Source: Arenicellales bacterium
Lineage (GTDB): Bacteria; Pseudomonadota; Gammaproteobacteria; Arenicellales; JAJDZL01
Assembly (NCBI GenBank): GCA_951813075.1
Contig: OX638343.1
Span: 1,399,999 to 1,463,998 of the forward strand
Length of the DNA: 64,000 nucleotides
Direction of reading: 5' to 3'
Under the pieces are notes generated by a model. The model was not told the origin of the DNA. It saw only the letters and a list, made by a program, of their open reading frames with translations, and did no database searches. Position 1 is the first letter of the stretch. Each line of letters starts with the position of its first letter. This document shows, piece by piece, positions 1 to 64,000 of the stretch. The position numbers were made by a program, and so were the translations under genes.

Positions 1-82
1 GATGCTGGCGGCGATGGATTTCGCCGTTCAATGCAACCAGCCCGAACAGGTCAAGTCACGGGTGCTGTCGCTGGCGGCCTGA
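1..82 (+). CDS. C-terminal fragment of an unidentified gene
   Basis: The window opens inside a reading frame that ends at TGA 80-82. Only about 26 codons are visible, from an in-frame ATG at 2 that may be internal. The piece is GC-rich compared with the AT-rich DNA that follows, so it belongs to a proper gene rather than spacer. No motif is left to identify the product. A weak CCCC/GGGG hairpin follows at 88-100, without a T-run. Confidence 0.4.
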   Translation, partial: MLAAMDFAVQCNQPEQVKSRVLSLAA

Positions 83-343
83 GCTGACCCCTGCACGGGG
101 CCTAGTCTTTGAATCACCTCGAAGTCGCAGCGGCGTCACTTTCGGCGCGGGTGAAATTCGGTCCGACACAAAATCTGAACGAATCGTGCAGACATTGCGA
201 GTTGAATATGCTCAAATCGAAAAGAAAACCGTCGAATTCTGGGATAATTGACACTGTCGGGCTGGATTGCGGCGGCACAGGTCATCGGATTTAAGGCCCA
301 ACGAACAGGTCTCTATAATGACAATCGTATACAGTGATCGAAA
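83..343. other. Intergenic stretch, no gene recognised
   Basis: Apart from the weak hairpin at 88-100 I see no gene. Short open frames on either strand here lack a ribosome binding site and recognisable content. Confidence 0.5.
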
Positions 344-2365
344 TTGTCTCAAATAACAAAGTTTATTCACTTGATAGAATCTAGAATCAAAATCAGGCTT
401 GCTGTTGTCGCAATGGTAGCACTTGTTCCAATGACCGCATTCCTGCAAGCAAGCGAAAGCGCCAATGAAGTCACATCCCCGGCTGCTGAAAAATCCGTTA
501 GCAATCTGCAACAGTCGAGTGCTGAGAATAACACGAACTCAGACTACTCCGAGAGTGCAAATATTCATACTTTACACAATTCCGCTACGAATTCAGACGT
601 TGAAATTCAAACCCGGTTCAACGTAATTCGGAGCGAATTGCTGGATGAGCAGGCTTCATACATCGACCGATGGCTGAATTTAATCGCCATAATTCTTGCA
701 ATTTTTGGTGTGTTAATTCCAATCGCTGGCTTTGTGGGATTCAGAAAATTCCAAGATATTTATAAAGACGCTAATATTAGTGCCGAGAACGCTGCTGAAG
801 CTGCAGACACTGCTCAGCGCCATCTTGAGGAGATTCAGGAGTTAAGACATGAAGCCAACGAAATCGTTAAAGATATGAACGCCCAGAGTACGGAGAAAAA
901 TCCAAAGGAAACAACTCAGAAATTGCAAACTATCCAAAATGATCCGTCTGCGACGCCAATAGACAAAGCAATTTACTGTGCCGTAATTTTGCAACAGCAA
1001 GATAAGCGAGAAGATGCAAGAAAGATATGGCATGCAATTGCCCAAATTATGGAAGTAAGCGACGATGCGTCAGCTGCACACGCTTACTTTTCGGTCGCTT
1101 ATTTGAGTCCCGACAACGAAAGGGAGAAATCAATTGAATATTATGGGCGTGCGATTCAATTGAATCCAAACTTCTTTGAGGCTTACTACAATCGAGCAGT
1201 TGTTAAATTCAAGTTGGGGCAAACTGAAGGCGCCATCGTCGACTACGATAAAGCGATCGGACTGAATCCAGATATGGCCGTAGCCTACGCGAACCGTGGA
1301 AGTGCCAAATTCAAGTTGGGGCAAACTAAAGACGCCCTCGTCGACTACGATAGAGCAATCGGATTGAATCCAGAAGATGCCGAAGCCTACGCGAACCGTG
1401 GAAGTGCCAAATTCAAGTTGGGGCAAGCTGAAGACGCCCTCGTCGACTTCGGTAGAGCGATCGAACTGAATCCAGATTTGGCCTTAGCCTACGCGAACCG
1501 TGGGAGTGCCAAAGCTGAGTTGGGACGACATGAAGACGCCATCGTCGACTACGATAGAGCGATCGGACTGAATCCAGAAGATGCCGAAGCCTACTCGAAC
1601 CGTGGGAGTACCAAAGCTGAGTTGGGGCGACATGAAGACGCCATCGTCGACTACGATAGAGCGATCGGACTGAATACAGAAGATGCCGAAGCCTACTCGA
1701 ACCGTGGGAGTGCCAAAGCTGAGTTGGGACGACATGAAGACGCCATCGTCGACTACGATAGAGCGATCGGACTGAATACAGATATGACCGAAGTTTACTT
1801 GAACCGTGGGAGTGCCAAAGCTGATTTGGGGCGATATGAAGACGCCCTCGTCGACTTCGGTAGAGCGATCAAACTGAATCCAGATTCGGCCTTGGCCTAC
1901 GCGAACCGTGGGAGTGCCAAAGCTGATTTGGGGCAATATGAAGATGCCATCGTCGACTTCGGTAGAGCGATCAAACTGAATCCAGATTTGGCCTTGGCCT
2001 ACGCGAACCGTGGGAATGCCAAAGCTGAGTTGGGGCGATATGAAGATGCCATCGTCGACTTCGGTAGAGCGATCAAACTGAATCCAGATTTGGCCTTGGC
2101 CTACGCGAACCGTGGGAATGCCAAAGCTGAGTTGGGGCGACATGAAGACGCCATCGTCGACTACGATAGAGCGATCAAACTGAATCCAGAGGATCCCTAT
2201 GCTCACAAAATCCGCGCACTCGCTAAAGTGATTTTAGGTTTTCATGTCGAGGCAAAATTAGATTTTGAAACAGCGCTTGAACTCGCCCAAAACTCTAATT
2301 ATGTAGATTTGGTTAACGAATTGGAACAGATTCTTCATAAATTTAGTGCCACCAATGGTGATTGA
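344..2365 (+). CDS. Membrane-anchored tetratricopeptide (TPR) repeat protein
   Basis: A 673-residue protein. Residues 19-36 form a signal-like hydrophobic stretch, residues 38-109 are a Ser/Asn/Glu-rich linker, residues 110-133 are a strong transmembrane helix, and about 140-180 is charged and Ala/Glu-rich, probably coiled coil. From about residue 265 to 650 it consists of 34-residue TPR units: one divergent unit, about ten nearly identical ones (core A-x-A-N-R-G-S-A-K, D-Y-D-R-A-I-x-L-N-P) and a degenerate last one. TPR arrays are protein-interaction scaffolds; the partner cannot be told. The start is uncertain: TTG at 344 gives a complete hydrophobic leader, while the ATG at 413 would cut it. 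The neighbours are mobile DNA, so no operon context helps. The repeats look recently amplified by unequal recombination. Confidence 0.85.
   Translation: MSQITKFIHLIESRIKIRLAVVAMVALVPMTAFLQASESANEVTSPAAEKSVSNLQQSSAENNTNSDYSESANIHTLHNSATNSDVEIQTRFNVIRSELLDEQASYIDRWLNLIAIILAIFGVLIPIAGFVGFRKFQDIYKDANISAENAAEAADTAQRHLEEIQELRHEANEIVKDMNAQSTEKNPKETTQKLQTIQNDPSATPIDKAIYCAVILQQQDKREDARKIWHAIAQIMEVSDDASAAHAYFSVAYLSPDNEREKSIEYYGRAIQLNPNFFEAYYNRAVVKFKLGQTEGAIVDYDKAIGLNPDMAVAYANRGSAKFKLGQTKDALVDYDRAIGLNPEDAEAYANRGSAKFKLGQAEDALVDFGRAIELNPDLALAYANRGSAKAELGRHEDAIVDYDRAIGLNPEDAEAYSNRGSTKAELGRHEDAIVDYDRAIGLNTEDAEAYSNRGSAKAELGRHEDAIVDYDRAIGLNTDMTEVYLNRGSAKADLGRYEDALVDFGRAIKLNPDSALAYANRGSAKADLGQYEDAIVDFGRAIKLNPDLALAYANRGNAKAELGRYEDAIVDFGRAIKLNPDLALAYANRGNAKAELGRHEDAIVDYDRAIKLNPEDPYAHKIRALAKVILGFHVEAKLDFETALELAQNSNYVDLVNELEQILHKFSATNGD
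1205..2190 (+). repeat. Tandem 102-bp coding repeats (about 10 copies)
   Basis: DNA-level tandem array inside the TPR gene. Each 102-bp unit encodes one 34-residue TPR. Copies differ by only a few bases and fall into two alternating types, one coding DYDRAI and one coding DFGRAI, which suggests duplication of blocks rather than of single units. Because the units are so regular, long open frames also appear on the opposite strand; they are shadows. Confidence 0.9.
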
Positions 2366-2425
2366 TTAATTTCTGATCTCGTTTTCACTAAAACTTGAAA
2401 TCCAACAGCAACCGCCTCCGAAATA

Positions 2426-2473
2426 CTATGCAATAAGCCGGATGACGAATTGTTCGTCCAGCTTATTGCATAG
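2426..2473. terminator. Long hairpin downstream of the TPR gene
   Basis: Two perfect 13-base arms, 2426-2438 (CTATGCAATAAGC) and 2461-2473, enclose a second stem GACGAA/TTCGTC around TTG at the tip. It lies 60 bp past the TPR stop codon and could end its transcript in both directions. There is no T-run, so a Rho-independent mechanism is not certain and a palindromic mobile repeat is an alternative. Confidence 0.55.
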
Positions 2474-2984
2474 CGTAGGCCGACACTCATCGAAAATAGG
2501 CCTTAACAATATCCGGCCGAAAGTGTCCAAGTTCCTAGCTGATAATTAGCATTCATTCTTGTCGGGTAAACTTATCGGTAGGAAGCTCATCCATCCACAC
2601 TTGCACATACCCATGGCGTCGGCCGTGGGCACCCGTAGACCATCCAAGGCTCTTGACACTGTTCTGGTAAAGATGTGGGTAAATCTTTGTCCGACTGTGA
2701 ATTCGTAATGTTGCTGATTATTGATGCCCCATTTTCGAAGAGTAACCGGTTCAGGCAGACATCTTAGTTCGAGTTCTTTGGTCACATGAGTTGGAATTAT
2801 CACCTCGCGTACCAGCTCACCCTTGCCTTAACCGTATAGACGACGCCACCTCGTCCGAGTTCTTTACGCTTGTGTTCAGGCATATTCATTCACTTTCCGC
2901 CAATTTAGGTCTCATCTATTTCTTACCGATTTTCAAACAATGGGTATCACTCTCAAACGACTTCCTCAATCAGTGAACCAAGTG
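2474..2984. other. Intergenic stretch without a convincing gene
   Basis: An 85-codon frame at 2546-2803 (minus) is open but has no recognisable family and no clear ribosome binding site. I regard the stretch as decayed spacer, probably including the missing 3' part of the IS1595 element that begins at 3357. Confidence 0.4.
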
Positions 2985-3357
2985 CTAAGCTGTTTTCTGT
3001 GAAGTCTTCAGATCCCGGTGAAATTCCATACTGCTCACGCCATCCAGGTTTGTCGTAATCAGATAGATTGCGATTGCCCAATTCTGATAACTGACATTCG
3101 AGCTTTCCATGACGGTGCATTTCTTGACTCTGAACATAAGACGATTGGAGAAGTCACGGCAGCGGTAGGTCATTGATTCGTTCTTTGATGCTTGATGGAA
3201 CATAATTCGACTTGCAATGTGGACACTGCGCTCCGTCTGGCCAGATTTGTTCCTCAAACCACAGGCAGGCAGCTTTATCATCCGGATACATATTGAACAA
3301 GTCAATCAGGCTGATTCCTTCCCAGTCGCTTTTACCAGGTCCGCTATGTGAATTCAT
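2985..3357 (-). pseudogene. IS1595-family transposase remnant, frameshifted and truncated
   Basis: Starting at ATG 3357 the minus strand encodes the N-terminal zinc-ribbon region of an IS1595/ISXO2-type transposase: a D-L-F-N-M-Y-P-D-D-K-A-A-C-x-W-F-E-E segment followed by C-P-H-C. Around 3200 the reading frame shifts, and the second frame continues with the family's typical Y-R-C-R-D, the T-V-M-E-S-S segment, then W-A-I-A-I-Y-L-x-T-T-N-L, G-V-S-S-M and H-R-D-L, stopping at 2985. About 100 residues remain of a family that is normally about 300; the catalytic DDE domain is gone. The element is therefore dead. A copy of its upstream DNA lies at 10796-10857. Confidence 0.85.
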
Positions 3358-3417
3358 ATACCTTAATCATTTGATATTATTTAATTGTGATTAAAGTATA
3401 AGAAATTGTGACTAGAG
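3356..3417. repeat. IS1595 upstream/terminal sequence, copy 1
   Basis: This 62-bp stretch directly upstream of the IS1595 transposase start matches 10796-10857 at about 57 of 62 positions, in the same orientation. Both copies end in TTGTGACTAGAG, after which the flanks are unrelated. This suggests the common edge is near the outer end of the element, though I cannot show a target duplication. Confidence 0.7.
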
Positions 3418-3567
3418 GATTTTCGTTGAGCCTTAATTGCCGATGATCTATTAACGTTATTCTGAAAAGATTTGTGTAGCTTCGACCTCAAAATAAAGAG
3501 GTGGCAACACTTTGAGTAGCGTCAAATTTAGAATATTTGACTTTTATGACATCCTAAGGAGCCTGTA

Positions 3568-3957
3568 ATGTGGGTCACCCAAACATATCTAGGAAACCCT
3601 GAACCAGATGCTAATTTGTTCGTCTATTATCTGTTTGAAGACTACGTGCCAGAGCATTTTCAATTCACCAGACGTGTCCAGCGCCGTTTGGAAGACTTGG
3701 GTGCAATGTTTGGGCCGAGAGTTTCATTGTTTTCCCCAAATGAACGGTTTGCAGCGCAGATCAGCGGGGAAATCAGAGACATTGACGATTTGTGGTGCAT
3801 TCTCGTAGGCAAACTTCCCGGAGTCTTCGTATCGACTACGCTGCTTTCACAATTCGAAATATCATCGGGGGATTATCATTTCTTTTCGCTGAAAGACCTT
3901 AGCCCGCATATGTCACCAATAGTGAAGAAATGGGCTTCCTTTTGTGGTAAAATATAA
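3568..3957 (+). CDS. Hypothetical protein, 3' end replaced by IS1380
   Basis: A 129-residue reading frame with a good ribosome binding site (TAAGGAG, 8 bases before ATG 3568). I do not recognise the family. The sequence is well-formed globular protein with Y-Y-L-F-E-D, a F-S-P-N-E-R-F motif and a hydrophobic L-W-C-I-L-V-G-K-L-P-G-V-F-V-S-T-T segment, and has no signal or membrane helix. Its last codons run into the leader hairpin of the IS1380 transposase (3930 onwards), so the C-terminus from about residue 122 is probably contributed by the inserted element and the native end is lost. No obvious continuation is seen after the element. It may be a truncated gene rather than a working one. Confidence 0.55.
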   Translation: MWVTQTYLGNPEPDANLFVYYLFEDYVPEHFQFTRRVQRRLEDLGAMFGPRVSLFSPNERFAAQISGEIRDIDDLWCILVGKLPGVFVSTTLLSQFEISSGDYHFFSLKDLSPHMSPIVKKWASFCGKI

Positions 3958-3998
3958 CAATATCAACCAATTAAACCACAAATCAACAGGAAGCCCAT
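3930..3998 (+). promoter_or_regulatory. Hairpin burying the IS1380 transposase start
   Basis: ATGGGCTTCC at 3930-3939 pairs perfectly with 3989-3998, and TTTGTGGT at 3941-3948 pairs with 3975-3982, giving 18 paired bases with one internal loop. The right arm includes the AGGA ribosome binding site (3988-3991) and the first two bases of the transposase ATG (3997). A transcript entering from outside would fold and hide the start, whereas one initiated inside the hairpin would not. Such protection from read-through is known in IS10 and IS50; here it is inferred from pairing only. Confidence 0.7.
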
Positions 3999-5424
3999 GT
4001 CCGCACATTGTACCTCATCGAAACTTGAATTTGCCCGCTTTTTCAACCGTCAGGTCACCGCCCGTTTCGACGGCGGTCGCATGAGTTCCGACGGCGGCGC
4101 CATCGTCTTGCGCGAAGTCGAACAAACACTCAATCTGTTTGAGCGCCTGACGCAGTGTTTCACCGATTACCGCAACCCCCGGCGTTGCGAACACCGCACC
4201 TGGGAGTTGCTGGCGCAACGTATTTACGGAATTGCGCTGGGCTATGAGGACCTCAACGATCATGACCAGTTGCGCTTTGACAGTGTGCTGGCGCTGTTAT
4301 GCGACAAACCGGATGTGCTGGGCAGTCAGCGAAAGCGCCGGCACGATGTCGGTGTCCCCCTGGCCGGGTCAAGTACCTTGAACCGACTGGAACTGGGGGT
4401 GCCGGGGCAGGCGGCCGGTCACCGCTACAAGAAAATCGTCGGTGATGAGGCCGCCATGGACCATTTGCTGGTGGAGATATTCCTGGAATCCCATGACGAA
4501 GCGCCCGAGCAGATCTGGCTGGACCTGGACGCCACCGATGATCTGGCGCATGGTCATCAGGAGGGGATTTTTTATCACGGCTACTATGACGGGTACTGCT
4601 ACCTGCCGTTGTATATCTTCTGTGACGGGCACCTGCTGTGTGCCCGGCTGCGGCCGTCGCGGATCGATGCCTGTGCCGGCGCCGATGAGGAGTTGGCGCG
4701 CATTGTGGCGCAGATTCGCCAGACCTGGCCGGACACCCGTATAGTGTTGCGTGCCGATTCGGGGTTTTGTCGCCAGCACCTGATGCGGTGGTGTGAGCAA
4801 AACGGGGTTTATTATCTTTTCGGCCTGGCCAGGAATCGCCGCCTGCAACGGCGCATCAGCAAGCCTTTGGCGAAATCCAGGCGTCGCTGCCGGTACAGCG
4901 GGCAGCCGGCGCGCCGATTTGTCCAGTTTCACTACCGCACCCGCCGTTCGTGGTCCTGTGCCCGGCAGGTGATCGCCAAAGCCGAGGTGTTGCCCAAGGG
5001 CGACAATCCGCGCTTTGTGGTGACCAATCTGCCGCGCACCATGACGGGCAGCATCCAGCACCTCTACGAGCAGTTGTACTGTGCCCGGGGCGATGCGGAA
5101 AACAGAATCAAGGAACAGCAGCTGTGTCTGTTTGCCGACCGTACCAGCACGTCTTTGATGCGTGCCAATCAGTTGCGTCTTTATTTTTCCTCGTTCGCCT
5201 ATGTGTTGCTGCATGCGTTTCGACGACTGGCGCTTCGGGGCAGCCGACATGAGAAGGCGCAGTGCTCGACTTTGCGGGTGCGGTTTTTGAAGATTGCGAC
5301 GCGCATCCAGGTCACCACTCGCCGGGTGTGGCTGTCGATGTCGGAGTCGTATCCGTGGCAGCACGACTTTGAGGTTGCACTGCAGCAGCTTCGTACATTG
5401 CCATGTCGTTCACCGCCGGCTTGA
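3997..5424 (+). mobile_element. IS1380-family transposase, intact
   Basis: A 475-residue DDE transposase of the IS1380 group, full length for the family (about 430-480). It starts at ATG 3997 after CAACAGGA. Family hallmarks are the N-terminal segment F-D-G-G-R-M-S-S-D-G-G and the Q-R-I-Y-G-I-A-L-G-Y-E-D-L-N-D-H region. The catalytic residues are in L-D-L-D-A-T-D-D (first D, about residue 178), L-R-A-D-S-G-F (second D, about 253) and the Y-C-A-R-G-D-A-E-N-R-I-K-E block (E, about 368), with a C-terminal hydrophobic L-R-L-Y-F-S-S-F-A-Y. The coding DNA is much more GC-rich than its flanks, which fits recent arrival. I could not identify the terminal inverted repeats or target duplication. Confidence 0.92.
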
Positions 5425-5468
5425 ACGGCTCGCAACGCACATCCATCGGCTGATCAGCCATCCTCGCA

Positions 5469-5489
5469 CCCGGTCAGATCCAGACCGGG
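5469..5489 (+). terminator. Hairpin after the IS1380 transposase
   Basis: CCCGGTC at 5469-5475 pairs with GACCGGG at 5483-5489 around a 7-base loop, 45 bp past the transposase stop. No T-run follows. It may end the transposase message or be part of the right end of the element. Confidence 0.4.
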
Positions 5490-5679
5490 GGATCGCACAC
5501 CTCTTGATTCTGTGAAACACTGCCAAACCCACCCACTCCGTGACCGGTGAGGGTCAGAATGACGTACTTTCCTGCAACATGCGTGCAATTTTTTCAGTGG
5601 CAGAATGCAACCGTCAGATAAACTTCACTTCAGCTCCGAATCAGTGCAAAATTACCGATTACAATCCTGTTGGTGAGAT

Positions 5680-5889
5680 ATGCGGGTTAGCGACGATGAT
5701 GCAGCGAAAGTTATTGACGAAGTCCGCCGCGTGGTAGATGAGCAAATTCTTTGGTGTCAAAAAAAGAACACAAGAGTAATCAGCGGCTCTTTCTGGCAAA
5801 TATTGTACAACTCAATAGAAGTTAAGCCGGGTTACGCGGGGATTGCAGTAGATCTAAAGAAAATTTTCGGCCATAGTTTTCGTGCGTGA
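5680..5889 (+). CDS. Small hypothetical protein (doubtful)
   Basis: A 69-codon frame from ATG 5680 preceded by GGTGAG at a short distance. The sequence begins with an acidic helix-like stretch (S-D-D-D-A-A-K-V-I-D-E-V-R-R-V-V-D-E) and continues with mixed residues. No family is recognised. It lies alone between the IS1380 element and the MttB operon and could be the decayed end of a gene cut by the insertion. The rest of 5425-6041 shows nothing else. Confidence 0.3.
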   Translation: MRVSDDDAAKVIDEVRRVVDEQILWCQKKNTRVISGSFWQILYNSIEVKPGYAGIAVDLKKIFGHSFRA

Positions 5890-6041
5890 CCTCAATGGTT
5901 TGGAACTGTCGAAAACGCCTCTGACTAGAGTCTACAATCCCCTTATAGACCGTCGGCTGTTGCGTACAACTTCAGGTGACGGTGGTTCCATTACAGGAAA
6001 GTTATCATCCAACTGTGAAAACTGCTGCGCAGCTGGAAGGA

Positions 6042-7574
6042 TTAAGGTAACAATATATTGAAATGTCTCCGTAGTTCTGCATCAACTTTCGGTTCAATGT
6101 AATTTGGGTGGTGACCTGCCAAAATCTGTCTTGCACGCGCATTGGCTTTTTCATAGATTGTCGGTTTACCGTCTTCCATCCATGAGTCAGGGTCTTGACG
6201 ATTCGAGAGCTTGGGATAGTAGTAGTCTCGCTCCATGGCTGCCAATGTGTGTTGACCACCCAGAAAATGACCTTCTCCAATAACAGACTCGCGAATCGCC
6301 TCAAATCCTATCGTCTCTTCGCAAACTTCAATCCCTCGTAGCAGTCGGTACACATATGAAAGCATTTCATCGTCGACTACGAATGCTTCAAACGACACAC
6401 CTAGCAGACTAGCCATCATTCCGGAGGATTCGTAAATTAAATTTCCGCCAGCTAATCCAACAGCCGTTGCGGATAACGCTTTCTCGAAGCCCATTTGAGC
6501 ATCTACGGCCTTTGCATCCGCCATGCAGCTAGCCACCCCGGAAGGAAGTCCCAACCAGTTTGTGATCTGGGCAGCCGCAGCGTTCAAGACAGAAATCTCT
6601 CCGCCGCTGCCAGCGAATGAACCAGTACGCAAATCGATCACAAAAGGCCAATTGGAAAAAATCATCGGGTAACCGCGTTCAAAGACGTTGACCATAATCA
6701 ACGCAGCTAGAGTTTCCGCCAATGTTGAAACCAGCATCCCGGCTGGAGCCGCAGGTGCGGTTGCTCCAGATTGTGCTGCGATGATGCAGTTGAGCGGCAT
6801 TCTGTTCCGAATCGCGGCCAGCGCTACAAGCACTGCATCTTCTCCATAGCGCAGCGGTGATACAACCGGGCTGATATGGACCTTACAGAATGGTCTTTTG
6901 CGAAAACTGCCCTCGCCTCCAAGCACGAGGTCAAACATTCTAACCACTGGATCAACATGATCACTAACAAAGAAACTAGTTCCAACTGGTTTTTTTGTTC
7001 CTCTTGCTAATGCATATGCGGTATTCACATCAAGATCAAATTGACTCGGTACGTCTGTGGCGACACAGCAGCGCGTAAACCACGCAATATTTTTCAACTC
7101 GTCGGCTAGACGGGTAAAGTCATAAAGATCTTGTAGCGTAGACGGACGATAATCACCGCTGTCGAGATCCATCGTTTGAACGGCCGCGCCACCAGTACCA
7201 AAGTAAACCCGGTCACCTCCCACTTCGATGTCATGTTTTGGATCCCGACCGTAAAAAGTAAATGATTGACAGGCGTCGGCAACAATGTCCTCAACCATAC
7301 TTCGTGGGAAACAAAGCCTCGCGGTATCACTGAGTTGTGCTCCAGCCAACAAAGCTTTGTCGGTAAGCGCTTGGGACGTGTTTCCCAAGCCGATTTCTTC
7401 CAGAACTTTGATCGCAGAGTCATAGATTGATCGTATTTCACTCTCGCTAAGCGGTTGGTAAAATCCACCCGGTATTCCTACGGGACACGGATTGGTGGTA
7501 GGAGGTTGGGCACGCAATTTGCGCATTGCGTCTCTACTAGATTGACCATTACGTCTATTGTGACGACTAACCAT
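6042..7574 (-). CDS. MttB-family (trimethylamine) methyltransferase, non-pyrrolysine
   Basis: A 510-residue member of the MttB superfamily, which moves a methyl group from a methylated amine to a corrinoid protein. Recognisable parts are the N-terminal L-S-E-S-E-I-R-S-I-Y-D-S-A-I-K-V-L-E-E-I-G, the Y-F-G-T-G-G-A-A-V region, and a C-terminal N-A-R-A-R-Q-I-L-A-G tail. The frame is read straight through with no internal amber codon, so it is one of the non-pyrrolysine homologues, some of which act on glycine betaine, proline betaine or carnitine. It is co-translated with the upstream dehydrogenase: the TGA of that gene and this ATG overlap by one base (TGATG at 7576-7572). No corrinoid protein or its reactivation factor is in the window, so the acceptor must be encoded elsewhere. 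The exact substrate is unknown. Confidence 0.85.
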   Translation of the reverse strand: MVSRHNRRNGQSSRDAMRKLRAQPPTTNPCPVGIPGGFYQPLSESEIRSIYDSAIKVLEEIGLGNTSQALTDKALLAGAQLSDTARLCFPRSMVEDIVADACQSFTFYGRDPKHDIEVGGDRVYFGTGGAAVQTMDLDSGDYRPSTLQDLYDFTRLADELKNIAWFTRCCVATDVPSQFDLDVNTAYALARGTKKPVGTSFFVSDHVDPVVRMFDLVLGGEGSFRKRPFCKVHISPVVSPLRYGEDAVLVALAAIRNRMPLNCIIAAQSGATAPAAPAGMLVSTLAETLAALIMVNVFERGYPMIFSNWPFVIDLRTGSFAGSGGEISVLNAAAAQITNWLGLPSGVASCMADAKAVDAQMGFEKALSATAVGLAGGNLIYESSGMMASLLGVSFEAFVVDDEMLSYVYRLLRGIEVCEETIGFEAIRESVIGEGHFLGGQHTLAAMERDYYYPKLSNRQDPDSWMEDGKPTIYEKANARARQILAGHHPNYIEPKVDAELRRHFNILLP

Positions 7575-9991
7575 CAGACCCTTGCCCGCAAATTTTGAGG
7601 ATCAAACATACACCGAGCAGTCAATGTAGCGGAATGACATTCTCCCAGGATACTCACCTCAAATTTCGAGGTGTCATCTGTCAACGCCCCGGCATCGACA
7701 TAGGCGTACGCAATATTTTTTTGCACCCTGTGTCCATAACCGCCAGAAGTAACTGTACCAACATGTTGTCCACACAAATAAACAGAATCACCTGCATGAG
7801 CCGGTGCATGATCGCAACTAACTGCCATTACTACAAGACGTTGTCTGTATCCGCGTTGTGATTCTTTCTGCAAGGCATCCTTTCCAATAAATGCGGGTTT
7901 TTCCATTTTTGTAAACAGTTCCAAACCTGCTTCTAATGGATTGCGCTCGTAGATTAAATCGGCTTTCCAGTGTAAATACCCTTTCTCCAAGCGCATGGAT
8001 TCAGTTGCATACAATCCGAACTGAACCAGGCCAAACTTTGTTCCGGCCTCTTTAAGCAAGCCATAAATGAATACGAGATGCTTGTTAGCGACATGTAATT
8101 CATAAGCCAGTTCGCCTGAGAAACTGACTCGCATTGTCAGAACTTCAACATTTTCAATATTCATACGTTTTGCTCGCATGGTTGAAAACGCTTCGTTTGA
8201 CCAGTCGTTGCGAGGTGCCAATGATTGCAAAAGATTCCTTGATTGTGGACCAGCCAGCACCAGTGTCGTGTGACTGGTTGTCATTTCGTTCAATGACACC
8301 GAATCTGGCATGTGCTGACACAACCAGTCCCGATCGTGCCATTCAGCTGATGCTGCAGAGCCATACCAAAAGTGTTCTTCTCCCAGTCGTGCAATAGTCG
8401 CCTCCGAAAGTAAATGGCCTTTCTCTGTCAGAAGATAACATAGATTCACTTTGCCATTCTGCTTGGGGATGGCGCTGCATGTCATGCGATCCAAAAACTC
8501 ACCGGCTCCTGATCCCCGAATTTCATATCGATTAAATCCTGATACTTCCATCAGCCCGACTGAATTCACGATTTCTCTTACCTCCCGCGCAATGACGTCC
8601 CGAGTCGGTGTGAAGCGGTATGAGTGTTGATCCTCGAATTCGGGTGACGGTTTGAAAAATAACGCTCGCTCCCAACCATTGACTACGCCCCAATGACAAT
8701 GCTGCTTGTCCAGTTCGGCATAGAGTGGCGTTAAGCGCGCCAATCGGGCAGCAGATCTATGCTCATGAGGTAAATCGTAATCGAATTCCCGTTGGTACTC
8801 TTCTACAGCCTTCTGGCACGTTGCGTCAACTGTCGCCCAACCAGTCAAGCGACGCGGGTCCAGATACCAGGCATCCCATTCACATTCCCCATAAACAATG
8901 ATCTGTGCCAAAACTTTGCCAAGTCCTCCTCCCTCTCCAATTCCAGCCCGCAGACCGAGACAAGCAAACGTGTTTTGCAATCCAGGCACAGCACCAACCA
9001 ATGGCGCACCATCCGCACTATAGGTAATCGGACCATTGATTACGGTGTGAATTCCTGTATCCGTCAGACAGGGCAAACGCTTGAATATACGTTCCATGTT
9101 GTCCAGACAACGGTCGAGATCCGATGGACAAAGTGATTTTGTAAATCCGGGGTCAATACCATCTATTCCGAACAGTTGACAACCCTGTTCATAAACCCCA
9201 ACCAATAATCCGGTTTTTTCCTGGCGGCTATAAAAGTTGTCACGCGGGTCTCGTATGATCGGTACGCGAAAATCAAGCTGAGCAATATCTTCAATCGGCT
9301 CTGTCAGAAAGTACATGTGCTCCATAGAAACAACCGGATGAGTCACGCCAAGCATAGAACCCACTTCATTTACTCGGTATCCAGAAGCGTTGACAACAAT
9401 CTCACAGTTAATGTCACCGTTCCTGGTATGAACAATGAACTCTCCGCTAGGTTTACGAGTGATGTTCTCCACGGGGTTGAAACGATAGATCTCACACCCC
9501 GCATTTCGTGCGCGTCTCGCCAGTGAAAACACAAGTTGAGCAGGATCAATGTCGCCGTCCAATGGATCCCACCAAGCACCCAAAAGGCCATCCGTTTGCA
9601 TTAAAGGATGTCTTCGTCCCGCTTCTTTGGCATCAATGAACTCGGTTTCTACGCCAACCCCTGCCGCCATACCGATATAGTGTTTATAAGTATCGACTTG
9701 GGACGATGTATGCGCTAGACGCATGCCACCCGTGATGTGGTAATTGATGGGGTATTCAGGATCGTTGGCCAGTTCGCGGTACAAGTCGATTGAGTGACGC
9801 TTCAAGGCAACCATGGTTTGATTGGCGCCAAACTGAGTTACTTGGGCTGCTGCGTGCCAAGTCGACCCGGATGTCAGTTCATCGCGCTCGACGAGTATTG
9901 CATCAGTCCAACCCTCTTCGGCCAAATGGTACAACGTTGATACACCGCCTATTCCACCGCCGATAATGACGACTCTAGCCTGTGTCTTCAT
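7574..9991 (-). CDS. FAD-dependent dehydrogenase with GcvT domain (dimethylglycine/sarcosine dehydrogenase-like)
   Basis: An 805-residue two-part enzyme. The N-terminal half is a DAO-type FAD domain with the dinucleotide motif G-G-G-I-G-G at residues 11-16 and an S-T-W-H segment whose H46 corresponds to the histidine that binds FAD covalently in dimethylglycine dehydrogenase. From about residue 430 comes a GcvT-like aminomethyl-folate domain (S-F-S-G-E-L-A-Y-E-L-H-V) with the C-terminal GcvT barrel from about 715. Family members oxidatively demethylate dimethylglycine or sarcosine and pass the one-carbon unit to tetrahydrofolate. It is the first gene of a two-gene operon with the MttB homologue, so the pair probably strips methyl groups from a betaine-like compound. 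Length is normal; the start at ATG 9991 directly precedes the FAD motif. Confidence 0.88.
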   Translation of the reverse strand: MKTQARVVIIGGGIGGVSTLYHLAEEGWTDAILVERDELTSGSTWHAAAQVTQFGANQTMVALKRHSIDLYRELANDPEYPINYHITGGMRLAHTSSQVDTYKHYIGMAAGVGVETEFIDAKEAGRRHPLMQTDGLLGAWWDPLDGDIDPAQLVFSLARRARNAGCEIYRFNPVENITRKPSGEFIVHTRNGDINCEIVVNASGYRVNEVGSMLGVTHPVVSMEHMYFLTEPIEDIAQLDFRVPIIRDPRDNFYSRQEKTGLLVGVYEQGCQLFGIDGIDPGFTKSLCPSDLDRCLDNMERIFKRLPCLTDTGIHTVINGPITYSADGAPLVGAVPGLQNTFACLGLRAGIGEGGGLGKVLAQIIVYGECEWDAWYLDPRRLTGWATVDATCQKAVEEYQREFDYDLPHEHRSAARLARLTPLYAELDKQHCHWGVVNGWERALFFKPSPEFEDQHSYRFTPTRDVIAREVREIVNSVGLMEVSGFNRYEIRGSGAGEFLDRMTCSAIPKQNGKVNLCYLLTEKGHLLSEATIARLGEEHFWYGSAASAEWHDRDWLCQHMPDSVSLNEMTTSHTTLVLAGPQSRNLLQSLAPRNDWSNEAFSTMRAKRMNIENVEVLTMRVSFSGELAYELHVANKHLVFIYGLLKEAGTKFGLVQFGLYATESMRLEKGYLHWKADLIYERNPLEAGLELFTKMEKPAFIGKDALQKESQRGYRQRLVVMAVSCDHAPAHAGDSVYLCGQHVGTVTSGGYGHRVQKNIAYAYVDAGALTDDTSKFEVSILGECHSATLTARCMFDPQNLRARV

Positions 9992-10287
9992 AACGCCACT
10001 GAACTACACCACCTAGTAACTCAACTGCTAGAGGTGTTTGGGGAGCTTGAATACAACATTTTGGGCACCTTTATTTGACCTGTATTTTGAGAGTGGCTGA
10101 GTACCAGATGTTGAATTTGAAAAACATCCCGATTTTCGACTGCCTTTTTCGAAAATCCGCTCTCTGAAGCCGAATTTCAACAGTTCCCAGCCGTCACAGC
10201 CCATGGCCTCGGTCATTCCGATTGTTAGTTACTTTGAAAACTCCCCAAAAGTTACGTTTGAATTCCCCCATCTGAGATGACTGAAGG
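9992..10287. other. Upstream region of the amine operon
   Basis: It should hold the promoter of the 9991-6042 operon on the minus strand. No clear sigma-70 boxes stand out, and a 62-codon minus frame inside it has no support. Confidence 0.4.
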
Positions 10288-10323
10288 TTTGCCTTTCTGC
10301 CCGTTAACGGGCAGAAAGGCAAA
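10288..10323. repeat. 36-bp perfect palindrome
   Basis: Bases 10288-10323 read identically on both strands with no loop at all, centred on GTTAAC. Each arm contains TTTGCCTTTCTGCCC. There is no T-run on either side. It lies between the amine operon and the IS21 remnant. Confidence 0.9.
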
Positions 10324-10379
10324 ACCGAAAAATTACCCTATAGTTTGGATTTTTCCACAGATCCACATGGGGCGTAACG

Positions 10380-10520
10380 ATGATAACACAGAGGGAATAT
10401 CTGATGATTCATGAACTGAGATCCGAAGGGCTTCCGATCAGTGAGATCGGGCGTAGGCTCGGGATAGACCGCAAGACGGTGCGCAAATACCTGCAATGCG
10501 ATCGTAACGATGTTACGGCT
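10380..10520 (+). pseudogene. IS21-family IstA transposase, N-terminal remnant
   Basis: From ATG 10380 the frame begins with the characteristic IstA helix-turn-helix: M-I-T-Q-R-E-Y-L-M-I-H-E-L-R, then G-L-P-I-S-E-I-G-R-R-L-G-I-D-R-K-T-V-R-K-Y-L. After about 45 residues it runs into unrelated DNA from another element on the opposite strand. IstA is normally about 340-500 residues and is followed by istB; both are absent, so this is a dead fragment. Confidence 0.8.
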
Positions 10521-10711
10521 GCAATAAGACAGCCGAAATTCTTCTCCAGCTGTAAGATGAACGCATCCCAGTCCACCAACGTCGCAAGACGCTCCAGATC
10601 ATCGAATTCCCCCAACGCTTTGTGCTGCATTTCACGCTCAGACAGGTGTCGCTTTTCCATCTCAGATATCTCATTGAATGAAAGACTTTTCAATGACTCT
10701 GATTTTCTCAA
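10521..10711 (-). pseudogene. IS5-like transposase, N-terminal remnant (tentative)
   Basis: The minus strand reads a charged N-terminus followed by L-G-E-F-D-D-L-E-R-L-A-T-L-V-D-W-D-A-F and ends abruptly where the IS21 fragment begins. The L-E-R-L-x-x-L-V-D-W-x-x-F pattern is typical of the start of IS5-group transposases. No later domain remains. The junction near 10520 looks like insertion of one element into the other followed by deletion. Confidence 0.45.
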
Positions 10712-10795
10712 ATCACAACTGAAATCGACAAACCAATCTCAATTCAATCACCTCGACTCAAGTGTGTCATAGACGTTGAATAAATTGACGTGCCA

Positions 10796-10857
10796 ATATA
10801 CTTTAATCATTTGATATTGTTTAATTGTGATTAAATTCTAAGCAATTGTGACTAGAG
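10796..10857. repeat. IS1595 upstream/terminal sequence, copy 2 (solo)
   Basis: This matches 3356-3417 with five mismatches over 62 bp, but no transposase follows it. It is probably the scar of a second IS1595 copy lost by deletion. It sits about 200 bp upstream of the TTT operon at 11056 and might supply promoter sequence to it. Confidence 0.65.
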
Positions 10858-11055
10858 TCTATAACTTAATTTTTATTTTCTGGACAATTTGTGCATTGAC
10901 TGAAAGCCTCACAGGCAATCAACATTTTTTATTCATTTCAGCGGCTTCAGAAACAATTAGGTTAGAATTCCGAATTCTTGTGTTTTTTTCGAATGCCCAC
11001 GATTATTCAATTAAAATGCACATTTCGATTAAATTTAAATCAACGAGGGGTTAAT

Positions 11056-12039
11056 ATGAAAAAATCTCGAAATAGATCACCCTGGATTTTTGCAATTTCC
11101 GGTGCAATATTGTCTATGGCTGTCAGTTTTTCTTCAACAGGACAAATGGTCGACAGCATTCATTTCCTGATTCCTGGCGGCGCTGGCGGCGGTTGGGATG
11201 GCACTGCGCGTGGTACCGGTGAAGCGCTGACGAAGTCCGGTTTGGTCGGGAAATCAAGTTATGAAAATATGTCAGGTGGTGGTGGAGGTAAAGCAATCGG
11301 TTTCCTGATTGAAAATGCCGACAGCAATCACGGAACGATGATGGTCAATTCAACTCCGATTGTCATTCGTTCATTGACAGGTGTTTTTCCGCATAATTTC
11401 CGTGACCTCGCACTGATCGCCGGAACGATTGGCGACTACGCCGCGATAGTTGTGGCAAAAGACAGCCCTTTGAATTCTATGGATGATCTGATCTCAGCCT
11501 ACAACTCCGACCCGCGAGGCACCGCGATCGGCGGTGGGTCTGTGCAGGGTGGAATGGACCACCTCGTTGCCGCAATGGTTTTCGAAGCTGCTGGAGTGGA
11601 TTCGATCAACGTAAAGTACGTGGCCTATGATGCTGGCGGAAAAGCAATGGCCGCATTGCTGTCAGGCGAGATCGCGGCACTCAGCACCGGATTTTCGGAA
11701 GCCGTCGCACTTGCGAATGCAGGTGAAGTCAAAATTTTAGGTGTAACTTCGGATGCACGCGTCGCGGCTTTTGAAGACGCGCCTACCATGAAAGAACAGG
11801 GTATTGATACGATGTTCGTTAATTGGCGGGGATTTTTTGGGGCTCCTGGATTGCCTGAAGAAACAACGGCAATGTACCAGGAAGTACTGGCAAAAATGTA
11901 CGAAACGCAGGAATGGGAAGAAGTTCGCGCCCGCAATGGCTGGGTGAACGTCCATAACTCTGGAGACGATTTTCGAATGTTTCTGGAGAATCAGGAAAGA
12001 GTTATTGGCGACCTGATGCGAAAACTGGGATTTCTGTGA
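11056..12039 (+). CDS. tctC: TctC-type substrate-binding protein of a tripartite tricarboxylate transporter
   Basis: A 327-residue periplasmic binding protein of the Bug/TctC family. I chose ATG 11056 because GAGGGG stands 6 bases before it and a signal peptide (basic start, hydrophobic I-F-A-I-S-G-A-I-L-S-M-A-V-S-F) follows; an upstream start at 10978 would add 26 unlikely residues. After cleavage comes the family's first ligand loop, I-P-G-G-A-G-G-G-W-D-G-T-A-R-G, in a form rich in Gly with W-D as in tricarboxylate-type proteins, then the L-A-L-I-A-G-T-I-G-D-Y segment and the T-M-K-E-Q-G-I-D-T region near the end. It binds a carboxylate and delivers it to the TctA/TctB membrane pair encoded next. 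The 64-bp gap to tctB contains a terminator, which should make this protein more abundant than the membrane parts. Confidence 0.93.
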   Translation: MKKSRNRSPWIFAISGAILSMAVSFSSTGQMVDSIHFLIPGGAGGGWDGTARGTGEALTKSGLVGKSSYENMSGGGGGKAIGFLIENADSNHGTMMVNSTPIVIRSLTGVFPHNFRDLALIAGTIGDYAAIVVAKDSPLNSMDDLISAYNSDPRGTAIGGGSVQGGMDHLVAAMVFEAAGVDSINVKYVAYDAGGKAMAALLSGEIAALSTGFSEAVALANAGEVKILGVTSDARVAAFEDAPTMKEQGIDTMFVNWRGFFGAPGLPEETTAMYQEVLAKMYETQEWEEVRARNGWVNVHNSGDDFRMFLENQERVIGDLMRKLGFL

Positions 12040-12054
12040 GTTGGTAATTACCGT

Positions 12055-12090
12055 AATCACGCCCGCCCGATGCGGGCGTGATTATTTTTT
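12055..12090 (+). terminator. Intrinsic terminator/attenuator between tctC and tctB
   Basis: AATCACGCCCGC at 12055-12066 pairs perfectly with 12072-12083 around a 5-base loop, and a run of six T follows at 12085-12090. This is a textbook Rho-independent terminator placed inside the operon, so tctB/tctA would be made only from read-through or from a separate promoter. Confidence 0.9.
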
Positions 12091-12103
12091 GCGGTAAGTG
12101 AAC

Positions 12104-12586
12104 ATGGGATTCGACCGCTACATTGCATTAGTATTTCTGGTGGTGTGTGCGATTTACGGATACACCGCATTTTTTACCATGGATCACGGATTGGCACCGA
12201 TCATGCAGCGTAATCCGATCTGGCCAAGCACATTCCCCAAAGTTTTAAGCGTGCTTGGAATACTAGTGAGTCTGTGGATTGTTCTGGGATTCGAAAAATC
12301 TCGCAGCACCGCAAAGGTGGAAATCGACTATCGCAGACTTACCGAATACAAATTAGGACAAGCTATCTTGTTGTTGGCGCTCATGGTCGCTTATGCCCTG
12401 ATTTTGCGACCCGTCGGATTCTTGATTTCGACGACACTATTTATTGTGACTGCCGCGGCCATTCTGGGCGAAAGAAAGTGGATTCTGATGTTTTCTATCG
12501 CAATTCTGGCAAGTGCGATAGTTTGGTATCTTGTGGACGGAGTACTGGGCGTATACATGAGACCTTTGCCGAGCATGCTCCTCTGA
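12104..12586 (+). CDS. tctB: TctB-type small membrane protein
   Basis: A protein of 160 residues with four predicted hydrophobic helices, the pattern of the small TctB subunit of tripartite tricarboxylate transporters. An in-frame GTG at 12098 is an alternative start two codons earlier. The first helix (I-A-L-V-F-L-V-V-C-A-I-Y-G-Y) is followed by the loop with P-x-x-W-P-S-T-F-P-K typical of the family. It lies 12 bp before tctA and after the internal terminator; it pairs with TctA in the inner membrane. Confidence 0.88.
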   Translation: MGFDRYIALVFLVVCAIYGYTAFFTMDHGLAPIMQRNPIWPSTFPKVLSVLGILVSLWIVLGFEKSRSTAKVEIDYRRLTEYKLGQAILLLALMVAYALILRPVGFLISTTLFIVTAAAILGERKWILMFSIAILASAIVWYLVDGVLGVYMRPLPSMLL

Positions 12587-12598
12587 GAAATTCAAGCC

Positions 12599-14116
12599 AT
12601 GATAGAAGGCATATTACTCGGGTTAAGCGCTGCATTTTCGCCAATCAATATCCTGATGGTGATAGGTGGATGCCTGATTGGTACATTCATTGGTATGCTT
12701 CCCGGTCTTGGCCCGATGTCAATTATTGCGATTATGATTCCAATCGCGATCACAATCGGAGACCCGTCCGCCGCACTGATTTTGCTGGCTGGCGTCTACT
12801 ACGGAGCAATTTTCGGTGGTTCAACTTCATCGATTCTGATCAATGCTCCGGGTGTTTCAGCGACCGTCGCTACCAGTTTTGACGGATTTCCGCTTGCGAG
12901 TCAGGGGAAAGCGGGAAAAGCGCTGACTGTTGCCGCGATTGCATCCTTTGCAGGCGGCACATTCGGGGCGATACTGCTGATGATATTCGCACCCGCTTTG
13001 GTCACCGTTGCGCTACTGTTCCACTCGGCTGAATATTTTGCCCTCATGGTGGTTGGATTATCTGCGATTGCGGCTTTTGCCGGTTCCGGGCAAATTGCAA
13101 AAGCACTGATGATGACTTTGCTCGGACTGATTATGGCGACTGTTGGCGAAGGCGTTCTTTTCAATTTGCCGCGTTTTACGATGGGAATCCAAGACTTTCA
13201 AACTGGTTTTGGATTTATTACGCTTGCCATGGCAATGTTTGCTTTGCCGGAAGCAATATTTCTAGTTCTAGACCCGAAGCGATCGCAAAAAAAGGGGGAT
13301 AGCTCCGGGGAGATTAAGGGGTTGAGATTAACGAAGCGAGAAGCCAGATTAATCGCACCTGTCATTGGCCGACAATCGATTCAGGGGTTTTTGATTGGTG
13401 TATTGCCAGGCGCCGGCGCCACCATATCGTCGTTTTTGGGCTACGCAGTTGAACGAAACATTGCTAGTAAAGAGGAACAGAAAGAGTTCGGCAAAGGCTC
13501 GCTCAAGGGACTCGCAGCACCGGAGTGCGCCAACAATGCTGCGGTTACCGGCTCGTTCGTGCCTCTGCTCACTTTGGGAATTCCGGGTTCTGGAACGACT
13601 GCAATTCTGCTGGGTGCCTTGATTGCGCTGAATGTCGCGCCCGGTCCCCGATTGATGATTGATAATCCATCGATCTTTTGGGCTGTGATTATTTCGATGT
13701 ATCTTGGCAATGTGGTACTGTTGATTCTGAACCTGCCGCTCATACCGTACATCGCCAAAGTTCTTAGTGTTCCTCGCAATTACCTGATCCCGTTCATATT
13801 GTTTTTCACCCTCATGGGAGCCTACATCGGTCAGAACAATGCCACCGAGCTTATAATTCTGACCGGTATGGGAGTCATTGCAACAGCCTTGCGAATGGCC
13901 GGATATCCGCTGGCGCCTGTTTTGATTGGGTTTATTCTAGGATCAATGCTTGAGGATAATTTTGCGCGTTCCATGCAACTATACGACGGTCCTGCGTTCA
14001 TCATAGAAAGACCAATGACGCTTGCGTTGCTCGCGATTGCTGTAATTCTTATCGTCCTGCCGAGTCTACGGGCAAGAAGAGCCGAAAAGGCGAGCAAGGA
14101 TAGTTCTGTGGACTGA
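12599..14116 (+). CDS. tctA: TctA-type large membrane permease
   Basis: A 505-residue permease, full length for TctA, with about 11-12 hydrophobic helices. The conserved G-T-F-I-G-M-L-P-G-L-G-P segment lies near residues 25-36, the G-A-I-F-G-G-S-T-S-S-I-L-I-N motif near 75-88 and the second P-G-A-G-A-T-I-S-S-F segment near 270. The substrate delivered by TctC crosses here using an ion gradient. The ribosome binding site is poor, consistent with translation coupled to tctB. No terminator is seen downstream. Confidence 0.93.
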   Translation: MIEGILLGLSAAFSPINILMVIGGCLIGTFIGMLPGLGPMSIIAIMIPIAITIGDPSAALILLAGVYYGAIFGGSTSSILINAPGVSATVATSFDGFPLASQGKAGKALTVAAIASFAGGTFGAILLMIFAPALVTVALLFHSAEYFALMVVGLSAIAAFAGSGQIAKALMMTLLGLIMATVGEGVLFNLPRFTMGIQDFQTGFGFITLAMAMFALPEAIFLVLDPKRSQKKGDSSGEIKGLRLTKREARLIAPVIGRQSIQGFLIGVLPGAGATISSFLGYAVERNIASKEEQKEFGKGSLKGLAAPECANNAAVTGSFVPLLTLGIPGSGTTAILLGALIALNVAPGPRLMIDNPSIFWAVIISMYLGNVVLLILNLPLIPYIAKVLSVPRNYLIPFILFFTLMGAYIGQNNATELIILTGMGVIATALRMAGYPLAPVLIGFILGSMLEDNFARSMQLYDGPAFIIERPMTLALLAIAVILIVLPSLRARRAEKASKDSSVD

Positions 14117-14277
14117 ATTGGCCAATCAACTCAACCAGAAAGCCTTTTGAACTCACACACTTAAACCTGCTGATAGCTAAACCAAATACAAGGAAATTGC
14201 TAGGTATAGTTCCGTTGTTTCACTGAGTACCGATGAATTAGAATTGAATCGAAGAGCTTTTGAAATCAAACGACAAA

Positions 14278-14679
14278 ATGAAAAATTTGCCCGCAGTTGA
14301 AGACGAGACGACTTCATCTCGAGCGACCTATCAGGACGTGCTTGATGCGCCGCCGCATAAGGTTGCAGAAGTTGTCGACGGTACGCTATTCACCCGAATG
14401 CTTGATCTGGGTGGTAAGCGGGCGATCTATGCCCGGAAGGGTGTCAGCTATCTTTGGTTTCAAGACCCCATCGCGCACTCGCTGGAAGCATATGAGCTAC
14501 GCGGCGCGAAGTGGGTGTTGATTGACACGCTATTTGAGGGCGCGTCTGTTTCATTGCCGCCCTTTGAGGCGATCAGTTTCAATCTCGGTGATTTGTGGTC
14601 GCCTCCTACTATTCACAAAGACGTGCCAAGCAAATTATCAACTAAATCTGAACCGGAACTGGCTGAAACAACAAAGTAA
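14278..14679 (+). pseudogene. Uma2-family (DUF820) protein with central deletion
   Basis: The N-terminal 35 residues (A-T-Y-Q-D-V-L-D-A-P-P-H-K-V-A-E-V-V-D-G-T-L) are the usual start of Uma2 nuclease-like proteins, and the last 80 residues (K-R-A-I-Y-A-R-K-G-V-S-Y-L-W-F-Q-D-P, L-E-A-Y-E-L, F-x-x-I-S-F-N-L-G-D-L-W) are the usual end. About 60 residues between, including the first part of the PD-(D/E)XK nuclease core, are missing although the frame stays open. The protein is about 134 residues against about 190 in the family. I chose ATG 14278 over a TTG at 14260. It probably has no nuclease activity. Confidence 0.75.
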
Positions 14680-14953
14680 AGTTCAATAGATCAATCCTTG
14701 CTTTTTCTGGAATTTTTAAATCAAGGATTCGAGGGTCGAATTCTGATCGATGAATGATATTTTTTCGCAGCGATTATCGATGAACTCCAAGTTCCAACAG
14801 CTACGATGGCGTTCATGATGTTCAGATCAATGTGAATTGAGAGTGTAGCTCCGAAAAGCCTCCAAGCAATCCACTCGATCATAGCGCGGTGCAGATTGAG
14901 CAAGACACTGCCGCTTCAAGACAACAGTGTCAATCAGTATTCAGCGAACGAAA
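14680..14953. other. Spacer between Uma2 remnant and rpoD end
   Basis: A convergent spacer of AT-rich DNA. No hairpin with a T-run is evident and no gene is seen. Confidence 0.5.
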
Positions 14954-16726
14954 TCAGGAGTCAATGAACGGTTTGAGATTCTCGGACCTGGACGGATGGC
15001 GCAGTTTACGGATTGCTTTCGCCTCAATCTGACGAATCCTTTCTCTGGTCACATCAAACTGCTGACCCACTTCTTCCAGTGTGTGGTCGGTCGGCATCCC
15101 AATTCCAAAACGCATCCGTAGAACTTTCGCCTCGCGGTCAGACAGCGAATTCAACGCGGCATCTGTTGCCGCACGTAATCCGGCTTCAGTTGCCACTTCC
15201 AGAGGTGCGCGTACTGATTTGTCTTCGATAAAGTCACCAACATGCGAATCTTCATCTTCTCCGGTCGGAGATTCCATGGATAGCGGTTCCTTGGGAATCT
15301 TAAGTACTTTTCGTACCTTGTCCTCGCTCACTTCCATTCTCAGCGCCAGTTCCTCGACAGTTGCCTCGCGACCCTCCTCCTGTCTGATTTCTCGTTGGAT
15401 TCGAGTCAGCGTACTCAGAGTCTGTGTCATGTGAACCGGAACCCGAATGGTTCGCGACTGGTCCGCGCAAGCACGGGTGATCGCCTGGCGAATCCACCAG
15501 GTCGCATAGGTCGAGAATTTGAAACCGCGCTCGTGCTCAAACTTGTCGACCGCCTTCATCAAGCCGATGTTTCCCTCTTGGATCAGGTCCTGAAAACCAA
15601 GTCCTCGATTGTTGTATTTCTTCGCAATCGACACCACTAATCGCAGATTCGCCTCAATCATTTCTTTCTTGGCCCGATTGGCGCGCGTCTCACCAATCGA
15701 AACGTTTCGGCGAATTTCCTTGAATTCCTCTATCGGTATTCCCAGACGCATCTCGAATTTTTTCAAACGATTGCGAATCTCTGAGATTTCCTCTCGATAG
15801 CTCTCCAGTTTTTCTTCCTGTGATTCATCGCATAATGCTTTAAGCAGTGAAAATAAATTTCGATGTGTAATCCGGGTCTGAAGCACTTCCATAACTTGCT
15901 GTCGAGGAATTCGCACCTTGCCGATACAGATCTGTTCAAGCATCTTGCTTTTTTCCTTAAGCTGTTTGTCGGTATCGTGCACAACCTGAAACATGTCATC
16001 AAGCTGCTTTCGCACAAATTTGAAATCCAAAAAGTGTTTGGCTAGATAACTACGATACCTATCGGCTTTTTCGCTTAGAATGCCGTCGGGTTCATTCGCA
16101 ATAGCAATGTTCAAATTCTTGTAATGGGTACGAACTTTCCTCGCCCGCTCTTTCATTTCCAGCAGGTTGTTGACTCCGATTCCCTCTTCCTCCTCGTCAT
16201 CGTTGGAAACCACCGGCCTTTTGATTTCGGAGACAAATCCCGAAAAGAGTTCCGTAATCCGCATCGACTCGCCTTCGATTCGATCAAACATGTAGATCAG
16301 TCTTCTGAAAACCAGCGGACACGTAGACAATGCCTCCTTAGCCTGATGCAGTCCCGATTGAATGCGCTTGGCCAGCTCAATTTCCTTGTCTCGCGTCAAC
16401 AGGTCAATCGCGCCCATCTCCCTCATATACATCCGAACCGGGTCGGTCGTGCTTCCGAACTCGCTCTTCAACACCTCTTCCGCTTCTTCAGCGACATTTT
16501 CCTCATCCATGCTTTCTTCAGCATTAAGGATCAGGCTGTCTGGATCAGGTGGTGCATCAAGCACCTCAACTTCCATCTCGTTGAGCATATTGACAATGGA
16601 TTCAACATGCTCCACATCGCTCAACCTATCAGGAAGATGGTCATTGATTTCTTCGTAAGTGAGAAATCCCTGTCGCTTTCCTTTGATAATGAGGTTTTTT
16701 AGTTCTGGTTCTCTGCTATGTTCCAT
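14954..16726 (-). CDS. rpoD: RNA polymerase primary sigma factor RpoD (sigma-70)
   Basis: A 590-residue housekeeping sigma factor that directs RNA polymerase to -35/-10 promoters. Region 1.1 fills residues 1-80 ([17 protein letters not shown]), region 1.2 holds [11 protein letters not shown] near 96, a long non-conserved insert follows to about 330, region 2 holds [12 protein letters not shown] and [10 protein letters not shown], region 3 holds R-V-P-V-H-M, and region 4 ends with the helix-turn-helix [20 protein letters not shown]. All parts are complete. It is the most conserved gene here and the best taxonomic marker; it looks gammaproteobacterial. The usual upstream partner dnaG is not present in the following 590 bp, so the classical rpsU-dnaG-rpoD arrangement is broken. 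Confidence 0.98.
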
Positions 16727-17315
16727 TTGAACTCCGAATCAGATAGACGAATTGATTCACAGATTGATTCTCTCTAGATCAGGGATACGCCAAAGCCGGT
16801 TATTAATTACGATTCCGACAAGTACGGCTACAATCAAATATATGGTCACGCCCGTCAAATTATCAACCGCACCATCAATTGGTCGCGGTCTTTTTGTAAA
16901 CCGATTAATTATAGACCAATTCGACTTACACGAATTTTGCGGTTGGCCCCGAAATCCGCGATAAAACTTTTTTGACTGTGCAATCGGCTGATATTCACAT
17001 GTCCCAGGGCAGTTTAAGTTGTGTCCGGGATTAATCCGGCACAATTCAAGCGGCGGTTGCGACCGAAAGCGTGGAAATTACTCCGTAACATTTGGAGAAA
17101 ATTAAAACACTACCTACTTTCATTGCCATCACCGCGCAATACCGGTAGAGATATTACTCATCGAATCCTGTCCTGGTTGTTGTTAGATAGCGGGAACTTA
17201 CCCGCGGGATATTCCCGACTCGCTCCAATTGCCCCATCAATGGACGACCAAGGTCGGAACTGTGCCACACCTTTTCCGATCACAATCCGATCGGAAGAGG
17301 AGTATTGACTGGCGC
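16727..17315. other. Long upstream region of rpoD, no gene
   Basis: About 590 bp between rpoD and the next gene end, which must hold the rpoD promoters on the minus strand. Open frames on both strands are short and featureless. No dnaG, rpsU or tRNA is visible. Confidence 0.5.
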
Positions 17316-18215
17316 TCAAAGACAAAAATCGCCCTTCTTCTTCAGTTTCTTCATCTCCCAACCCAAGTTCTTGCGGGTGCGATGGCGCCTTTGGTCTGTC
17401 GCCCGCACCTCCACGAACCTGACTTGGTCATCGCTGAGGCCAAGTTTCCTGACTCTATCAAGGTAAGGTAGTACCGCTTTATCGGACATTGCCTTGTCTC
17501 TAGGGTCCCGGACTATAAGTAAACACACTGGCTGAATCTCCGGGCCTGAGGACGATAGCTTCCTGATATGGTGATAGGGATCATAGACCCACCAATTATT
17601 TACTCTAGGCCACTCCTTCTTTATAGCCAAAGGCGAGGAGGAGATACCGGCAAACCTGACATGCTGCCGCCTTTCCTGCAAAACCATGGTAGCGACAGTG
17701 CCGCCGCCGGAATGTCCGTAAACATCAAACTGTCCTACCCCGAAGTTTTCTATAAAGTAGTCCACCACCGCCAGATGGTAACGCATCTCTTTGTAAGAAC
17801 GCCACGTCTTGTTGCTCCTACTGTGGGGCCGGTAGGGAGTAACCCAGCAGGTGTCGGAGCGGATTGCCTTGGCATGTTTGACAATTTGCCATTTTTCTCT
17901 GTCCACCCACTTGTTCGGCCCATTGTCCCCATGCCAGTAGAAACTAACATGGTCCGGAGTTTCACCATTGGCGAGCTTGTCGCAGACAAATGCCCAGAAC
18001 TTCTCTTTCGGTACCGGTTTGGCGACGGAGAAGTTTATCCTATCCATATTCCCAAATAATTTTTTGACCTCATGTCCAGTGATGCGTTGACCATTTAGAC
18101 TTATCTCGGAAAAATCGGGGATAATATCCTCGGCGGCGACTGATGGACTGCCAATGGTTAGAAGAAGACATAACACCAGAGTTGTGAAAAACGCATTTTT
18201 CGTAGTCGCTTTTAT
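17316..18215 (-). CDS. Secreted alpha/beta-hydrolase-like protein, possible ATA start
   Basis: About 299 residues from the proposed start. A signal peptide is clear (K-A-T-T-K-N, then hydrophobic F-F-T-T-L-V-L-C-L-L-L-T-I, cleavage after S-V-A-A). The nucleophile elbow Y-G-H-S-G-G-G (Ser169 of this numbering) marks an alpha/beta-hydrolase fold; a C-terminal D-P-R-D may supply the acid and the last part is basic. The substrate is unknown. A perfect AAGGAGG ribosome binding site (18229-18223) lies 7 bases before ATA 18215, which exactly precedes the signal peptide, whereas the nearest normal starts (TTG 18287, GTG 18284) would put 24 hydrophilic residues in front. Either ATA is used weakly or an ATG has mutated and the gene is silenced. 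Confidence 0.7.
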   Translation of the reverse strand: MKATTKNAFFTTLVLCLLLTIGSPSVAAEDIIPDFSEISLNGQRITGHEVKKLFGNMDRINFSVAKPVPKEKFWAFVCDKLANGETPDHVSFYWHGDNGPNKWVDREKWQIVKHAKAIRSDTCWVTPYRPHSRSNKTWRSYKEMRYHLAVVDYFIENFGVGQFDVYGHSGGGTVATMVLQERRQHVRFAGISSSPLAIKKEWPRVNNWWVYDPYHHIRKLSSSGPEIQPVCLLIVRDPRDKAMSDKAVLPYLDRVRKLGLSDDQVRFVEVRATDQRRHRTRKNLGWEMKKLKKKGDFCL

Positions 18216-18287
18216 TTGATATCCTCCTTTTAGGGCTTGATTGAAAATACTAGTGTCCGCAGTGTTGGAGGCAGAGTCAACCACCAA

Positions 18288-18823
18288 TCCGATGACTTAC
18301 AGGGGTTACATTGACGAGAATGAACACAAGTTCCCGATTAATGATCTAGTCAGCAATTATCCGGCGTTTCCCTCAGTGACTCTGTGGCCACTCGTGCATT
18401 ACAGTGGGTTCACACTTACCAGTTGGTCAACATGTTATACCCGATCCAAATGCACATAAAGCGTTTTGTGCGCTGTGGGTGCATGTCTGCATTGGAGCGT
18501 CGATGGTGCGAACAAATTAGCCGCTTTGCGAATTTGTATCCTGAGTCATCGTTTCGACGATTACTGGTACGTCAGGACTGCCAATCGGTGAAACTTGTCA
18601 AAATTCTGGCATGCACCCATTAGCAAATTCAATCTTGTTGAGAAGAGCAACCCTGAACTGAATGTTTGCTAACGTCACCTAATGTTGCGAATTGGAACAC
18701 TGAGGCAACCGAATAAGACTTGTACAATAGGATTTTTCGGAATCGGTAACTTACAGAGATAAAGCAAAATCAGATTTCTTGATCAGTTTTGCTACTGTAA
18801 TAGAACAATTCGGATCCAGCGTC
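18288..18823. other. Intergenic region before the dehydratase gene
   Basis: About 540 bp between divergent genes. It should carry promoters for both sides. I see no gene; open frames near 18384-18623 lack support. Confidence 0.5.
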
Positions 18824-19807
18824 ATGTCAATCAATTTATCTGATATCAAGGCAGCTCGCGAAATCATTCCCGATGACTGTCAGTTTACGCGGTTGATTCC
18901 GTCAGCCTCTTTGACAAATCACACAGGTAGTCCGGTTTACCTGAAACTGGAAAATCAACAGCTGATCAGCAGTTTCAAAATACGCGGCGCGGCTCATGCT
19001 GTCAAAAAGCTCAATGATAGCCAACGTAAGAATGGTGTTATCTGTGTATCTTCCGGTAATCACGGGCGCGGACTCGCGTATGCGTCAGCACTTGCCCGCG
19101 TGCGCTGCATCGTATGCATGTCCTCATTGGTACCGCAAAACAAGATCAATGCCATCAAGGCACTTGGTGCAGAGGTGCAGATCATTGGCAATTCCCAAGA
19201 TGAAGCTCAGATCGCAGTCGACGAAATGGTAGCGTCGGAAGGATTTACATACCTTTCTCCGTTTGACCATCCGGACGTTATATCTGGTCAGGGCACCATA
19301 GGCCTTGAACTCTTGGAACAAATCGACAATCTGCAGTCTGTCTTGGTCCCGGTTTCCGGAGGTGGGTTGATCGCCGGCATCGCTATCGCTGTGAAAGCGA
19401 TTAATCCGAAAATACAAGTGATCGGAGTCAGCATGGAACATGGCGCGGCAATGTACGAGAGTGTGCAGGTTGGCAAACCCATCGAAGTTGAAGAACTACC
19501 TTCACTTGCCGATGCACTGGGTGGAGGGATTGGACTCGACAACAGTTTTACATTCGACGCAGTACGCACACTGGTAGACAAGCTGATACTCGTCAGTGAA
19601 AAGGAAATCTCTCAAGCGATCCGTCACGCTTACTGGGAAGACAAGCAAATCATAGAAGGTGCCGGTGCGGTCGGGATATCAGCATTGATTGCACGTAAAT
19701 TCACGCCAAAAGGTCCGACCGTCGCTTTAATCAGCGGCGGAAATATTGACATGCAACTGCACCACCGGATCATTTCCGGCGAGGATGTGGACGTATACAC
19801 AGAATGA
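18824..19807 (+). CDS. PLP-dependent threonine/serine dehydratase-like enzyme
   Basis: A 327-residue fold-type II PLP enzyme. The cofactor lysine is K52 in S-S-F-K-I-R-G-A, and the phosphate-binding loop S-G-G-G-L-I-A-G lies near residue 185. Family members remove water and ammonia from hydroxy amino acids (threonine, serine, 3-hydroxyaspartate); the ectoine-utilisation dehydratase EutB is a close relative in architecture. I chose ATG 18824 because homologues begin with a similar S-L-S-D-I-x-x-A-R helix; a TTG at 18779 would add 15 residues. It stands 155 bp before a TRAP transporter and near an Asp/Glu racemase, suggesting use of an imported amino acid or derivative. EutC, EutD and EutE genes are missing, so ectoine breakdown itself is not supported. 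Confidence 0.85.
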   Translation: MSINLSDIKAAREIIPDDCQFTRLIPSASLTNHTGSPVYLKLENQQLISSFKIRGAAHAVKKLNDSQRKNGVICVSSGNHGRGLAYASALARVRCIVCMSSLVPQNKINAIKALGAEVQIIGNSQDEAQIAVDEMVASEGFTYLSPFDHPDVISGQGTIGLELLEQIDNLQSVLVPVSGGGLIAGIAIAVKAINPKIQVIGVSMEHGAAMYESVQVGKPIEVEELPSLADALGGGIGLDNSFTFDAVRTLVDKLILVSEKEISQAIRHAYWEDKQIIEGAGAVGISALIARKFTPKGPTVALISGGNIDMQLHHRIISGEDVDVYTE

Positions 19808-19911
19808 ACTGAGCCTTGACTTCATCCTTGGACATCAAAGTTGGCTGACTCGATATCTCGAAATAATGTGAAATGAATTTTGAACGCGGTTTAACATACA
19901 AGGCAGGTTTT

Positions 19912-19930
19912 CAATTCAAAATCTGAATTG
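19912..19930. promoter_or_regulatory. Inverted repeat upstream of the TRAP operon
   Basis: CAATTCA at 19912-19918 and TGAATTG at 19924-19930 are perfect arms around five bases, 32 bp before the dctP start. It could be an operator for a regulator of the TRAP genes, but the regulator is not encoded next to it. Confidence 0.4.
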
Positions 19931-19962
19931 TTTTCATATAAAAATTCTGGAGGTATTCTGTA

Positions 19963-20952
19963 ATGACAAGAGTGAATATATTGAAGAGACTATCATGCGG
20001 AGTCATCGCGGCAGTGTTTGCATTAGCAGGGTCGTACGCTGCTGCGGAAAAATGGGATATGCCGCTGGCATATTCGGCTACCAACTACCATTCGATGAAT
20101 GCAGCTAATTTCGCTGCAGCGATCACGCAGGCAACGGGCGGCGAGTTGGAAGTGGTGACGCACCCCAGCGGGTCGCTTTACAAGGGTGGTGAGATCTTTC
20201 GTGCCGTCCGGACCGGTCAGACCCCTATCGGGGAACGACTGATTTCTGCACTCGGTAATGAACACCCGATCTTTGAAGTCGATGCACTGCCATTCCTGGC
20301 GACTAGTTTTGACGCCGCTTGGAAACTGTACCAGGCTTCAAGACCCGTCATGGAACAAGTACTGGAAAGCAAAGGATTGAAGTTGCTGTACGCCGTACCC
20401 TGGCCACCACAGGGACTGTATAACGCCAATCCTGTCAACAGTGCTGCTGATATGAAAGGCGTCAAGTTCCGAGCCTACAATGCGGCAACATCAAAATTGG
20501 CTGAGCTGATGGGTGCGGTTCCGACCAAGATCGAAGCGGCCGAAATTTCTCAAGCCTTCGCTACCGGTGTGGCGGAAAGCATGATTTCCTCCGGTTCTAC
20601 AGGATATGACCGAAAACTGTGGGAGCATGTCAAATACTGGTACGATGTCCAGGCTTGGTTGCCCAAGAACATGGTGATCGTCAACCTGGAAGCGTGGAGC
20701 ACGCTTGATGCATCCACCCAGGGAATCGTGATCGGTGCAGCTGCCATGGCCGAACAGTCCGGATGGGCTAAAGCGGAAGAACTGGCAAACTGGTACAAAG
20801 AGCAGCTGGCAGCAAATGGAATGCAAATATCACCTCCCAGCGACCAGCTGGTAGTTGACTTCAAGACCATCGGTGAGACCATGACAAACGATTGGTTGGA
20901 AAAAGCCGGTGACGAAGGCAAATCCGTCGTCGAATCGTATAACTCCATGTAA
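19963..20952 (+). CDS. dctP: TRAP transporter substrate-binding protein (DctP family)
   Basis: A 329-residue periplasmic binding protein. ATG 19963 follows GGAGG at 9 bases; a signal peptide (residues 1-28, ending S-Y-A-A-A) precedes the mature part. DctP features are F-R-A-V-R-T-G-Q near 85, the V-K-F-R-A-Y-N segment with the arginine that holds the ligand's carboxylate near 170, and E-I-S-Q-A-F-A-T-G-V-A-E near 197. It captures an organic acid or amino acid for the DctQ/DctM permease encoded next. Gap to dctQ is 34 bp. Confidence 0.93.
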   Translation: MTRVNILKRLSCGVIAAVFALAGSYAAAEKWDMPLAYSATNYHSMNAANFAAAITQATGGELEVVTHPSGSLYKGGEIFRAVRTGQTPIGERLISALGNEHPIFEVDALPFLATSFDAAWKLYQASRPVMEQVLESKGLKLLYAVPWPPQGLYNANPVNSAADMKGVKFRAYNAATSKLAELMGAVPTKIEAAEISQAFATGVAESMISSGSTGYDRKLWEHVKYWYDVQAWLPKNMVIVNLEAWSTLDASTQGIVIGAAAMAEQSGWAKAEELANWYKEQLAANGMQISPPSDQLVVDFKTIGETMTNDWLEKAGDEGKSVVESYNSM

Positions 20953-20986
20953 CTGACCGGTTCCGGGATCTAAACCCCGGCTACCG

Positions 20987-21493
20987 ATGATAAAGTTTTT
21001 CGTCAGGCTGGACAGCACGTTGGCGCGGCTATACCGCGTCAGCGGTTATCTTGCTGCAATGTGCCTGATCGCGATCGGTTTGCTGGTAGCGGCAAACATA
21101 GCGACAAGAATGTTGTCCATGTACATTCCTGGCCTGACGGAATACTCCGGTTACGCGATGGCCGCGAGCAGTTTTCTCGCGCTCGCCTACACTTTCCAAA
21201 ACAAAGGCCATATCAGAGTCGAACTGATCATTTCCCACCTGAGCACATCAAAACGCTGGTACGCTGAGTTCTGGTGTCTGGCGGTTGCTTCCGTCACAAC
21301 GGTGTATCTCGCTTTTTACCTCGTCAAACTAGTTTATCTTTCCTGGAAATTTGAAGAGTACAGCGAAGGTGCGGACGCAATTCTCCTCTGGAAGCCTCAG
21401 GCTTTCGTGATGGTTGGTTCCATCATTTTGGCAATATGCATCCTTCACAATTTCGTCAAGTTTCTGGTTGAGCGATTAAGACTGAAGGTGTAG
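20987..21493 (+). CDS. dctQ: TRAP transporter small permease (DctQ family)
   Basis: A 168-residue protein with four hydrophobic helices. The family signature G-x-I-x-V-E-x-I appears as G-H-I-R-V-E-L-I near residue 75. It joins the large permease in the inner membrane. It lies between dctP and dctM, three bases from dctM. Confidence 0.92.
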   Translation: MIKFFVRLDSTLARLYRVSGYLAAMCLIAIGLLVAANIATRMLSMYIPGLTEYSGYAMAASSFLALAYTFQNKGHIRVELIISHLSTSKRWYAEFWCLAVASVTTVYLAFYLVKLVYLSWKFEEYSEGADAILLWKPQAFVMVGSIILAICILHNFVKFLVERLRLKV

Positions 21494-21496
21494 GTC

Positions 21497-22792
21497 ATGG
21501 AACAGTTCACTCTGATCGTTGTATTTCTGTTTGTGCTGTTCTTTCTGCTGGGATCCGGCATTTGGATAGCGATAAGTCTGATCGGCGTCGCGACCGTGGG
21601 CATGCTGCTATTTACCGACCGACCGGTCGGCGATGCAATGGTAACCACAATCTGGGGCGGCGCCTCAAGCTGGACGCTCACCGCACTGCCACTTTTTATC
21701 TGGATGGGTGAAATTCTTTTTCGGACAAAATTGTCGGAAAATCTATTCAAAGGCCTATCGCCATTGCTGTGGAAACTCCCTGGAGGTCTGCTGCATGTAA
21801 ATATTGCCGGATGCACGGTTTTTGCCGCAATCTCAGGCTCTTCGGCAGCGACCGTCGCCACTGTCGGGAAAATGTCGATCCCTGAACTCAAGGCTCGAAA
21901 ATATCCCGACCGGATGATTATCGGAACTTTGGCAGGAGCAGGTACACTAGGACTGCTGATACCGCCATCAATCACCCTGATCATATATGGCGTGACGGTC
22001 AACGAGTCAATCGCAAAACTCTTCATTGCCGGTATTCTGCCTGGCATCATGCTGGCTTTGCTGTTTATGGGTTATGTGACGGTCTGGGGCGTGATTACCA
22101 AGCATCGCGAAACCGGTCAATCCGCTCTCAAGATCGGTCAGTTCAAAGACGTACTGCAATTGATTCCTGTTGTATTGCTGATTGTCGGGGTGATGAGTTC
22201 AATTTATACAGGCGTTGCCACTGCAACCGAAGCTGCAGTGTTGGGGGTTATCGGCGCACTTATCCTATCTGCGCTGCAGGGTTCGCTGAACCGGGAGACA
22301 TTCATTGCCTCATTGCTCGGTGCGACACGCATGAGCGCAATGATCGCATTTATTCTGGCAGGATCGACTTTCCTCTCGCTCACGATGGGGTTTACCGGAT
22401 TACCGCGTAGCCTGGCTGAATGGATCGCTGAACTGGCACTATCGCCCTGGATGCTGATATTCGCCCTGCTGGTGTTCTATATCGTGCTGGGCTGCTTTCT
22501 GGACGGTATTTCTTCAGTCGTTCTGACCATGGCAGTCATCGAACCGCTTGCGCGAAGTGCTGGATTCGACATGATCTGGTTCGGAATATTCTTGATGATT
22601 GCAGTTGAGATGGCGCAGATCACACCACCTGTCGGATTCAACCTGTTTGTTCTGCAAGACATGACAGGTAAAGATATGGCATTTATCGCGCGCGCGGCTG
22701 CGCCGATGTTCATGCTGATGATTGTCGCGGTCGGAATTTTGCTGGTGTTTCCGGAAATTGCGACCTATTTGCCAAACGCCATGTCAAACTGA
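21497..22792 (+). CDS. dctM: TRAP transporter large permease (DctM family)
   Basis: A 431-residue permease with about 12 hydrophobic helices, normal for DctM. Conserved points are the F-A-A-I-S-G-S-S-A-A-T-V-A-T segment near residue 112 and L-L-I-P-P-S-I-T-L-I-I-Y-G near 155, and a second I-T-P-P-V-G-F-N-L-F near 375. The substrate brought by DctP is imported with sodium. Its 3' end overlaps the convergent racemase gene by 9 bases. Confidence 0.94.
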   Translation: MEQFTLIVVFLFVLFFLLGSGIWIAISLIGVATVGMLLFTDRPVGDAMVTTIWGGASSWTLTALPLFIWMGEILFRTKLSENLFKGLSPLLWKLPGGLLHVNIAGCTVFAAISGSSAATVATVGKMSIPELKARKYPDRMIIGTLAGAGTLGLLIPPSITLIIYGVTVNESIAKLFIAGILPGIMLALLFMGYVTVWGVITKHRETGQSALKIGQFKDVLQLIPVVLLIVGVMSSIYTGVATATEAAVLGVIGALILSALQGSLNRETFIASLLGATRMSAMIAFILAGSTFLSLTMGFTGLPRSLAEWIAELALSPWMLIFALLVFYIVLGCFLDGISSVVLTMAVIEPLARSAGFDMIWFGIFLMIAVEMAQITPPVGFNLFVLQDMTGKDMAFIARAAAPMFMLMIVAVGILLVFPEIATYLPNAMSN

Positions 22793-23467
22793 CCAGCCCG
22801 CGCGGTCGAACGCGGGTGGAATTTCCTGAATTGCATCGACCAAATCGATCACAGGGCGATCAAATGTCTCGCGCAAGGATTCCTTATACGGAGATATATT
22901 TGTACATTCGATCAGAAAAAGGTCGACGGAAGCGGCAAATTCAACCAATCGGGAGGCACAGCGAGTTACCTCGGCAGCTGCACGATCCGAATCAAGTGTC
23001 CGCAAGTCACCTCTGATGCATTCGTACAACTCGCCGTTTCTTGGCAACCCGCCCAGTACACAATTGCTATCCAGATAGTTGCGATAGCATGGCTCAGCCA
23101 GTACGTTGGCGTCGAATGTGAGGACACCAACTATCGCGTTCGGACCAAACCGCTGGCGAATTTCCGGTATCAAGACGATCGCTGACGTCAAGACCGGAAT
23201 TTCCACCTCTGACTGAAGATCATCCTGCATTGAAATCAGAAAACCGCAACTCGTTCCGATAACGGTCGCTCCCCTTTTTTCAAGTTTCCTTGCGGCTCGT
23301 CTGAATTCTGCCTTTAGCGCACAGTCTAAAGGCGCGGTTGATACAACTTCCGGTACGGTCGCAAGCTCGACTGTTTCATAAATTACGTGACCGTCGAACG
23401 TATCGGGATTACCGATATCTCCCAAGAGCCTTGGAAATCTCGTGTTGAGCATAATTACTCCAATCAT
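22784..23467 (-). CDS. Aspartate/glutamate racemase-family protein
   Basis: A 227-residue member of the Asp/Glu/hydantoin racemase superfamily. The N-terminal T-R-F-P-R-L-L-G-D-I-G-N is typical of one uncharacterised branch. Two catalytic cysteines are visible: G-T-S-C-G-F near residue 87 and I-E-C-T-N near 191. Members invert or decarboxylate amino-acid-like acids. It faces the TRAP operon tail to tail, with its stop inside the end of dctM, and may act on the same substrate as the dehydratase. A short hairpin CCCGCG/CGCGGG lies at its very end (22797-22816). Start ATG 23467. Confidence 0.85.
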   Translation of the reverse strand: MIGVIMLNTRFPRLLGDIGNPDTFDGHVIYETVELATVPEVVSTAPLDCALKAEFRRAARKLEKRGATVIGTSCGFLISMQDDLQSEVEIPVLTSAIVLIPEIRQRFGPNAIVGVLTFDANVLAEPCYRNYLDSNCVLGGLPRNGELYECIRGDLRTLDSDRAAAEVTRCASRLVEFAASVDLFLIECTNISPYKESLRETFDRPVIDLVDAIQEIPPAFDRAGWSV

Positions 23468-23655
23468 GACGGGGCCGGTTGTATTGAAGTTATGAGAAAG
23501 GATAGCGAATTGCCAGAATTGGCAATACGTTTATTCGGATATCTTCCGAAGACGTTAATCTGGAAATCGAAATTCGGACAGTATGCAGATGAAAATACTC
23601 CAACAGTAACTAACGAATAATACTTTCGATTTTCGTTCAAAATTGCTTCCGAAAG

Positions 23656-24378
23656 TTATTGCTTCCAAGCATTTCGCATCCCGTATTCGGGGTTGTAACG
23701 GTAAATATGGTCCAACTTCCAACCCGATGACGAGCGATACCACCATTTGAAATCCAAGTACCTCAAATGGCCAGTCTTGTTTAACTTTATTTTGGTGATC
23801 TCGATCGCGGTTGACGCGCACTGGCGACGCTCACCGAGTGCCCATCCGAAACCGGCTGGAAACTTGCAGCGACCGGTCTCCCACGATCTATTGTTTCGAT
23901 TGTCGTAGACCCGACCGATTCCCTTATCGTGGCAGGTGAAGTACTGGACTTTTGAACCGTTCTGCTTGGCGCGGACCCAGACCTCTTCCTCTTCTCCTGT
24001 CTTGGGATTCAGCCAAGATTTCGGACCTCGGATCGATGTTCGGCTAGAGTTGTTGACCGTGAAATTGGACCTTACCTGGTGCATGCATGGACCATCATTC
24101 CGACCGTCCCAGAGCGCTCCAGTCCAAAGCTGATACGGAATATAAAGAGCGCGCGTAGCACAATCGTACAGGTTTGCAATGTGCCAAGGCGAATTGCTGG
24201 AAGGATACTCTGCACATGCCTTTTCATGGAACTTCTCGGCCGCTCTTTGCGAGTCCGCTGACGCATGGCTGGCCAATAGAACAACAAGAATAACCAGCAC
24301 GGCGGTATTTGTCGCAAACTCACGAAATGCAATCTCCGAACTACCCGAATCAGCATCAGTCCTTGAATGTTCCGCCAA
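23656..24378 (-). CDS. Secreted cysteine-containing hypothetical protein
   Basis: A 240-residue frame. Residues about 24-42 form a hydrophobic signal or anchor ending A-S-H-A-S-A, and the mature part has six cysteines spread through it (A-C-A-E, D-C-A-T, P-C-M-H, T-C-H-D, R-C-K-F, Q-C-A-S), enough for three disulfide bonds. A W-W-Y-R-S-S-S-G-W-K-L stretch lies near the end. I recognise no family. The start is uncertain because the TTG at 24378 gives an unusually long hydrophilic piece before the signal. It stands alone between the racemase and the M81 gene and is probably exported. Confidence 0.55.
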   Translation of the reverse strand: MAEHSRTDADSGSSEIAFREFATNTAVLVILVVLLASHASADSQRAAEKFHEKACAEYPSSNSPWHIANLYDCATRALYIPYQLWTGALWDGRNDGPCMHQVRSNFTVNNSSRTSIRGPKSWLNPKTGEEEEVWVRAKQNGSKVQYFTCHDKGIGRVYDNRNNRSWETGRCKFPAGFGWALGERRQCASTAIEITKIKLNKTGHLRYLDFKWWYRSSSGWKLDHIYRYNPEYGMRNAWKQ

Positions 24379-24906
24379 ATGGCAACGCTTGTAAAAATTG
24401 ATTATGACTGACCTCTGGCTTACCTAACGAACTTCAGGCAACCGCAACTCGCAAGTACCAACCTAATCAACTGAGACATACGGATGTGGTGTGTTCAATC
24501 CAAAACATACAACAACAGGAAATAGGCAGTTTCGTACGCAATCCGTAGATTCTCCAGCTTCAAAAAAACAGTGCTTTATCGAAATCAATAAACGTCCATT
24601 TTACTCGCCCGCCCTATTCAGGCACACTGTTTTGATATTCTTGGTTGGCAGTGATTTTAATTTGATTGGTCCAGCATCAACCATCTGCATGGATGATCAG
24701 CTGGGTAGAGCCTTCGCCATCGGTGAAAACCGTGATTTTCCTGTCATACCGATCATTTCACTCAAAATTCACTCCCCGCCCGCTGACTCGTCCTGGTCGA
24801 GCCGATTATTCAACCCAATTCTGTCTTTGCAACTGACTTTCTCATGCGAAAATAGGGATTTTCCGACTGACACTAACCAGGCACATCAATCTAGGAGACA
24901 ATCAGA
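24379..24906. other. Intergenic region before the M81 gene
   Basis: A 139-codon plus-strand frame (24491-24910) fills most of it and overlaps the next start by 4 bases, but it lacks a ribosome binding site and any recognisable composition. I treat the region as spacer holding two divergent promoters. Confidence 0.45.
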
Positions 24907-26388
24907 ATGAAAATTGCGGCTGCAGGATTTCAGCACGAAACCAATCGCTTTTCCCCGATTCCAACAACCTATGCGGATTTTGTAAGAGAGGATGGATGGC
25001 CGGGGTTGACTGAAGGTGCGGCGATTTGGGATGTATTTCTGGAAGCGAACATTCCGATCGGCGGTTTCCTTAAATTTGCGCGAGCCAAACATATCGAAGC
25101 CATGCCGGTTTTGTGGGCCAGTGCCGAACCTGCGGGTCTGATTCAAGACAACGCGTTTGACGGAGTTTGTGCAAAGATTCTTGACGGTATTGCGGCGGTG
25201 CAACCGATTGACGGCATCTATCTTGATCTGCATGGTGCGATGGTAACCGAAACCTATGAAGATGGGGATGGGGAATTTCTTCGGCGATTGAGGGACCGGT
25301 TCGGCCGCGAAATTCCGGTTGCTGTCAGTCTTGACCTGCACGCAAATATCACTCCGGAAATGACGCAGCTAGCGGACGTCATTACAATTTTTCGAACCTA
25401 CCCTCATCTGGATATGGCGCAAACAGGCTATCGTGCCAGTGAACTTCTACATGAGATGATTACAGTCGGAAGACGTCCGACTGTGTCTTTCAGAAAACCA
25501 CCTCTGCTGATACCTTTGCATACCCAATGCACAACCATGGAGCCGTGTCAGTCGTTGTACGCGATGTTGCCTGATGACAGTTCGCTGAATAGCGGTTCTG
25601 CGGACATTGCACTTGGGTTTCCGGCATCGGACATCGAACAGAATGGACCAGGAATTATCGCCTACCACTATTCTGAGAAACAGTCGAATCAGATCGCAGA
25701 CAAGCTTGACGAAGCTTTAATTTCTAGAGAATCATCGTTGAGCAGTCCTCTTTATTCCTCACAGGATGCAGTGACTGAAGCTCTGAAAAAGATCGGTGGA
25801 AGCAAGCCGATTATTCTGGCGGATGTTCAGGATGTCGCAGGCGCTGGTTCAACAACAGAAACCACGGAACTGCTTGAAGTGCTGGTGAAGGCGGGTGTTC
25901 GAAATACCGCGCTAGCGGCGTTCTGCGATAAAGATGCAGTCGCTATCGCTCATCAAGTCGGTATCGGTGGTGAATTCAGTTGCAGGTTGGGTGCAAAGTT
26001 GAGCGGACCTGACCATCCCGGATTTGAGGGAACGTTCCGAGTCGCCGCGCTGAGCAATGGTCAATTCAGATTCACTGGCGAAATGATGGCTGGTCTGACC
26101 GCGAACATCGGGCTTACGGCCGCCATTGACCTGATCAGCCATGATTCTGAAATCAGAATTGTTGCAACCACTGAACGTATTCAGCCGGTTGATCGAGCGA
26201 CTTTGACGCACCTTGGTATCGACCTCACTAAGTTGGACCTGCTGGTACTGAAGAGCGTGGTGCACTTCAGGGCGGATTTTGAGCCAATTGCTGACGAAAT
26301 TCTACTGGTTGCAGCACCAGGATTCAGTCCGTGTGTTCTGACGGCGGATAAATTTCCCAGGCTGCGACCTGGCGTACGACTCCTGTAG
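24907..26388 (+). CDS. M81-family metallopeptidase (MlrC-like)
   Basis: A 493-residue protein of the M81/DUF1485 family, named after MlrC of microcystin breakdown; most members have unknown substrates, likely small peptides or amides. ATG 24907 follows TAGGAGA. Hallmarks are the N-terminal F-Q-H-E-T-N-R-F-S-P, a first metal site in Y-L-D-L-H-G-A-M-V (near 105), S-L-D-L-H-A-N-I-T (near 142) and T-Y-P-H-L-D-M-A-Q-T-G (near 165). The C-terminal half carries D-V-Q-D-V-A-G-A-G. No signal peptide, so it acts in the cytoplasm. It converges on the CocE-like gene 33 bp away, and the two may share a peptide-like substrate. Confidence 0.9.
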   Translation: MKIAAAGFQHETNRFSPIPTTYADFVREDGWPGLTEGAAIWDVFLEANIPIGGFLKFARAKHIEAMPVLWASAEPAGLIQDNAFDGVCAKILDGIAAVQPIDGIYLDLHGAMVTETYEDGDGEFLRRLRDRFGREIPVAVSLDLHANITPEMTQLADVITIFRTYPHLDMAQTGYRASELLHEMITVGRRPTVSFRKPPLLIPLHTQCTTMEPCQSLYAMLPDDSSLNSGSADIALGFPASDIEQNGPGIIAYHYSEKQSNQIADKLDEALISRESSLSSPLYSSQDAVTEALKKIGGSKPIILADVQDVAGAGSTTETTELLEVLVKAGVRNTALAAFCDKDAVAIAHQVGIGGEFSCRLGAKLSGPDHPGFEGTFRVAALSNGQFRFTGEMMAGLTANIGLTAAIDLISHDSEIRIVATTERIQPVDRATLTHLGIDLTKLDLLVLKSVVHFRADFEPIADEILLVAAPGFSPCVLTADKFPRLRPGVRLL

Positions 26389-26420
26389 CGCTAGAACTCC
26401 AATCAGGTAATTGGTTTCGA

Positions 26421-28439
26421 TCAGACGAATTTACGTTTGACCTTCTGGACCCAAGTTTGTTCGTGCGCTAGTTCAGATCCTTCCCACGCTTCCAGTTTAG
26501 CTTTCAGGTGGAAGTGGGTCGGAGTAGACGTCACTACGGTGTTGGTACGGGATGACACTTCCCAATCACCACGGGAATACCTTTCGGTCCAGGTAATGTC
26601 GCACATTGCGGAGCATGGATCGTCCGGAAGAATCGAGAAAACCTCTTCATGCGTTGAGGCGACTGTCCATCCCTGATAATCATCGTAGACAATGACTCCC
26701 TCGTCGAACCAGTTTCGCCGAGTCAGCTCACCGGTTTCAACATTTTCTGTCACCGTAAACTCACTATTTGGTTCAGATTGAACGGTCTTGTTCAGAGCGG
26801 GGGCAGATTCGGGACCAGCGAATGCAGCCAATTCGCCATCGGATTCTTTAGGCGGTCGAATCGGCAAACTAAGCGTGCAGCCAGTTAAAAGTAACGAAAG
26901 TTGAGTCTTGATCGGTGACGGCCAGACTGTTGGCCAGTAGGCGGTTGTGAGCGACAATCGGATTTTGCTCCCGACGGCAAACTTATGCCCGATTTCATTC
27001 AACTGAATTGAGACACTGCAGTCTTCTTCTGGGATCAGGTGTTCAGGATTCAGATGGCTATTTCGATGTGTCAGGTTCAGTATGCCGTAGGTGATACGCG
27101 TTACCGCTCCATCGGATAGCACTTCGTTCAAGCACACTGCAACCAAGGCATTGCGTTGATCCGAGTTGAACTTTAGTTCTACAACCGGAGCACCAAGAAT
27201 CTCGTGTTCCTCAGATAGTTCGTCTGAATCAAAATTCACACTGCCTCCAGCTTCCACCCTTTGATCGCCGGCCAAGTCCGGGTCGACGCCGTGTGGACAC
27301 CACAAACCACTGGCCCGACCAACAGTTTCGGGCGATGACATACGCATCACATGCTCTCCCCCGGGTTGCTCAGACAATCCATTCCGGGTAAGGTAGTACA
27401 ACCTCCCGTCAATAATTTCCGAAGACCATTGATCTTCGGCAACCCAACGTCCAGGACGGTTATCGTAATGGGTTTGTGGGTGGACAGAGTCCTGCATCCA
27501 GCAACGTAGTTGCGGTTCGTCCATTATCCCGGTCTCTTCTCCCTTGAGCCACTGATCCCACCAGCGCAGACATTCCTGTAGAAATCCAATTGCAGGCCCC
27601 GGACCTGCAAAGTGAGGATATTTGTGCGCCCACGGGCCAATCAGTCCCTTGCTGGGCGCTTGCAGGTTCGACAGTAACCTAAAAATTGAATTCGAGTATC
27701 CGTCAGCCCAACCTCCAACTGCATAAACCGCACAATTGATGTCGTCGTAGTTCTCACACACAGATCCATGCTGATAGAATTCGTCGCGTTGTTGATGCTC
27801 CAACCAATTCGTCAGCCACAAACCGCTGCCTTTGAGTCGATCATGCCAGATGTCACGCCACGCGTCACCGTGGAGAAGAGGATCAGGCGGCGTTGTGTTG
27901 ATGGAAAACATATAGGTCGACCATGCTATGTTGTCCAACAACATGGCACCTCCCATGAAGTGGATATCGTCGGCGTAGCGATCATCGGTTGAACAGATTG
28001 TCACAATCGCTTTCAAGGCTTCCGGCTGTCGCGCGGCAATCTGAAGTCCGTTGAATCCACCCCACGAAATTCCAATGATCCCAACTGTTCCGGAACACCA
28101 GGCTTGGGCTGTTACCCAATCAATTACCTCAAGTGCATCGTCCTGCTCCTGCTTCAGATATTCACCGAGAAGAACGCCAGTTGAATTTCCGGTGCCACGC
28201 ATATCCACTCTTACTGAAGCGTAACCATGTCCTGCAAAATAAGGGTGAGTCAAGGCATCCCGGTCTGCGGTTCCTTCCTGATATCGATACGGAAGATATT
28301 CGATGATGGCAGGAACTGGGTCGTCATGTGCGTCTTCCGGCAACCATATTTTACTGGCTAGTTTAACGCCGTCCGATAGAGGAATAAATTCACCTTCAAT
28401 GACAGTGGTTTTACGCGGAAAGTTCGTGACTGTTTTCAT
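26421..28439 (-). CDS. CocE/NonD-family serine hydrolase
   Basis: A 672-residue hydrolase of the cocaine-esterase / X-Pro dipeptidyl-peptidase family (S15-like). I chose ATG 28439, with GGAAGAG just before it, over an upstream start at 28493. Order of domains: alpha/beta hydrolase core with the nucleophile in G-I-S-W-G-G near residue 127, an inserted cap region, then a beta-rich jelly-roll C-terminal domain. R-V-D-M-R-G-T-G-N-S-T-G near 80 is the family's oxyanion region. Members cleave esters or amide bonds next to proline. There is no signal peptide. It shares a strand and possibly a transcript with the EamA transporter gene upstream, 277 bp away. Confidence 0.9.
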   Translation of the reverse strand: MKTVTNFPRKTTVIEGEFIPLSDGVKLASKIWLPEDAHDDPVPAIIEYLPYRYQEGTADRDALTHPYFAGHGYASVRVDMRGTGNSTGVLLGEYLKQEQDDALEVIDWVTAQAWCSGTVGIIGISWGGFNGLQIAARQPEALKAIVTICSTDDRYADDIHFMGGAMLLDNIAWSTYMFSINTTPPDPLLHGDAWRDIWHDRLKGSGLWLTNWLEHQQRDEFYQHGSVCENYDDINCAVYAVGGWADGYSNSIFRLLSNLQAPSKGLIGPWAHKYPHFAGPGPAIGFLQECLRWWDQWLKGEETGIMDEPQLRCWMQDSVHPQTHYDNRPGRWVAEDQWSSEIIDGRLYYLTRNGLSEQPGGEHVMRMSSPETVGRASGLWCPHGVDPDLAGDQRVEAGGSVNFDSDELSEEHEILGAPVVELKFNSDQRNALVAVCLNEVLSDGAVTRITYGILNLTHRNSHLNPEHLIPEEDCSVSIQLNEIGHKFAVGSKIRLSLTTAYWPTVWPSPIKTQLSLLLTGCTLSLPIRPPKESDGELAAFAGPESAPALNKTVQSEPNSEFTVTENVETGELTRRNWFDEGVIVYDDYQGWTVASTHEEVFSILPDDPCSAMCDITWTERYSRGDWEVSSRTNTVVTSTPTHFHLKAKLEAWEGSELAHEQTWVQKVKRKFV

Positions 28440-28716
28440 TTTGCTCTTCCAATTGTTGAATCTTGTTGAATTTGAACAGATCTGCCATTGCACTCAAGCG
28501 ATCCGATATCCCTTATTGGCTTCAAAGAAGATCATAATGCGGACTATCTGGAATACGCCGATGAATCTCGCAGTTACGCTTGTTGCAACATTCGGGTATT
28601 GATTTTCATCCGTGAGAAATTTTAATTGGAGAAGACGCAGAAAGTAAGACATTTCCGAAAGTCGAATATGAAGACATATACGCGAGAAGTGTCCAATAGT
28701 GTGCAATCTAACTGAT

Positions 28717-29649
28717 TCACTGCTGGCGCGAACGCAAGGCGATGACAACCCCAGCTGTTGTGATTGCCGCTATGCCAACAAATGCCACTGAATCCGGAAT
28801 CTCACCCCACAGCAACCATCCCCAGAATCCGGCAAATATGAGAAAGCTATACTCGAAAATTCCGACATAGGTTGGTTCCGCAATCTGATACCCTCTGATC
28901 AACCCCATTACGCCAACAATCGACCCAAGTGCCTGAACCAAAATCCAAAACAGAACTCGATCTGTCGGAACCTCCCAACCTCGTAGAAAAAACGGTGCTG
29001 TGTTGACCAACTCGCGTGGTAGTTCAGCGAAGTGCAGTATTACCAGCATCAACAGACTGAAGAATCCAATCATGAGAAAGAAGCCCATCATGACGACAGT
29101 CGTATTCTCTTCCGAACACAGATGGCGTGTCGCGAGTTGTCCTAGAGCGTAGAAAATTCCAGCCAACATCGGGAGCAGAGTCAAGATTCCGAAATTGTCC
29201 GGGCTCGGTTTCAATACCAATAGTACGCCAGTAAAACCGATGGTGACGGCTAAAATACGCCAAACTCCGATTTTCATTCGAAACAGAATTACCGAAAACA
29301 CGAGCACGAATATCGGGGAACTGAACAGTGTCGAGCCCGCTTCGGCAATTGGCATCAGTGACAAAGCGCCAAAGTAGAACAATATTGCCCATGCAATAAA
29401 AAAGCCCCGTAATGCAACAGCCCAATATCTTTTGGGTCTCAAACTCTGTCTTCTGATCATGCAGTAAACTGCGATGATCAAGCCGCAAATGGCAGAGCGA
29501 AAAACATGAAATTGCCACAATCCGGAATCTTCTTCGATGATACGGATCAAGTTGTCGACGAATCCGATGACGAACATGCCACCAAGTATCATGAGACCAC
29601 CTGCCAAAACACGCGAAGGTTGATCGGATACTGCGAGGCGTACCGTCAT
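28717..29649 (-). CDS. EamA-family (DMT) transporter
   Basis: A 310-residue membrane protein with ten hydrophobic helices arranged as two EamA repeats (about 15-140 and 155-300), the layout of drug/metabolite exporters. The end of the first repeat has E-A-G-S-T-L-F-S-S-P-I-F-V and the second has E-P-T-Y-V-G-I-F-E-Y-S-F. The cargo cannot be told. It lies upstream of the CocE-like hydrolase on the same strand, so it may export a product or take part in the same peptide or amide metabolism. Confidence 0.88.
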   Translation of the reverse strand: MTVRLAVSDQPSRVLAGGLMILGGMFVIGFVDNLIRIIEEDSGLWQFHVFRSAICGLIIAVYCMIRRQSLRPKRYWAVALRGFFIAWAILFYFGALSLMPIAEAGSTLFSSPIFVLVFSVILFRMKIGVWRILAVTIGFTGVLLVLKPSPDNFGILTLLPMLAGIFYALGQLATRHLCSEENTTVVMMGFFLMIGFFSLLMLVILHFAELPRELVNTAPFFLRGWEVPTDRVLFWILVQALGSIVGVMGLIRGYQIAEPTYVGIFEYSFLIFAGFWGWLLWGEIPDSVAFVGIAAITTAGVVIALRSRQQ

Positions 29650-30125
29650 GGTAGAGACTTACGAGGTTCAGTCAAGACTTGAATTGATGGTTTGAGGCAT
29701 TCGATCGCATAGTCTAACTTGCCGGTTGGATTAATGAGCAAACCAAACTTGAGGGGCGGAGGCAATCATCACAATTATTGATCCAGGTGTTACCGCGTTG
29801 TGACTTGTTGAACGGGCGATGTTGTCGACTTCAATGTAACGCTCTGTACATTTTATATTGTTTAGCTACTCGCAAAATTTCGACTAGAGTAGATCGTGAT
29901 CGTAATGATTGAGATTCAGGACACAGATTCTTGAGGCATGACCTAGTCGAAAATCCAATTACACGTTTTGGGTTCTCAGCGCATTTAAATTCCGTTGTTC
30001 ATCTCACTGCTCCCGATGTAATCAACGACACCAACTTCGTTTGGATTGTCTTGGTTTCAACAAAAACAGATTCGATTTTGCGAATTAGCGCGGGAGGGGA
30101 TATCTATAAATAATACGAGAACGAA
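29650..30125. other. Spacer between EamA gene and TA region
   Basis: About 475 bp of AT-rich DNA with no convincing gene. It includes a GACTAGAG octamer at 29882 shared with three other spacers. Confidence 0.45.
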
Positions 30126-30300
30126 ATGACTAACCCACAAATCATTCTCGACGAACGTGGAAATCCAGCATTTGCCGTTATTCCATAGCAGAAATTCAAT
30201 CAGTTGGCCGAAGCGTATTCTGAAATCATAATAAGCGATGAAGATCTTTACGATCAGGCTAGAATCGAGAACGAAGAATCCTTCCCTACCGAGGTGTTGA
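30126..30300 (+). pseudogene. Broken antitoxin-like gene
   Basis: From ATG 30126 the frame reads N-P-Q-I-I-L-D-E-R-G-N-P-A-F-A-V-I-P and then meets an amber stop at 30186-30188. It continues in the same frame with Q-L-A-E-A-Y-S-E-I-I-I-S-D-E-D-L-Y-D-Q-A and E-E-S-F-P-T-E-V, a pattern known from TA antitoxins that carry an HTH domain. The helix-turn-helix that should follow is missing, replaced by out-of-frame residues after about 30290. No partner toxin remains upstream. The gene is dead unless the amber codon is read through. Confidence 0.6.
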
Positions 30301-30453
30301 CGGGATGTCGAGGTCGAAGAAACACTTTCCTTTCTGAAACGATTTGGACTCTACTTTGTCAACCCTTACTTCTCGGAACCGTTTAGAATCGAAATAGCGA
30401 AGAATCGGTCAAAATCAACGCGCAATTCCAAGATTAAGTTGATACTCCACTGG

Positions 30454-30478
30454 TATAATGTACAATTATTATGTACAT
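30454..30478 (+). promoter_or_regulatory. Promoter/operator of the Phd-PIN module
   Basis: A perfect -10 box TATAAT at 30454-30459 overlaps the first of two TGTACA hexamers (30459-30464 and 30472-30477, centres 13 bp apart). TGTACA is the core recognised by YefM-type antitoxins in yefM-yoeB operators. The second copy covers the antitoxin start codons, so antitoxin binding would block both transcription and initiation. A good -35 is not visible. Confidence 0.7.
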
Positions 30479-30740
30479 GAAATTCAATACAGAGACAGCT
30501 GTGAAAACGATTACTGCAACGGAATTCAAAGCCAAATGCCTCCGGGTGATTGGGCAAATGGGCAAGGACCGTGAACCTATGACAATCACAAAACATGGTC
30601 AACCAGTAGCTATCTTGTCACCTCTGCCGCAGACGAATGAAAAACCGTCAATCGTTGGCGCGATGCGGGATTCGGTACTAGCCTACAGTGAACCGTTTCA
30701 ACCGGTTGCCGATTCATCCGACTGGACCGCATCCCAGTGA
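30471..30740 (+). CDS. Phd/YefM-family antitoxin
   Basis: An 89-residue antitoxin. The N-terminal DNA-binding part has T-I-T-A-T-E-F-K-A-K-C-L-R-V-I and the family strand P-M-T-I-T-K-H-G-Q-P-V-A-I-L-S-P; the C-terminal tail, which would wrap the toxin, is acidic. Start is ATG 30471 or 30477. It overlaps the toxin by four bases (GTGA at 30737). It neutralises the PIN nuclease encoded next and should repress its own promoter through the TGTACA sites. Confidence 0.88.
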   Translation: MYMKFNTETAVKTITATEFKAKCLRVIGQMGKDREPMTITKHGQPVAILSPLPQTNEKPSIVGAMRDSVLAYSEPFQPVADSSDWTASQ

Positions 30741-31150
30741 TTGTTCTTGACACGCATGCTTTGATTTGGGCTGTATCCGATGATGTTCATCTTGGTAGAA
30801 AGGCGCGGGCTAGGATAGAAGAAACGGCGCAATCAAATCACGTTGCGGTTTCTGCAATTACACCTTGGGAAATCACGATGCTGGTCGAAAAAGGTCGGCT
30901 CCAACTAGGACAGGACGTGCAAGTCTGGCTCGAAAATTCGTTAGCTCTTCCTGGAATTTACCTGGCACCAATCGAACCCGCGATTGCAATCGATAGCGTA
31001 CGTCTCCCAGGAGATTTTCATGCCGACCCTGCCGACCGTTTCATTATCGCAACAGCCCGCTACTATAACGCGCCCCTCATGACCGCAGACAATGCTATTC
31101 TTTCCTACGCAAAATTTGGAAATGTTCAAGTAGTCGATGCAATGGCATAA
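30737..31150 (+). CDS. PIN-domain ribonuclease toxin (VapC-like)
   Basis: A 137-residue PIN-domain toxin that would cut RNA when its antitoxin is lost. The acidic residues that hold magnesium are in place: D5 in V-L-D-T-H-A-L-I-W, E45 in P-W-E-I-T, D98 near D-P-A-D-R-F-I-I-A-T-A, and D116 in L-M-T-A-D-N-A-I. The start is GTG 30737, overlapping the antitoxin stop. The module is intact, unlike several others in this window. Confidence 0.9.
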   Translation: MIVLDTHALIWAVSDDVHLGRKARARIEETAQSNHVAVSAITPWEITMLVEKGRLQLGQDVQVWLENSLALPGIYLAPIEPAIAIDSVRLPGDFHADPADRFIIATARYYNAPLMTADNAILSYAKFGNVQVVDAMA

Positions 31151-31869
31151 CACAATATCCCGGTAAAATTGCTTACCGCTATAGCCATTGCAACTGGCTA
31201 ATGCTCAACCTAGACAAGGCGTCATGTGATCTTCACCTCTGCCTGTCAATTCAAATATTGATTCAAACGAGCAAAAAGATTTGTTTCAATGAAGATCTCA
31301 CCCAGATTAGTTATGTTTCTTGAGTATCTAGATCGTAGGAGCTGGGTAATATCATAGCCGTATTGTTCCCTGCCTTACTGCGTGAAATTCAGTTTAAATT
31401 CATGCACACCGCTATATCGTCCCTGAATCGAACCGAAGCCCACTAACAATCTGAAATAATTTTAGTAAGGCAACAGCTCTTTGCCGCTAGTGAGCCACAC
31501 TGACCGGATAATATGGCCGGATAACTTCGAAGTTAATCCCAAATCTGAATCCAGAATTTCGGCAATTGTTGCCTCTATGTAAACTCCGTGCTCTTTATTG
31601 TCAATCCTTTATCCTTTGTAGCGTTCAGATAGAATCTCAACCACTCCAAAATGAACTTTTAGCAAGCTCAGCTAAGCCAACACTAAATTCGTCAGGAATT
31701 TCATTTTTTTTCTGCGGACAGTTCGATTAGCCACACGGACAGTTATTCTCAATAAATCGCAACCACATGTCGCACACCAGTCAATCTCATCAGAAAGTGC
31801 ATTACCCGAAACCAGTATTGCGAGTGAATCCCGTTGGGATTCAACGAGCGTCTAACGAGCTCGAATTAC
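31151..31869. other. Long spacer, nothing recognised
   Basis: About 720 bp between the toxin stop and the end of the DUF3604 gene. Only short random frames; no repeats, tRNA or clear hairpin with a T-run. Confidence 0.5.
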
Positions 31870-34290
31870 CTACTGGAATTCGATGTACATGGCCGATGTC
31901 CAAGCCTTTGCACCGTCGATTTGTTGGCTCTGAAGATAAACTGGGCGAAACCCGTGTGGACCGTTACTGGCATCAATCTCGAAACTCCCGCTTACGTCCC
32001 GAGGCATTGCCGCGTCGGCGATTCGTTCAATCGCGATGAACATTTCCGTACCACCGAGTTCCATGCGCACACCGCCTTTTTCCAGGAGTTCAGCGCCAGA
32101 AACTTCGAAATCGAACTCCGGACAATGTACAAAGGGATTACCATCGAGTGGATTGCCAACCTTGACATAACCATCAATGGTCCCGGAAACTCGAATGCTG
32201 GCGCGTGCGAGATTGGATATGTCAATCTCAAAAGTATCCGTGTCCCCATAGGTGTCGGTTCGGAAACCAATTTTTGTCGGGCCGGCCCGCCACGCATTCT
32301 CTTCAATGTGTTCGAACCCATATGCATTGAAAGAATTTATCACTCCGTTGCGGATTTCGATCGTACCGCGCCAGTCCGCCCAGCGATAACGGTCGCGAAT
32401 GCGCGCTCCGCCAACACGGACTCGAATTCTTCGATTCGAATAACCAGCTTCTTTCTGTAGGTTTCGTCTCTGAATCAGGCCGGTGTGGTCAAACAAAGCG
32501 ATTTCATCCCAACCAGCGTCACCGAGCATACGATATTCTAGTTTTGCAGGGCCCTGATGCGCGAACTCATCTCCCATCATTTGACCACCACACCAACTTA
32601 GTGCGACGATTCGCTCACCTGTTGTTGCCCAGGTTCGGCGCGCTCTCAAAGCCTTACCCACCGCTTCGCTCTCCAGCTTATCGCAGATCAGCCCTGTAAC
32701 ACCCCCCTTGGTACCGAATACAGCTGTACCGGGCACTCCACCACCACAACGCCCGCGATGCTCGTCGCCATTGGCCGCTGCGCCGAGTTTATAGCCGCGC
32801 GCCGCTACTTCCTGATAAAGCCACGGGAACTGACCCCAGGCCGAGGTAATCTCAACCAACCGGTCCATAACAGGGTGATGCCAATCCATGATGCAACGTC
32901 GCCCGCCGACATGCGGCATCATGAGATGGCCTTCCGGATCGTGGATATAGGTTCCCCATAGCTCCTCCAGTGGCCAAGCTCCAGGTTGAATCGTGTCGAC
33001 ATCCATATCTTCGTTCCACTCAAAGGAACGCGCGATGTTGCCCTTGGCATCGAAAGGAAACTCCGGCGTCTTGCCGTGCAAAAAAACCACATTGTGATCA
33101 CCTCCGGCGCAGGAATTACCGCACCATTCGGTCCCGGGATAACATACGAATTTGCCGTCTTCGGTTAGGCTGTGAATCAGCTTCACATCGTCATTCCAAT
33201 TCGCCTTGGTGATCTGAAAATCGTTCGCGGTATAACCGAGATAATCCAAACGGGCAATGTCGCGCCCATAGGTGAGATTGTAGACCGTATCGTTCGTGCC
33301 GACCGTGTTGTCCGAATGGACATGGAGATCACCGAAGAACACGCGCGGGCAAGGACACGCCTCGTCGATTGTGACGTAAAATTCAGCATTGTTGACCTGA
33401 GGTTCACCGATCATTGAAGCGGTTATCGCGAGTTCGCCGACGGTGTCGGTCGGGAGATCCGCAATCTCGGCGAACGCCCACCCTTCACCGGCGAGCGCAA
33501 CCTTTTTTTCGTATACACGTTCACCGCCCAAGCTTGCAGTGACTATAACTTCTTCGCGTTCGTCGAAGCAGGTATTACCCCATACGTCTTCGGCGCGCAC
33601 ACCCAGGACAACCGGTTGGCCTGGTCGCAACATGCGTGATCCAGCCATCACGAGTTGAGCAGGTCTCCCGGGAACTATATCGATGACTACATCACCAGGA
33701 ATTGGGCAAAAACGAGATGTGCCGAGTGGGTCTATATAGCAACGGAACCGAAATCCTTTTTCAACAAATGTCTGGACTCGGGTACCAGGTCCGCCACCGC
33801 GCCGGTCACCAAGTCGAATTATGATGTGGTCTCCCGGCTTCAAAAAGCCGTCCACGGTATCGACAATCACGGCTTTCTGGTATGGACGTTCGTGGCCTTT
33901 CTGATCAAATCGAACTTTTAGTGACTGTACCGTGGCGGGACTCTGTCCCTCACAAAGCGGACCTGCCTGATATTCAGCTGAAACGTAATTGGCTGCCGTA
34001 GGATCGGTTGTCTGAAACAGCGCCCAGTCGGAATAGAATTTGAACGTCGCCTTGATCCAGGCGCCATCGGCGATTCCGGACGCGCCAACCTCATAATCGA
34101 GTACGATTTCCGTCCACTCGCCAGCAATAAGTTTTTCAACATTACAGGTCACACCGCCAAGGAACGGCATGTTTCTGGTTTTGTCATAAAGACCTATCGG
34201 CGCGAAATAGTCGCCAAGCTTATCCCTGATCTCTGCCTCGTCGGTTTCAAACTGAGACCAGCCTTGCGACTTAACTTGTTCATCTTGCAT
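31870..34290 (-). CDS. DUF3604 protein (PHP-like metal-dependent fold)
   Basis: An 806-residue protein. I chose ATG 34290 because AGGAGA stands 6 bases before it; 34332 would add 14 residues. After a beta-rich N-terminal half (residues 1-330) comes the DUF3604 core beginning F-G-D-L-H-V-H-S-D, whose two histidines and aspartate resemble the first metal site of PHP phosphoesterases. Further possible metal ligands are in Y-P-G-T-E-W-C, G-D-H-N-V-V-F, M-P-H-V-G-G and N-G-D-E-H-R-G. The reaction is unknown; relatives are common in marine proteobacteria beside transporters. No signal peptide. It lies just upstream of, and in the same direction as, nothing else; the ligand-binding gene behind it at 34518 may share its transcript. 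Confidence 0.85.
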   Translation of the reverse strand: MQDEQVKSQGWSQFETDEAEIRDKLGDYFAPIGLYDKTRNMPFLGGVTCNVEKLIAGEWTEIVLDYEVGASGIADGAWIKATFKFYSDWALFQTTDPTAANYVSAEYQAGPLCEGQSPATVQSLKVRFDQKGHERPYQKAVIVDTVDGFLKPGDHIIIRLGDRRGGGPGTRVQTFVEKGFRFRCYIDPLGTSRFCPIPGDVVIDIVPGRPAQLVMAGSRMLRPGQPVVLGVRAEDVWGNTCFDEREEVIVTASLGGERVYEKKVALAGEGWAFAEIADLPTDTVGELAITASMIGEPQVNNAEFYVTIDEACPCPRVFFGDLHVHSDNTVGTNDTVYNLTYGRDIARLDYLGYTANDFQITKANWNDDVKLIHSLTEDGKFVCYPGTEWCGNSCAGGDHNVVFLHGKTPEFPFDAKGNIARSFEWNEDMDVDTIQPGAWPLEELWGTYIHDPEGHLMMPHVGGRRCIMDWHHPVMDRLVEITSAWGQFPWLYQEVAARGYKLGAAANGDEHRGRCGGGVPGTAVFGTKGGVTGLICDKLESEAVGKALRARRTWATTGERIVALSWCGGQMMGDEFAHQGPAKLEYRMLGDAGWDEIALFDHTGLIQRRNLQKEAGYSNRRIRVRVGGARIRDRYRWADWRGTIEIRNGVINSFNAYGFEHIEENAWRAGPTKIGFRTDTYGDTDTFEIDISNLARASIRVSGTIDGYVKVGNPLDGNPFVHCPEFDFEVSGAELLEKGGVRMELGGTEMFIAIERIADAAMPRDVSGSFEIDASNGPHGFRPVYLQSQQIDGAKAWTSAMYIEFQ

Positions 34291-34517
34291 CGTTTGTCTC
34301 CTGGAACATCTTAAATATCGGCAACAATTCACTAATCGTGGTTCGCATTGTACTCAATCCGAGATGGAATCAGATTTTTCTCGGATTGCAGATTCACAGC
34401 CCGCAACAATGACACAACACCCTCTGTCAATACACAGACGTACAGATGACAATTTATACGCTTACAGCATATTCGACCACAGTAAACTATCGTTACGCTT
34501 ACGTAAATCGGATACTG

Positions 34518-35390
34518 TCAGGCCACCTGCAATCCATGATTTCGATAAATGGATTTAGTTTCATCACTTAGAAAAAATTCAAATGCATTGCAGGCTAATT
34601 GAAAGGTTTCATCAACCAGGCCGACCGCATAACGCGTGGTGATATTGTGCTCACCTATGGGTAGAGGGATTCGATCGAAAATTTCGCGAAAAATTCGGGT
34701 ATATCGAAGTGCAAGGTGATCATAGACTATGGCAACGTCCGCACTTCCATCGGCGACTGCCTGCGGTGCTTCCCGGTGGTGAATTAAACTACCAAAGAGT
34801 ACCTTGTCGCTACACTCCAGTAAATCTCCGATTGCATTACTCTCAAGTCCGTCCATAGCAGCGCATCCTTCCAGGGTTTGACGATATACCGTGTGGCTAG
34901 CGCCTTCCGTCAGGGGATTGGAAATAAAAAGCCGTACATTCTCGCGCAGCAGGTCGCTCACTTCGCGAACACATTTCGGGTTATTCTTACGAACCAGAAA
35001 ACTGTTACCACGGCTTTGTGCGAAAACCGCTGTGCGACATACTTTGTTCTCTGCAGTCAGTTTCTCCATAATGTCATCTGGACCGATTACGATGTCCGGA
35101 GTTACACTCAGACAAAGATTACCAATTTCGATCGTGCGCGATTGCATCCAATCCAAATACACCTTTGGAGGCGTCGTACAGTAGAACACAGAGGAAAGCC
35201 GGTTGCTCGAGCGGAAAGATTCCAGCGACTCTTCGAGAGCCATGTGGTGATTACCATCGGAAAAAATCCGCAATTCCGAAGCCCCCGGATCCCCGTGAAA
35301 ATCCAGACAAAAATTACTGGACGGATGAAACCAGCGATTCCGAGACAGTTCGGGATTTATGACATTTTCGCTGGGCCAATCAAGTTGCAT
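34518..35390 (-). CDS. Cytosolic periplasmic-binding-fold protein
   Basis: A 290-residue protein of the substrate-binding fold (extracellular solute-binding / ModA-like). ATG 35390 follows GGAGGTG closely; the alternative at 35441 adds 17 residues. Typical parts are a first-lobe G-D-P-G-A-S-E-L-R-I-F-S-D-G-N-H, the strand S-V-T-P-D-I-V-I-G-P-D-D-I-M, the S-R-G-N-S-F-L-V-R segment and the second-lobe L-F-I-S-N-P-L-T-E-G-A-S. There is no signal peptide, so it is either a sensor/regulator domain or a binding protein that lost its leader. It is divergent from the TTT operon at 35725 and could sense its substrate. Confidence 0.65.
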   Translation of the reverse strand: MQLDWPSENVINPELSRNRWFHPSSNFCLDFHGDPGASELRIFSDGNHHMALEESLESFRSSNRLSSVFYCTTPPKVYLDWMQSRTIEIGNLCLSVTPDIVIGPDDIMEKLTAENKVCRTAVFAQSRGNSFLVRKNNPKCVREVSDLLRENVRLFISNPLTEGASHTVYRQTLEGCAAMDGLESNAIGDLLECSDKVLFGSLIHHREAPQAVADGSADVAIVYDHLALRYTRIFREIFDRIPLPIGEHNITTRYAVGLVDETFQLACNAFEFFLSDETKSIYRNHGLQVA

Positions 35391-35724
35391 TAGCACCTCC
35401 AAAATCTTGAATGACTGAAGAAATATATTTTCCCACAACAACGAAGCTCGGAGCGCTTAAATCAAGCCTAGTGCATTCGTCAGTCGGAAATGGAAGATAC
35501 ATTTATCCGAACGATGTTGCATGAGTGGTGGAACTCGGTTTCTAATTGGGTAGATGAAAATTGTGATTTTATTCACCATACGGTATAAACTTCCAAAGTT
35601 CAGATTCATAAAAATCGATACATAAATTTGCCTTGATTATTGCAATTCACGTTCACAACGTGGTCAAGCAGGCTTAGATTGATTCTGAACTGAATTCTAA
35701 CTACTAGAACTATAGGAGTAGCAA
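35391..35724. promoter_or_regulatory. Divergent promoter region between binding protein and TTT operon
   Basis: This 334-bp AT-rich stretch separates two divergent genes and must hold both promoters. I cannot assign boxes with confidence. Confidence 0.4.
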
Positions 35725-36669
35725 ATGCATAAATCAATTCTCAAAATCATCGGGGTCGTTCTGGCCGCGTTTCTGGTTATCCCGGTTGCTATGGGAGAGT
35801 ACCCGGAAAGGCCGATTACGTTAATGACCATGGTTCAACCGGGGGCGCAGATTGACCGTCTCGCCAGAGGTCTCGCGGAAAGACTCAGCAAGGACCTTGG
35901 ACAACCGGTGAACGTGAGAAACGTCACCGGTGGCTCTCACGGAAGCGTGATGGCAACCGAACTCAGCAAATCGAAATCGGATGGATACACATTGGGTGTT
36001 GCCGCGGTTACAGCCTATACCTATCAGCCTCATCATTCGCCGGTCAAATACAGTTTTGATGATTTTGACTACCTGTCGCTTGTCGCACTGAATTCAAGTG
36101 GATTCATTTCGCTGCCAGACCGTCCATGGAACACGCTGAAAGAAGCGTTCGAATGGGCCAAGGCAAACGACAAGGCATTGGTGTGCATGTTCCATGGTGC
36201 AGATGACCGGGATGCAATTCAGCGAATTGCAAAAGCAGAAGGAGTCAACATCTCACTGATTCCCAGCAAAGGAGGTCCTTCCGTCATCAAAGCGGTAACA
36301 GGTGGCCATGCTGATATCGGTTATGTCGGTGCAATCCTTTACGAGCATGTCAGGGCAGGAAGACTAAAGCTACTTGCATCTGCTCTCAATGAACGTCTGC
36401 CTCCACTTCCAGATGTGCCCACTCTCAAGGAACAAGGCTATGATGAAGCTGTTGAGATGATTGTCGGATTAGTGGCGCCTAAGGATCTGCCGGATGATGT
36501 TGCAGCGCGAATTCTCGCTGCGGCCGACAACCTCGCGAATGACGCTGATACGAATTCGTTCATCACCGAAAAACTACTGATGCTTCCTGTCACTTGGGGA
36601 AAAGATCATGCCGAGAAATCGCTCAAGGACTTGTATGACCTGTTTGGGGAGCAAGCCATGAGCCAGTAA
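35725..36669 (+). CDS. tctC: TctC-type substrate-binding protein (second TTT system)
   Basis: A 314-residue periplasmic binding protein; ATG 35725 follows TAGGAG. The signal peptide spans about residues 1-25 (hydrophobic I-G-V-V-L-A-A-F-L-V-I-P-V-A-M-G). The mature part starts Y-P-E-R-P-I-T-L-M, followed by the first ligand loop V-Q-P-G-A-Q-I-D-R-L-A-R-G and later the V-K-A-V-T-G-G-H-A-D-I-G-Y-V segment typical of TctC. The Q-I-D triplet replaces the more usual G-x-D, so the ligand may differ from that of the first system. tctB follows after 46 bp without a terminator. Confidence 0.92.
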   Translation: MHKSILKIIGVVLAAFLVIPVAMGEYPERPITLMTMVQPGAQIDRLARGLAERLSKDLGQPVNVRNVTGGSHGSVMATELSKSKSDGYTLGVAAVTAYTYQPHHSPVKYSFDDFDYLSLVALNSSGFISLPDRPWNTLKEAFEWAKANDKALVCMFHGADDRDAIQRIAKAEGVNISLIPSKGGPSVIKAVTGGHADIGYVGAILYEHVRAGRLKLLASALNERLPPLPDVPTLKEQGYDEAVEMIVGLVAPKDLPDDVAARILAAADNLANDADTNSFITEKLLMLPVTWGKDHAEKSLKDLYDLFGEQAMSQ

Positions 36670-36715
36670 GGCAGATGTAACAGAACTATATTGATCAAGT
36701 CCGCAGGATGGAACC

Positions 36716-37219
36716 TTGAAAAGGGTTCAACGTGACATGCTGGCTTATGTGCTCATTGCACTGGCCAGCGTGTTACTTCTTATATGGGCAATTCCGGTGT
36801 ATACCCCGGCTTATCCCGGCTATGGTGCTTCGCCGGCGTTGGTTCCTAATGTTGCGGTTTCCGTGATGCTTGTCATGGCCATCCTCGCAATTGTACGGTC
36901 AGTGGTGGCGAGCAGACGCGGTACCACCTTGAGTGAAGAAGAATCCACGTACCCGGAAGACGGGAGTGGTTCCGGTTTCACTCAAGTAGGTCGCGTGGAT
37001 ATCGTCCACTTGGCCAAGTTCATGATGTCTGCTGCACTGTTCGTGGTCGGCATCAACACCATCGGTTATATCGCTTCAGCGCTGGGCTTCCTGCTGCTGT
37101 TGCAATACCTAGTAGGCGCTCGCAATCCGGTAAAAATCGTGATTCTGTCAGTGGTTGCCGTCGCACTCATGTATGTAGCCATGCGATACGGTTTTGGTGT
37201 TCCGATTCCCGGATACTAG
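36716..37219 (+). CDS. tctB: TctB-type small membrane protein (second TTT system)
   Basis: A 167-residue protein with four hydrophobic helices. TTG 36716 follows AGGATGG at a suitable distance; ATG 36737 is an alternative start. A hydrophilic loop (residues 62-85, Ser/Glu-rich) separates helices two and three. It lies 20 bp before tctA. Confidence 0.85.
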   Translation: MKRVQRDMLAYVLIALASVLLLIWAIPVYTPAYPGYGASPALVPNVAVSVMLVMAILAIVRSVVASRRGTTLSEEESTYPEDGSGSGFTQVGRVDIVHLAKFMMSAALFVVGINTIGYIASALGFLLLLQYLVGARNPVKIVILSVVAVALMYVAMRYGFGVPIPGY

Positions 37220-37239
37220 TGGATGCTTAAGGTCAAACC

Positions 37240-38733
37240 ATGGAAATGATTTTTGCCGGACTGATGGACTCGCTGTCCCCTGTGAGTCTCGTGTTCGTGT
37301 TCGTAGGGGTTGCCACTGGTGTCGCCGTCGGTGCAATTCCAGGAATTAACGGTCCGATGGCGATCGCCCTGTTCATTCCTTTGACGTACTATATGTCTCC
37401 CCTTGCGGCTATAGGATTCTTGGTAGGACTTAATAAAGGAGCTTTTTTTGGCGGCGCAATCTCTGCCGTACTTTTAAGGACACCGGGAACACCCGAGGCA
37501 GCGGCAACAACTTGGGACGGTTATCCCCTTACAGAGCAAGGTAAGGGGGAAAAGGCACTTAGAATGGCGCTTTACAGCTCAGTGTCCGGGGATTTCATCT
37601 CCACAACTGTACTGGTGTTGATCGCTGCCCCGCTCGCTACGGTTGCTCTGTACATGGGGCCACCGGAAATGTTTGCGCTAATCTCTCTCGCTTTGACTGT
37701 GATTGCCGGAATCGGAACCAAATCGATTTCACGCGGCCTTGTGGCCGCGGCGGGCGGACTCCTGGTCGGCATGATCGGCACTGAACCGGTAACCGCCTTG
37801 CCTCGGCTGACTTTCGACATTTATCGACTGGAAAGTGGGCTGTCATTGATCCCCGTTGCCATTGGACTTCTGGCGTTTTCGGAAATCCTGATTCAGCTAG
37901 AGCGACTCAAATTGCATGCAGGGGCCGAAGAAGCAGCGCGCAGTTTTTCTGATAAACCGGAGGATAAATTTGTATCAAAAAAGGAATTCTTCGGAAGTAC
38001 TAAAACATTGCTACGTGCCAGTGCTATTGGAATTGGTGTTGGAGCCATGCCGGGACTGGGAGCACCAGTCGCCTCTTTCCTTTCGTACGATCAGGCACTC
38101 AAAAGATCCAAAAAACCGGAGGAATTTGGCAAGGGACGTCTGGAAGGAATCGCCTCATCCGAAGCCGCAAACAGTGCGGTGGTAGGCGCCAGCTTAATCC
38201 CGCTGTTTGTACTGGGCATCCCTGGCAACCTAGCCGTCGCCATGCTAATGGGAGCATTCATGATTCACGGCATGATGCCCGGTCCTCTCCTATTCGAGGA
38301 AAATTCGCGATTGATGTACGGAGTATTCGGAAGTTTGGTGATTGCGAGTTTTTTCCTCCTCTTTATCGGTAGATTTGGCTTGAAACTGTTTTGCAAGGCC
38401 GTGCAGATTCCATCCGTGGTACTTTATCCAGTGGTTATCTTTACCTGCATCATGGGTGCCTATCTCGGACAGTCGTCGATGTTTGATGTAATCGTAATGT
38501 TGGTGTTCGGGGTAGTTGGCTACTTCATGCGTAAATTTGACTTCTCTTACGTGGCGTTTCTTATCGGGTTCATACTTGTACCTGAGTGGGAACGAGCACT
38601 GCAACAAGTGGTAATTATTTCGCAGTTCGACCCCTACTTGTTCTTTCGTCGACCTGTAGCACTGCTGTTGATGGGTCTGACATTTTTCGTGATTATTCGT
38701 ACGTTTCTTGCAGGCGTTCGAAAGAAAAACTAA
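37240..38733 (+). CDS. tctA: TctA-type large membrane permease (second TTT system)
   Basis: A 497-residue permease with about 11-12 hydrophobic helices. G-V-A-V-G-A-I-P-G-I-N-G-P near residue 28 and G-A-F-F-G-G-A-I-S-A-V-L-L near 68 match the TctA motifs; G-A-M-P-G-L-G-A-P-V-A-S near 268 is the second half. It shares only moderate similarity with the first TctA in this window, so the two systems are paralogues of different ancestry rather than a recent duplication. Confidence 0.93.
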   Translation: MEMIFAGLMDSLSPVSLVFVFVGVATGVAVGAIPGINGPMAIALFIPLTYYMSPLAAIGFLVGLNKGAFFGGAISAVLLRTPGTPEAAATTWDGYPLTEQGKGEKALRMALYSSVSGDFISTTVLVLIAAPLATVALYMGPPEMFALISLALTVIAGIGTKSISRGLVAAAGGLLVGMIGTEPVTALPRLTFDIYRLESGLSLIPVAIGLLAFSEILIQLERLKLHAGAEEAARSFSDKPEDKFVSKKEFFGSTKTLLRASAIGIGVGAMPGLGAPVASFLSYDQALKRSKKPEEFGKGRLEGIASSEAANSAVVGASLIPLFVLGIPGNLAVAMLMGAFMIHGMMPGPLLFEENSRLMYGVFGSLVIASFFLLFIGRFGLKLFCKAVQIPSVVLYPVVIFTCIMGAYLGQSSMFDVIVMLVFGVVGYFMRKFDFSYVAFLIGFILVPEWERALQQVVIISQFDPYLFFRRPVALLLMGLTFFVIIRTFLAGVRKKN

Positions 38734-39184
38734 CCCAACACCCTTGTCTTTACCTTCCAGAATTGTACAGGGATCAGAATAACTCAATCGGTTTCTGAAT
38801 TCGAATCTGTGCGATTGGTGATCGTACATTGCAACCCCTCACGCGCACCAGCGTTAGATCGACTTTTCAAAATTTCCGATACTGCTCAAATTCCAAAGAT
38901 TTGTCCACGCAAAGGATGTGAACGAATGTGTTAGAGACCATAATTGGAAGCCACACTTTTGGCGTAAACTTTCGTAATTTGTAGAGAAAAATGGGCTTAA
39001 GGAATTCGAAGATTAGGGTACCTGATTAAAACACCAGTTCGCCGGTGTTCAAGCGAGCTTTTTGTATCTGCAACGACACCCGTCTGAATCCAATGCTCGA
39101 GGGATACCGCGACGAGAATTACTATTGATCCACGCGTGGATGCTTTGACCCGCATAGTGCGACAGAAATTCCTCCACTTCTATT
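38734..39184. other. Spacer after the second TTT operon
   Basis: About 450 bp of AT-rich DNA with no convincing gene. A 60-codon minus frame at 39049-39231 overlaps the end of the next gene and could be readable after a frameshift, but nothing supports it. Confidence 0.4.
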
Positions 39185-40426
39185 TCAACCGCCCAATGAA
39201 GAAATCCAATTTTGTACTGGCGGCAATACATTATTTTTTGGCTGCTCTACGACGAATGTAAATTCATTTGATCTTCTAGACTTCTGCCAAACTGTGATCA
39301 CGGAGTCCATCGTATTTGGCTCGCAGACTTCCAGAGTTCGGAAATAAACAGCAGTGTTGGAATCTAATGGAATCTTATCGGAGCGATTCTCTCTAACTTT
39401 GTACCCACATTCATTCGAACAACTTTTCAATTTCTGCAAATAGCAGAATCCACTAGTATCCATTCTTGTGATAGCGCGATTGGGAAGTACTTCGTTACTG
39501 ACCAAGTCCAATGACCAATCAACATTTATAAACCGATCGGATCCCGTGTCCCATCGAATACTTTCGCCGTATGGTGTGCTGCCGCTGGCTCTTCTGATAA
39601 ACGAGCATAGTGATGACATCCCTTTTGTTTCCTCAATGTTTGTATATTCTTCCAACCAGAGATCTACAGCCTTAGACAATTCATCAGATAAGTTAGACAA
39701 TCCGTGTGATTTGCAACAACCAAAGTGCTGGAAAATTTTGGCAAATACATTTAGCTTATGATCATTTCGGAACAACCGATCATTCGCTTCTTGTTCTAAA
39801 TCTGGAAACGATTTTCCTTCGGGCACCGCATGTTCAATCTTAGATACGGACTGTAGAAATCCATCATCATAAAGCTCCTTCACCAATTCTTCTTCAAACA
39901 TTTGCATCTTTTTATCAAGTAATTGCGAAAACGAAATTTCCACGCAAATACCCCAAATTGCTACCATAGCTTCGGTACTGTTGCGCGGTAATCGCTCCTC
40001 ATCTGCAATCAAACTATACCGCCAACGTTCGTAACCCTTGCCCTCTGGTCCAGAAACTTCCCGAAGAAAATCATCTAGTTTTTCGATTTCGATATATGAA
40101 TGAAGTGATTGAAATTGCGAGTAATAATTTCTAATGAGAGATTGTTTTTTGTCCTTGAGATGAGAAAACAGCGAGGCGAGATTATGCGTTCGATACTCTC
40201 GATGATTGATCAATTCTTCGATTGTGCAAGGTTTCTCTTCAGCAATCAGATATTTGATTGATTGCTCTAACCCACTATATGCAGCGGTGATTATTCCCCA
40301 ATTGCTTGCAATAATAGTACCAGGATCAAGTTCTTGAACTAATAGCTGTGACTCTAACGTGACTTTGCACTTCCTGTAAGCAGTCCGGAGTCGTTTTACC
40401 TTTTCGATTTTCTGGGTGTCATTCAT
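39185..40426 (-). CDS. Large hypothetical protein, possible HEPN-like domain
   Basis: A 413-residue soluble protein with base composition like the AT-rich accessory DNA. Residues about 10-175 are helical, with S-N-W-G-I-I-T-A-A-Y-S-G-L-E-Q-S-I-K-Y-L and R-N-Y-Y-S-Q-F-Q-S-L-H-S-Y, then G-K-G-Y-E-R-W-R-Y-S-L-I. This pattern recalls HEPN-type proteins seen in defence and TA loci, but no R-x4-6-H catalytic motif is obvious, so the call is weak. The C-terminal half is mixed alpha/beta with several Cys. It has no signal or membrane helix. The next 8 kb contain TA genes, so a stress or defence role is possible. Start ATG 40426 lacks a strong ribosome binding site. Confidence 0.6.
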   Translation of the reverse strand: MNDTQKIEKVKRLRTAYRKCKVTLESQLLVQELDPGTIIASNWGIITAAYSGLEQSIKYLIAEEKPCTIEELINHREYRTHNLASLFSHLKDKKQSLIRNYYSQFQSLHSYIEIEKLDDFLREVSGPEGKGYERWRYSLIADEERLPRNSTEAMVAIWGICVEISFSQLLDKKMQMFEEELVKELYDDGFLQSVSKIEHAVPEGKSFPDLEQEANDRLFRNDHKLNVFAKIFQHFGCCKSHGLSNLSDELSKAVDLWLEEYTNIEETKGMSSLCSFIRRASGSTPYGESIRWDTGSDRFINVDWSLDLVSNEVLPNRAITRMDTSGFCYLQKLKSCSNECGYKVRENRSDKIPLDSNTAVYFRTLEVCEPNTMDSVITVWQKSRRSNEFTFVVEQPKNNVLPPVQNWISSLGG

Positions 40427-40665
40427 TTCGTTGTCAATTTGATCAACATACTCGACCTGTTTGCGCGAACTTTGTGTAAATACAGTGAATAGAAATTCAA
40501 ACCAATTGCAACGAGTCGCATCTGCGCGTTTTACGATAGGACGAAAGAAATTCGAAAATAGCCCACTGCCGAATCTAGTGAAGAAAAATGGTTTCAGTCT
40601 AAAAGGAGCTACCGAATGGCGATAGTCGACATTACTCGCTTTGACGAAGGCTCGTCTAACTTCAT

Positions 40666-40935
40666 TTAGGGGAAATTTGATGCCGTGGTTAGCACTCCTT
40701 CACTACTTGCTGCGGATTCGATCCAGTCGTGGAGCTCCCGAATTCTACTTTTAGCCTCTTGCGTGTAATTCATTTCCTCAGATGAACAGTATTTGAGAAT
40801 CCCTAGGAGATCATATGTACTTTCAATCACATTGGACCATTCTCCGATAAATCCATGATGTTTATAAAAGACAATCATTTCATCATCATTGCGGTTCATG
40901 TCGGATTGATTTTGTTCCATTGATTTATCTGCCAT
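40666..40935 (-). CDS. Small hypothetical protein
   Basis: An 89-residue acidic, soluble frame from ATG 40935 with AAAGG upstream. It has a hydrophilic N-terminus rich in Asn, Asp and Glu and a helical C-terminal half (T-Q-E-A-K-S-R-I-R-E-L-H-D-W-I-E-S-A). It is 239 bp upstream of the 413-residue protein on the same strand and might be co-transcribed. I recognise no family. Confidence 0.45.
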   Translation of the reverse strand: MADKSMEQNQSDMNRNDDEMIVFYKHHGFIGEWSNVIESTYDLLGILKYCSSEEMNYTQEAKSRIRELHDWIESAASSEGVLTTASNFP

Positions 40936-41507
40936 TGAATAAAAACCTTTTAAAGCTACTGAACTATTCTTTAAATTATCGCTCAGAACTTTGTGGCATA
41001 AAAGAAGAATCTAGCTACAAAACGTCTCGCATTAATGACGCACGAATTGTTATCTTTCCTTTAGGACGAGAGTGAATCGGAAAATTCAAAATAATTTCGA
41101 CTTGAATAATTTTGGTGAACCCGGTAGGGAAAAATTCGAACTGGAACATGGCACAAACTTAGGTTTCAAATTCGTTCTCGATTAGTTTCCGACAAGTGAC
41201 AAATTCGATTACGAACCAGAATAGAGACAGACGATCAAAACGGATTTTTCGCAATATTTGAAAGCACAGCTGTTGCAGAAGTTACCGGTTGAGTAACAGC
41301 CAACAACTCCTTTCTTGTTTCACAACGATGACCACGTGGTAGCAGTCTTGGATTCAAAGTAGCGACGCAAAACGCAGTGCTGATAACAAACTTATTTCCG
41401 GATCTTCAACGGATATAACATTGCAGTATTGAAAGAACCTAAACTCACAGTTCCCAATTCGGATGCTTTGCGGCTCGGTAGAACTTTAAACAGGAAGTGT
41501 CGGGTGA
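40936..41507. other. Spacer, nothing recognised
   Basis: About 570 bp of AT-rich DNA with no supported gene, RNA or repeat. Confidence 0.45.
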
Positions 41508-42285
41508 TTATCCAAGTCGCTCCCTCTGCGGTTCCAAAATATCGACAAGACTTTGATAGTATGCTCGTTCTCCATCCCAAGCCTCATTGTTCGTCGATAG
41601 CTCAAGGAAGCGGCGGTAGACATAACAGAGTGCATCGGCCACCTGCACTAGTGAAGAATGATGCGACTTGATCGCAAAAGGCGTGTTAATGATTTAGTCG
41701 AACCGATTCGACTTCTTGCGTGAAGTCCATGTTTGTTTTCCCTGCTTTTTTAATCCGCGAACCTGATACAAACCATCATACCATGCGTCGGCTTGATACA
41801 GGCCATCGGAAAGCAGCGGCATATCCATCTTATTATCATCCATGATGAAAACGGTGAGCCCCTTACTATTTTTAACCCTTTGCATCTTTTTCTGAGCCAG
41901 AGCGCAGGTGAACATGCCCCTCCAATCCAACCGCGATCACCGAACGGAGGGTTGTATTCTGCAGCGAGTGCTTCTTTAAAGGCTTCGCAAGACAATCCTA
42001 TACCGAAGAGCTTTCCACCGTTCGAGACGGCGAGTTTGCAGATCTCCTTCAATAATTCTTTTCGCTCAGTCGAATCGAATCTATTCCATCCGCCCTTGCC
42101 ATTGATGAACTTGCTTGTCTTGAGTTCGGTACTTGTACCTAGATGCTTGGAGAGAAAATTCTCAAGCATCTTATCAAATTCGGCAGTTTTCTTTCGAAGC
42201 TTGCAGGTGTCCACCATTAGCCCAACATGACAAAGACATCGCCGTCAGCGGGAGAGCCGCTTTCATCAACATAAATGAACTTCAT
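41508..42285 (-). pseudogene. DUF3800 protein, broken by two frameshifts and a stop
   Basis: Read from ATG 42285, the start M-K-F-I-Y-V-D-E-S-G-S-P is the DUF3800 signature, whose acidic residues resemble an RNase-H-like active site. A one-base loss near 42221 shifts the frame into V-D-T-C-K-L-R-K-K-T-A-E-F-D. A second shift near 41930 leads to M-F-T-C-A-L-A-Q-K-K-M-Q and M-D-D-N-K-M-D-M-P-L-L. A TAA at 41694-41696 interrupts the last part, which continues in frame with I-I-N-T-P-F-A-I-K-S and V-A-D-A-L-C-Y-V-Y-R-R to the true end at 41508. Together the pieces give about 258 residues, the usual length. It once belonged to a family common in phage-defence and mobile islands. Confidence 0.85.
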
Positions 42286-42540
42286 TACACCTCAAATTTC
42301 AAATTTGTTCATGCAATACAGCACAATGGACTAGTGGACCCAGAACGAATGTCTTCAAACCATGGCAAAACTGCATTTTCAAATCACATTAAACCGAATA
42401 TCGTAGTCATAATTGCCGCTTTTGGTGTTGTTACATCGAGACTATCGATCTTCGCTGCACGAAATTTTCGCTTTGCGGCACGAAGTTTATCTCAGGGTCA
42501 TTGATCAAAATTTTTCGAAGAGTTCGCCACGAAATTTCGA

Positions 42541-42963
42541 TCACGCTACGGTCCAAGGATTGATAACCTCTACACCCGTTGTTACAAAATCGATTGCATT
42601 TCCGGTGACTACTGTCATGCCATGCACGATAGCTGTCGCTGCAATCAGCGCTACACGTTCAGCCCGTGGACCCGGTACATGTAACCGAGCACATTTGAGT
42701 GCGACAGCGGTATCGATCGGTAATGTGCGTTCGATAATTTCGGGTAATACGTGCCGCTCTATCCATTGTCGTAACCTGATTCCGTGCTCTACATCGCGTC
42801 GTTCGATACGCAGTATACCTATCTCCAACTCCTTAAGAGTCAACACAGATATGTAGAAACTTGTCCCAACCTAGTCGGACATCCATGCCACTACGTTAAC
42901 ATCAACTCTACCATCTCCAACATTGCACAACTCGGAGACAACGTTGGTGTCAAGCAAGAGCAT
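42541..42963 (-). pseudogene. PIN-domain toxin (VapC-type) with premature amber stop
   Basis: From ATG 42963 the frame starts with the PIN signature L-L-L-D-T-N-V-V-S-E-L and reaches W-M-S-D, where a TAG interrupts it. It continues in the same frame with F-Y-I-S-V-L-T-L-K-E-L-E-I-G-I and ends with the active-site strand V-V-T-G-N-A-I-D-F at 42541. A single CAG-to-TAG change would account for the stop, since Gln is plausible there. Restored, the protein would be about 140 residues. Its start overlaps the antitoxin stop by one base. The toxin is therefore dead while its antitoxin is intact. Confidence 0.85.
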
Positions 42964-43217
42964 TAACAAATAATTGTTTGAATACTATCAATGCGCGTGC
43001 GCGGCGGTTCGAATTCAAATTCAGCCAAACCTTGCATCGATAATGCGTCTACAAGGTTGGACCGTTCACCTTTCAACCTTTGGTACTCGCCGATACTAAG
43101 CAATACGTGCTTTGGTTTATTCCGGTTGGTAATGAAAACTGGCCCCAAGTTCGATGCCTTTTTTGCACGAGATACATCCCTATTAAATTCACGGCTGGTA
43201 AATGTAGTAATGCTCAT
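42963..43217 (-). CDS. Phd/YefM-family antitoxin (partner toxin dead)
   Basis: An 84-residue antitoxin from ATG 43217 (an upstream start at 43274 would add an unlikely tail). The N-terminal part T-T-F-T-S-R-E-F-N-R-D-V-S-R-A-K-K-A and the strand G-P-V-F-I-T-N-R-N-K-P-K-H-V-L-L-S are typical. The frame is open although the toxin it faced is broken, so it may still repress its own promoter, bind related toxins, or simply not have decayed yet. Confidence 0.85.
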   Translation of the reverse strand: MSITTFTSREFNRDVSRAKKASNLGPVFITNRNKPKHVLLSIGEYQRLKGERSNLVDALSMQGLAEFEFEPPRTRIDSIQTIIC

Positions 43218-43643
43218 GGCTAAATTCTCGAAGACGTATGTAGTTATGTTGCTACTTGATTTATAGGAATACAACGAAGCAAATTTAGTCTAAATTTTCG
43301 CAGATTAAGGAACACGATTTCTCGATCAATGTCTTGAAAGACATAGATCGGGAATAGGTACTCTAGCATATCACTCGAATTTGCACAAAATCATCGAAAA
43401 AAACATAGTTCATAGTTGTTTGAATCTACTCTGAATTCTGATACTTGAGTCGGACTGTCTACCAAGATCAATTGGATTCCCCGGACTGAATAATCCGACA
43501 ACCAAAGGGCTATTTCCATCAGCAGTTGCAAGCTCGGTTGGAATGTTCGCGAGCCTTGGCTATCTTGTGATTTAGAAGTAGTACCATTGAATGAGCAACT
43601 TAACAACTGCAAGACTCATACTCGTCGCGTCTTTACTGTTGGA
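43218..43643. other. Spacer between TA loci
   Basis: About 425 bp. It should contain the promoter of the 43217 antitoxin on the minus strand. A 73-codon minus frame at 43391-43612 has no support. Confidence 0.4.
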
Positions 43644-43949
43644 TTAGGCTACCTGATCGAATTCAATTCGCTTCAACGCACTCGTGTCTACCGTCTGTCG
43701 CACCTTATACAAGTCGAAACTTTCTTGTAGCGCCAGCCAGCTTTCGGCTGAACTGCCAAGTACTTCGGAAAGGCGAACCGCCATTTCCGGCGAAATGCCG
43801 GACTTGCCGTTCAATAGTCGGTTAAACGTACTGCGAGCCACTCCAAGCCGATCTGCTATTCCGTTCGAGGTGATCCCCTCGAATGGTTCAATATAGGTGC
43901 GTTGAATCAACTCCCCAGGATGAGGAGGGTCATGTTGTTGATAATTCAT
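43644..43949 (-). CDS. higA: HigA-family antitoxin (intact pair)
   Basis: A 101-residue Xre-type antitoxin. The N-terminal P-P-H-P-G-E-L-I marks the HigA branch; the helix-turn-helix spans about residues 28-60 (I-A-D-R-L-G-V-A-R-S-T-F-N-R-L-L-N-G), followed by S-P-E-M-A-V-R-L-S-E-V-L-G. It follows its toxin, as is usual for hig loci, with a one-base stop/start overlap (43949). It should bind the palindrome at 44243-44268 and repress the operon. Confidence 0.93.
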   Translation of the reverse strand: MNYQQHDPPHPGELIQRTYIEPFEGITSNGIADRLGVARSTFNRLLNGKSGISPEMAVRLSEVLGSSAESWLALQESFDLYKVRQTVDTSALKRIEFDQVA

Positions 43950-44227
43950 CAGTGATAGTCTTCATAATTAACAAAATAGGCATCACCATGATCAAACGTG
44001 AACACGATGCGCCAGTTATGGGATACAGCTATCGACCATTGTTCACTTCGGTCACCCGTCAACTTGTGCAAGCGATAACCTGGTTTGTCCATGTCTTCGA
44101 TAGTTTTTGCAGCATGTAAGAACGCTAATCGATCACGAATCCGGTTCGCGTGCGCCGCTTGGATACCTGACCGGTTCCCAGTGATAAAAAAACGTTCAAG
44201 CCCTTTATGCTTAAAACTTTTTATCAT
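43949..44227 (-). CDS. higB: HigB-family toxin (RelE superfamily), intact
   Basis: A 92-residue ribosome-dependent mRNase of the RelE/HigB group, starting M-I-K-S-F-K-H-K-G-L-E-R-F-F. The C-terminal strands G-D-R-S-E-Q-W-S-I-A-V-S-H-N-W-R-I-V-F-T-F and V-N-Y-E-D-Y-H carry the arginine and histidine typical of the active site. It is the first gene of an intact higBA operon, in contrast to the broken copy 420 bp away on the other strand. Confidence 0.93.
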   Translation of the reverse strand: MIKSFKHKGLERFFITGNRSGIQAAHANRIRDRLAFLHAAKTIEDMDKPGYRLHKLTGDRSEQWSIAVSHNWRIVFTFDHGDAYFVNYEDYH

Positions 44228-44242
44228 TCAGTTATTGTATTA

Positions 44243-44268
44243 CATTCCGCGTTGCGCAACAGGGAATG
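44243..44268 (-). promoter_or_regulatory. Operator palindrome of the intact higBA operon
   Basis: CATTCC (44243-44248) and GGAATG (44263-44268) flank a perfect inner palindrome GTTGCGCAAC (44251-44260). A TACAAT -10 box on the minus strand lies just inside at 44239-44234, so the palindrome would cover the -35 area 16 bp upstream of the toxin start. This is the expected place for HigA binding. Confidence 0.65.
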
Positions 44269-44614
44269 AGATTGACTGCAAATCAGAGTAAAGAAGTCGG
44301 CAAGAAGTTTTTCTGGTAGGCATGCAGCTATCTAGTGGGTTAACGGCGGTAATGCCGTCTGTTCAATCGACGAACGAATAGGTTATGCCATCGGTCGCAT
44401 TTTGTCCAACTTGCGATCCGATTTCGATGAATTCAGAACCGACTTGACTGGTGGGCTCGGAAGGAGTGTATTCAAACCTTGACGAGTCATCAATTCCATT
44501 GTGACTTTCAACGATAAATCAATATGAAGTAATTGTTTCCAATGGTTAAAATGTAGGCCAGTCACAAAACGTTTCGACCTCCACTCGTCTGGTCGTTGTA
44601 TGCAATTTCAATTT
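44269..44614. other. Spacer between the two divergent hig loci
   Basis: About 345 bp with no gene; it contains the first copy of a 30-bp direct repeat (44450-44479). Confidence 0.4.
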
Positions 44615-44638
44615 GTAACCTGTGTAGTATCAGGTTAC
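44615..44638 (+). promoter_or_regulatory. Operator of the second hig locus
   Basis: GTAACCTG (44615-44622) and CAGGTTAC (44631-44638) are perfect arms around eight bases, 9 bp before the toxin start at 44648. The layout matches HigA/GraA-type operators. It differs in sequence from the palindrome of the first hig locus, so the two antitoxins should not cross-regulate. Confidence 0.65.
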
Positions 44639-44647
44639 GATGACTCC

Positions 44648-44926
44648 ATGAAAATTAGATTTCGCCACAGAGCTCTCAAAAGATATTTCGAAAATGATGG
44701 ACACAGGCGAATTCCTACGATTCACTAAGACAAGATTAGACGAATTCTTGCGCGCCTTGACGAAGTGTCACAAGCTCAAGATATGAATCTGCCCGGCTTC
44801 AAACTTCATCCTCTAAAGGGTGACCTCGAGAATCATTGGGCTGTAAAGGTGTCAAAGAATTGGCGTACTGGATTTCGATTTGAAGGTCAATATGCTCATG
44901 ATGTTGATTTGATTGATTACCATTAG
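44648..44926 (+). pseudogene. HigB/RelE-family toxin with premature stop
   Basis: From ATG 44648 the frame reads R-F-R-H-R-A-L-K-R-Y-F-E-N-D and meets TAA at 44726-44728 after 26 codons. It then continues open in the same frame with I-R-R-I-L-A-R-L-D, the F-K-L-H-P-L-K-G segment, W-A-V-K-V-S-K-N-W-R-T-G-F-R-F and V-D-L-I-D-Y-H, ending at 44926. Total length with the stop ignored is 92 residues, exactly that of the intact HigB. Only one lesion is visible. The antitoxin follows after 12 bp and is intact. Confidence 0.88.
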
Positions 44927-44938
44927 GAGAAAAGTGAA

Positions 44939-45181
44939 ATGTCTATGAAAACCCCGCCTCACCCTGGTCTTTCTGTCCGATACGACTGCCTGGAGCCATT
45001 GGGGCTCAATATTTCAGATGCAGCGCGACAACTAGGGGTCAGCCGCAAACAACTTTCAAATATCGTGAATTGTCGCGCTGGCATCTCGCCCCAGATGGCA
45101 ATACGTCTTCATACAGCGTTTGGAGGCGGTGCAGAAACTTGGTATAGGCTCCAAGCCACTTATGAAATGGCTCAATCGTAA
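44939..45181 (+). CDS. higA: HigA-family antitoxin (partner toxin dead)
   Basis: An 80-residue Xre-type antitoxin starting at ATG 44939 with GGAGAAAAG 5 to 10 bases before it. P-P-H-P-G near the start and the helix-turn-helix [20 protein letters not shown], then S-P-Q-M-A-I-R-L-H, are intact. It is distinct from the HigA at 43644. It probably still represses the operator at 44615-44638. Confidence 0.9.
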
Positions 45182-45510
45182 AACAATGCAGATCGTATTA
45201 AAGTGAAGCGGCTAGCACCAGTCGCATGAAAGCTTATTGCTAAATTTAATCAGTAAGCAAATTCAAATTTCCTGCACTATCGAAAATGGTGGCCCGGAAA
45301 GAATGTATTCAAACCTGTGCGATCTTCAATTTTCGATTCGCAATTCGACTGTCGTGAAAGACAACACGGCAGTACTATTGTTTGCACTACCTACTTCAGT
45401 CTTTTTAGCATACGACATGATTTTTCCAACCCCGAATTATGTTGCTTCGAGGAAGGCGGAGCCATCATCAATGGTGCCGGGGACTCATTTGAGGTTTGGG
45501 TTCGGAAAAG
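45182..45510. other. Spacer after the second hig locus
   Basis: About 330 bp without a supported gene. It holds the second copy (45288-45316) of a direct repeat that brackets the hig locus. Confidence 0.4.
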
Positions 45511-46197
45511 CTACGGCAGACATCGGTGAGACGGGACGCTATTCGTGCTGATATCTGAAGTCCTGCGCCAAACCGTGACGAGCCATCGCTGTTCCGCTCG
45601 CGGCCGCCCTGTTGGGCGATAGTAGTGGTACAGTTCCCGAAAACCTGCGTCGGTAACATAGGTGCGCCAGGTTTCTAGATCATGGAAACATCCGTATCGT
45701 CCATCGACCCACCCTTCCTCACTGTTGCCTCGCGGGTTCGAGCACAACAGGACACCACCGGACTTGAGGGTCGCAGCGAGGTTGTCGAGCACTTGGGCGA
45801 GTTGACTGATCGGTACATGAAACAGCGAAGCGTTTGCGAAAATCCCGTCGAAGCGAGCGAATGGCAAATCAAGCTTGAGAAAATCTTGATGCAGCACCTC
45901 ACAATCCGTTTTGGTGCGGGCGATCCTGACAAACTCGCTCGAGCCATCCAGACCTACTACTTCGTGGCCGAGTGCCTTGAACCGACACAAATCCCGACCG
46001 GGTCCGCAGCCTAGATCGAGAATGACATTGGGGCCATCGACATTGATCGCCTCGAGTAAGGCGGTGATGTTCTGGCTGACGTCATGATTTGCTGTACCAT
46101 TACTGTAAGCAACCGCCATGCGGTTATAGTTCGCAATCGTTATAGCCGAAACCTCTTGCGCATGTTTCGCACTTTGATTCCGAGTGAGATCGCTCAT
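45511..46197 (-). CDS. SAM-dependent methyltransferase (class I)
   Basis: A 228-residue methyltransferase. The SAM-binding loop is I-L-D-L-G-C-G-P-G-R-D near residue 60, with V-V-G-L-D-G-S after it and F-D-G-I-F-A-N-A-S-L-F-H-V-P as the post-motif. I chose ATG 46197 because its ATGA overlaps the stop of the acetyltransferase gene, showing translational coupling; a longer frame to 46395 would run through that gene. The target is unknown. Together with the GNAT gene it forms a two-gene operon, possibly a small-molecule or antibiotic modification pair. Confidence 0.85.
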   Translation of the reverse strand: MSDLTRNQSAKHAQEVSAITIANYNRMAVAYSNGTANHDVSQNITALLEAINVDGPNVILDLGCGPGRDLCRFKALGHEVVGLDGSSEFVRIARTKTDCEVLHQDFLKLDLPFARFDGIFANASLFHVPISQLAQVLDNLAATLKSGGVLLCSNPRGNSEEGWVDGRYGCFHDLETWRTYVTDAGFRELYHYYRPTGRPRAEQRWLVTVWRRTSDISTNSVPSHRCLP

Positions 46198-46700
46198 GGC
46201 GAGAGATGCCATTGTGCATCTGCAAGCACCACCGAAGTCTCTATCTGCCGTTCCGAAATGGTCCAGTACCTTCTTAGCAGTGTTGATTTTTCCGACATCG
46301 ATACCAATTTGAACCCATGGCGCTGGTAAAAAGCAATCGCCCACTTGGCTGCCGCCCAAGTGCCGACCAGGACAGGACGATCCAAGCGCGCACACTGCGC
46401 AGTGAGCAGCGCCGATCCAATCCTTGATCGTTGATATTCAGGTACCACATAGGCATGGCGAATCAATGCTATGTCCTCGACAAGTTGGACACCCATCACA
46501 CCGACTAACCCGACCCGGGGGATTTCGTAACCGTTAAAGGTGACTCCAGCGATGATTTCGTCCGCCAGTTCCTCAGCGGACATGTAGGGGTCATTCCACC
46601 GATCGTTTGGAATTATGCCCTTATAGACCTGAGCGGCCTCGTTGATGATGGCAAGTATGCGGTCGAATTCGTTATCTGCACAGTGTCTGATCATTGCCAC
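46194..46700 (-). CDS. GNAT-family N-acetyltransferase
   Basis: A 168-residue acetyltransferase using acetyl-CoA. The GNAT core is visible: the strand V-G-L-V-G-V-M-G-V, then A-L-I-R-H-A-Y-V-V-P-E-Y-Q-R-S-R-I-G-S-A-L-L with the Q/R-x-x-G-x-A-like CoA loop, and A-I-A-F-Y-Q-R-H-G-F-K-L-V near residue 125. Substrate unknown. It is the first gene of the pair with the methyltransferase (4-base overlap). Confidence 0.88.
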   Translation of the reverse strand: MAMIRHCADNEFDRILAIINEAAQVYKGIIPNDRWNDPYMSAEELADEIIAGVTFNGYEIPRVGLVGVMGVQLVEDIALIRHAYVVPEYQRSRIGSALLTAQCARLDRPVLVGTWAAAKWAIAFYQRHGFKLVSMSEKSTLLRRYWTISERQIETSVVLADAQWHLSP

Positions 46701-47409
46701 GTTAAATTTGCGCCGAATAGGACTGCCAATTGCGCTGACCGCGCGAACTGGATGCCGCTATCGCAAGCTCTGATCTCCGACTTTGGTTGGTTGAAGTCGC
46801 CTATTACGTTTTGAATATAGGGATTCGTTGCAAGCTTGTACGGGCTTGCTTGTATTTCCCTTGCTACAACTTCGGTTGACGCGGTATCTATGCCTGCCAG
46901 ATGCGGGTGTTGGGACGCGCTCGGCTGTCGTTGCATTTCATCGTCCAATTGACTTTCGTTACAATCTCGTAAATTGTAAAGAAATCGGTGGGCGCGGTCG
47001 CAATGTCTCCCAACCTTAACTAAATTTGACTTCCACATGGAACTGTTACCGACACCAATGGCAAATGAAACAAATTTTCAGAACTAAAATATTAGCTCAA
47101 CTTGAAAACACCAAATCAAAATGCGATCTTCTTTGTTTCACTACACCCCCTGTGGCTTTCGAGCGCAGGGTGCGGAGCTTCCTAAGGAAGCCCCTGTTTT
47201 TTCTTTCGCAGTCAGATTTTGCGAATATACGTTTGCGTAGATGGATTCAACCTCTATTGCCGATCGCTCAGACGGACCCAATACAAGCGGCTTGATTTTT
47301 CTGGCTTGTTTATAGAAATTCTTCAGCTTCAACACGATATTCTGAAAATCAAAACTGTCACTGTGAAATACTGAAAGGAAGCGGAACGAACGGGACCGAC
47401 ACCAGTCAA
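46701..47409. other. Long spacer, no clear gene
   Basis: A 115-codon minus frame (46691-47038) overlaps the GNAT start and has no recognisable content. At 47177-47202 a plus-strand hairpin GCTTCC/GGAAGC with a T-run after it looks like an intrinsic terminator, but no plus-strand gene leads to it, so it may be a relic. Confidence 0.4.
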
Positions 47410-47802
47410 TCACGATGTCTGATTAAGAAATTCTCGCAACGACCAAACTTCAACCGACCCGTATCGCGGTTCCGTATAGTCCCGTATATTGCCAGAAATC
47501 AGGACAGCATCGCCAACCGTTGCTGTTGCCAAATAAACCTCATCGTCAGAGTCGCGTATACCAAACTCGAATTTGGCTGGCTCGACAATAACGGCCAATT
47601 GGTCGATTTCCCGAATTAATGATTTCAAGATGCTGGAATATGGGCTCAGTCTGGGACGTCCAGCCACAGATTTATATTCAGACAGAATCGGAGTGGACAG
47701 TATGATTTGATGGCGTTGTTCAACTCTGTCGATGACTTCGCGGCAGGTACCGTCGGTTTGACCCGCTGAAATTAAGACATTGCAGTCCAATACTACCTTC
47801 AT
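47410..47802 (-). CDS. PIN-family toxin (COG1569 type), intact
   Basis: A 130-residue PIN-domain protein of the 'putative toxin component' group. Acidic residues are in V-V-L-D-C-N-V-L-I-S-A (D6), L-S-E-Y (E42), and the closing I-R-D-S-D-D-E-V-Y-L-A-T-A and L-I-S-G-N-I-R-D. It overlaps its antitoxin by four bases (ATGA). Both genes are open, so this module is likely to function. Confidence 0.88.
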   Translation of the reverse strand: MKVVLDCNVLISAGQTDGTCREVIDRVEQRHQIILSTPILSEYKSVAGRPRLSPYSSILKSLIREIDQLAVIVEPAKFEFGIRDSDDEVYLATATVGDAVLISGNIRDYTEPRYGSVEVWSLREFLNQTS

Positions 47803-48092
47803 GTTCCATGGTTGCGGCGCTCACGACGCGACGTGGAAATTTCCGCAATCGTGTCTTGCATAACCTCATCCTCGGAGCGCCCTATATCCTCGGGTGGTAC
47901 ATGCACCTCCGCAAACGTCGAAGCAATTCTGTCAGCAATGACGTTCCGGTCCACAACCTGTTTGACTCTAAGCAGAATCCCGTTGTCGACGCGGATTGCC
48001 TCCATGATGTCAACCTCTTGAAGATTAATGCCTTTGCGCAACTTTGCCGGAATGGTGACCTGGAATTTCGGCTTGACTGTAACTAGATTCAT
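47799..48092 (-). CDS. AbrB/SpoVT-type antitoxin
   Basis: A 97-residue antitoxin. The N-terminal swapped-hairpin DNA-binding domain is clear (V-K-P-K-F-Q-V-T-I-P-A-K-L-R-K-G-I-N-L), and an acidic C-terminal part (E-V-H-V-P-P-E-D-I-G-R-S-E-D-E-V) would bind the PIN toxin. ATG 48092 follows AGGA. First gene of the operon. Confidence 0.88.
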   Translation of the reverse strand: MNLVTVKPKFQVTIPAKLRKGINLQEVDIMEAIRVDNGILLRVKQVVDRNVIADRIASTFAEVHVPPEDIGRSEDEVMQDTIAEISTSRRERRNHGT

Positions 48093-48672
48093 GATAGTCC
48101 TGCGCGAATATTGTTGGTAGGTTGTAATTTTGTACTTTTAGACCAGAATGTTAAGAAATCCGCAAGTTTTTCGTTCTGGAAACACTGGAAATCTATTCAG
48201 AAAGTACTACCCGCCAAGTCTGATATCGCCGCCTGATTGCAGAAACTCTTTTCTCAAGGATTAAGATTGCCTTTTCCGAGAACATACTCCCGCCGTATCT
48301 TTGGCAACCAAAATCGACACGAAGCTCAAGTGGTATGTTGAAGCGGAACGACTCGTGTGCCTGACTTGCTCAACACCTGCTGAGATCGTGTATTGAGTAT
48401 ATTGAAACCTGAATCAGTTCGCCTGTCTTTTCGATTCTCGGTTTAACAGCGTTGCTTTGCCCAATCGCAATGCGCGGCTTGAATCCAACCCGAATGAGAC
48501 AGAACAGAACTGCACGAATGATGGGCTCATAGTCGGAGTCAAATTAAAATTGAAAAAGACGTTATGTTCAAATTTGGGGGCAAGCAAATTTCATTCATCC
48601 AGTTGGTGGAAACTGCCGATTACCATCTGCATAGGACCCGTGTTCCAAAATTCGAATAGCAAATTGCGAAAA
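48093..48672. other. Spacer between TA module and the molybdenum operon end
   Basis: About 580 bp without a supported gene. No terminator with a clear T-run was seen after the deacetylase gene. Confidence 0.45.
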
Positions 48673-49587
48673 TCAGAATTTAACCGGTCCCATGTAGTAA
48701 GGTAATTTATCGACTCTCGGGACATATCTTCCGTCTTCGATGCATTGGTAGACGTGTGCCGCAATATCTTCCATTCGCGCAAACCACACATCGCCCTTTC
48801 CCTTCATGTAGTCAATGAGTTCGACAACTTTCTCCCATCTCGCAAGTCTCCCTGAAGCAAAGGGATGCCAAACAGTGACCCATAAGCCGCCGTACTTATA
48901 CATTGCATCAAATTCTTCCTTAAACACATCCATACCGCGACTTGGAGACTGCAAAGGCATCATGTAGCCCAAGTCGATGGAGTGGACAAACTGGGGCCAA
49001 TCATCCATTCCCCAGTAAGACGGTAATTCCAGTACCCTACCCTTGTCCGTGGAAAGCAAATAGGGAATATCGTCACCCATCAGCGAAGCGTCGTAGCTAA
49101 ATCCTTCGTCAATGAGAAAATCAATTGACGCATCAGAGAAGTTGTAAAGCGGAGCCCGCCATCCGCGAGGACGCTGCCCCGTAACGTTGTTGATGATATC
49201 GATTCCTCGTCTCAACCAGTACAGTTCCTTATCTGGAGAAAGCGTATTCGGATTTTCGTGAATATAGCCATGATGAGCGACCTCGTGTCCTCCGTCCACC
49301 ATCGCCGTTACCGTCTCCGTGTACTGCTCTATGCACCATGCGGGCACAAAAAATGTCTGCTGAATGTCAAATTCCCTGTAAGATTGCAGGATTCTTTTTA
49401 CGGCCACTTCCGGACCATATCGCAACATCGATATGGCCGACACCCGCCGATAGCCGGTCTGCGGATGCTCAAGATGAATCAGGCTGTCGGCATCCATGTC
49501 GAATGTAAAGGCGACGGCACAACGTTTGCCATCTGGCCACGGTACAGTGTTCTCAATCATTTCAAGCACGCTTGTGCTGAAATCCAA
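48673..49587 (-). CDS. CE4-family (polysaccharide deacetylase-like) amidohydrolase
   Basis: A 304-residue NodB-fold metal hydrolase. The active-site motifs are present: A-F-T-F-D-M-D-A-D-S (motif 1, two Asp), H-H-G-Y-I-H-E-N-P (metal histidines H-x3-H), and R-A-P-L-Y-N (motif 3). This variant belongs to the cytosolic branch that includes allantoinase PuuE and the H. pylori PgdA-like protein, whose members cut cyclic or linear amides rather than polysaccharides. There is no signal peptide. It is the last gene of an operon with a molybdenum hydroxylase and ABC importer, 21 bp after the hydroxylase gene, so it probably opens the ring or amide made by that enzyme. The start TTG 49587 is uncertain; ATG 49560 is an alternative. 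Confidence 0.88.
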   Translation of the reverse strand: MDFSTSVLEMIENTVPWPDGKRCAVAFTFDMDADSLIHLEHPQTGYRRVSAISMLRYGPEVAVKRILQSYREFDIQQTFFVPAWCIEQYTETVTAMVDGGHEVAHHGYIHENPNTLSPDKELYWLRRGIDIINNVTGQRPRGWRAPLYNFSDASIDFLIDEGFSYDASLMGDDIPYLLSTDKGRVLELPSYWGMDDWPQFVHSIDLGYMMPLQSPSRGMDVFKEEFDAMYKYGGLWVTVWHPFASGRLARWEKVVELIDYMKGKGDVWFARMEDIAAHVYQCIEDGRYVPRVDKLPYYMGPVKF

Positions 49588-49608
49588 CTGTTGGCATGTG
49601 CACGGCGA

Positions 49609-52020
49609 CTATACTTTTCCAAGCGCTCGGATCAAACGTTCCGGCGTCATGGGCAAATCCACCCAAACACCTATCGCGTTGTAAACCGCCTGTGATATCG
49701 CTGAGATTGAAGCGGCTATTGGCGCTTCGCCAGCCCCGCGAGCACCGAACGGACCAACCGGATCGTAGGAATCACCGAACAGCACTTCCGCCTTATGCGG
49801 AAAGTCTGCCGCTCTTAGCAGTTTGTAGTCGAGTAGGTTTGCATTCTTTATCGCACCGGTTTCCTTGTCGAATACCAAGTGCTCGTAGATGGCAAACCCT
49901 GCGCCGCAAATCGCCCCGCCGATCACCTGGTTCTTTAAAACCTGAGGATTGATCACCGTACCACTGTCCTGGCATGCCAGATAATCAAGCAATACAATTT
50001 TCCCGGTATCGACATCGACTTCCACCTCGACGAACTGAGCGCCAAAGTGCCTCGCAAACGTCGTTGACGGAGGCATGGGAACTGCAGGCCTGCCCGTGAT
50101 GGAAGAAGTTTGCCCCAGAGTATCGGACCGAATCATATTCAGGACTTCAGATATAGAAACCGAGTCAGACATCGACCCTTTAATGTGGACTTGACCATCC
50201 GTTATAGCCAAGTCGGCGGGATCCGAATTGTCGAACATATCTCTAGCCGCAATCTCAAGCAACTGCCGCTTTGCGTCCCGAGTCGCTTCGCGCGTCGCCC
50301 AGCCGACTCTGAACATTGTATTGCTCGCCAAAGAACCGTGACTCCAAGGGCAGGAATCCGTATCGCCAGTCTCGACTTCAACCATCGATAACGACAATCC
50401 CATCTCTTCTGCAGCTACCTGGGCTTGAGTCGTTTCACTACCTTGGCCTTGTCTGCCCACGCTGCAATGCACTTTCAGACTTCCGTCGGGATTCAACCTT
50501 ACCATAGCAGACGCATTGCCTTCGAACTCGACACCGCAAACGTGGGCCCCGGTGCCTACTCCTACCGCCCGATGTCTGGGCCCGTCGACACTGGATGGTT
50601 TCCCCCACCCGTTCCATCGCTCGGCCCACCGAAATGATTTGGCGCCACGTCTCAATATCTCCTCCGTTGACCCGCTTAAAAGATGAAACGGCTTCGGCCA
50701 TTCATCGCGATATTCCTCGGGTATGGCGGCGAGATATTCTTCCACGCTATCATGATGCATATTATCCCTGGAGTGCTGCATTCTCAGTTCGTCTCCGGGC
50801 TTGATCTGATTCTTGATCCGAAATTCGACCGGATCCATGTCAACTTTTTCAGCAAGTTGGTTACACATGCGCTCGACACTGGCACCCAGTGTGCAATCAC
50901 CAACTCCGCGCATACAACCTGCAGTAAGCAGATTTGTATTGATGCCGTGAATCGCGTAGTGGCCATGTAAAGCCTTGCCCCACATATCCACGCAAAAGAA
51001 CCCAACATCGTCTTTGAAGCCGTATCCGCCGTTGTCGATCAGATGATCGATTTTCGCCACTGTTAGCTGGCCATCTGCGGTACAGCCCATCAGGCCGCGG
51101 GTTTTTTCAAGATGGCGGCGTTTTACGGCACTCATACATTCTTCGTTATCAAGTTCGATCTTCACCGGTCGCCGAACCTTCTTTGCCAACAGGACGGCGA
51201 TCATCATGAAGTTGTTACTCCACCACTGCCCAAATGAACTCCCTGCGGGAAGTGCCATAACGCGAATCTTGCTCAACGGAATTCCGAGCGCCTCGTGTAT
51301 TCCGTCCCGGGTTTCTGTCGGCGTTTGTGAAGAAGTCCAAAGTGTAACTTTATCTCCCATCCACTCTGCGATAGCCGCGTTGCGGCCAATGGAGGCATAC
51401 TGTTGACTGTGGTAAAAAATATCACACTCTACCGTATGGTCAGCTAATGCCATACCCTCGCTCGTATCGCCCCATTCGACGATATAAGGGTCTCTTTCGT
51501 TGCCCTCGACACGTATTTGAGGCGCATCCGGACTTCTTGCTTCTTCAAAATCGAAGACTGCGGCAAGAATCTCGTATTCCACGTCAATAAGTTCGATCGC
51601 CCTTTGGGCGACTTCCTCACTCACAGCGGCAACCGCGGCAAGATCGTCACCGACAAATCGCCCGACTCCATCCAAGACCTTGCCGCGATAGTTGAACCAG
51701 GCCGCTTCCCAATCGTTTTGTGGAACATCGTGATGTGTCAAAACGCCGATTACGCCGGCAAGTGCTTCAGCTTTGGATGTATCGATCTTTGTGATCCGGG
51801 CATGCGCATGGGGACAGCGCAGTATCTTCCCATGCACCATATTCTGTACAGTCATATCGACCGCATATTTCAAGGAACCGGTTACTTTTTCTACAGCATC
51901 CTTTACAGGAAATCCGTGACCGACTACCTTCATACCGTTAACCTGATCCTGCACGTCTCCATACACACCCGGTACTGCTTTGGCTAAGTCGTTCGACTTA
52001 AATTCAAATTCCTTGTACAT
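49609..52020 (-). CDS. Molybdenum hydroxylase large subunit (xanthine dehydrogenase family)
   Basis: An 803-residue molybdopterin-binding subunit of the xanthine dehydrogenase/aldehyde oxidase family, which adds an oxygen from water to N-heterocycles or aldehydes. The catalytic glutamate lies in G-A-R-G-A-G-E-A-P-I near residue 760. The N-terminal a/b hammerhead (residues 35-150) is complete. Two usual motifs are altered: the G-G-x-F-G-G-K loop reads G-S-S-F-G-Q-W-W and the R-G-x-G loop reads M-R-G-V-G-D, which suggests a divergent substrate class. Start ATG 52020 is 21 bp after the iron-sulfur gene. It completes a three-subunit enzyme with the next two genes upstream. Maturation genes for a sulfurated cofactor (XdhC, CoxF) are not in the window. 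Confidence 0.9.
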   Translation of the reverse strand: MYKEFEFKSNDLAKAVPGVYGDVQDQVNGMKVVGHGFPVKDAVEKVTGSLKYAVDMTVQNMVHGKILRCPHAHARITKIDTSKAEALAGVIGVLTHHDVPQNDWEAAWFNYRGKVLDGVGRFVGDDLAAVAAVSEEVAQRAIELIDVEYEILAAVFDFEEARSPDAPQIRVEGNERDPYIVEWGDTSEGMALADHTVECDIFYHSQQYASIGRNAAIAEWMGDKVTLWTSSQTPTETRDGIHEALGIPLSKIRVMALPAGSSFGQWWSNNFMMIAVLLAKKVRRPVKIELDNEECMSAVKRRHLEKTRGLMGCTADGQLTVAKIDHLIDNGGYGFKDDVGFFCVDMWGKALHGHYAIHGINTNLLTAGCMRGVGDCTLGASVERMCNQLAEKVDMDPVEFRIKNQIKPGDELRMQHSRDNMHHDSVEEYLAAIPEEYRDEWPKPFHLLSGSTEEILRRGAKSFRWAERWNGWGKPSSVDGPRHRAVGVGTGAHVCGVEFEGNASAMVRLNPDGSLKVHCSVGRQGQGSETTQAQVAAEEMGLSLSMVEVETGDTDSCPWSHGSLASNTMFRVGWATREATRDAKRQLLEIAARDMFDNSDPADLAITDGQVHIKGSMSDSVSISEVLNMIRSDTLGQTSSITGRPAVPMPPSTTFARHFGAQFVEVEVDVDTGKIVLLDYLACQDSGTVINPQVLKNQVIGGAICGAGFAIYEHLVFDKETGAIKNANLLDYKLLRAADFPHKAEVLFGDSYDPVGPFGARGAGEAPIAASISAISQAVYNAIGVWVDLPMTPERLIRALGKV

Positions 52021-52041
52021 CTCATCCTCAATAATTTTTCG

Positions 52042-52518
52042 TTAATTTGATGACCCGGCCTGAAGCTTCTCCGCAGCGTTCAGTACCGACCGAACAATAT
52101 ATGGATACGCACCACAACGACATATGTTTCCACTCATTGCGAATGCAACTTCATCTTCGGTCGGATTCGGGTTTTCTTCCAGGAACGCCTTGGCGCTCAA
52201 AATAAATCCAGGGGTGCAAAACGCGCATTGAAAACCCTGCTCTTCTATAAACGCCTGCTGGATGGGGTGTAAGTCTTCCGGAGTTCCCAATCCTTCTATA
52301 GTCAGGATTTCCTTGCCCTCTCCCTGGTTCACCAGCATCATGCACGATGTCATGGGCTGCCCATCGACTAAAATGGTACAAGACCCGCACTCCCCTTCAG
52401 AACATGAAACGCGGACTCCGATCAGCCCCAGTTCCTCGCGTAACACGTCTGCAAGAGTACGGTCTGTAGCGCTTTCCAATTCAATTGCATTGCCATTGAC
52501 ATTCAGTCTTATTCTCAT
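52042..52518 (-). CDS. Molybdenum hydroxylase [2Fe-2S] subunit
   Basis: A 158-residue iron-sulfur subunit with two 2Fe-2S clusters. The first is held by C-S-E-G-E-C-G-S-C and a later Cys (T-S-C), the second by C-A-F-C-T-P-G and N-I-C-R-C-G-A-Y, both exactly as in the family. It passes electrons between the molybdenum centre and FAD. It overlaps the FAD gene by four bases (ATGA at 52518-52515). Confidence 0.95.
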   Translation of the reverse strand: MRIRLNVNGNAIELESATDRTLADVLREELGLIGVRVSCSEGECGSCTILVDGQPMTSCMMLVNQGEGKEILTIEGLGTPEDLHPIQQAFIEEQGFQCAFCTPGFILSAKAFLEENPNPTEDEVAFAMSGNICRCGAYPYIVRSVLNAAEKLQAGSSN

Positions 52519-53399
52519 GAAATCGTACCTCCCAATTCGTCAATGCAATCCTTAATGCACCTCGCAGTCATGACTTTGATCATGGCTCGCCTGTAGTCCG
52601 CGCTCGCGCGCACGTCCGAAATCGGTTTCGCGTCTTCCGAGGCGATTTCTCCAACTTTCTCGAGCTCGCTTTCCGATACCGAATCAATAGACTTGCCTTC
52701 TAAAAATCGTTCTGCGGCAGGGGATCTAATGACAATCGGCGCGACTGCGCCTAACGCCACCCCAGCCCGCGTGATTGTTCTCGAGCGATCTGCCGATAGT
52801 GATGTTGACGCATTAACCAGCGCAATATCTACAATGGTTCGATCAATCCGATGATATTTGACAACTTTATGCTGACTTTCAGGCAACGGGATTTCAATCG
52901 CGCTCAACAGATCATCCCCGACGACAGTCCTGTTGACGCCTTCAAAAAACTGATCCATTGGAACGGTTCGAATGCCATCCTCGGTCGTAATTTCTGCCAA
53001 GGCATCCATGGCAATGAACGGTGGAGTTAAATCCGCGGCCGGAGACGCGTTGCTCAAATTACCTCCCACTGTAGCCAACGTTCGAGTCTGTGGCGTACAC
53101 ATCAGCTTGGTGACATCGCTCAGCGTCTTGAGCAGATGATGCCTTTGGTCTGCCCGTTCCAGTGCTGACAGGGAAACCAGCGCCCCGATTCGTATGCAAT
53201 CTTCCTCAACTTCAATATTATCAAGCCCTGTCAGATACGTGATATCGATGCAGTGCGAAAATCTGTCGATCTCACGGCGCCAGCGAAGCGTCATATCTGT
53301 CCCGCCGGCCCAATACTTTGCCCGCTGACCGAATTCGATCTTCATCTGTACCGCTTCTTTAGTTGAACTCGGCCTCAAGTATTCGAAATGTGATTGCAT
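52515..53399 (-). CDS. Molybdenum hydroxylase FAD-binding subunit
   Basis: A 294-residue CoxM/CutM-type FAD subunit. The two FAD-binding stretches are A-G-G-T-D-M near residue 32 and T-V-G-G-N-L-S-N-A-S-P-A-A-D near 112; the C-terminal CO dehydrogenase flavoprotein domain fills 175-285. It is the first of the three enzyme subunit genes and starts 136 bp after the binding-protein gene. Confidence 0.92.
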   Translation of the reverse strand: MQSHFEYLRPSSTKEAVQMKIEFGQRAKYWAGGTDMTLRWRREIDRFSHCIDITYLTGLDNIEVEEDCIRIGALVSLSALERADQRHHLLKTLSDVTKLMCTPQTRTLATVGGNLSNASPAADLTPPFIAMDALAEITTEDGIRTVPMDQFFEGVNRTVVGDDLLSAIEIPLPESQHKVVKYHRIDRTIVDIALVNASTSLSADRSRTITRAGVALGAVAPIVIRSPAAERFLEGKSIDSVSESELEKVGEIASEDAKPISDVRASADYRRAMIKVMTARCIKDCIDELGGTIS

Positions 53400-53535
53400 T
53401 GCCTTTGTTTACCATCAAATTGATTTTGTCATTCTCAGTATTGTTCACCGGGACCGGGTCGAAAGTCACTGGGGTGTCGAGACGAATCAAGATCGGTACT
53501 CGACGGTCTTCCGACCCACCCGGTAATCCTGATTC

Positions 53536-54675
53536 TCAGAATTCGAGACGCCCAATCCAGAGATTGGAATTCATCTCCTCGTGAGCGCCAGCCGCGTACA
53601 GTGCTTCGATGAATGTGTTGTCAACGCCGTCTTCAAAAGAAATCGTGCTATCGATCACATTGGCATCCCTGTAGACTTCATTGAACAAATCCCAAGTTGC
53701 ACTCAGATACCCGGCCTCACAATCGCTGTCGCTCCCGACAAGAGCACCCCAACCACTGTCTTCTTCAGGCGGCTGAGGCACACCTTCGGGAAGATCATTG
53801 CAAACTGGCTGCCCGTCTCCTATTCCCAAGGCGCCAAGGTTCTGGTTCAAGTTGAGCATCAATGCGCCCGCCTGAGTCAGTTGGACGTCGGCTTCCGGCC
53901 AATCAAGCCCTTTAGCGACAATCGCATTGCCTTCCTCTGGGTTTTGTTTCCACCAGTCGACTGCCTGAAACCATGCACGAATCAATTCCTGGGCAACTTC
54001 TGGAGATTCGTCTAAGAATTTATTGGCGCAAGCAATCGAATCAGATATCAAGCCGCGTTCCCAGGTTTTGTCTGTCAAACTTGTCTTGAGAACGTGGGCG
54101 CCTTCAAGCTGCAGCGACTGTTCGGTGAACGGCACGAAATTCACATCCACGTCAAGATTACCACTGACGAAGGCGGCCGCAGCATCCTGGGGCAGCATGA
54201 TCTTGTGTGTCGCGTCGTCATAAGCCAGCCCGGCGCGTTTCAAGGTCAGCAACATCCACATGTGGTTAAGAAACCCATAATCAGCCGCATAGGACCGGCC
54301 CTTCAAATCCGCGTCCGACTTCAGATCCGCTACCGCAATCATTTGATCAAGCCCGTATGACATCAATGGCACAGCAACATGTCTAATCGGTACACCGGCA
54401 GCCGCGGTTACCACAGTCGAGTCCATGGTCGTCATAATGCACTGGATGTCGCCACTGCTTAATCCCGCATTGCGCGCGGTGAGGTCTTCAATAATCTGCA
54501 CATCGACATTGATGTTGTCTGCAAACCCCTTTTCATTAACGATATACCAGGCGCCGTAGACCGATACCGATATGATCGATACAACGACGTTCTCCCTTGC
54601 ATTTGCAACTTGGGACATCAATAACATCATTAATGCAGCTCCGGCGCAGCCTGCCAGCCGGAAAATCGCTTTCAT
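53536..54675 (-). CDS. ABC transporter substrate-binding protein (NitT/TauT type)
   Basis: A 379-residue binding protein with a signal peptide (hydrophobic A-G-A-A-L-M-M-L-L-M-S-Q-V, cleavage after A-N-A). I chose ATG 54675; GTG 54693 would add six residues. The mature protein has the SsuA/TauA/ThiY-like opening S-V-Y-G-A-W-Y-I-V-N-E-K-G-F and the L-S-S-G-D-I-Q-C-I-M-T-T segment. It is longer than usual because of an extra C-terminal part of about 60 residues with two Cys (V-C-N-D, D-C-E-A-G-Y), possibly a disulfide. It feeds the ABC permease and ATPase encoded upstream. Confidence 0.88.
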   Translation of the reverse strand: MKAIFRLAGCAGAALMMLLMSQVANARENVVVSIISVSVYGAWYIVNEKGFADNINVDVQIIEDLTARNAGLSSGDIQCIMTTMDSTVVTAAAGVPIRHVAVPLMSYGLDQMIAVADLKSDADLKGRSYAADYGFLNHMWMLLTLKRAGLAYDDATHKIMLPQDAAAAFVSGNLDVDVNFVPFTEQSLQLEGAHVLKTSLTDKTWERGLISDSIACANKFLDESPEVAQELIRAWFQAVDWWKQNPEEGNAIVAKGLDWPEADVQLTQAGALMLNLNQNLGALGIGDGQPVCNDLPEGVPQPPEEDSGWGALVGSDSDCEAGYLSATWDLFNEVYRDANVIDSTISFEDGVDNTFIEALYAAGAHEEMNSNLWIGRLEF

Positions 54676-54742
54676 ATTTCTCACTTTTTGCACCTCATAT
54701 TTTTAATAGTTAATTTTTCATCTTCATACGAATCGACGTTCT

Positions 54743-55558
54743 TTATCCAGTCTTCTGAATTTCCTCTCTCATCCAGACAAACAACTGTGCCTCGATTTCG
54801 GCATAGTCGCGCTGTTTGAGCATCTCTTCCTTGCGAGCGAATCTGTGTCCATTCTTAAACTCAAGAACAATGTCGTGCTTAACCCGACCGGGATTGCTGG
54901 TAAAAAATACGATTCTATCTGCGAGATAGATTGCTTCCTGTATGTCGTGGGTGACTAGAATCACCGTCTTGTCCTCTCTGGACAGTATCTCAATCATCAT
55001 TTCCTGCATTTCCCACCGAACTTGCGCATCCAACGCCCCAAAGGGTTCGTCCATCAATAAAACCGCAGGGTTCTGGGCGAGAGTTCTGGCAATAGCGACG
55101 CGCTGTTTCATGCCCCCCGACAACTCAGCAGGATAAGCGTCAGCAAAATCACCGAGATGAAAGGTCTCAAGCCACTGCATTGCTCGCTCTCGCGCCTCGG
55201 CTTTTGGAACTTTCAGGATGTTCATTCCATATTCGACATTACCCAGCGCAGTAAGCCACGGAAAGGAAGTGTAGGCCTGAAAGATCATTCCTCTGTCCGG
55301 CCCTGGTCCTTCGATGGGTTTGCCTCCGGCAAGTATTTGACCCTCCGTTGGCTCCTCAAGTCCCGAGATAAGCCGCAGCACAGTGGTCTTCCCGCAGCCA
55401 GATGGGCCCACGAGCGCGGTCACCTGACCTTTCATAAAATCTAAGGAAACATTCTCCACAGCGGTGAACTTTCCACCCAGATACCGCCGGGCCGCATCAA
55501 CCGAACGTATTACGGCGCTCCGGGATGAATGGGAATGGGTTTGAGTGCCGGCGTTCAT
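54743..55558 (-). CDS. ABC transporter ATPase (SsuB/TauB type)
   Basis: A 271-residue ATP-binding subunit. Walker A G-P-S-G-C-G-K-T-T near residue 52, the Q-loop, signature L-S-G-G-M-K-Q-R near 145, Walker B V-L-L-M-D-E-P-F-G-A-L-D near 165 and the H-loop V-T-H-D are complete. It powers the importer. It sits 12 bp after the permease gene. Confidence 0.95.
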   Translation of the reverse strand: MNAGTQTHSHSSRSAVIRSVDAARRYLGGKFTAVENVSLDFMKGQVTALVGPSGCGKTTVLRLISGLEEPTEGQILAGGKPIEGPGPDRGMIFQAYTSFPWLTALGNVEYGMNILKVPKAEARERAMQWLETFHLGDFADAYPAELSGGMKQRVAIARTLAQNPAVLLMDEPFGALDAQVRWEMQEMMIEILSREDKTVILVTHDIQEAIYLADRIVFFTSNPGRVKHDIVLEFKNGHRFARKEEMLKQRDYAEIEAQLFVWMREEIQKTG

Positions 55559-55570
55559 GTGATTTCTCAG

Positions 55571-56431
55571 CTAGTTGGACCGTTTTCGATTCCAGGGAAC
55601 GGCATAGTGTGCAATCAAACGAAACGCAATGTCTGTCATCACACCCAGTAAGCCGATTGTCAATATGCCGGCCATGATCACGTCTGCCTTTAAAAATCGG
55701 CCTGCCCTCATCATTACCGCACCTATCCCGTCCTGCGCTGCAACGATTTCGGCAATCACCAGGTAGGTCCAGCCCACTGCAATCATGTTACGCATGGAAT
55801 CCAAAATAGCAGGGGTTGCCGCACGGGCAACTACACCAAAAACAATTTGTTTCCTGGACGCTCCCATTGTTAATGCAGCTTCGATCAGTTCTTTCTGCAC
55901 AGCCCTGGTGTTGTCTAGAATCAAGGCGACCAGAAAAAATATTACTCCCAGAAAAAGAAGCGCCATCTTCTGTGTATCGGTCGGCCCGAACCAAACAAGC
56001 AATAAGGGGATGAATGAAGCAGCCGGGAGATAGCGGGCGCCGGAGACAACGGGATTGATTAGCGCACGCATGTTGTCGAAACATCCCATGAAAATACCAA
56101 GGGGAACAGCAACAAGGCAAACTGCCGTAAAACTACCGATGATCCGGAATAGACTGATTCCAATATCCGACAGAAAACCCTTTTCGGTCAGAAGTGTATA
56201 CAGTGTGGATAGAACGTGCTGGGGAGATGGAAGAAATCGCTTGCTTTCCTCCGGAGTCATAAAGTGGCCGAATTCCCAAATCAGGAAAAATACAATACCA
56301 CCGATAATCCCGAGTATGATGGCCTGTCGTGGACTGACCGGTGACAGCAAATTAAGGACTGGTTTCCTTTTCTTCTTATCGGCACCAGTTGAGCCTTTGG
56401 CTACGGGTTCAGTTGACAATGTATTTTCCAC
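55571..56431 (-). CDS. ABC transporter permease (SsuC/TauC type)
   Basis: A 286-residue inner-membrane subunit with about six hydrophobic helices after a polar 25-residue N-terminus. The EAA loop that docks the ATPase is A-A-L-T-M-G-A-S-R-K-Q-I-V-F near residue 187. It is the first structural gene of the operon, 254 bp after the LysR gene. Confidence 0.93.
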   Translation of the reverse strand: MENTLSTEPVAKGSTGADKKKRKPVLNLLSPVSPRQAIILGIIGGIVFFLIWEFGHFMTPEESKRFLPSPQHVLSTLYTLLTEKGFLSDIGISLFRIIGSFTAVCLVAVPLGIFMGCFDNMRALINPVVSGARYLPAASFIPLLLVWFGPTDTQKMALLFLGVIFFLVALILDNTRAVQKELIEAALTMGASRKQIVFGVVARAATPAILDSMRNMIAVGWTYLVIAEIVAAQDGIGAVMMRAGRFLKADVIMAGILTIGLLGVMTDIAFRLIAHYAVPWNRKRSN

Positions 56432-56685
56432 AATTCTAACCGACTGTGTTCAAGCGATTTTTTGAACTCGTTTAACATGGTAGCAAATCAGTTCACGCTA
56501 ATACATATCCGATATTCTATGCTTACATGGCAAAATTGACGATTGGATATCGTGAACACGAAAACAAGCCTTTTGATGGAACACGTTAGATATTGGCTTG
56601 ATTCCGGGGGCAGTGGTCAGAGTACTGCAGCCAGATTATTCCGGCAAGGCTCCCGATAGGTGATAGCCCTGCGGTCGGCACAAGG
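56432..56685. promoter_or_regulatory. Likely promoter region of the ABC-molybdenum operon
   Basis: A 254-bp gap between the LysR gene and the permease, both on the minus strand. It is the natural place for the operon promoter and a LysR binding site of T-N11-A type, which I could not pick out with confidence. Confidence 0.4.
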
Positions 56686-57615
56686 TTAAAACGATTTTTG
56701 CCCTGGCCGTTCGGCAATAGCGGAATCGAGATCGGCCATGAATGCGTCGATAATCCTGGATTTTCTAGGCGAATTACGGGTCACGACGTAGAATGGAGAT
56801 TTATAGGTAATCTCATCGGGAATAATTGCCTGCATCCGTTTTTGATTTACCCATTCGAGTGTGTAGTGAATTGGCAGAAACCCTATATGGCTACCACTCA
56901 AGATAAGTATTGCCTGAGCCTCTAGAGATTGGGCAACACCAATAGCAATCTCCGGATCATGATCCAGCATGCTGATATCTTCGTTATTCAGGTATCCTCG
57001 CGTTACCTTGCGAGACTTCTTGATGGCGAGTTTAATTTGAGCCGAATCGTTCAACTGTGCAATAGGGTGACCGCAACCGCACATCAGATTGTTGGTTTCC
57101 AAATAGATATTTCTATACTTCAATCCGGGGAGTTTTCTCTCGAATGTTCCGATCGCTAAGTCTGTGTCAGCATCCAGAAGCAAGCGCTCAATATCTCCCG
57201 GCAACGCAGTCTCAAGAGAAATTGTAACGTTATGGTCGCGATTGTTGAATTTGTTCAATGCTGAGACAATCGGGCATTCTGGATCTGTTACCACACTGTC
57301 AATCAGTACGATATTCAGGTAGCCGCTCAATTTGCCTTTCAGTTCACCCGTGGCGTATTGAAACCTTTCGTGAGCCTTGAACAACTGCAATGTTTCCTCG
57401 TACACCAACCTGCCTTTTTCGGTCAACCTGAAACCCGCGCGGCCTCGCTCACACAAATTGATTCCCAAACGGGCTTCCAAATTTCTCATCTGGTGGCTGA
57501 TCGTGGATTGACTGATGTTCAGAATGACCTCGGCGTTGGTAAATCCATTGCTTTCCACCACAGCACGAAATATTTTCAGTTGCCGAATATCAATGTCTGA
57601 TAGCTGGATCGTCAT
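56686..57615 (-). CDS. LysR-family transcriptional regulator
   Basis: A 309-residue regulator. The winged helix-turn-helix spans residues 8-67 (L-K-I-F-R-A-V-V-E-S-N-G-F-T, then I-S-Q-S-T-I-S-H-Q-M-R-N-L-E-A-R-L-G); the rest is the LysR ligand-binding domain. Length is standard. It reads towards the ABC-molybdenum hydroxylase operon and most likely activates it when the transported compound or its product is present. Confidence 0.93.
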   Translation of the reverse strand: MTIQLSDIDIRQLKIFRAVVESNGFTNAEVILNISQSTISHQMRNLEARLGINLCERGRAGFRLTEKGRLVYEETLQLFKAHERFQYATGELKGKLSGYLNIVLIDSVVTDPECPIVSALNKFNNRDHNVTISLETALPGDIERLLLDADTDLAIGTFERKLPGLKYRNIYLETNNLMCGCGHPIAQLNDSAQIKLAIKKSRKVTRGYLNNEDISMLDHDPEIAIGVAQSLEAQAILILSGSHIGFLPIHYTLEWVNQKRMQAIIPDEITYKSPFYVVTRNSPRKSRIIDAFMADLDSAIAERPGQKSF

Positions 57616-58399
57616 CTGTATGCCAATTCAAGATTCGCCCAACGCTAGCTAATATCTAAAGTTTATCCTGCCGCTCTAAGCGGTGAAACGCCGACCTTAT
57701 TGCGCAATTGGGAAGCATATTCGATCTTGTAACCCTGTTGGTACTGCCCACTATTTTGACGGCCTGATTTTTCGCTTACCCCACAATATCTCCCGAAAAC
57801 AGGGATTCTGATCGTTTTCGGGTGGAAATCCCGAATTTCCGCCCCACCCACAGGCCAGCGATACTGACTTGGCTCGCAGAACGATTCAATCAAAGTTGCG
57901 ATTACCTGCACATCTTGTTGTTTTATTAAAATAATAATACCATGAACTAGCCTGTATACGGAATCATGCAGACACACTGTAAAACGAAAAATCTGGTCTC
58001 CCCGTTATGCAAGGCTTGATTACACATTGACGACATAGTTAGGTTGCGATCATATAATCGGCTTTTGAATTGAGGAATTGTATTTTCTCCTCTAGCCTTG
58101 ATGAAATTCGCGCACAGGATCCTTATCAATCAACCGGTTTCTTTCAACCTTTGTCGCTCCCAGGTTCTTCCTGTGCCAGCATCTCCTGTTTTGTCATCAA
58201 TCTGTTTTCTTACCTATGCAATCCCTCGGAAGGTTTCTGGTTTACTCTTGTCGGTTTATCGATTGACTGTCTTCGATTGTTTGTTCAGCTGCTCTGGCGC
58301 TTACAGGCTTCATCTGAACTCAACAACTGTATCTTTGTTTACCATCGCTCCACGCATGGGTGTGGTCAGATCATCACAACAGCTGTGGATCGTAGTTTA
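57616..58399. other. Long spacer with possible IS debris
   Basis: About 780 bp. A 104-codon minus frame at 57663-57977 and several plus frames from 58070 onward show no recognised family. The 3' part borders an IS1634 remnant, so part of this is probably the rotted start of that element or a neighbour. Confidence 0.4.
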
Positions 58400-58829
58400 C
58401 GTCTTTGGTCAACACCACCCAGCCGATCCGCGCGAGCTGTTGCGGCGTTATCGGCGTTTGTGGGAGATCGAGACGTGTTTTCGCACCAACAGGCAGGATT
58501 TGAGGATACGGCCGATCTACCATTGGAAGCCGAAGCGGGTACGGGCGCACATTGCCATTTGCTATATGGCGTTTTGCTGTGTGCAGCATGTGCGTTATCG
58601 GTTGCGGATGCTGGGTCATGAGATGAGTGCGGATGTGATTCATCGCGAGTTGAATGCGTTGCAGGTGTCGATTCTGGTGGAAGGTCCCGGTCACGACCAG
58701 TATGGCATGCCATCCCGAGCAAGTTCGGACGCCCGGCGGATCTACCGAAGTGTCGGGTTGAGCTGGAATGAGCTACCGTTTGCAGTCAGTACGACGGACA
58801 GGCAGCGAAAGCCGGCGACATCGCGCTAG
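58400..58829 (+). pseudogene. IS1634-family transposase, C-terminal remnant
   Basis: The frame ending at 58829 carries the C-terminal block of IS1634 (IS4-group) transposases: L-L-R-R-Y-R-R-L-W-E-I-E-T-C-F-R with the catalytic E, L-R-I-R-P-I-Y-H-W, R-V-R-A-H-I-A-I-C-Y-M-A-F and a typical R-x-L-N-A-L tail. The N-terminal two-thirds with both catalytic aspartates is missing. The DNA is more GC-rich than its left flank, which marks the break at about 58400. Confidence 0.8.
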
Positions 58830-59012
58830 ACAGGGCTGGAAGAGTCGCTGAGGGGTTTCCGGATGCTTCGTCCGGGAAAGGCGATGTAGTGCCTCATTGA
58901 AAATTGGCGTTAATTAAATCAAGCACTTGAACTTTAATTTGTGGGAAGTTAAGAGAAAAGAGCAAAAATTTCTGATGGCAAATCGAATGAGTTTACTTAC
59001 TTTTCGCCATAC

Positions 59013-59048
59013 CAATTGACCCCGGGCCATTATTCCCGGGGTCAATTG
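59013..59048 (-). terminator. Strong hairpin downstream of TRAP operon 2
   Basis: CAATTGACCCCGGG at 59013-59026 pairs perfectly with 59035-59048 around eight bases, 36 bp past the stop of the TRAP binding-protein gene. No T-run follows on the minus strand, so it is either a terminator with an atypical tail or a 3'-end stabiliser. Confidence 0.6.
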
Positions 59049-59084
59049 ATCTCATTGGAGCAGTACGGACTGCTCAGGCAATCA

Positions 59085-60167
59085 TCAGCTGTAACGGTAG
59101 GGGACACCCACCTTTTCCATCACCTGGGAGTATTGACTGAACGCATCCACTACTTTGCGGGTGCGAGGGCTGATTGAAGCCAGATCTTCCCAGAATTCCT
59201 TGGAGTCTAGGACAACCTGATCCCATTCCTCTGCGGGGATAGTGGTGAGTTCCATTTTTTCGCCTTCTACCCTGAGTTGGGCCTCGCCTCCCCAGTACCA
59301 GACCTGGCGGTAATAATGCGAGTCGTTACAGGACATTCGAAAGAGTTCCTGCAGTTGCGGTGTCAGTGCATTCCAGCTCTTTGTATTGGCAAAATACGAT
59401 CCACACCAAGCACCGGTGACGTTGTTGAGCAATGCATAACTGCAGACATCCGCCCAGCCCACTTCGTACGCTTCCGTGAAACCGCACCAGGCAACTCCGT
59501 CCAGTTCGCCGGTACCGATCGCGACCTCGATGTCATCCCAGGGCAAGGTCACCGGAACCAGTCCATAGCGAGACAGAAACCTGCCAGCAGTCGGCACACC
59601 GAATACCCGCTTGCCTTTCATGTCGGCAAGAGAGCGGATCGGTTCCCTGGTAAAGATATGCAGCGGGTCCCATGCACCGGCGCTGATCCATTCAACTCCT
59701 TCCACCTCACCGTAGGCTTCAGCCCAGATTTCGTCTAGCCCGTAATACTTGAAAAGAACTGGCAGGTCCAGACTGTAACGGGTGGAGAATGGAAAATATC
59801 CACCGAAAACACTGATGTCGACCGGAGAAGACATGGTGGCATCGTCACTTTGAACCGCATCCAGCGCTCCGGATTGCATGGCTCGAAACAGTTCATCGGT
59901 GGGAACCAGTTGATCAGCGTAATAAAGCTCGATCTCCATCTGGCCGTGGGCAATCTTGTTGAATGCCTCAATCTGCGGCAACACCACGTGTGCACCAAGT
60001 GGAGCCCCAGAATAGGACTGCAGGCGCCACTTGATCGGATTGGTTTGAGAGAACGCATAGGGTGCCGTTCCTGCAGCCAGAATACCAGCGGTTCCCGCAC
60101 CGAGATTTTTTACGAAATTCCGACGGTCTTCGCTTGCTGGTTGATTGAGTTTGATTTTCTCAGTCAT
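59085..60167 (-). CDS. dctP: TRAP transporter substrate-binding protein, Tat-exported
   Basis: A 360-residue DctP-family binding protein. The leader has a twin-arginine signal (D-R-R-N-F-V-K-N followed by hydrophobic A-G-T-A-G-I-L-A-A-G-T-A), so it is probably exported folded by the Tat route; this is usual in one branch of TRAP proteins that bind 2-oxo acids with metal. The ligand region includes M-K-G-K-R-V-F-G near residue 180. ATG 60167 follows AGGAG. It is the last gene of the operon dctQ-dctM-dctP, 50 bp after dctM. Confidence 0.92.
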   Translation of the reverse strand: MTEKIKLNQPASEDRRNFVKNLGAGTAGILAAGTAPYAFSQTNPIKWRLQSYSGAPLGAHVVLPQIEAFNKIAHGQMEIELYYADQLVPTDELFRAMQSGALDAVQSDDATMSSPVDISVFGGYFPFSTRYSLDLPVLFKYYGLDEIWAEAYGEVEGVEWISAGAWDPLHIFTREPIRSLADMKGKRVFGVPTAGRFLSRYGLVPVTLPWDDIEVAIGTGELDGVAWCGFTEAYEVGWADVCSYALLNNVTGAWCGSYFANTKSWNALTPQLQELFRMSCNDSHYYRQVWYWGGEAQLRVEGEKMELTTIPAEEWDQVVLDSKEFWEDLASISPRTRKVVDAFSQYSQVMEKVGVPYRYS

Positions 60168-60217
60168 TTTTTCTCCTGATTTTTATCGTATGAAATAAGC
60201 CATAAGGCCTGGTGGAA

Positions 60218-61540
60218 TTAATTAGCATACACCTGGGCTGGCAGCCACAGCGCAATCTGGGGAAAGGCCATCACCAGAATCAACGCTACAACCATTACCA
60301 GCACAAATGGAAAGATTGATCGATAAATGTCTACCAGAGTGATTTCAGGGGGTGCCATCGCACGCATCAGGAACAGATTGTAACCGAATGGCGGCGTCAT
60401 ATAGGCAATCTGGCAAGTAATGGTATACAGCACTCCATACCATATGGGATCAAAGCCCAGAATTTTCACCAAAGGCACATAAAGCGGGGCCACGATCACA
60501 AGCATGGCAGTATCGTCCAGGAACATGCCCATAAAAAGATACGAGAGCTGCATCATGATCAGCACTTCCCAAGGCGAGAGATTCCAATTGGTGACAAAAA
60601 GACTCTCAATAGCCCGGGCGGCGCCAATTCCGTCGAATACGGCCCCAAAGCACAACGCTGCCAGAATAATCCACATGAACATGCAGGAAACTCCCAAAGT
60701 CTTGCGAACCGTTTCCTCCATCACCTTGCGGTTGAGACGGCGCTTGACCAATGCGGCCAGTGTGGCTGCGGTGGCGCCGACAGCAGAGCTTTCAACTAGG
60801 CTGGTAACACCCATGACAAAAAGCCCCGTCATGAAAAAGAAGATGAGAAACGGAATGATTCCTGCCCGCAGCAGCCGCAACTTTTCACTCATCGGCAAAT
60901 CGCGTTCCTCCTTGCTGACTGTCGGACCCAGATGAGTCTGTATGCGACATCGAATCACGATATAGATGATGAAAAGGCCGGCCATCATCAGGCCAGGCAA
61001 TGCACCTGCCAGCCACAATTGACTGACCGATTCGCGTGCAATCATGCCGTAGAGAACCAGCACAACGCTGGGTGGCACAAGAATCCCGAGGGAACTTCCG
61101 GCTTGTACCACACCGGTAATCATAATCTTGTCATAACCCCTTCGCAGCATTTCCGGCAAAGCGATCGTGGCACCAATCGCCATGCCTGCCACACTGAGTC
61201 CATTCATGGCTGAAATCACCACCATCAGCCCGATTGTTCCCACGGCAAGTCCCCCTTTGAGACCACCGAACCAAACATGGAACATTCGATAAAGATCGTT
61301 GGCAATTCCCGATTCGGACAGGATGTATCCCATGTAGATAAAAAGTGGCAACGTCAGCAGCGGATACCATTTGAACAACTTGAACGCTGCGGTGAACGGC
61401 AGTTCCACCCCACCCTCACCCCACAGCAGCAATGCGGCAACCGTAGAAACAACGCCAATGGCCGCAAACACCCGCTGCCCAGTCAGTAGCATCAGGAGCA
61501 TGGAACCAAACATGATGATGGCGATGGCTTCGTAACTCAT
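60218..61540 (-). CDS. dctM: TRAP transporter large permease (DctM family), system 2
   Basis: A 440-residue permease with about 12 hydrophobic helices. I chose ATG 61540, whose ATGA overlaps the dctQ stop; a longer frame to 61660 would run through dctQ. Conserved points are V-V-I-S-A-M-N-G-L-S-V-A-G-M-A near 115, I-L-V-P-P-S-V-V-L-V-L-Y-G near 155 and Y-M-T-P-P-F-G-Y-N-L-F near 380. Confidence 0.94.
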   Translation of the reverse strand: MSYEAIAIIMFGSMLLMLLTGQRVFAAIGVVSTVAALLLWGEGGVELPFTAAFKLFKWYPLLTLPLFIYMGYILSESGIANDLYRMFHVWFGGLKGGLAVGTIGLMVVISAMNGLSVAGMAIGATIALPEMLRRGYDKIMITGVVQAGSSLGILVPPSVVLVLYGMIARESVSQLWLAGALPGLMMAGLFIIYIVIRCRIQTHLGPTVSKEERDLPMSEKLRLLRAGIIPFLIFFFMTGLFVMGVTSLVESSAVGATAATLAALVKRRLNRKVMEETVRKTLGVSCMFMWIILAALCFGAVFDGIGAARAIESLFVTNWNLSPWEVLIMMQLSYLFMGMFLDDTAMLVIVAPLYVPLVKILGFDPIWYGVLYTITCQIAYMTPPFGYNLFLMRAMAPPEITLVDIYRSIFPFVLVMVVALILVMAFPQIALWLPAQVYAN

Positions 61541-62049
61541 GCCAGTTCCAACCCCCTCGCCTTGGCCAGATCCTTGAAGAAGGTGGACAAAGCCTGCAGC
61601 AACATGAGAAATATCCCGAACACCATGATGAGTTTTATCGGTACCACTGACGGGTTCCACATTGAAAACAGTCTTTGGTTGGTTTCGATCGAATAGACCG
61701 TGCTGGATATGGAGCCGATCAACAACACAATCAGGTAGACCATCAGAAAAATGACAGTGAAACTGTCCATACGCGCCTTGTTCCGTTCCGAAAGACGATC
61801 ATATAGCAAGTCCATACGAACATGGGTTTCAAGCTGCATGGAATAAGGGCCACCCATGATGTAGTAGGCAGCCAGGGTAAACTGGGCCAACTCCACGCAC
61901 CAGAACAAGGGAATATTCAGCATATTGCGGGTGACAGCATCCAGCAGCAGTGTACCGATCATGAGAAAGATCAGATACATCGCAATACGCCCGAAACGCG
62001 TGGACAGATAGTCCACTACCTGAACATATTTAACGACAAAGGATGGCAT
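61537..62049 (-). CDS. dctQ: TRAP transporter small permease (DctQ family), system 2
   Basis: A 170-residue protein with four hydrophobic helices; the region T-H-V-R-M-D-L-L near residue 77 is the DctQ signature. First gene of the operon. It is clearly different from the DctQ of the first system (20987-21493), so the two TRAP systems serve different ligands. Confidence 0.92.
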   Translation of the reverse strand: MPSFVVKYVQVVDYLSTRFGRIAMYLIFLMIGTLLLDAVTRNMLNIPLFWCVELAQFTLAAYYIMGGPYSMQLETHVRMDLLYDRLSERNKARMDSFTVIFLMVYLIVLLIGSISSTVYSIETNQRLFSMWNPSVVPIKLIMVFGIFLMLLQALSTFFKDLAKARGLELA

Positions 62050-62417
62050 TGGGTAAAGGTTTCAAACCGGCGTGTGACAGATTGCTTCTTTTTTTTGCGT
62101 TTCAGGAGAGGAATGGTATTCCATCCGCCGCGCATAATAATACCTTAAAAAAGCGGCGTACTTCACCGATCAAATGCAACAAAATCAAAGAGGTCATGCA
62201 CCGATGATAGGGCAAATAGCGAAAACCAACGATCAGGTGGCGGTGATTCCCGATCTGGCAACACGTCGCCAAACTCTGAAAACCTTGAATTCACCCGCTA
62301 ACGCAGTCAGCTGCATCCCAAAGGCGTGACGGCGTTTCAGGCGTTTACAACAGGCTTCGACAAGGGGGACCTCCTACCATTTGTCAAGGGCAAATGCAGA
62401 GGGGGCAACCCCGCAAC
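62050..62417. other. Upstream region of TRAP operon 2
   Basis: About 370 bp that should carry the operon promoter on the minus strand. GC-rich patches at 62200-62410 look like remains of older coding DNA, but I cannot assign a family. Confidence 0.4.
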
Positions 62418-62705
62418 TCAGTGACTCAATGTTCTAAGCGGTAAGTTCATGTTTGGGGTAATCATCCAAAATTCATCTAGCCGAATACCCGCCTCCAAAT
62501 GATTGCACAAAGTTTGAACAGGAACCCTGGTGCCGGAAAATACAGAAGTCTCACCCAAAGTTTTCGGGTACATTTGATCACTGACTCTGCCATCGTCTTT
62601 CTCCATCTTTACGAAACTTATGGATATAGGCGCACAGTATTTCAAGCAATTTGAATCTCTCACTTCCATGAACAGTGCATAACGAAAGTAAATCCTTCGC
62701 AACAA
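62418..62705 (-). pseudogene. DUF433 antitoxin-like remnant
   Basis: The minus strand encodes S-V-F-S-G-T-R-V-P-V-Q-T-L-C-N-H-L-E-A-G-I-R-L-D-E-F, the hallmark of DUF433 proteins, often antitoxins of PIN-type toxins. Directly after it the frame shifts: D-D-Y-P-K-H-E-L-T-A, which belongs to the same family, is readable only in the next frame and then stops. The N-terminal 30 residues do not look like the family. No partner toxin is left. Confidence 0.65.
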
Positions 62706-62817
62706 TCTTCCGGTTTAGATCTCAACAATCGCTTGTAGTTAATGGAACAGGTATCCATAGATAATATTTCGCCTAACGAAAATTTCTCACAATCTCGTTT
62801 CCATTGCTTAACTATAC

Positions 62818-62855
62818 TATAATGGTATACTGTATCATTACAGTATACCATTATA
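62818..62855 (+). promoter_or_regulatory. 38-bp operator of the Xre/RES module
   Basis: TATAATGGTATACTGTA at 62818-62834 and its exact reverse complement at 62839-62855 flank four bases, giving a perfect 17-bp inverted repeat 17 bp before the antitoxin start. A TATAAT -10 box is contained in each arm. This is almost certainly the site through which the antitoxin represses its own operon. Confidence 0.8.
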
Positions 62856-62872
62856 AGAGTGAAGCGATAACC

Positions 62873-63274
62873 ATGCCAATTCAAGCTGAACAATTATTAC
62901 AACGCGGTTCCGCTGTTTCGGGTTCATTGCTGCCTGCAATATTCGATATTTTCAGTCGGTGGCACCTTACCGGTACTCAGCAAATGACCTTACTGGGTCT
63001 CAGCAACGAGAAGACTCTGTACAACTGGAAAAATCAGCCGGAAAAAGCGAATCTAACCAGAGATTTGCTTGAGCGATCGAGTTACATTCTCGGAATCTAC
63101 AAGTCTTTGCAAATACTGTTGCCCGACCCGGGTATTGCTGATCAGTGGCTGTCCATACCTAATGACAACCCGCTGTTCAACGGCACCACTCCAATGGATC
63201 GATTGCTGGCTGGACAGGTAGCAGACTTAGCAGTGGTTAGACAATTCCTGGATGCACAGCGCGGCGGCTCGTGA
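62873..63274 (+). CDS. MbcA/ParS/Xre-type antitoxin (DUF2384)
   Basis: A 133-residue antitoxin. ATG 62873 is downstream of the operator, while a longer frame from 62804 would start inside it. The N-terminal half is the Xre-like part (L-T-G-T-Q-Q-M-T-L-L-G-L-S-N-E-K-T-L-Y-N-W) and the C-terminal half is the DUF2384 toxin-binding domain (W-L-S-I-P-N-D-N-P-L-F-N-G-T-T-P-M-D). It overlaps the toxin by four bases (GTGA). Confidence 0.92.
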   Translation: MPIQAEQLLQRGSAVSGSLLPAIFDIFSRWHLTGTQQMTLLGLSNEKTLYNWKNQPEKANLTRDLLERSSYILGIYKSLQILLPDPGIADQWLSIPNDNPLFNGTTPMDRLLAGQVADLAVVRQFLDAQRGGS

Positions 63275-63987
63275 TCAAAATCGACAAGCTGCCTGTCAGT
63301 AGTGTAGACGAGCACGTATTACGCATAATTCCGTCTCGCTATCCACAGATCAACCTTTTCGAGCAAGTATCCGGTCCAAAAGACTGGGAAGTGCTTTATG
63401 CTGTTGAGTCATTGACCAATCCCCGGTTGCGTGATCAGGTCGGTGACATTCGCCTAGTAGCGCCAGAAGACCGAGTTTACGGCGACGGTGCTTCCTGGAT
63501 CATGGCAGCCTTTACTCATCCTCCAGTGGATGGACGTGGTGGTCGATTCAATCGGGATTTTGGCATGTTTTATTGCTCTTGTGATCAAGCAGTGGCGATC
63601 GCGGAGTCGTCCTACCATCAGGAAAGATTTCTCAGGGAGTCGAAAATCAATAAAATTACCTTGCAAATGCGTATCATTCGTGCTCATTTGGGGCCAATAA
63701 ACTTGCACGATTTACGTCATCTGGTCGACCACGCGCTATTTCATCAAGATGACTATGGGGCCGCACAACGACTCGGTTATTCACTGAGATCTGCTGGAAG
63801 TTATGGGGTTCACTATCCGAGCGTCAGAGCCAATGGCGAATGTTTCGGCATCATGAGACCCAGAGCACTATCCGATGCACTTCACTGGCGTTATCTGTCG
63901 TATCACTACAATAAGGGGAAAATCGTTGAGGTTGAATCCATTGGAAATGGGAAGGTTAACCCATCTTTATCATTTTTTGAAGAATAG
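63271..63987 (+). CDS. RES-domain toxin (NAD+ degrading)
   Basis: A 238-residue RES toxin, start GTG 63271. Family members such as MbcT destroy NAD+. The three residues that give the name are visible: Arg in G-G-R-F-N near residue 91, Glu in V-A-I-A-E near 112, and Ser in S-A-G-S-Y-G-V near 172. Both genes of the module are intact. The gene ends 13 bases before the window edge, so nothing can be said about what follows. Confidence 0.92.
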   Translation: MIKIDKLPVSSVDEHVLRIIPSRYPQINLFEQVSGPKDWEVLYAVESLTNPRLRDQVGDIRLVAPEDRVYGDGASWIMAAFTHPPVDGRGGRFNRDFGMFYCSCDQAVAIAESSYHQERFLRESKINKITLQMRIIRAHLGPINLHDLRHLVDHALFHQDDYGAAQRLGYSLRSAGSYGVHYPSVRANGECFGIMRPRALSDALHWRYLSYHYNKGKIVEVESIGNGKVNPSLSFFEE

Positions 63988-64000
63988 AAAAAATATTCCT

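Follow-up and report, generated by a model that had tools for sequence, protein, structure and literature searches.

A conserved gene cluster of an ABC importer, a divergent molybdenum hydroxylase, and a CE4-fold hydrolase in an Arenicellales bacterium: a candidate operon for N-heterocycle catabolism

We analyzed a 64,000-nucleotide stretch of DNA (hereafter, the window) that spans positions 1,399,999-1,463,998 of the single-contig, 3.14-Mb genome of an Arenicellales bacterium. Positions 48,673-57,615 of the window hold eight intact open reading frames, all on the minus strand, and the families of their products were recovered well above the Pfam cut-offs:

56686..57615, minus strand, LysR-family regulator (P0008; Pfam HTH_1 and LysR_substrate)
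55571..56431, minus strand, permease of a NitT/TauT-type ABC importer, with a GTG start (P0007; Pfam BPD_transp_1)
54743..55558, minus strand, ATPase of the ABC importer (P0006; Pfam ABC_tran)
53536..54693, minus strand, NMT1/THI5-like substrate-binding protein with a C-terminal extension (P0005; Pfam NMT1)
52515..53399, minus strand, FAD subunit of a molybdenum hydroxylase (P0004; Pfam FAD_binding_5 and CO_deh_flav_C)
52042..52518, minus strand, 2x[2Fe-2S] subunit (P0003; Pfam Fer2 and Fer2_2)
49609..52020, minus strand, Mo (molybdopterin) subunit of a divergent clade with an F-G-x-W-W loop (P0002; Pfam Ald_Xan_dh_C, MoCoBD_1, and MoCoBD_2)
48673..49560, minus strand, predicted cyclic amidohydrolase of the CE4 fold, PuuE/HpPgdA/imidase branch (P0001; Pfam Polysacc_deac_1)

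The gene inventory given in a preliminary description of this DNA was thus confirmed for presence, intactness, strand, and family. Its picture of tightly packed genes applied to most of the structural genes, which from the permease gene to the CE4 gene are separated by 12, 49, 136, -4, 21, and 48 nt, but not to the binding-protein and FAD genes, which lie 136 nt apart. The LysR gene lies 254 nt upstream of the permease gene on the same strand. For the CE4 gene, the true start is very probably the ATG at 49,560 rather than the TTG at 49,587, because its relatives start there with M-I-x-N-P-x-P-W-P. Scans of the operon for promoters and terminators yielded signals at background level. Around the cluster, we noted a pair of genes for a PIN-domain toxin and a MazE/AbrB-type antitoxin just downstream of the CE4 gene (47410-48092, minus strand), an open reading frame 0.5 kb upstream of the LysR gene (58098-58829, plus strand) whose C-terminal half resembles, by eye and without a Pfam match, a remnant of an IS4-type transposase, and, further upstream, a TRAP transporter (59085-62049, minus strand; DctP confirmed, DctM and DctQ by eye), a region without matching DNA at the equivalent locus of a congener (G411, see below).

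The importer combines an NMT1-like binding protein with one permease and one ATPase, the composition of a NitT/TauT-type system. Its closest named models were TauC and SaoP for the permease and SaoA and the taurine ATPase for the ATPase (NCBIfam, all below cut-off), and the solved structures nearest to the binding protein were sulfonate binders, with a weak resemblance to THI13. The extra Cys-bearing tail that had been pointed out for the binding protein is indeed present: Its C-terminal extension carries Cys298 and Cys325, both of which were invariant in the four relatives that we aligned. A structure model of this protein, built from four sequences, reached a pLDDT of 38 and was unusable.

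The catalytic subunits conform to the molybdenum hydroxylase (xanthine oxidase) family, where the Ald_Xan_dh_C, MoCoBD_1, and MoCoBD_2 domains of the Mo subunit are accompanied by an FAD subunit and a 2x[2Fe-2S] subunit, with both [2Fe-2S] cluster motifs complete in the translation of the latter. The Mo subunit P0002 scored below every named NCBIfam equivalog cut-off by wide margins; the best model, XdhA, gave 428 bits against a cut-off of 780. We placed it in a maximum-likelihood tree of 25 sequences, with the genome's own XdhB, Escherichia coli XdhA, XdhD, and PaoC, Afipia CoxL, Natrinema xanthine dehydrogenase (XDH), and Thauera 4-hydroxybenzoyl-CoA reductase (4-HBCR) as references, and with the nicotinate, quinoline, and isoquinoline enzymes left out. 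Seven Mo subunits formed one clade (support 100/100) apart from all characterized references in the tree, in line with the earlier expectation of a position outside the known enzymes as far as the sampled xanthine, aldehyde, and CO enzymes are concerned. A relative with 43% identity from another genome (G120) adjoined this clade (100/100); the deep forks of the tree were mostly without resolution, so the nearest characterized family is not settled by it.

Sequence loops near the active site set the clade apart as well. The F-G-x-W-W motif occurred in all seven members, as compared to F-G-x-(K/R) in the 17 other sequences aligned, and a second loop, C-M-R-(G/A)-V-G-D, was common to the seven; the altered loops G-S-S-F-G-Q-W-W and C-M-R-G-V-G-D that had been flagged in P0002 are hence both present and conserved in its clade. 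The Trp of the clade aligns with the Glu of the G-G-G-F-G-G-K-E motif of the genome's own XDH, which we take to correspond to bovine Glu802, and a Glu just after the conserved Gln region in the 17 others is a Gly in the seven. The C-terminal catalytic Glu is kept (G-A-R-G-A-G-E; aligned as GARGAGEAP). P0002 shares its domain set, the FAD/FeS/Mo subunits, and the catalytic Glu with the alpha subunit of 4-HBCR (1rm6), XDH, CO dehydrogenase, and PaoC, but differs from these in its F-G-x-W-W and C-M-R-x-V-G-D loops and its separate clade. The low XdhA score, the Trp at the Glu site, and the tree position all depart from a xanthine dehydrogenase, and CMRGVGD takes the place of the AYRCSFR loop of form I aerobic CO dehydrogenase. 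As judged from its sequence, P0002 represents a divergent clade with a signature F-G-x-W-W loop. The clade is rare: Matches were found in 4 of 109 genomes of the order, a class sample of 369 genomes returned only the own genome and the one 43% relative, and in a phylum sample of 398 the own genome stood alone.

Two more distant Mo relatives lie in gene neighborhoods of their own. The 43% relative (G120; L020, 5470-15546), which has the WW loop, sits beside UbiD-type decarboxylases and a dihydropyrimidinase-like hydrolase (by eye). The best plasmid relative (33% identity; L071, 6953-9301), which is the nearest outside row in the tree (support 94/96), belongs to a Streptomyces cluster with an annotated 2-nitroimidazole nitrohydrolase gene, a possible link to imidazoles.

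For the CE4 protein P0001, the closest solved structures by sequence were 3rxz, followed by HpPgdA (3qbu) and PuuE (3cl6). A fold search with its predicted model (moderate confidence, pLDDT 62) returned this same set at TM scores of 0.68-0.75, as compared to ~0.45-0.54 for other polysaccharide deacetylases. Sequence and model both point to the small-molecule branch of CE4 (PuuE, HpPgdA, 3rxz) rather than to the secreted polysaccharide deacetylases. P0001 keeps the D-x-D and H-x3-H motifs, as does HpPgdA, whereas PuuE has a Trp at the second His; HpPgdA binds metal and PuuE does not (PMC3084791). Its N terminus (MIENTVPWPDGKRCAVAFTFD) was assessed for a secretion signal by eye alone. We predict P0001 to be a cytosolic, metal-dependent CE4 ring-opening hydrolase. 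With PuuE allantoinase, it shares the superfamily branch, in sequence and fold, and presumably the use of a small cyclic substrate, but PuuE lacks the second metal His, acts in a purine context, and is represented by a model (TIGR03212) against which P0001 scored 93 bits for a cut-off of 424.6. A precedent for such ring opening is HxnM, a CE4-type cyclic imidase related to HpPgdA, which in the degradation of nicotinate by fungi opens a piperidine-dione ring (PMC9304392). There, an XDH-family hydroxylase, HxnS, carries out an early ring hydroxylation and HxnM a later ring opening, as we propose here, although that pathway is eukaryotic, has intervening steps, and comes without a described ABC importer or ureohydrolase (PMC9304392).

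The gene cluster is a conserved unit, with an identical order in a congener and rearranged forms in Rhodobacterales and in genomes of the same order. The congener G411 carries the same eight genes in identical order and strand at 79-89% protein identity (79% for the LysR regulator P0008), with a 76% DNA match that stops at the cluster ends. The surroundings of the G411 cluster thus differ from those in the window, and this sharp boundary, together with the identical order and strand, argues that the operon is more than a chance arrangement. In the order-wide search, no Mo subunit passed the strict threshold in the other four congeners; the three of these that were searched for CE4 each hold a 55-56% CE4 relative elsewhere in the genome. 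Two loci from Rhodobacteraceae MAGs (L006 and L007) display the order ureohydrolase-SDR-CE4, LysR on the opposite strand, permease, ATPase, binding protein, FAD, FeS, and Mo, with genes 49-74% identical to those of the window (49-50% for LysR). A Primorskyibacter locus (L008) holds CE4, a PotABCD-type ABC importer (by eye), FAD, FeS, and Mo genes and a divergent ureohydrolase. Among cultured bacteria, Primorskyibacter flagellatus CGMCC 1.12664 carries a variant of the locus. In genome G446, the ABC genes and the Mo trio are accompanied by an arginase-family gene, while on the G443 contig the Mo trio are the only cluster genes; neither genome contains a close CE4 anywhere (best 34-37%). One further locus (L009) is a fragment with ABC and Mo genes. 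The adjacency of CE4 and hydroxylase genes, proposed earlier as a check, hence held in five of the seven Mo-clade loci with enough flanking sequence (window, G411, L006, L007, and L008) and failed at the other two, near the Mo genes of G446 and on the G443 contig.

An arginase-family ureohydrolase lies in four of the seven Mo-clade loci (L006, L007, L008, and G446). The family also recurs beside the CE4 clade on plasmids. A tblastn search of plasmids with the CE4 protein yielded 12 records with a CE4 57-61% identical to that of the window, and all 12 carry a ureohydrolase of the L006 type (77-81% identical to that of L006) at 2.4-2.5 kb from the CE4 gene; the 12 are not independent events, seven being Ensifer. 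In the seven plasmid loci examined gene by gene (four annotated and three unannotated, the latter from Ensifer/Sinorhizobium), the order was ureohydrolase-SDR-SDR-CE4. This plasmid module, found in Gemmobacter, Roseovarius, Roseateles, Shinella, and Ensifer with its ureohydrolase labeled "speB," has a CE4 of the same clade and in several cases an adjoining LysR gene. It differs from the window cluster in its second SDR, in its varied importers (NCS1 permease, NitT-type ABC, BMP ABC, or APC permease), and in that no Mo hydroxylase stood beside any module examined; its annotation is generic. The CE4 proteins of L006 and L007 are 66-73% identical to the plasmid ones, and we read these two loci as a ureohydrolase-SDR-CE4 module joined to ABC and Mo genes. 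With no Mo hydroxylase beside the plasmid modules examined, the ureohydrolase may have its role with the CE4 and SDR enzymes and not in the Mo step.

The ureohydrolase has further associations. The L006-type clade also occurs with an amino-acid-type ABC importer in Rhizobium, and a related cluster in genome G412 comprises LysR, ureohydrolase, enolase, glycerate kinase, CE4, two SDRs, and an ABC importer. In the latter, the CE4 gene (L064, 11810-12720) is broken over three frames, by either a pseudogene state or an assembly error. The clusters of the window and of G411 contain no ureohydrolase and no SDR. The own genome has two ureohydrolases, located ~0.93 and 1.57 Mb from the cluster, which look like genus-core genes, neither of them within a catabolic cluster (by eye); one (C1:2,381,167), which adjoins an asparaginase-like gene (by eye), is 64% identical to the ureohydrolase of the G412 cluster. 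Elsewhere in G411 (contig C45; L065, 6178-13583), four arginase-family genes form two adjacent pairs beside an ABC importer, a pairing that resembles the two subunits of metformin hydrolase.

We consider, with a probability of about 0.5, that the cluster is a catabolic operon for a small N-heterocycle, acting by import, Mo hydroxylation, CE4 opening, and ureohydrolase release. The NitT/TauT-type importer would take up the compound, and the three-subunit Mo hydroxylase would add a water-derived oxygen to the ring at a carbon adjacent to nitrogen, yielding a cyclic lactam or an acyl-amidine or acyl-guanidine. The CE4 enzyme, predicted to be metal-dependent and cytosolic, would then hydrolyze that ring C-N bond, upon which an arginase-family ureohydrolase, clustered in relatives and possibly a distant chromosomal one in the window strain, would act on the exposed guanidino or formimino group, freeing urea or formamide and leaving an amino or hydroxy acid. 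LysR may respond to the substrate or to an intermediate. Gene linkage is conserved for the first three steps; the import, hydroxylation, and ring-opening functions, as put forward in the preliminary description, are suggested by family membership. The fourth step and a guanidine or amidine nature of the substrate are suggested by the neighboring genes: The recurrence of the ureohydrolase beside the Mo and CE4 clades favors such a substrate over a plain imide, pyridine, or hydantoin. If the ureohydrolase step is needed, the window cluster would not be self-contained, as no ureohydrolase lies nearby. That the substrate is a new one is likewise what we infer. More specifically, and only tentatively, we propose a route not described before for a cyclic guanidine or amidine (e.g., 2-aminoimidazole, another imidazole, or a related alkaloid), in which the new Mo clade would generate an acyl-guanidine or acyl-amidine, CE4 would open it, and the arginase-family enzyme would release urea or formamide. 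In its logic, this route would resemble the last part of histidine breakdown (HutI/HutG), with first enzymes that are unrelated.

The first three steps may also be right for a different kind of compound. The substrate could be a plain N-heteroaromatic, namely a pyridine such as homarine or nicotinate, or a quinoline, with CE4 opening the lactam and the ureohydrolase of the relatives serving other substrates. We regard this as possible yet doubtful. It would account for the lack of a ureohydrolase in the clusters of the window and G411, it has the HxnS/HxnM precedent in nicotinate breakdown (PMC9304392), and relatives of the CE4 occur in several other catabolic settings (with an amidase and a urea-carboxylase-associated protein, with a flavin hydroxylase and a deacylase, and with amidohydrolases). 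It is less easily reconciled with the arginase-family gene in four of the seven Mo-clade loci and the ureohydrolase at every one of the 12 plasmid loci with the closest CE4 genes, and with the identity of these plasmid CE4 proteins to those of L006 and L007 (66-73%) and of the window (57-61%).

Two other readings fare worse. Many molybdenum hydroxylases act on aldehydes, and the enzyme might oxidize an aldehyde or imine, with the importer as a neighbor and the CE4 gene beside it only by coincidence, as the absence of CE4 near the Mo genes of G446 and G443 would allow. Such chance adjacency would rarely produce the linkage that we observed in three different orders (window/G411, L006/L007, and L008), and the Mo clade is apart from PaoC; we consider this explanation improbable. 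We deem it very improbable that the cluster is a xanthine or hypoxanthine operon with a PuuE-like allantoinase that was misread as new. The kinship of the CE4 with PuuE and the rank of XdhA as best model for the Mo subunit would fit, yet both proteins scored far below the respective cut-offs, and the Mo clade is separate from XdhB, E. coli XdhA and XdhD, and Natrinema XDH and carries Trp in place of the XDH Glu. Furthermore, the genome encodes its own two-subunit XDH (XdhAB) beside a PuuD-like urate-oxidase gene elsewhere (L094, by eye), as well as another CE4 relative with 28% identity. Given the tree, the motifs, and the separate XDH locus, we rejected a purine role.

The protein families are known, but we found no description of such a cluster, of this gene combination, or of the Mo clade in the open-access literature searched. 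Current annotation masks the cluster under the names "xanthine dehydrogenase," "polysaccharide deacetylase," and "agmatinase," and parts of the proposed pathway sit on many marine and rhizosphere plasmids. If the catabolic reading is true, a distinct Mo-hydroxylase clade, a CE4 ring opener, and an arginase-family enzyme would share one catabolic logic, and the cluster would provide a genetic marker for the bacterial use of a cyclic nitrogen compound. Candidate substrates would then narrow to N-heteroaromatics, imidazoles, and cyclic guanidines, and release of urea or formamide would be the sign to look for.

A second CE4 family also recurred, at four loci (L085, L086, L087, and L088). Its neighbors there are a urea-carboxylase-associated protein, an NAD(P)H-dependent oxidoreductase, and either an amidase or an amidohydrolase, and it probably belongs to another ureide or pyrimidine-like pathway.
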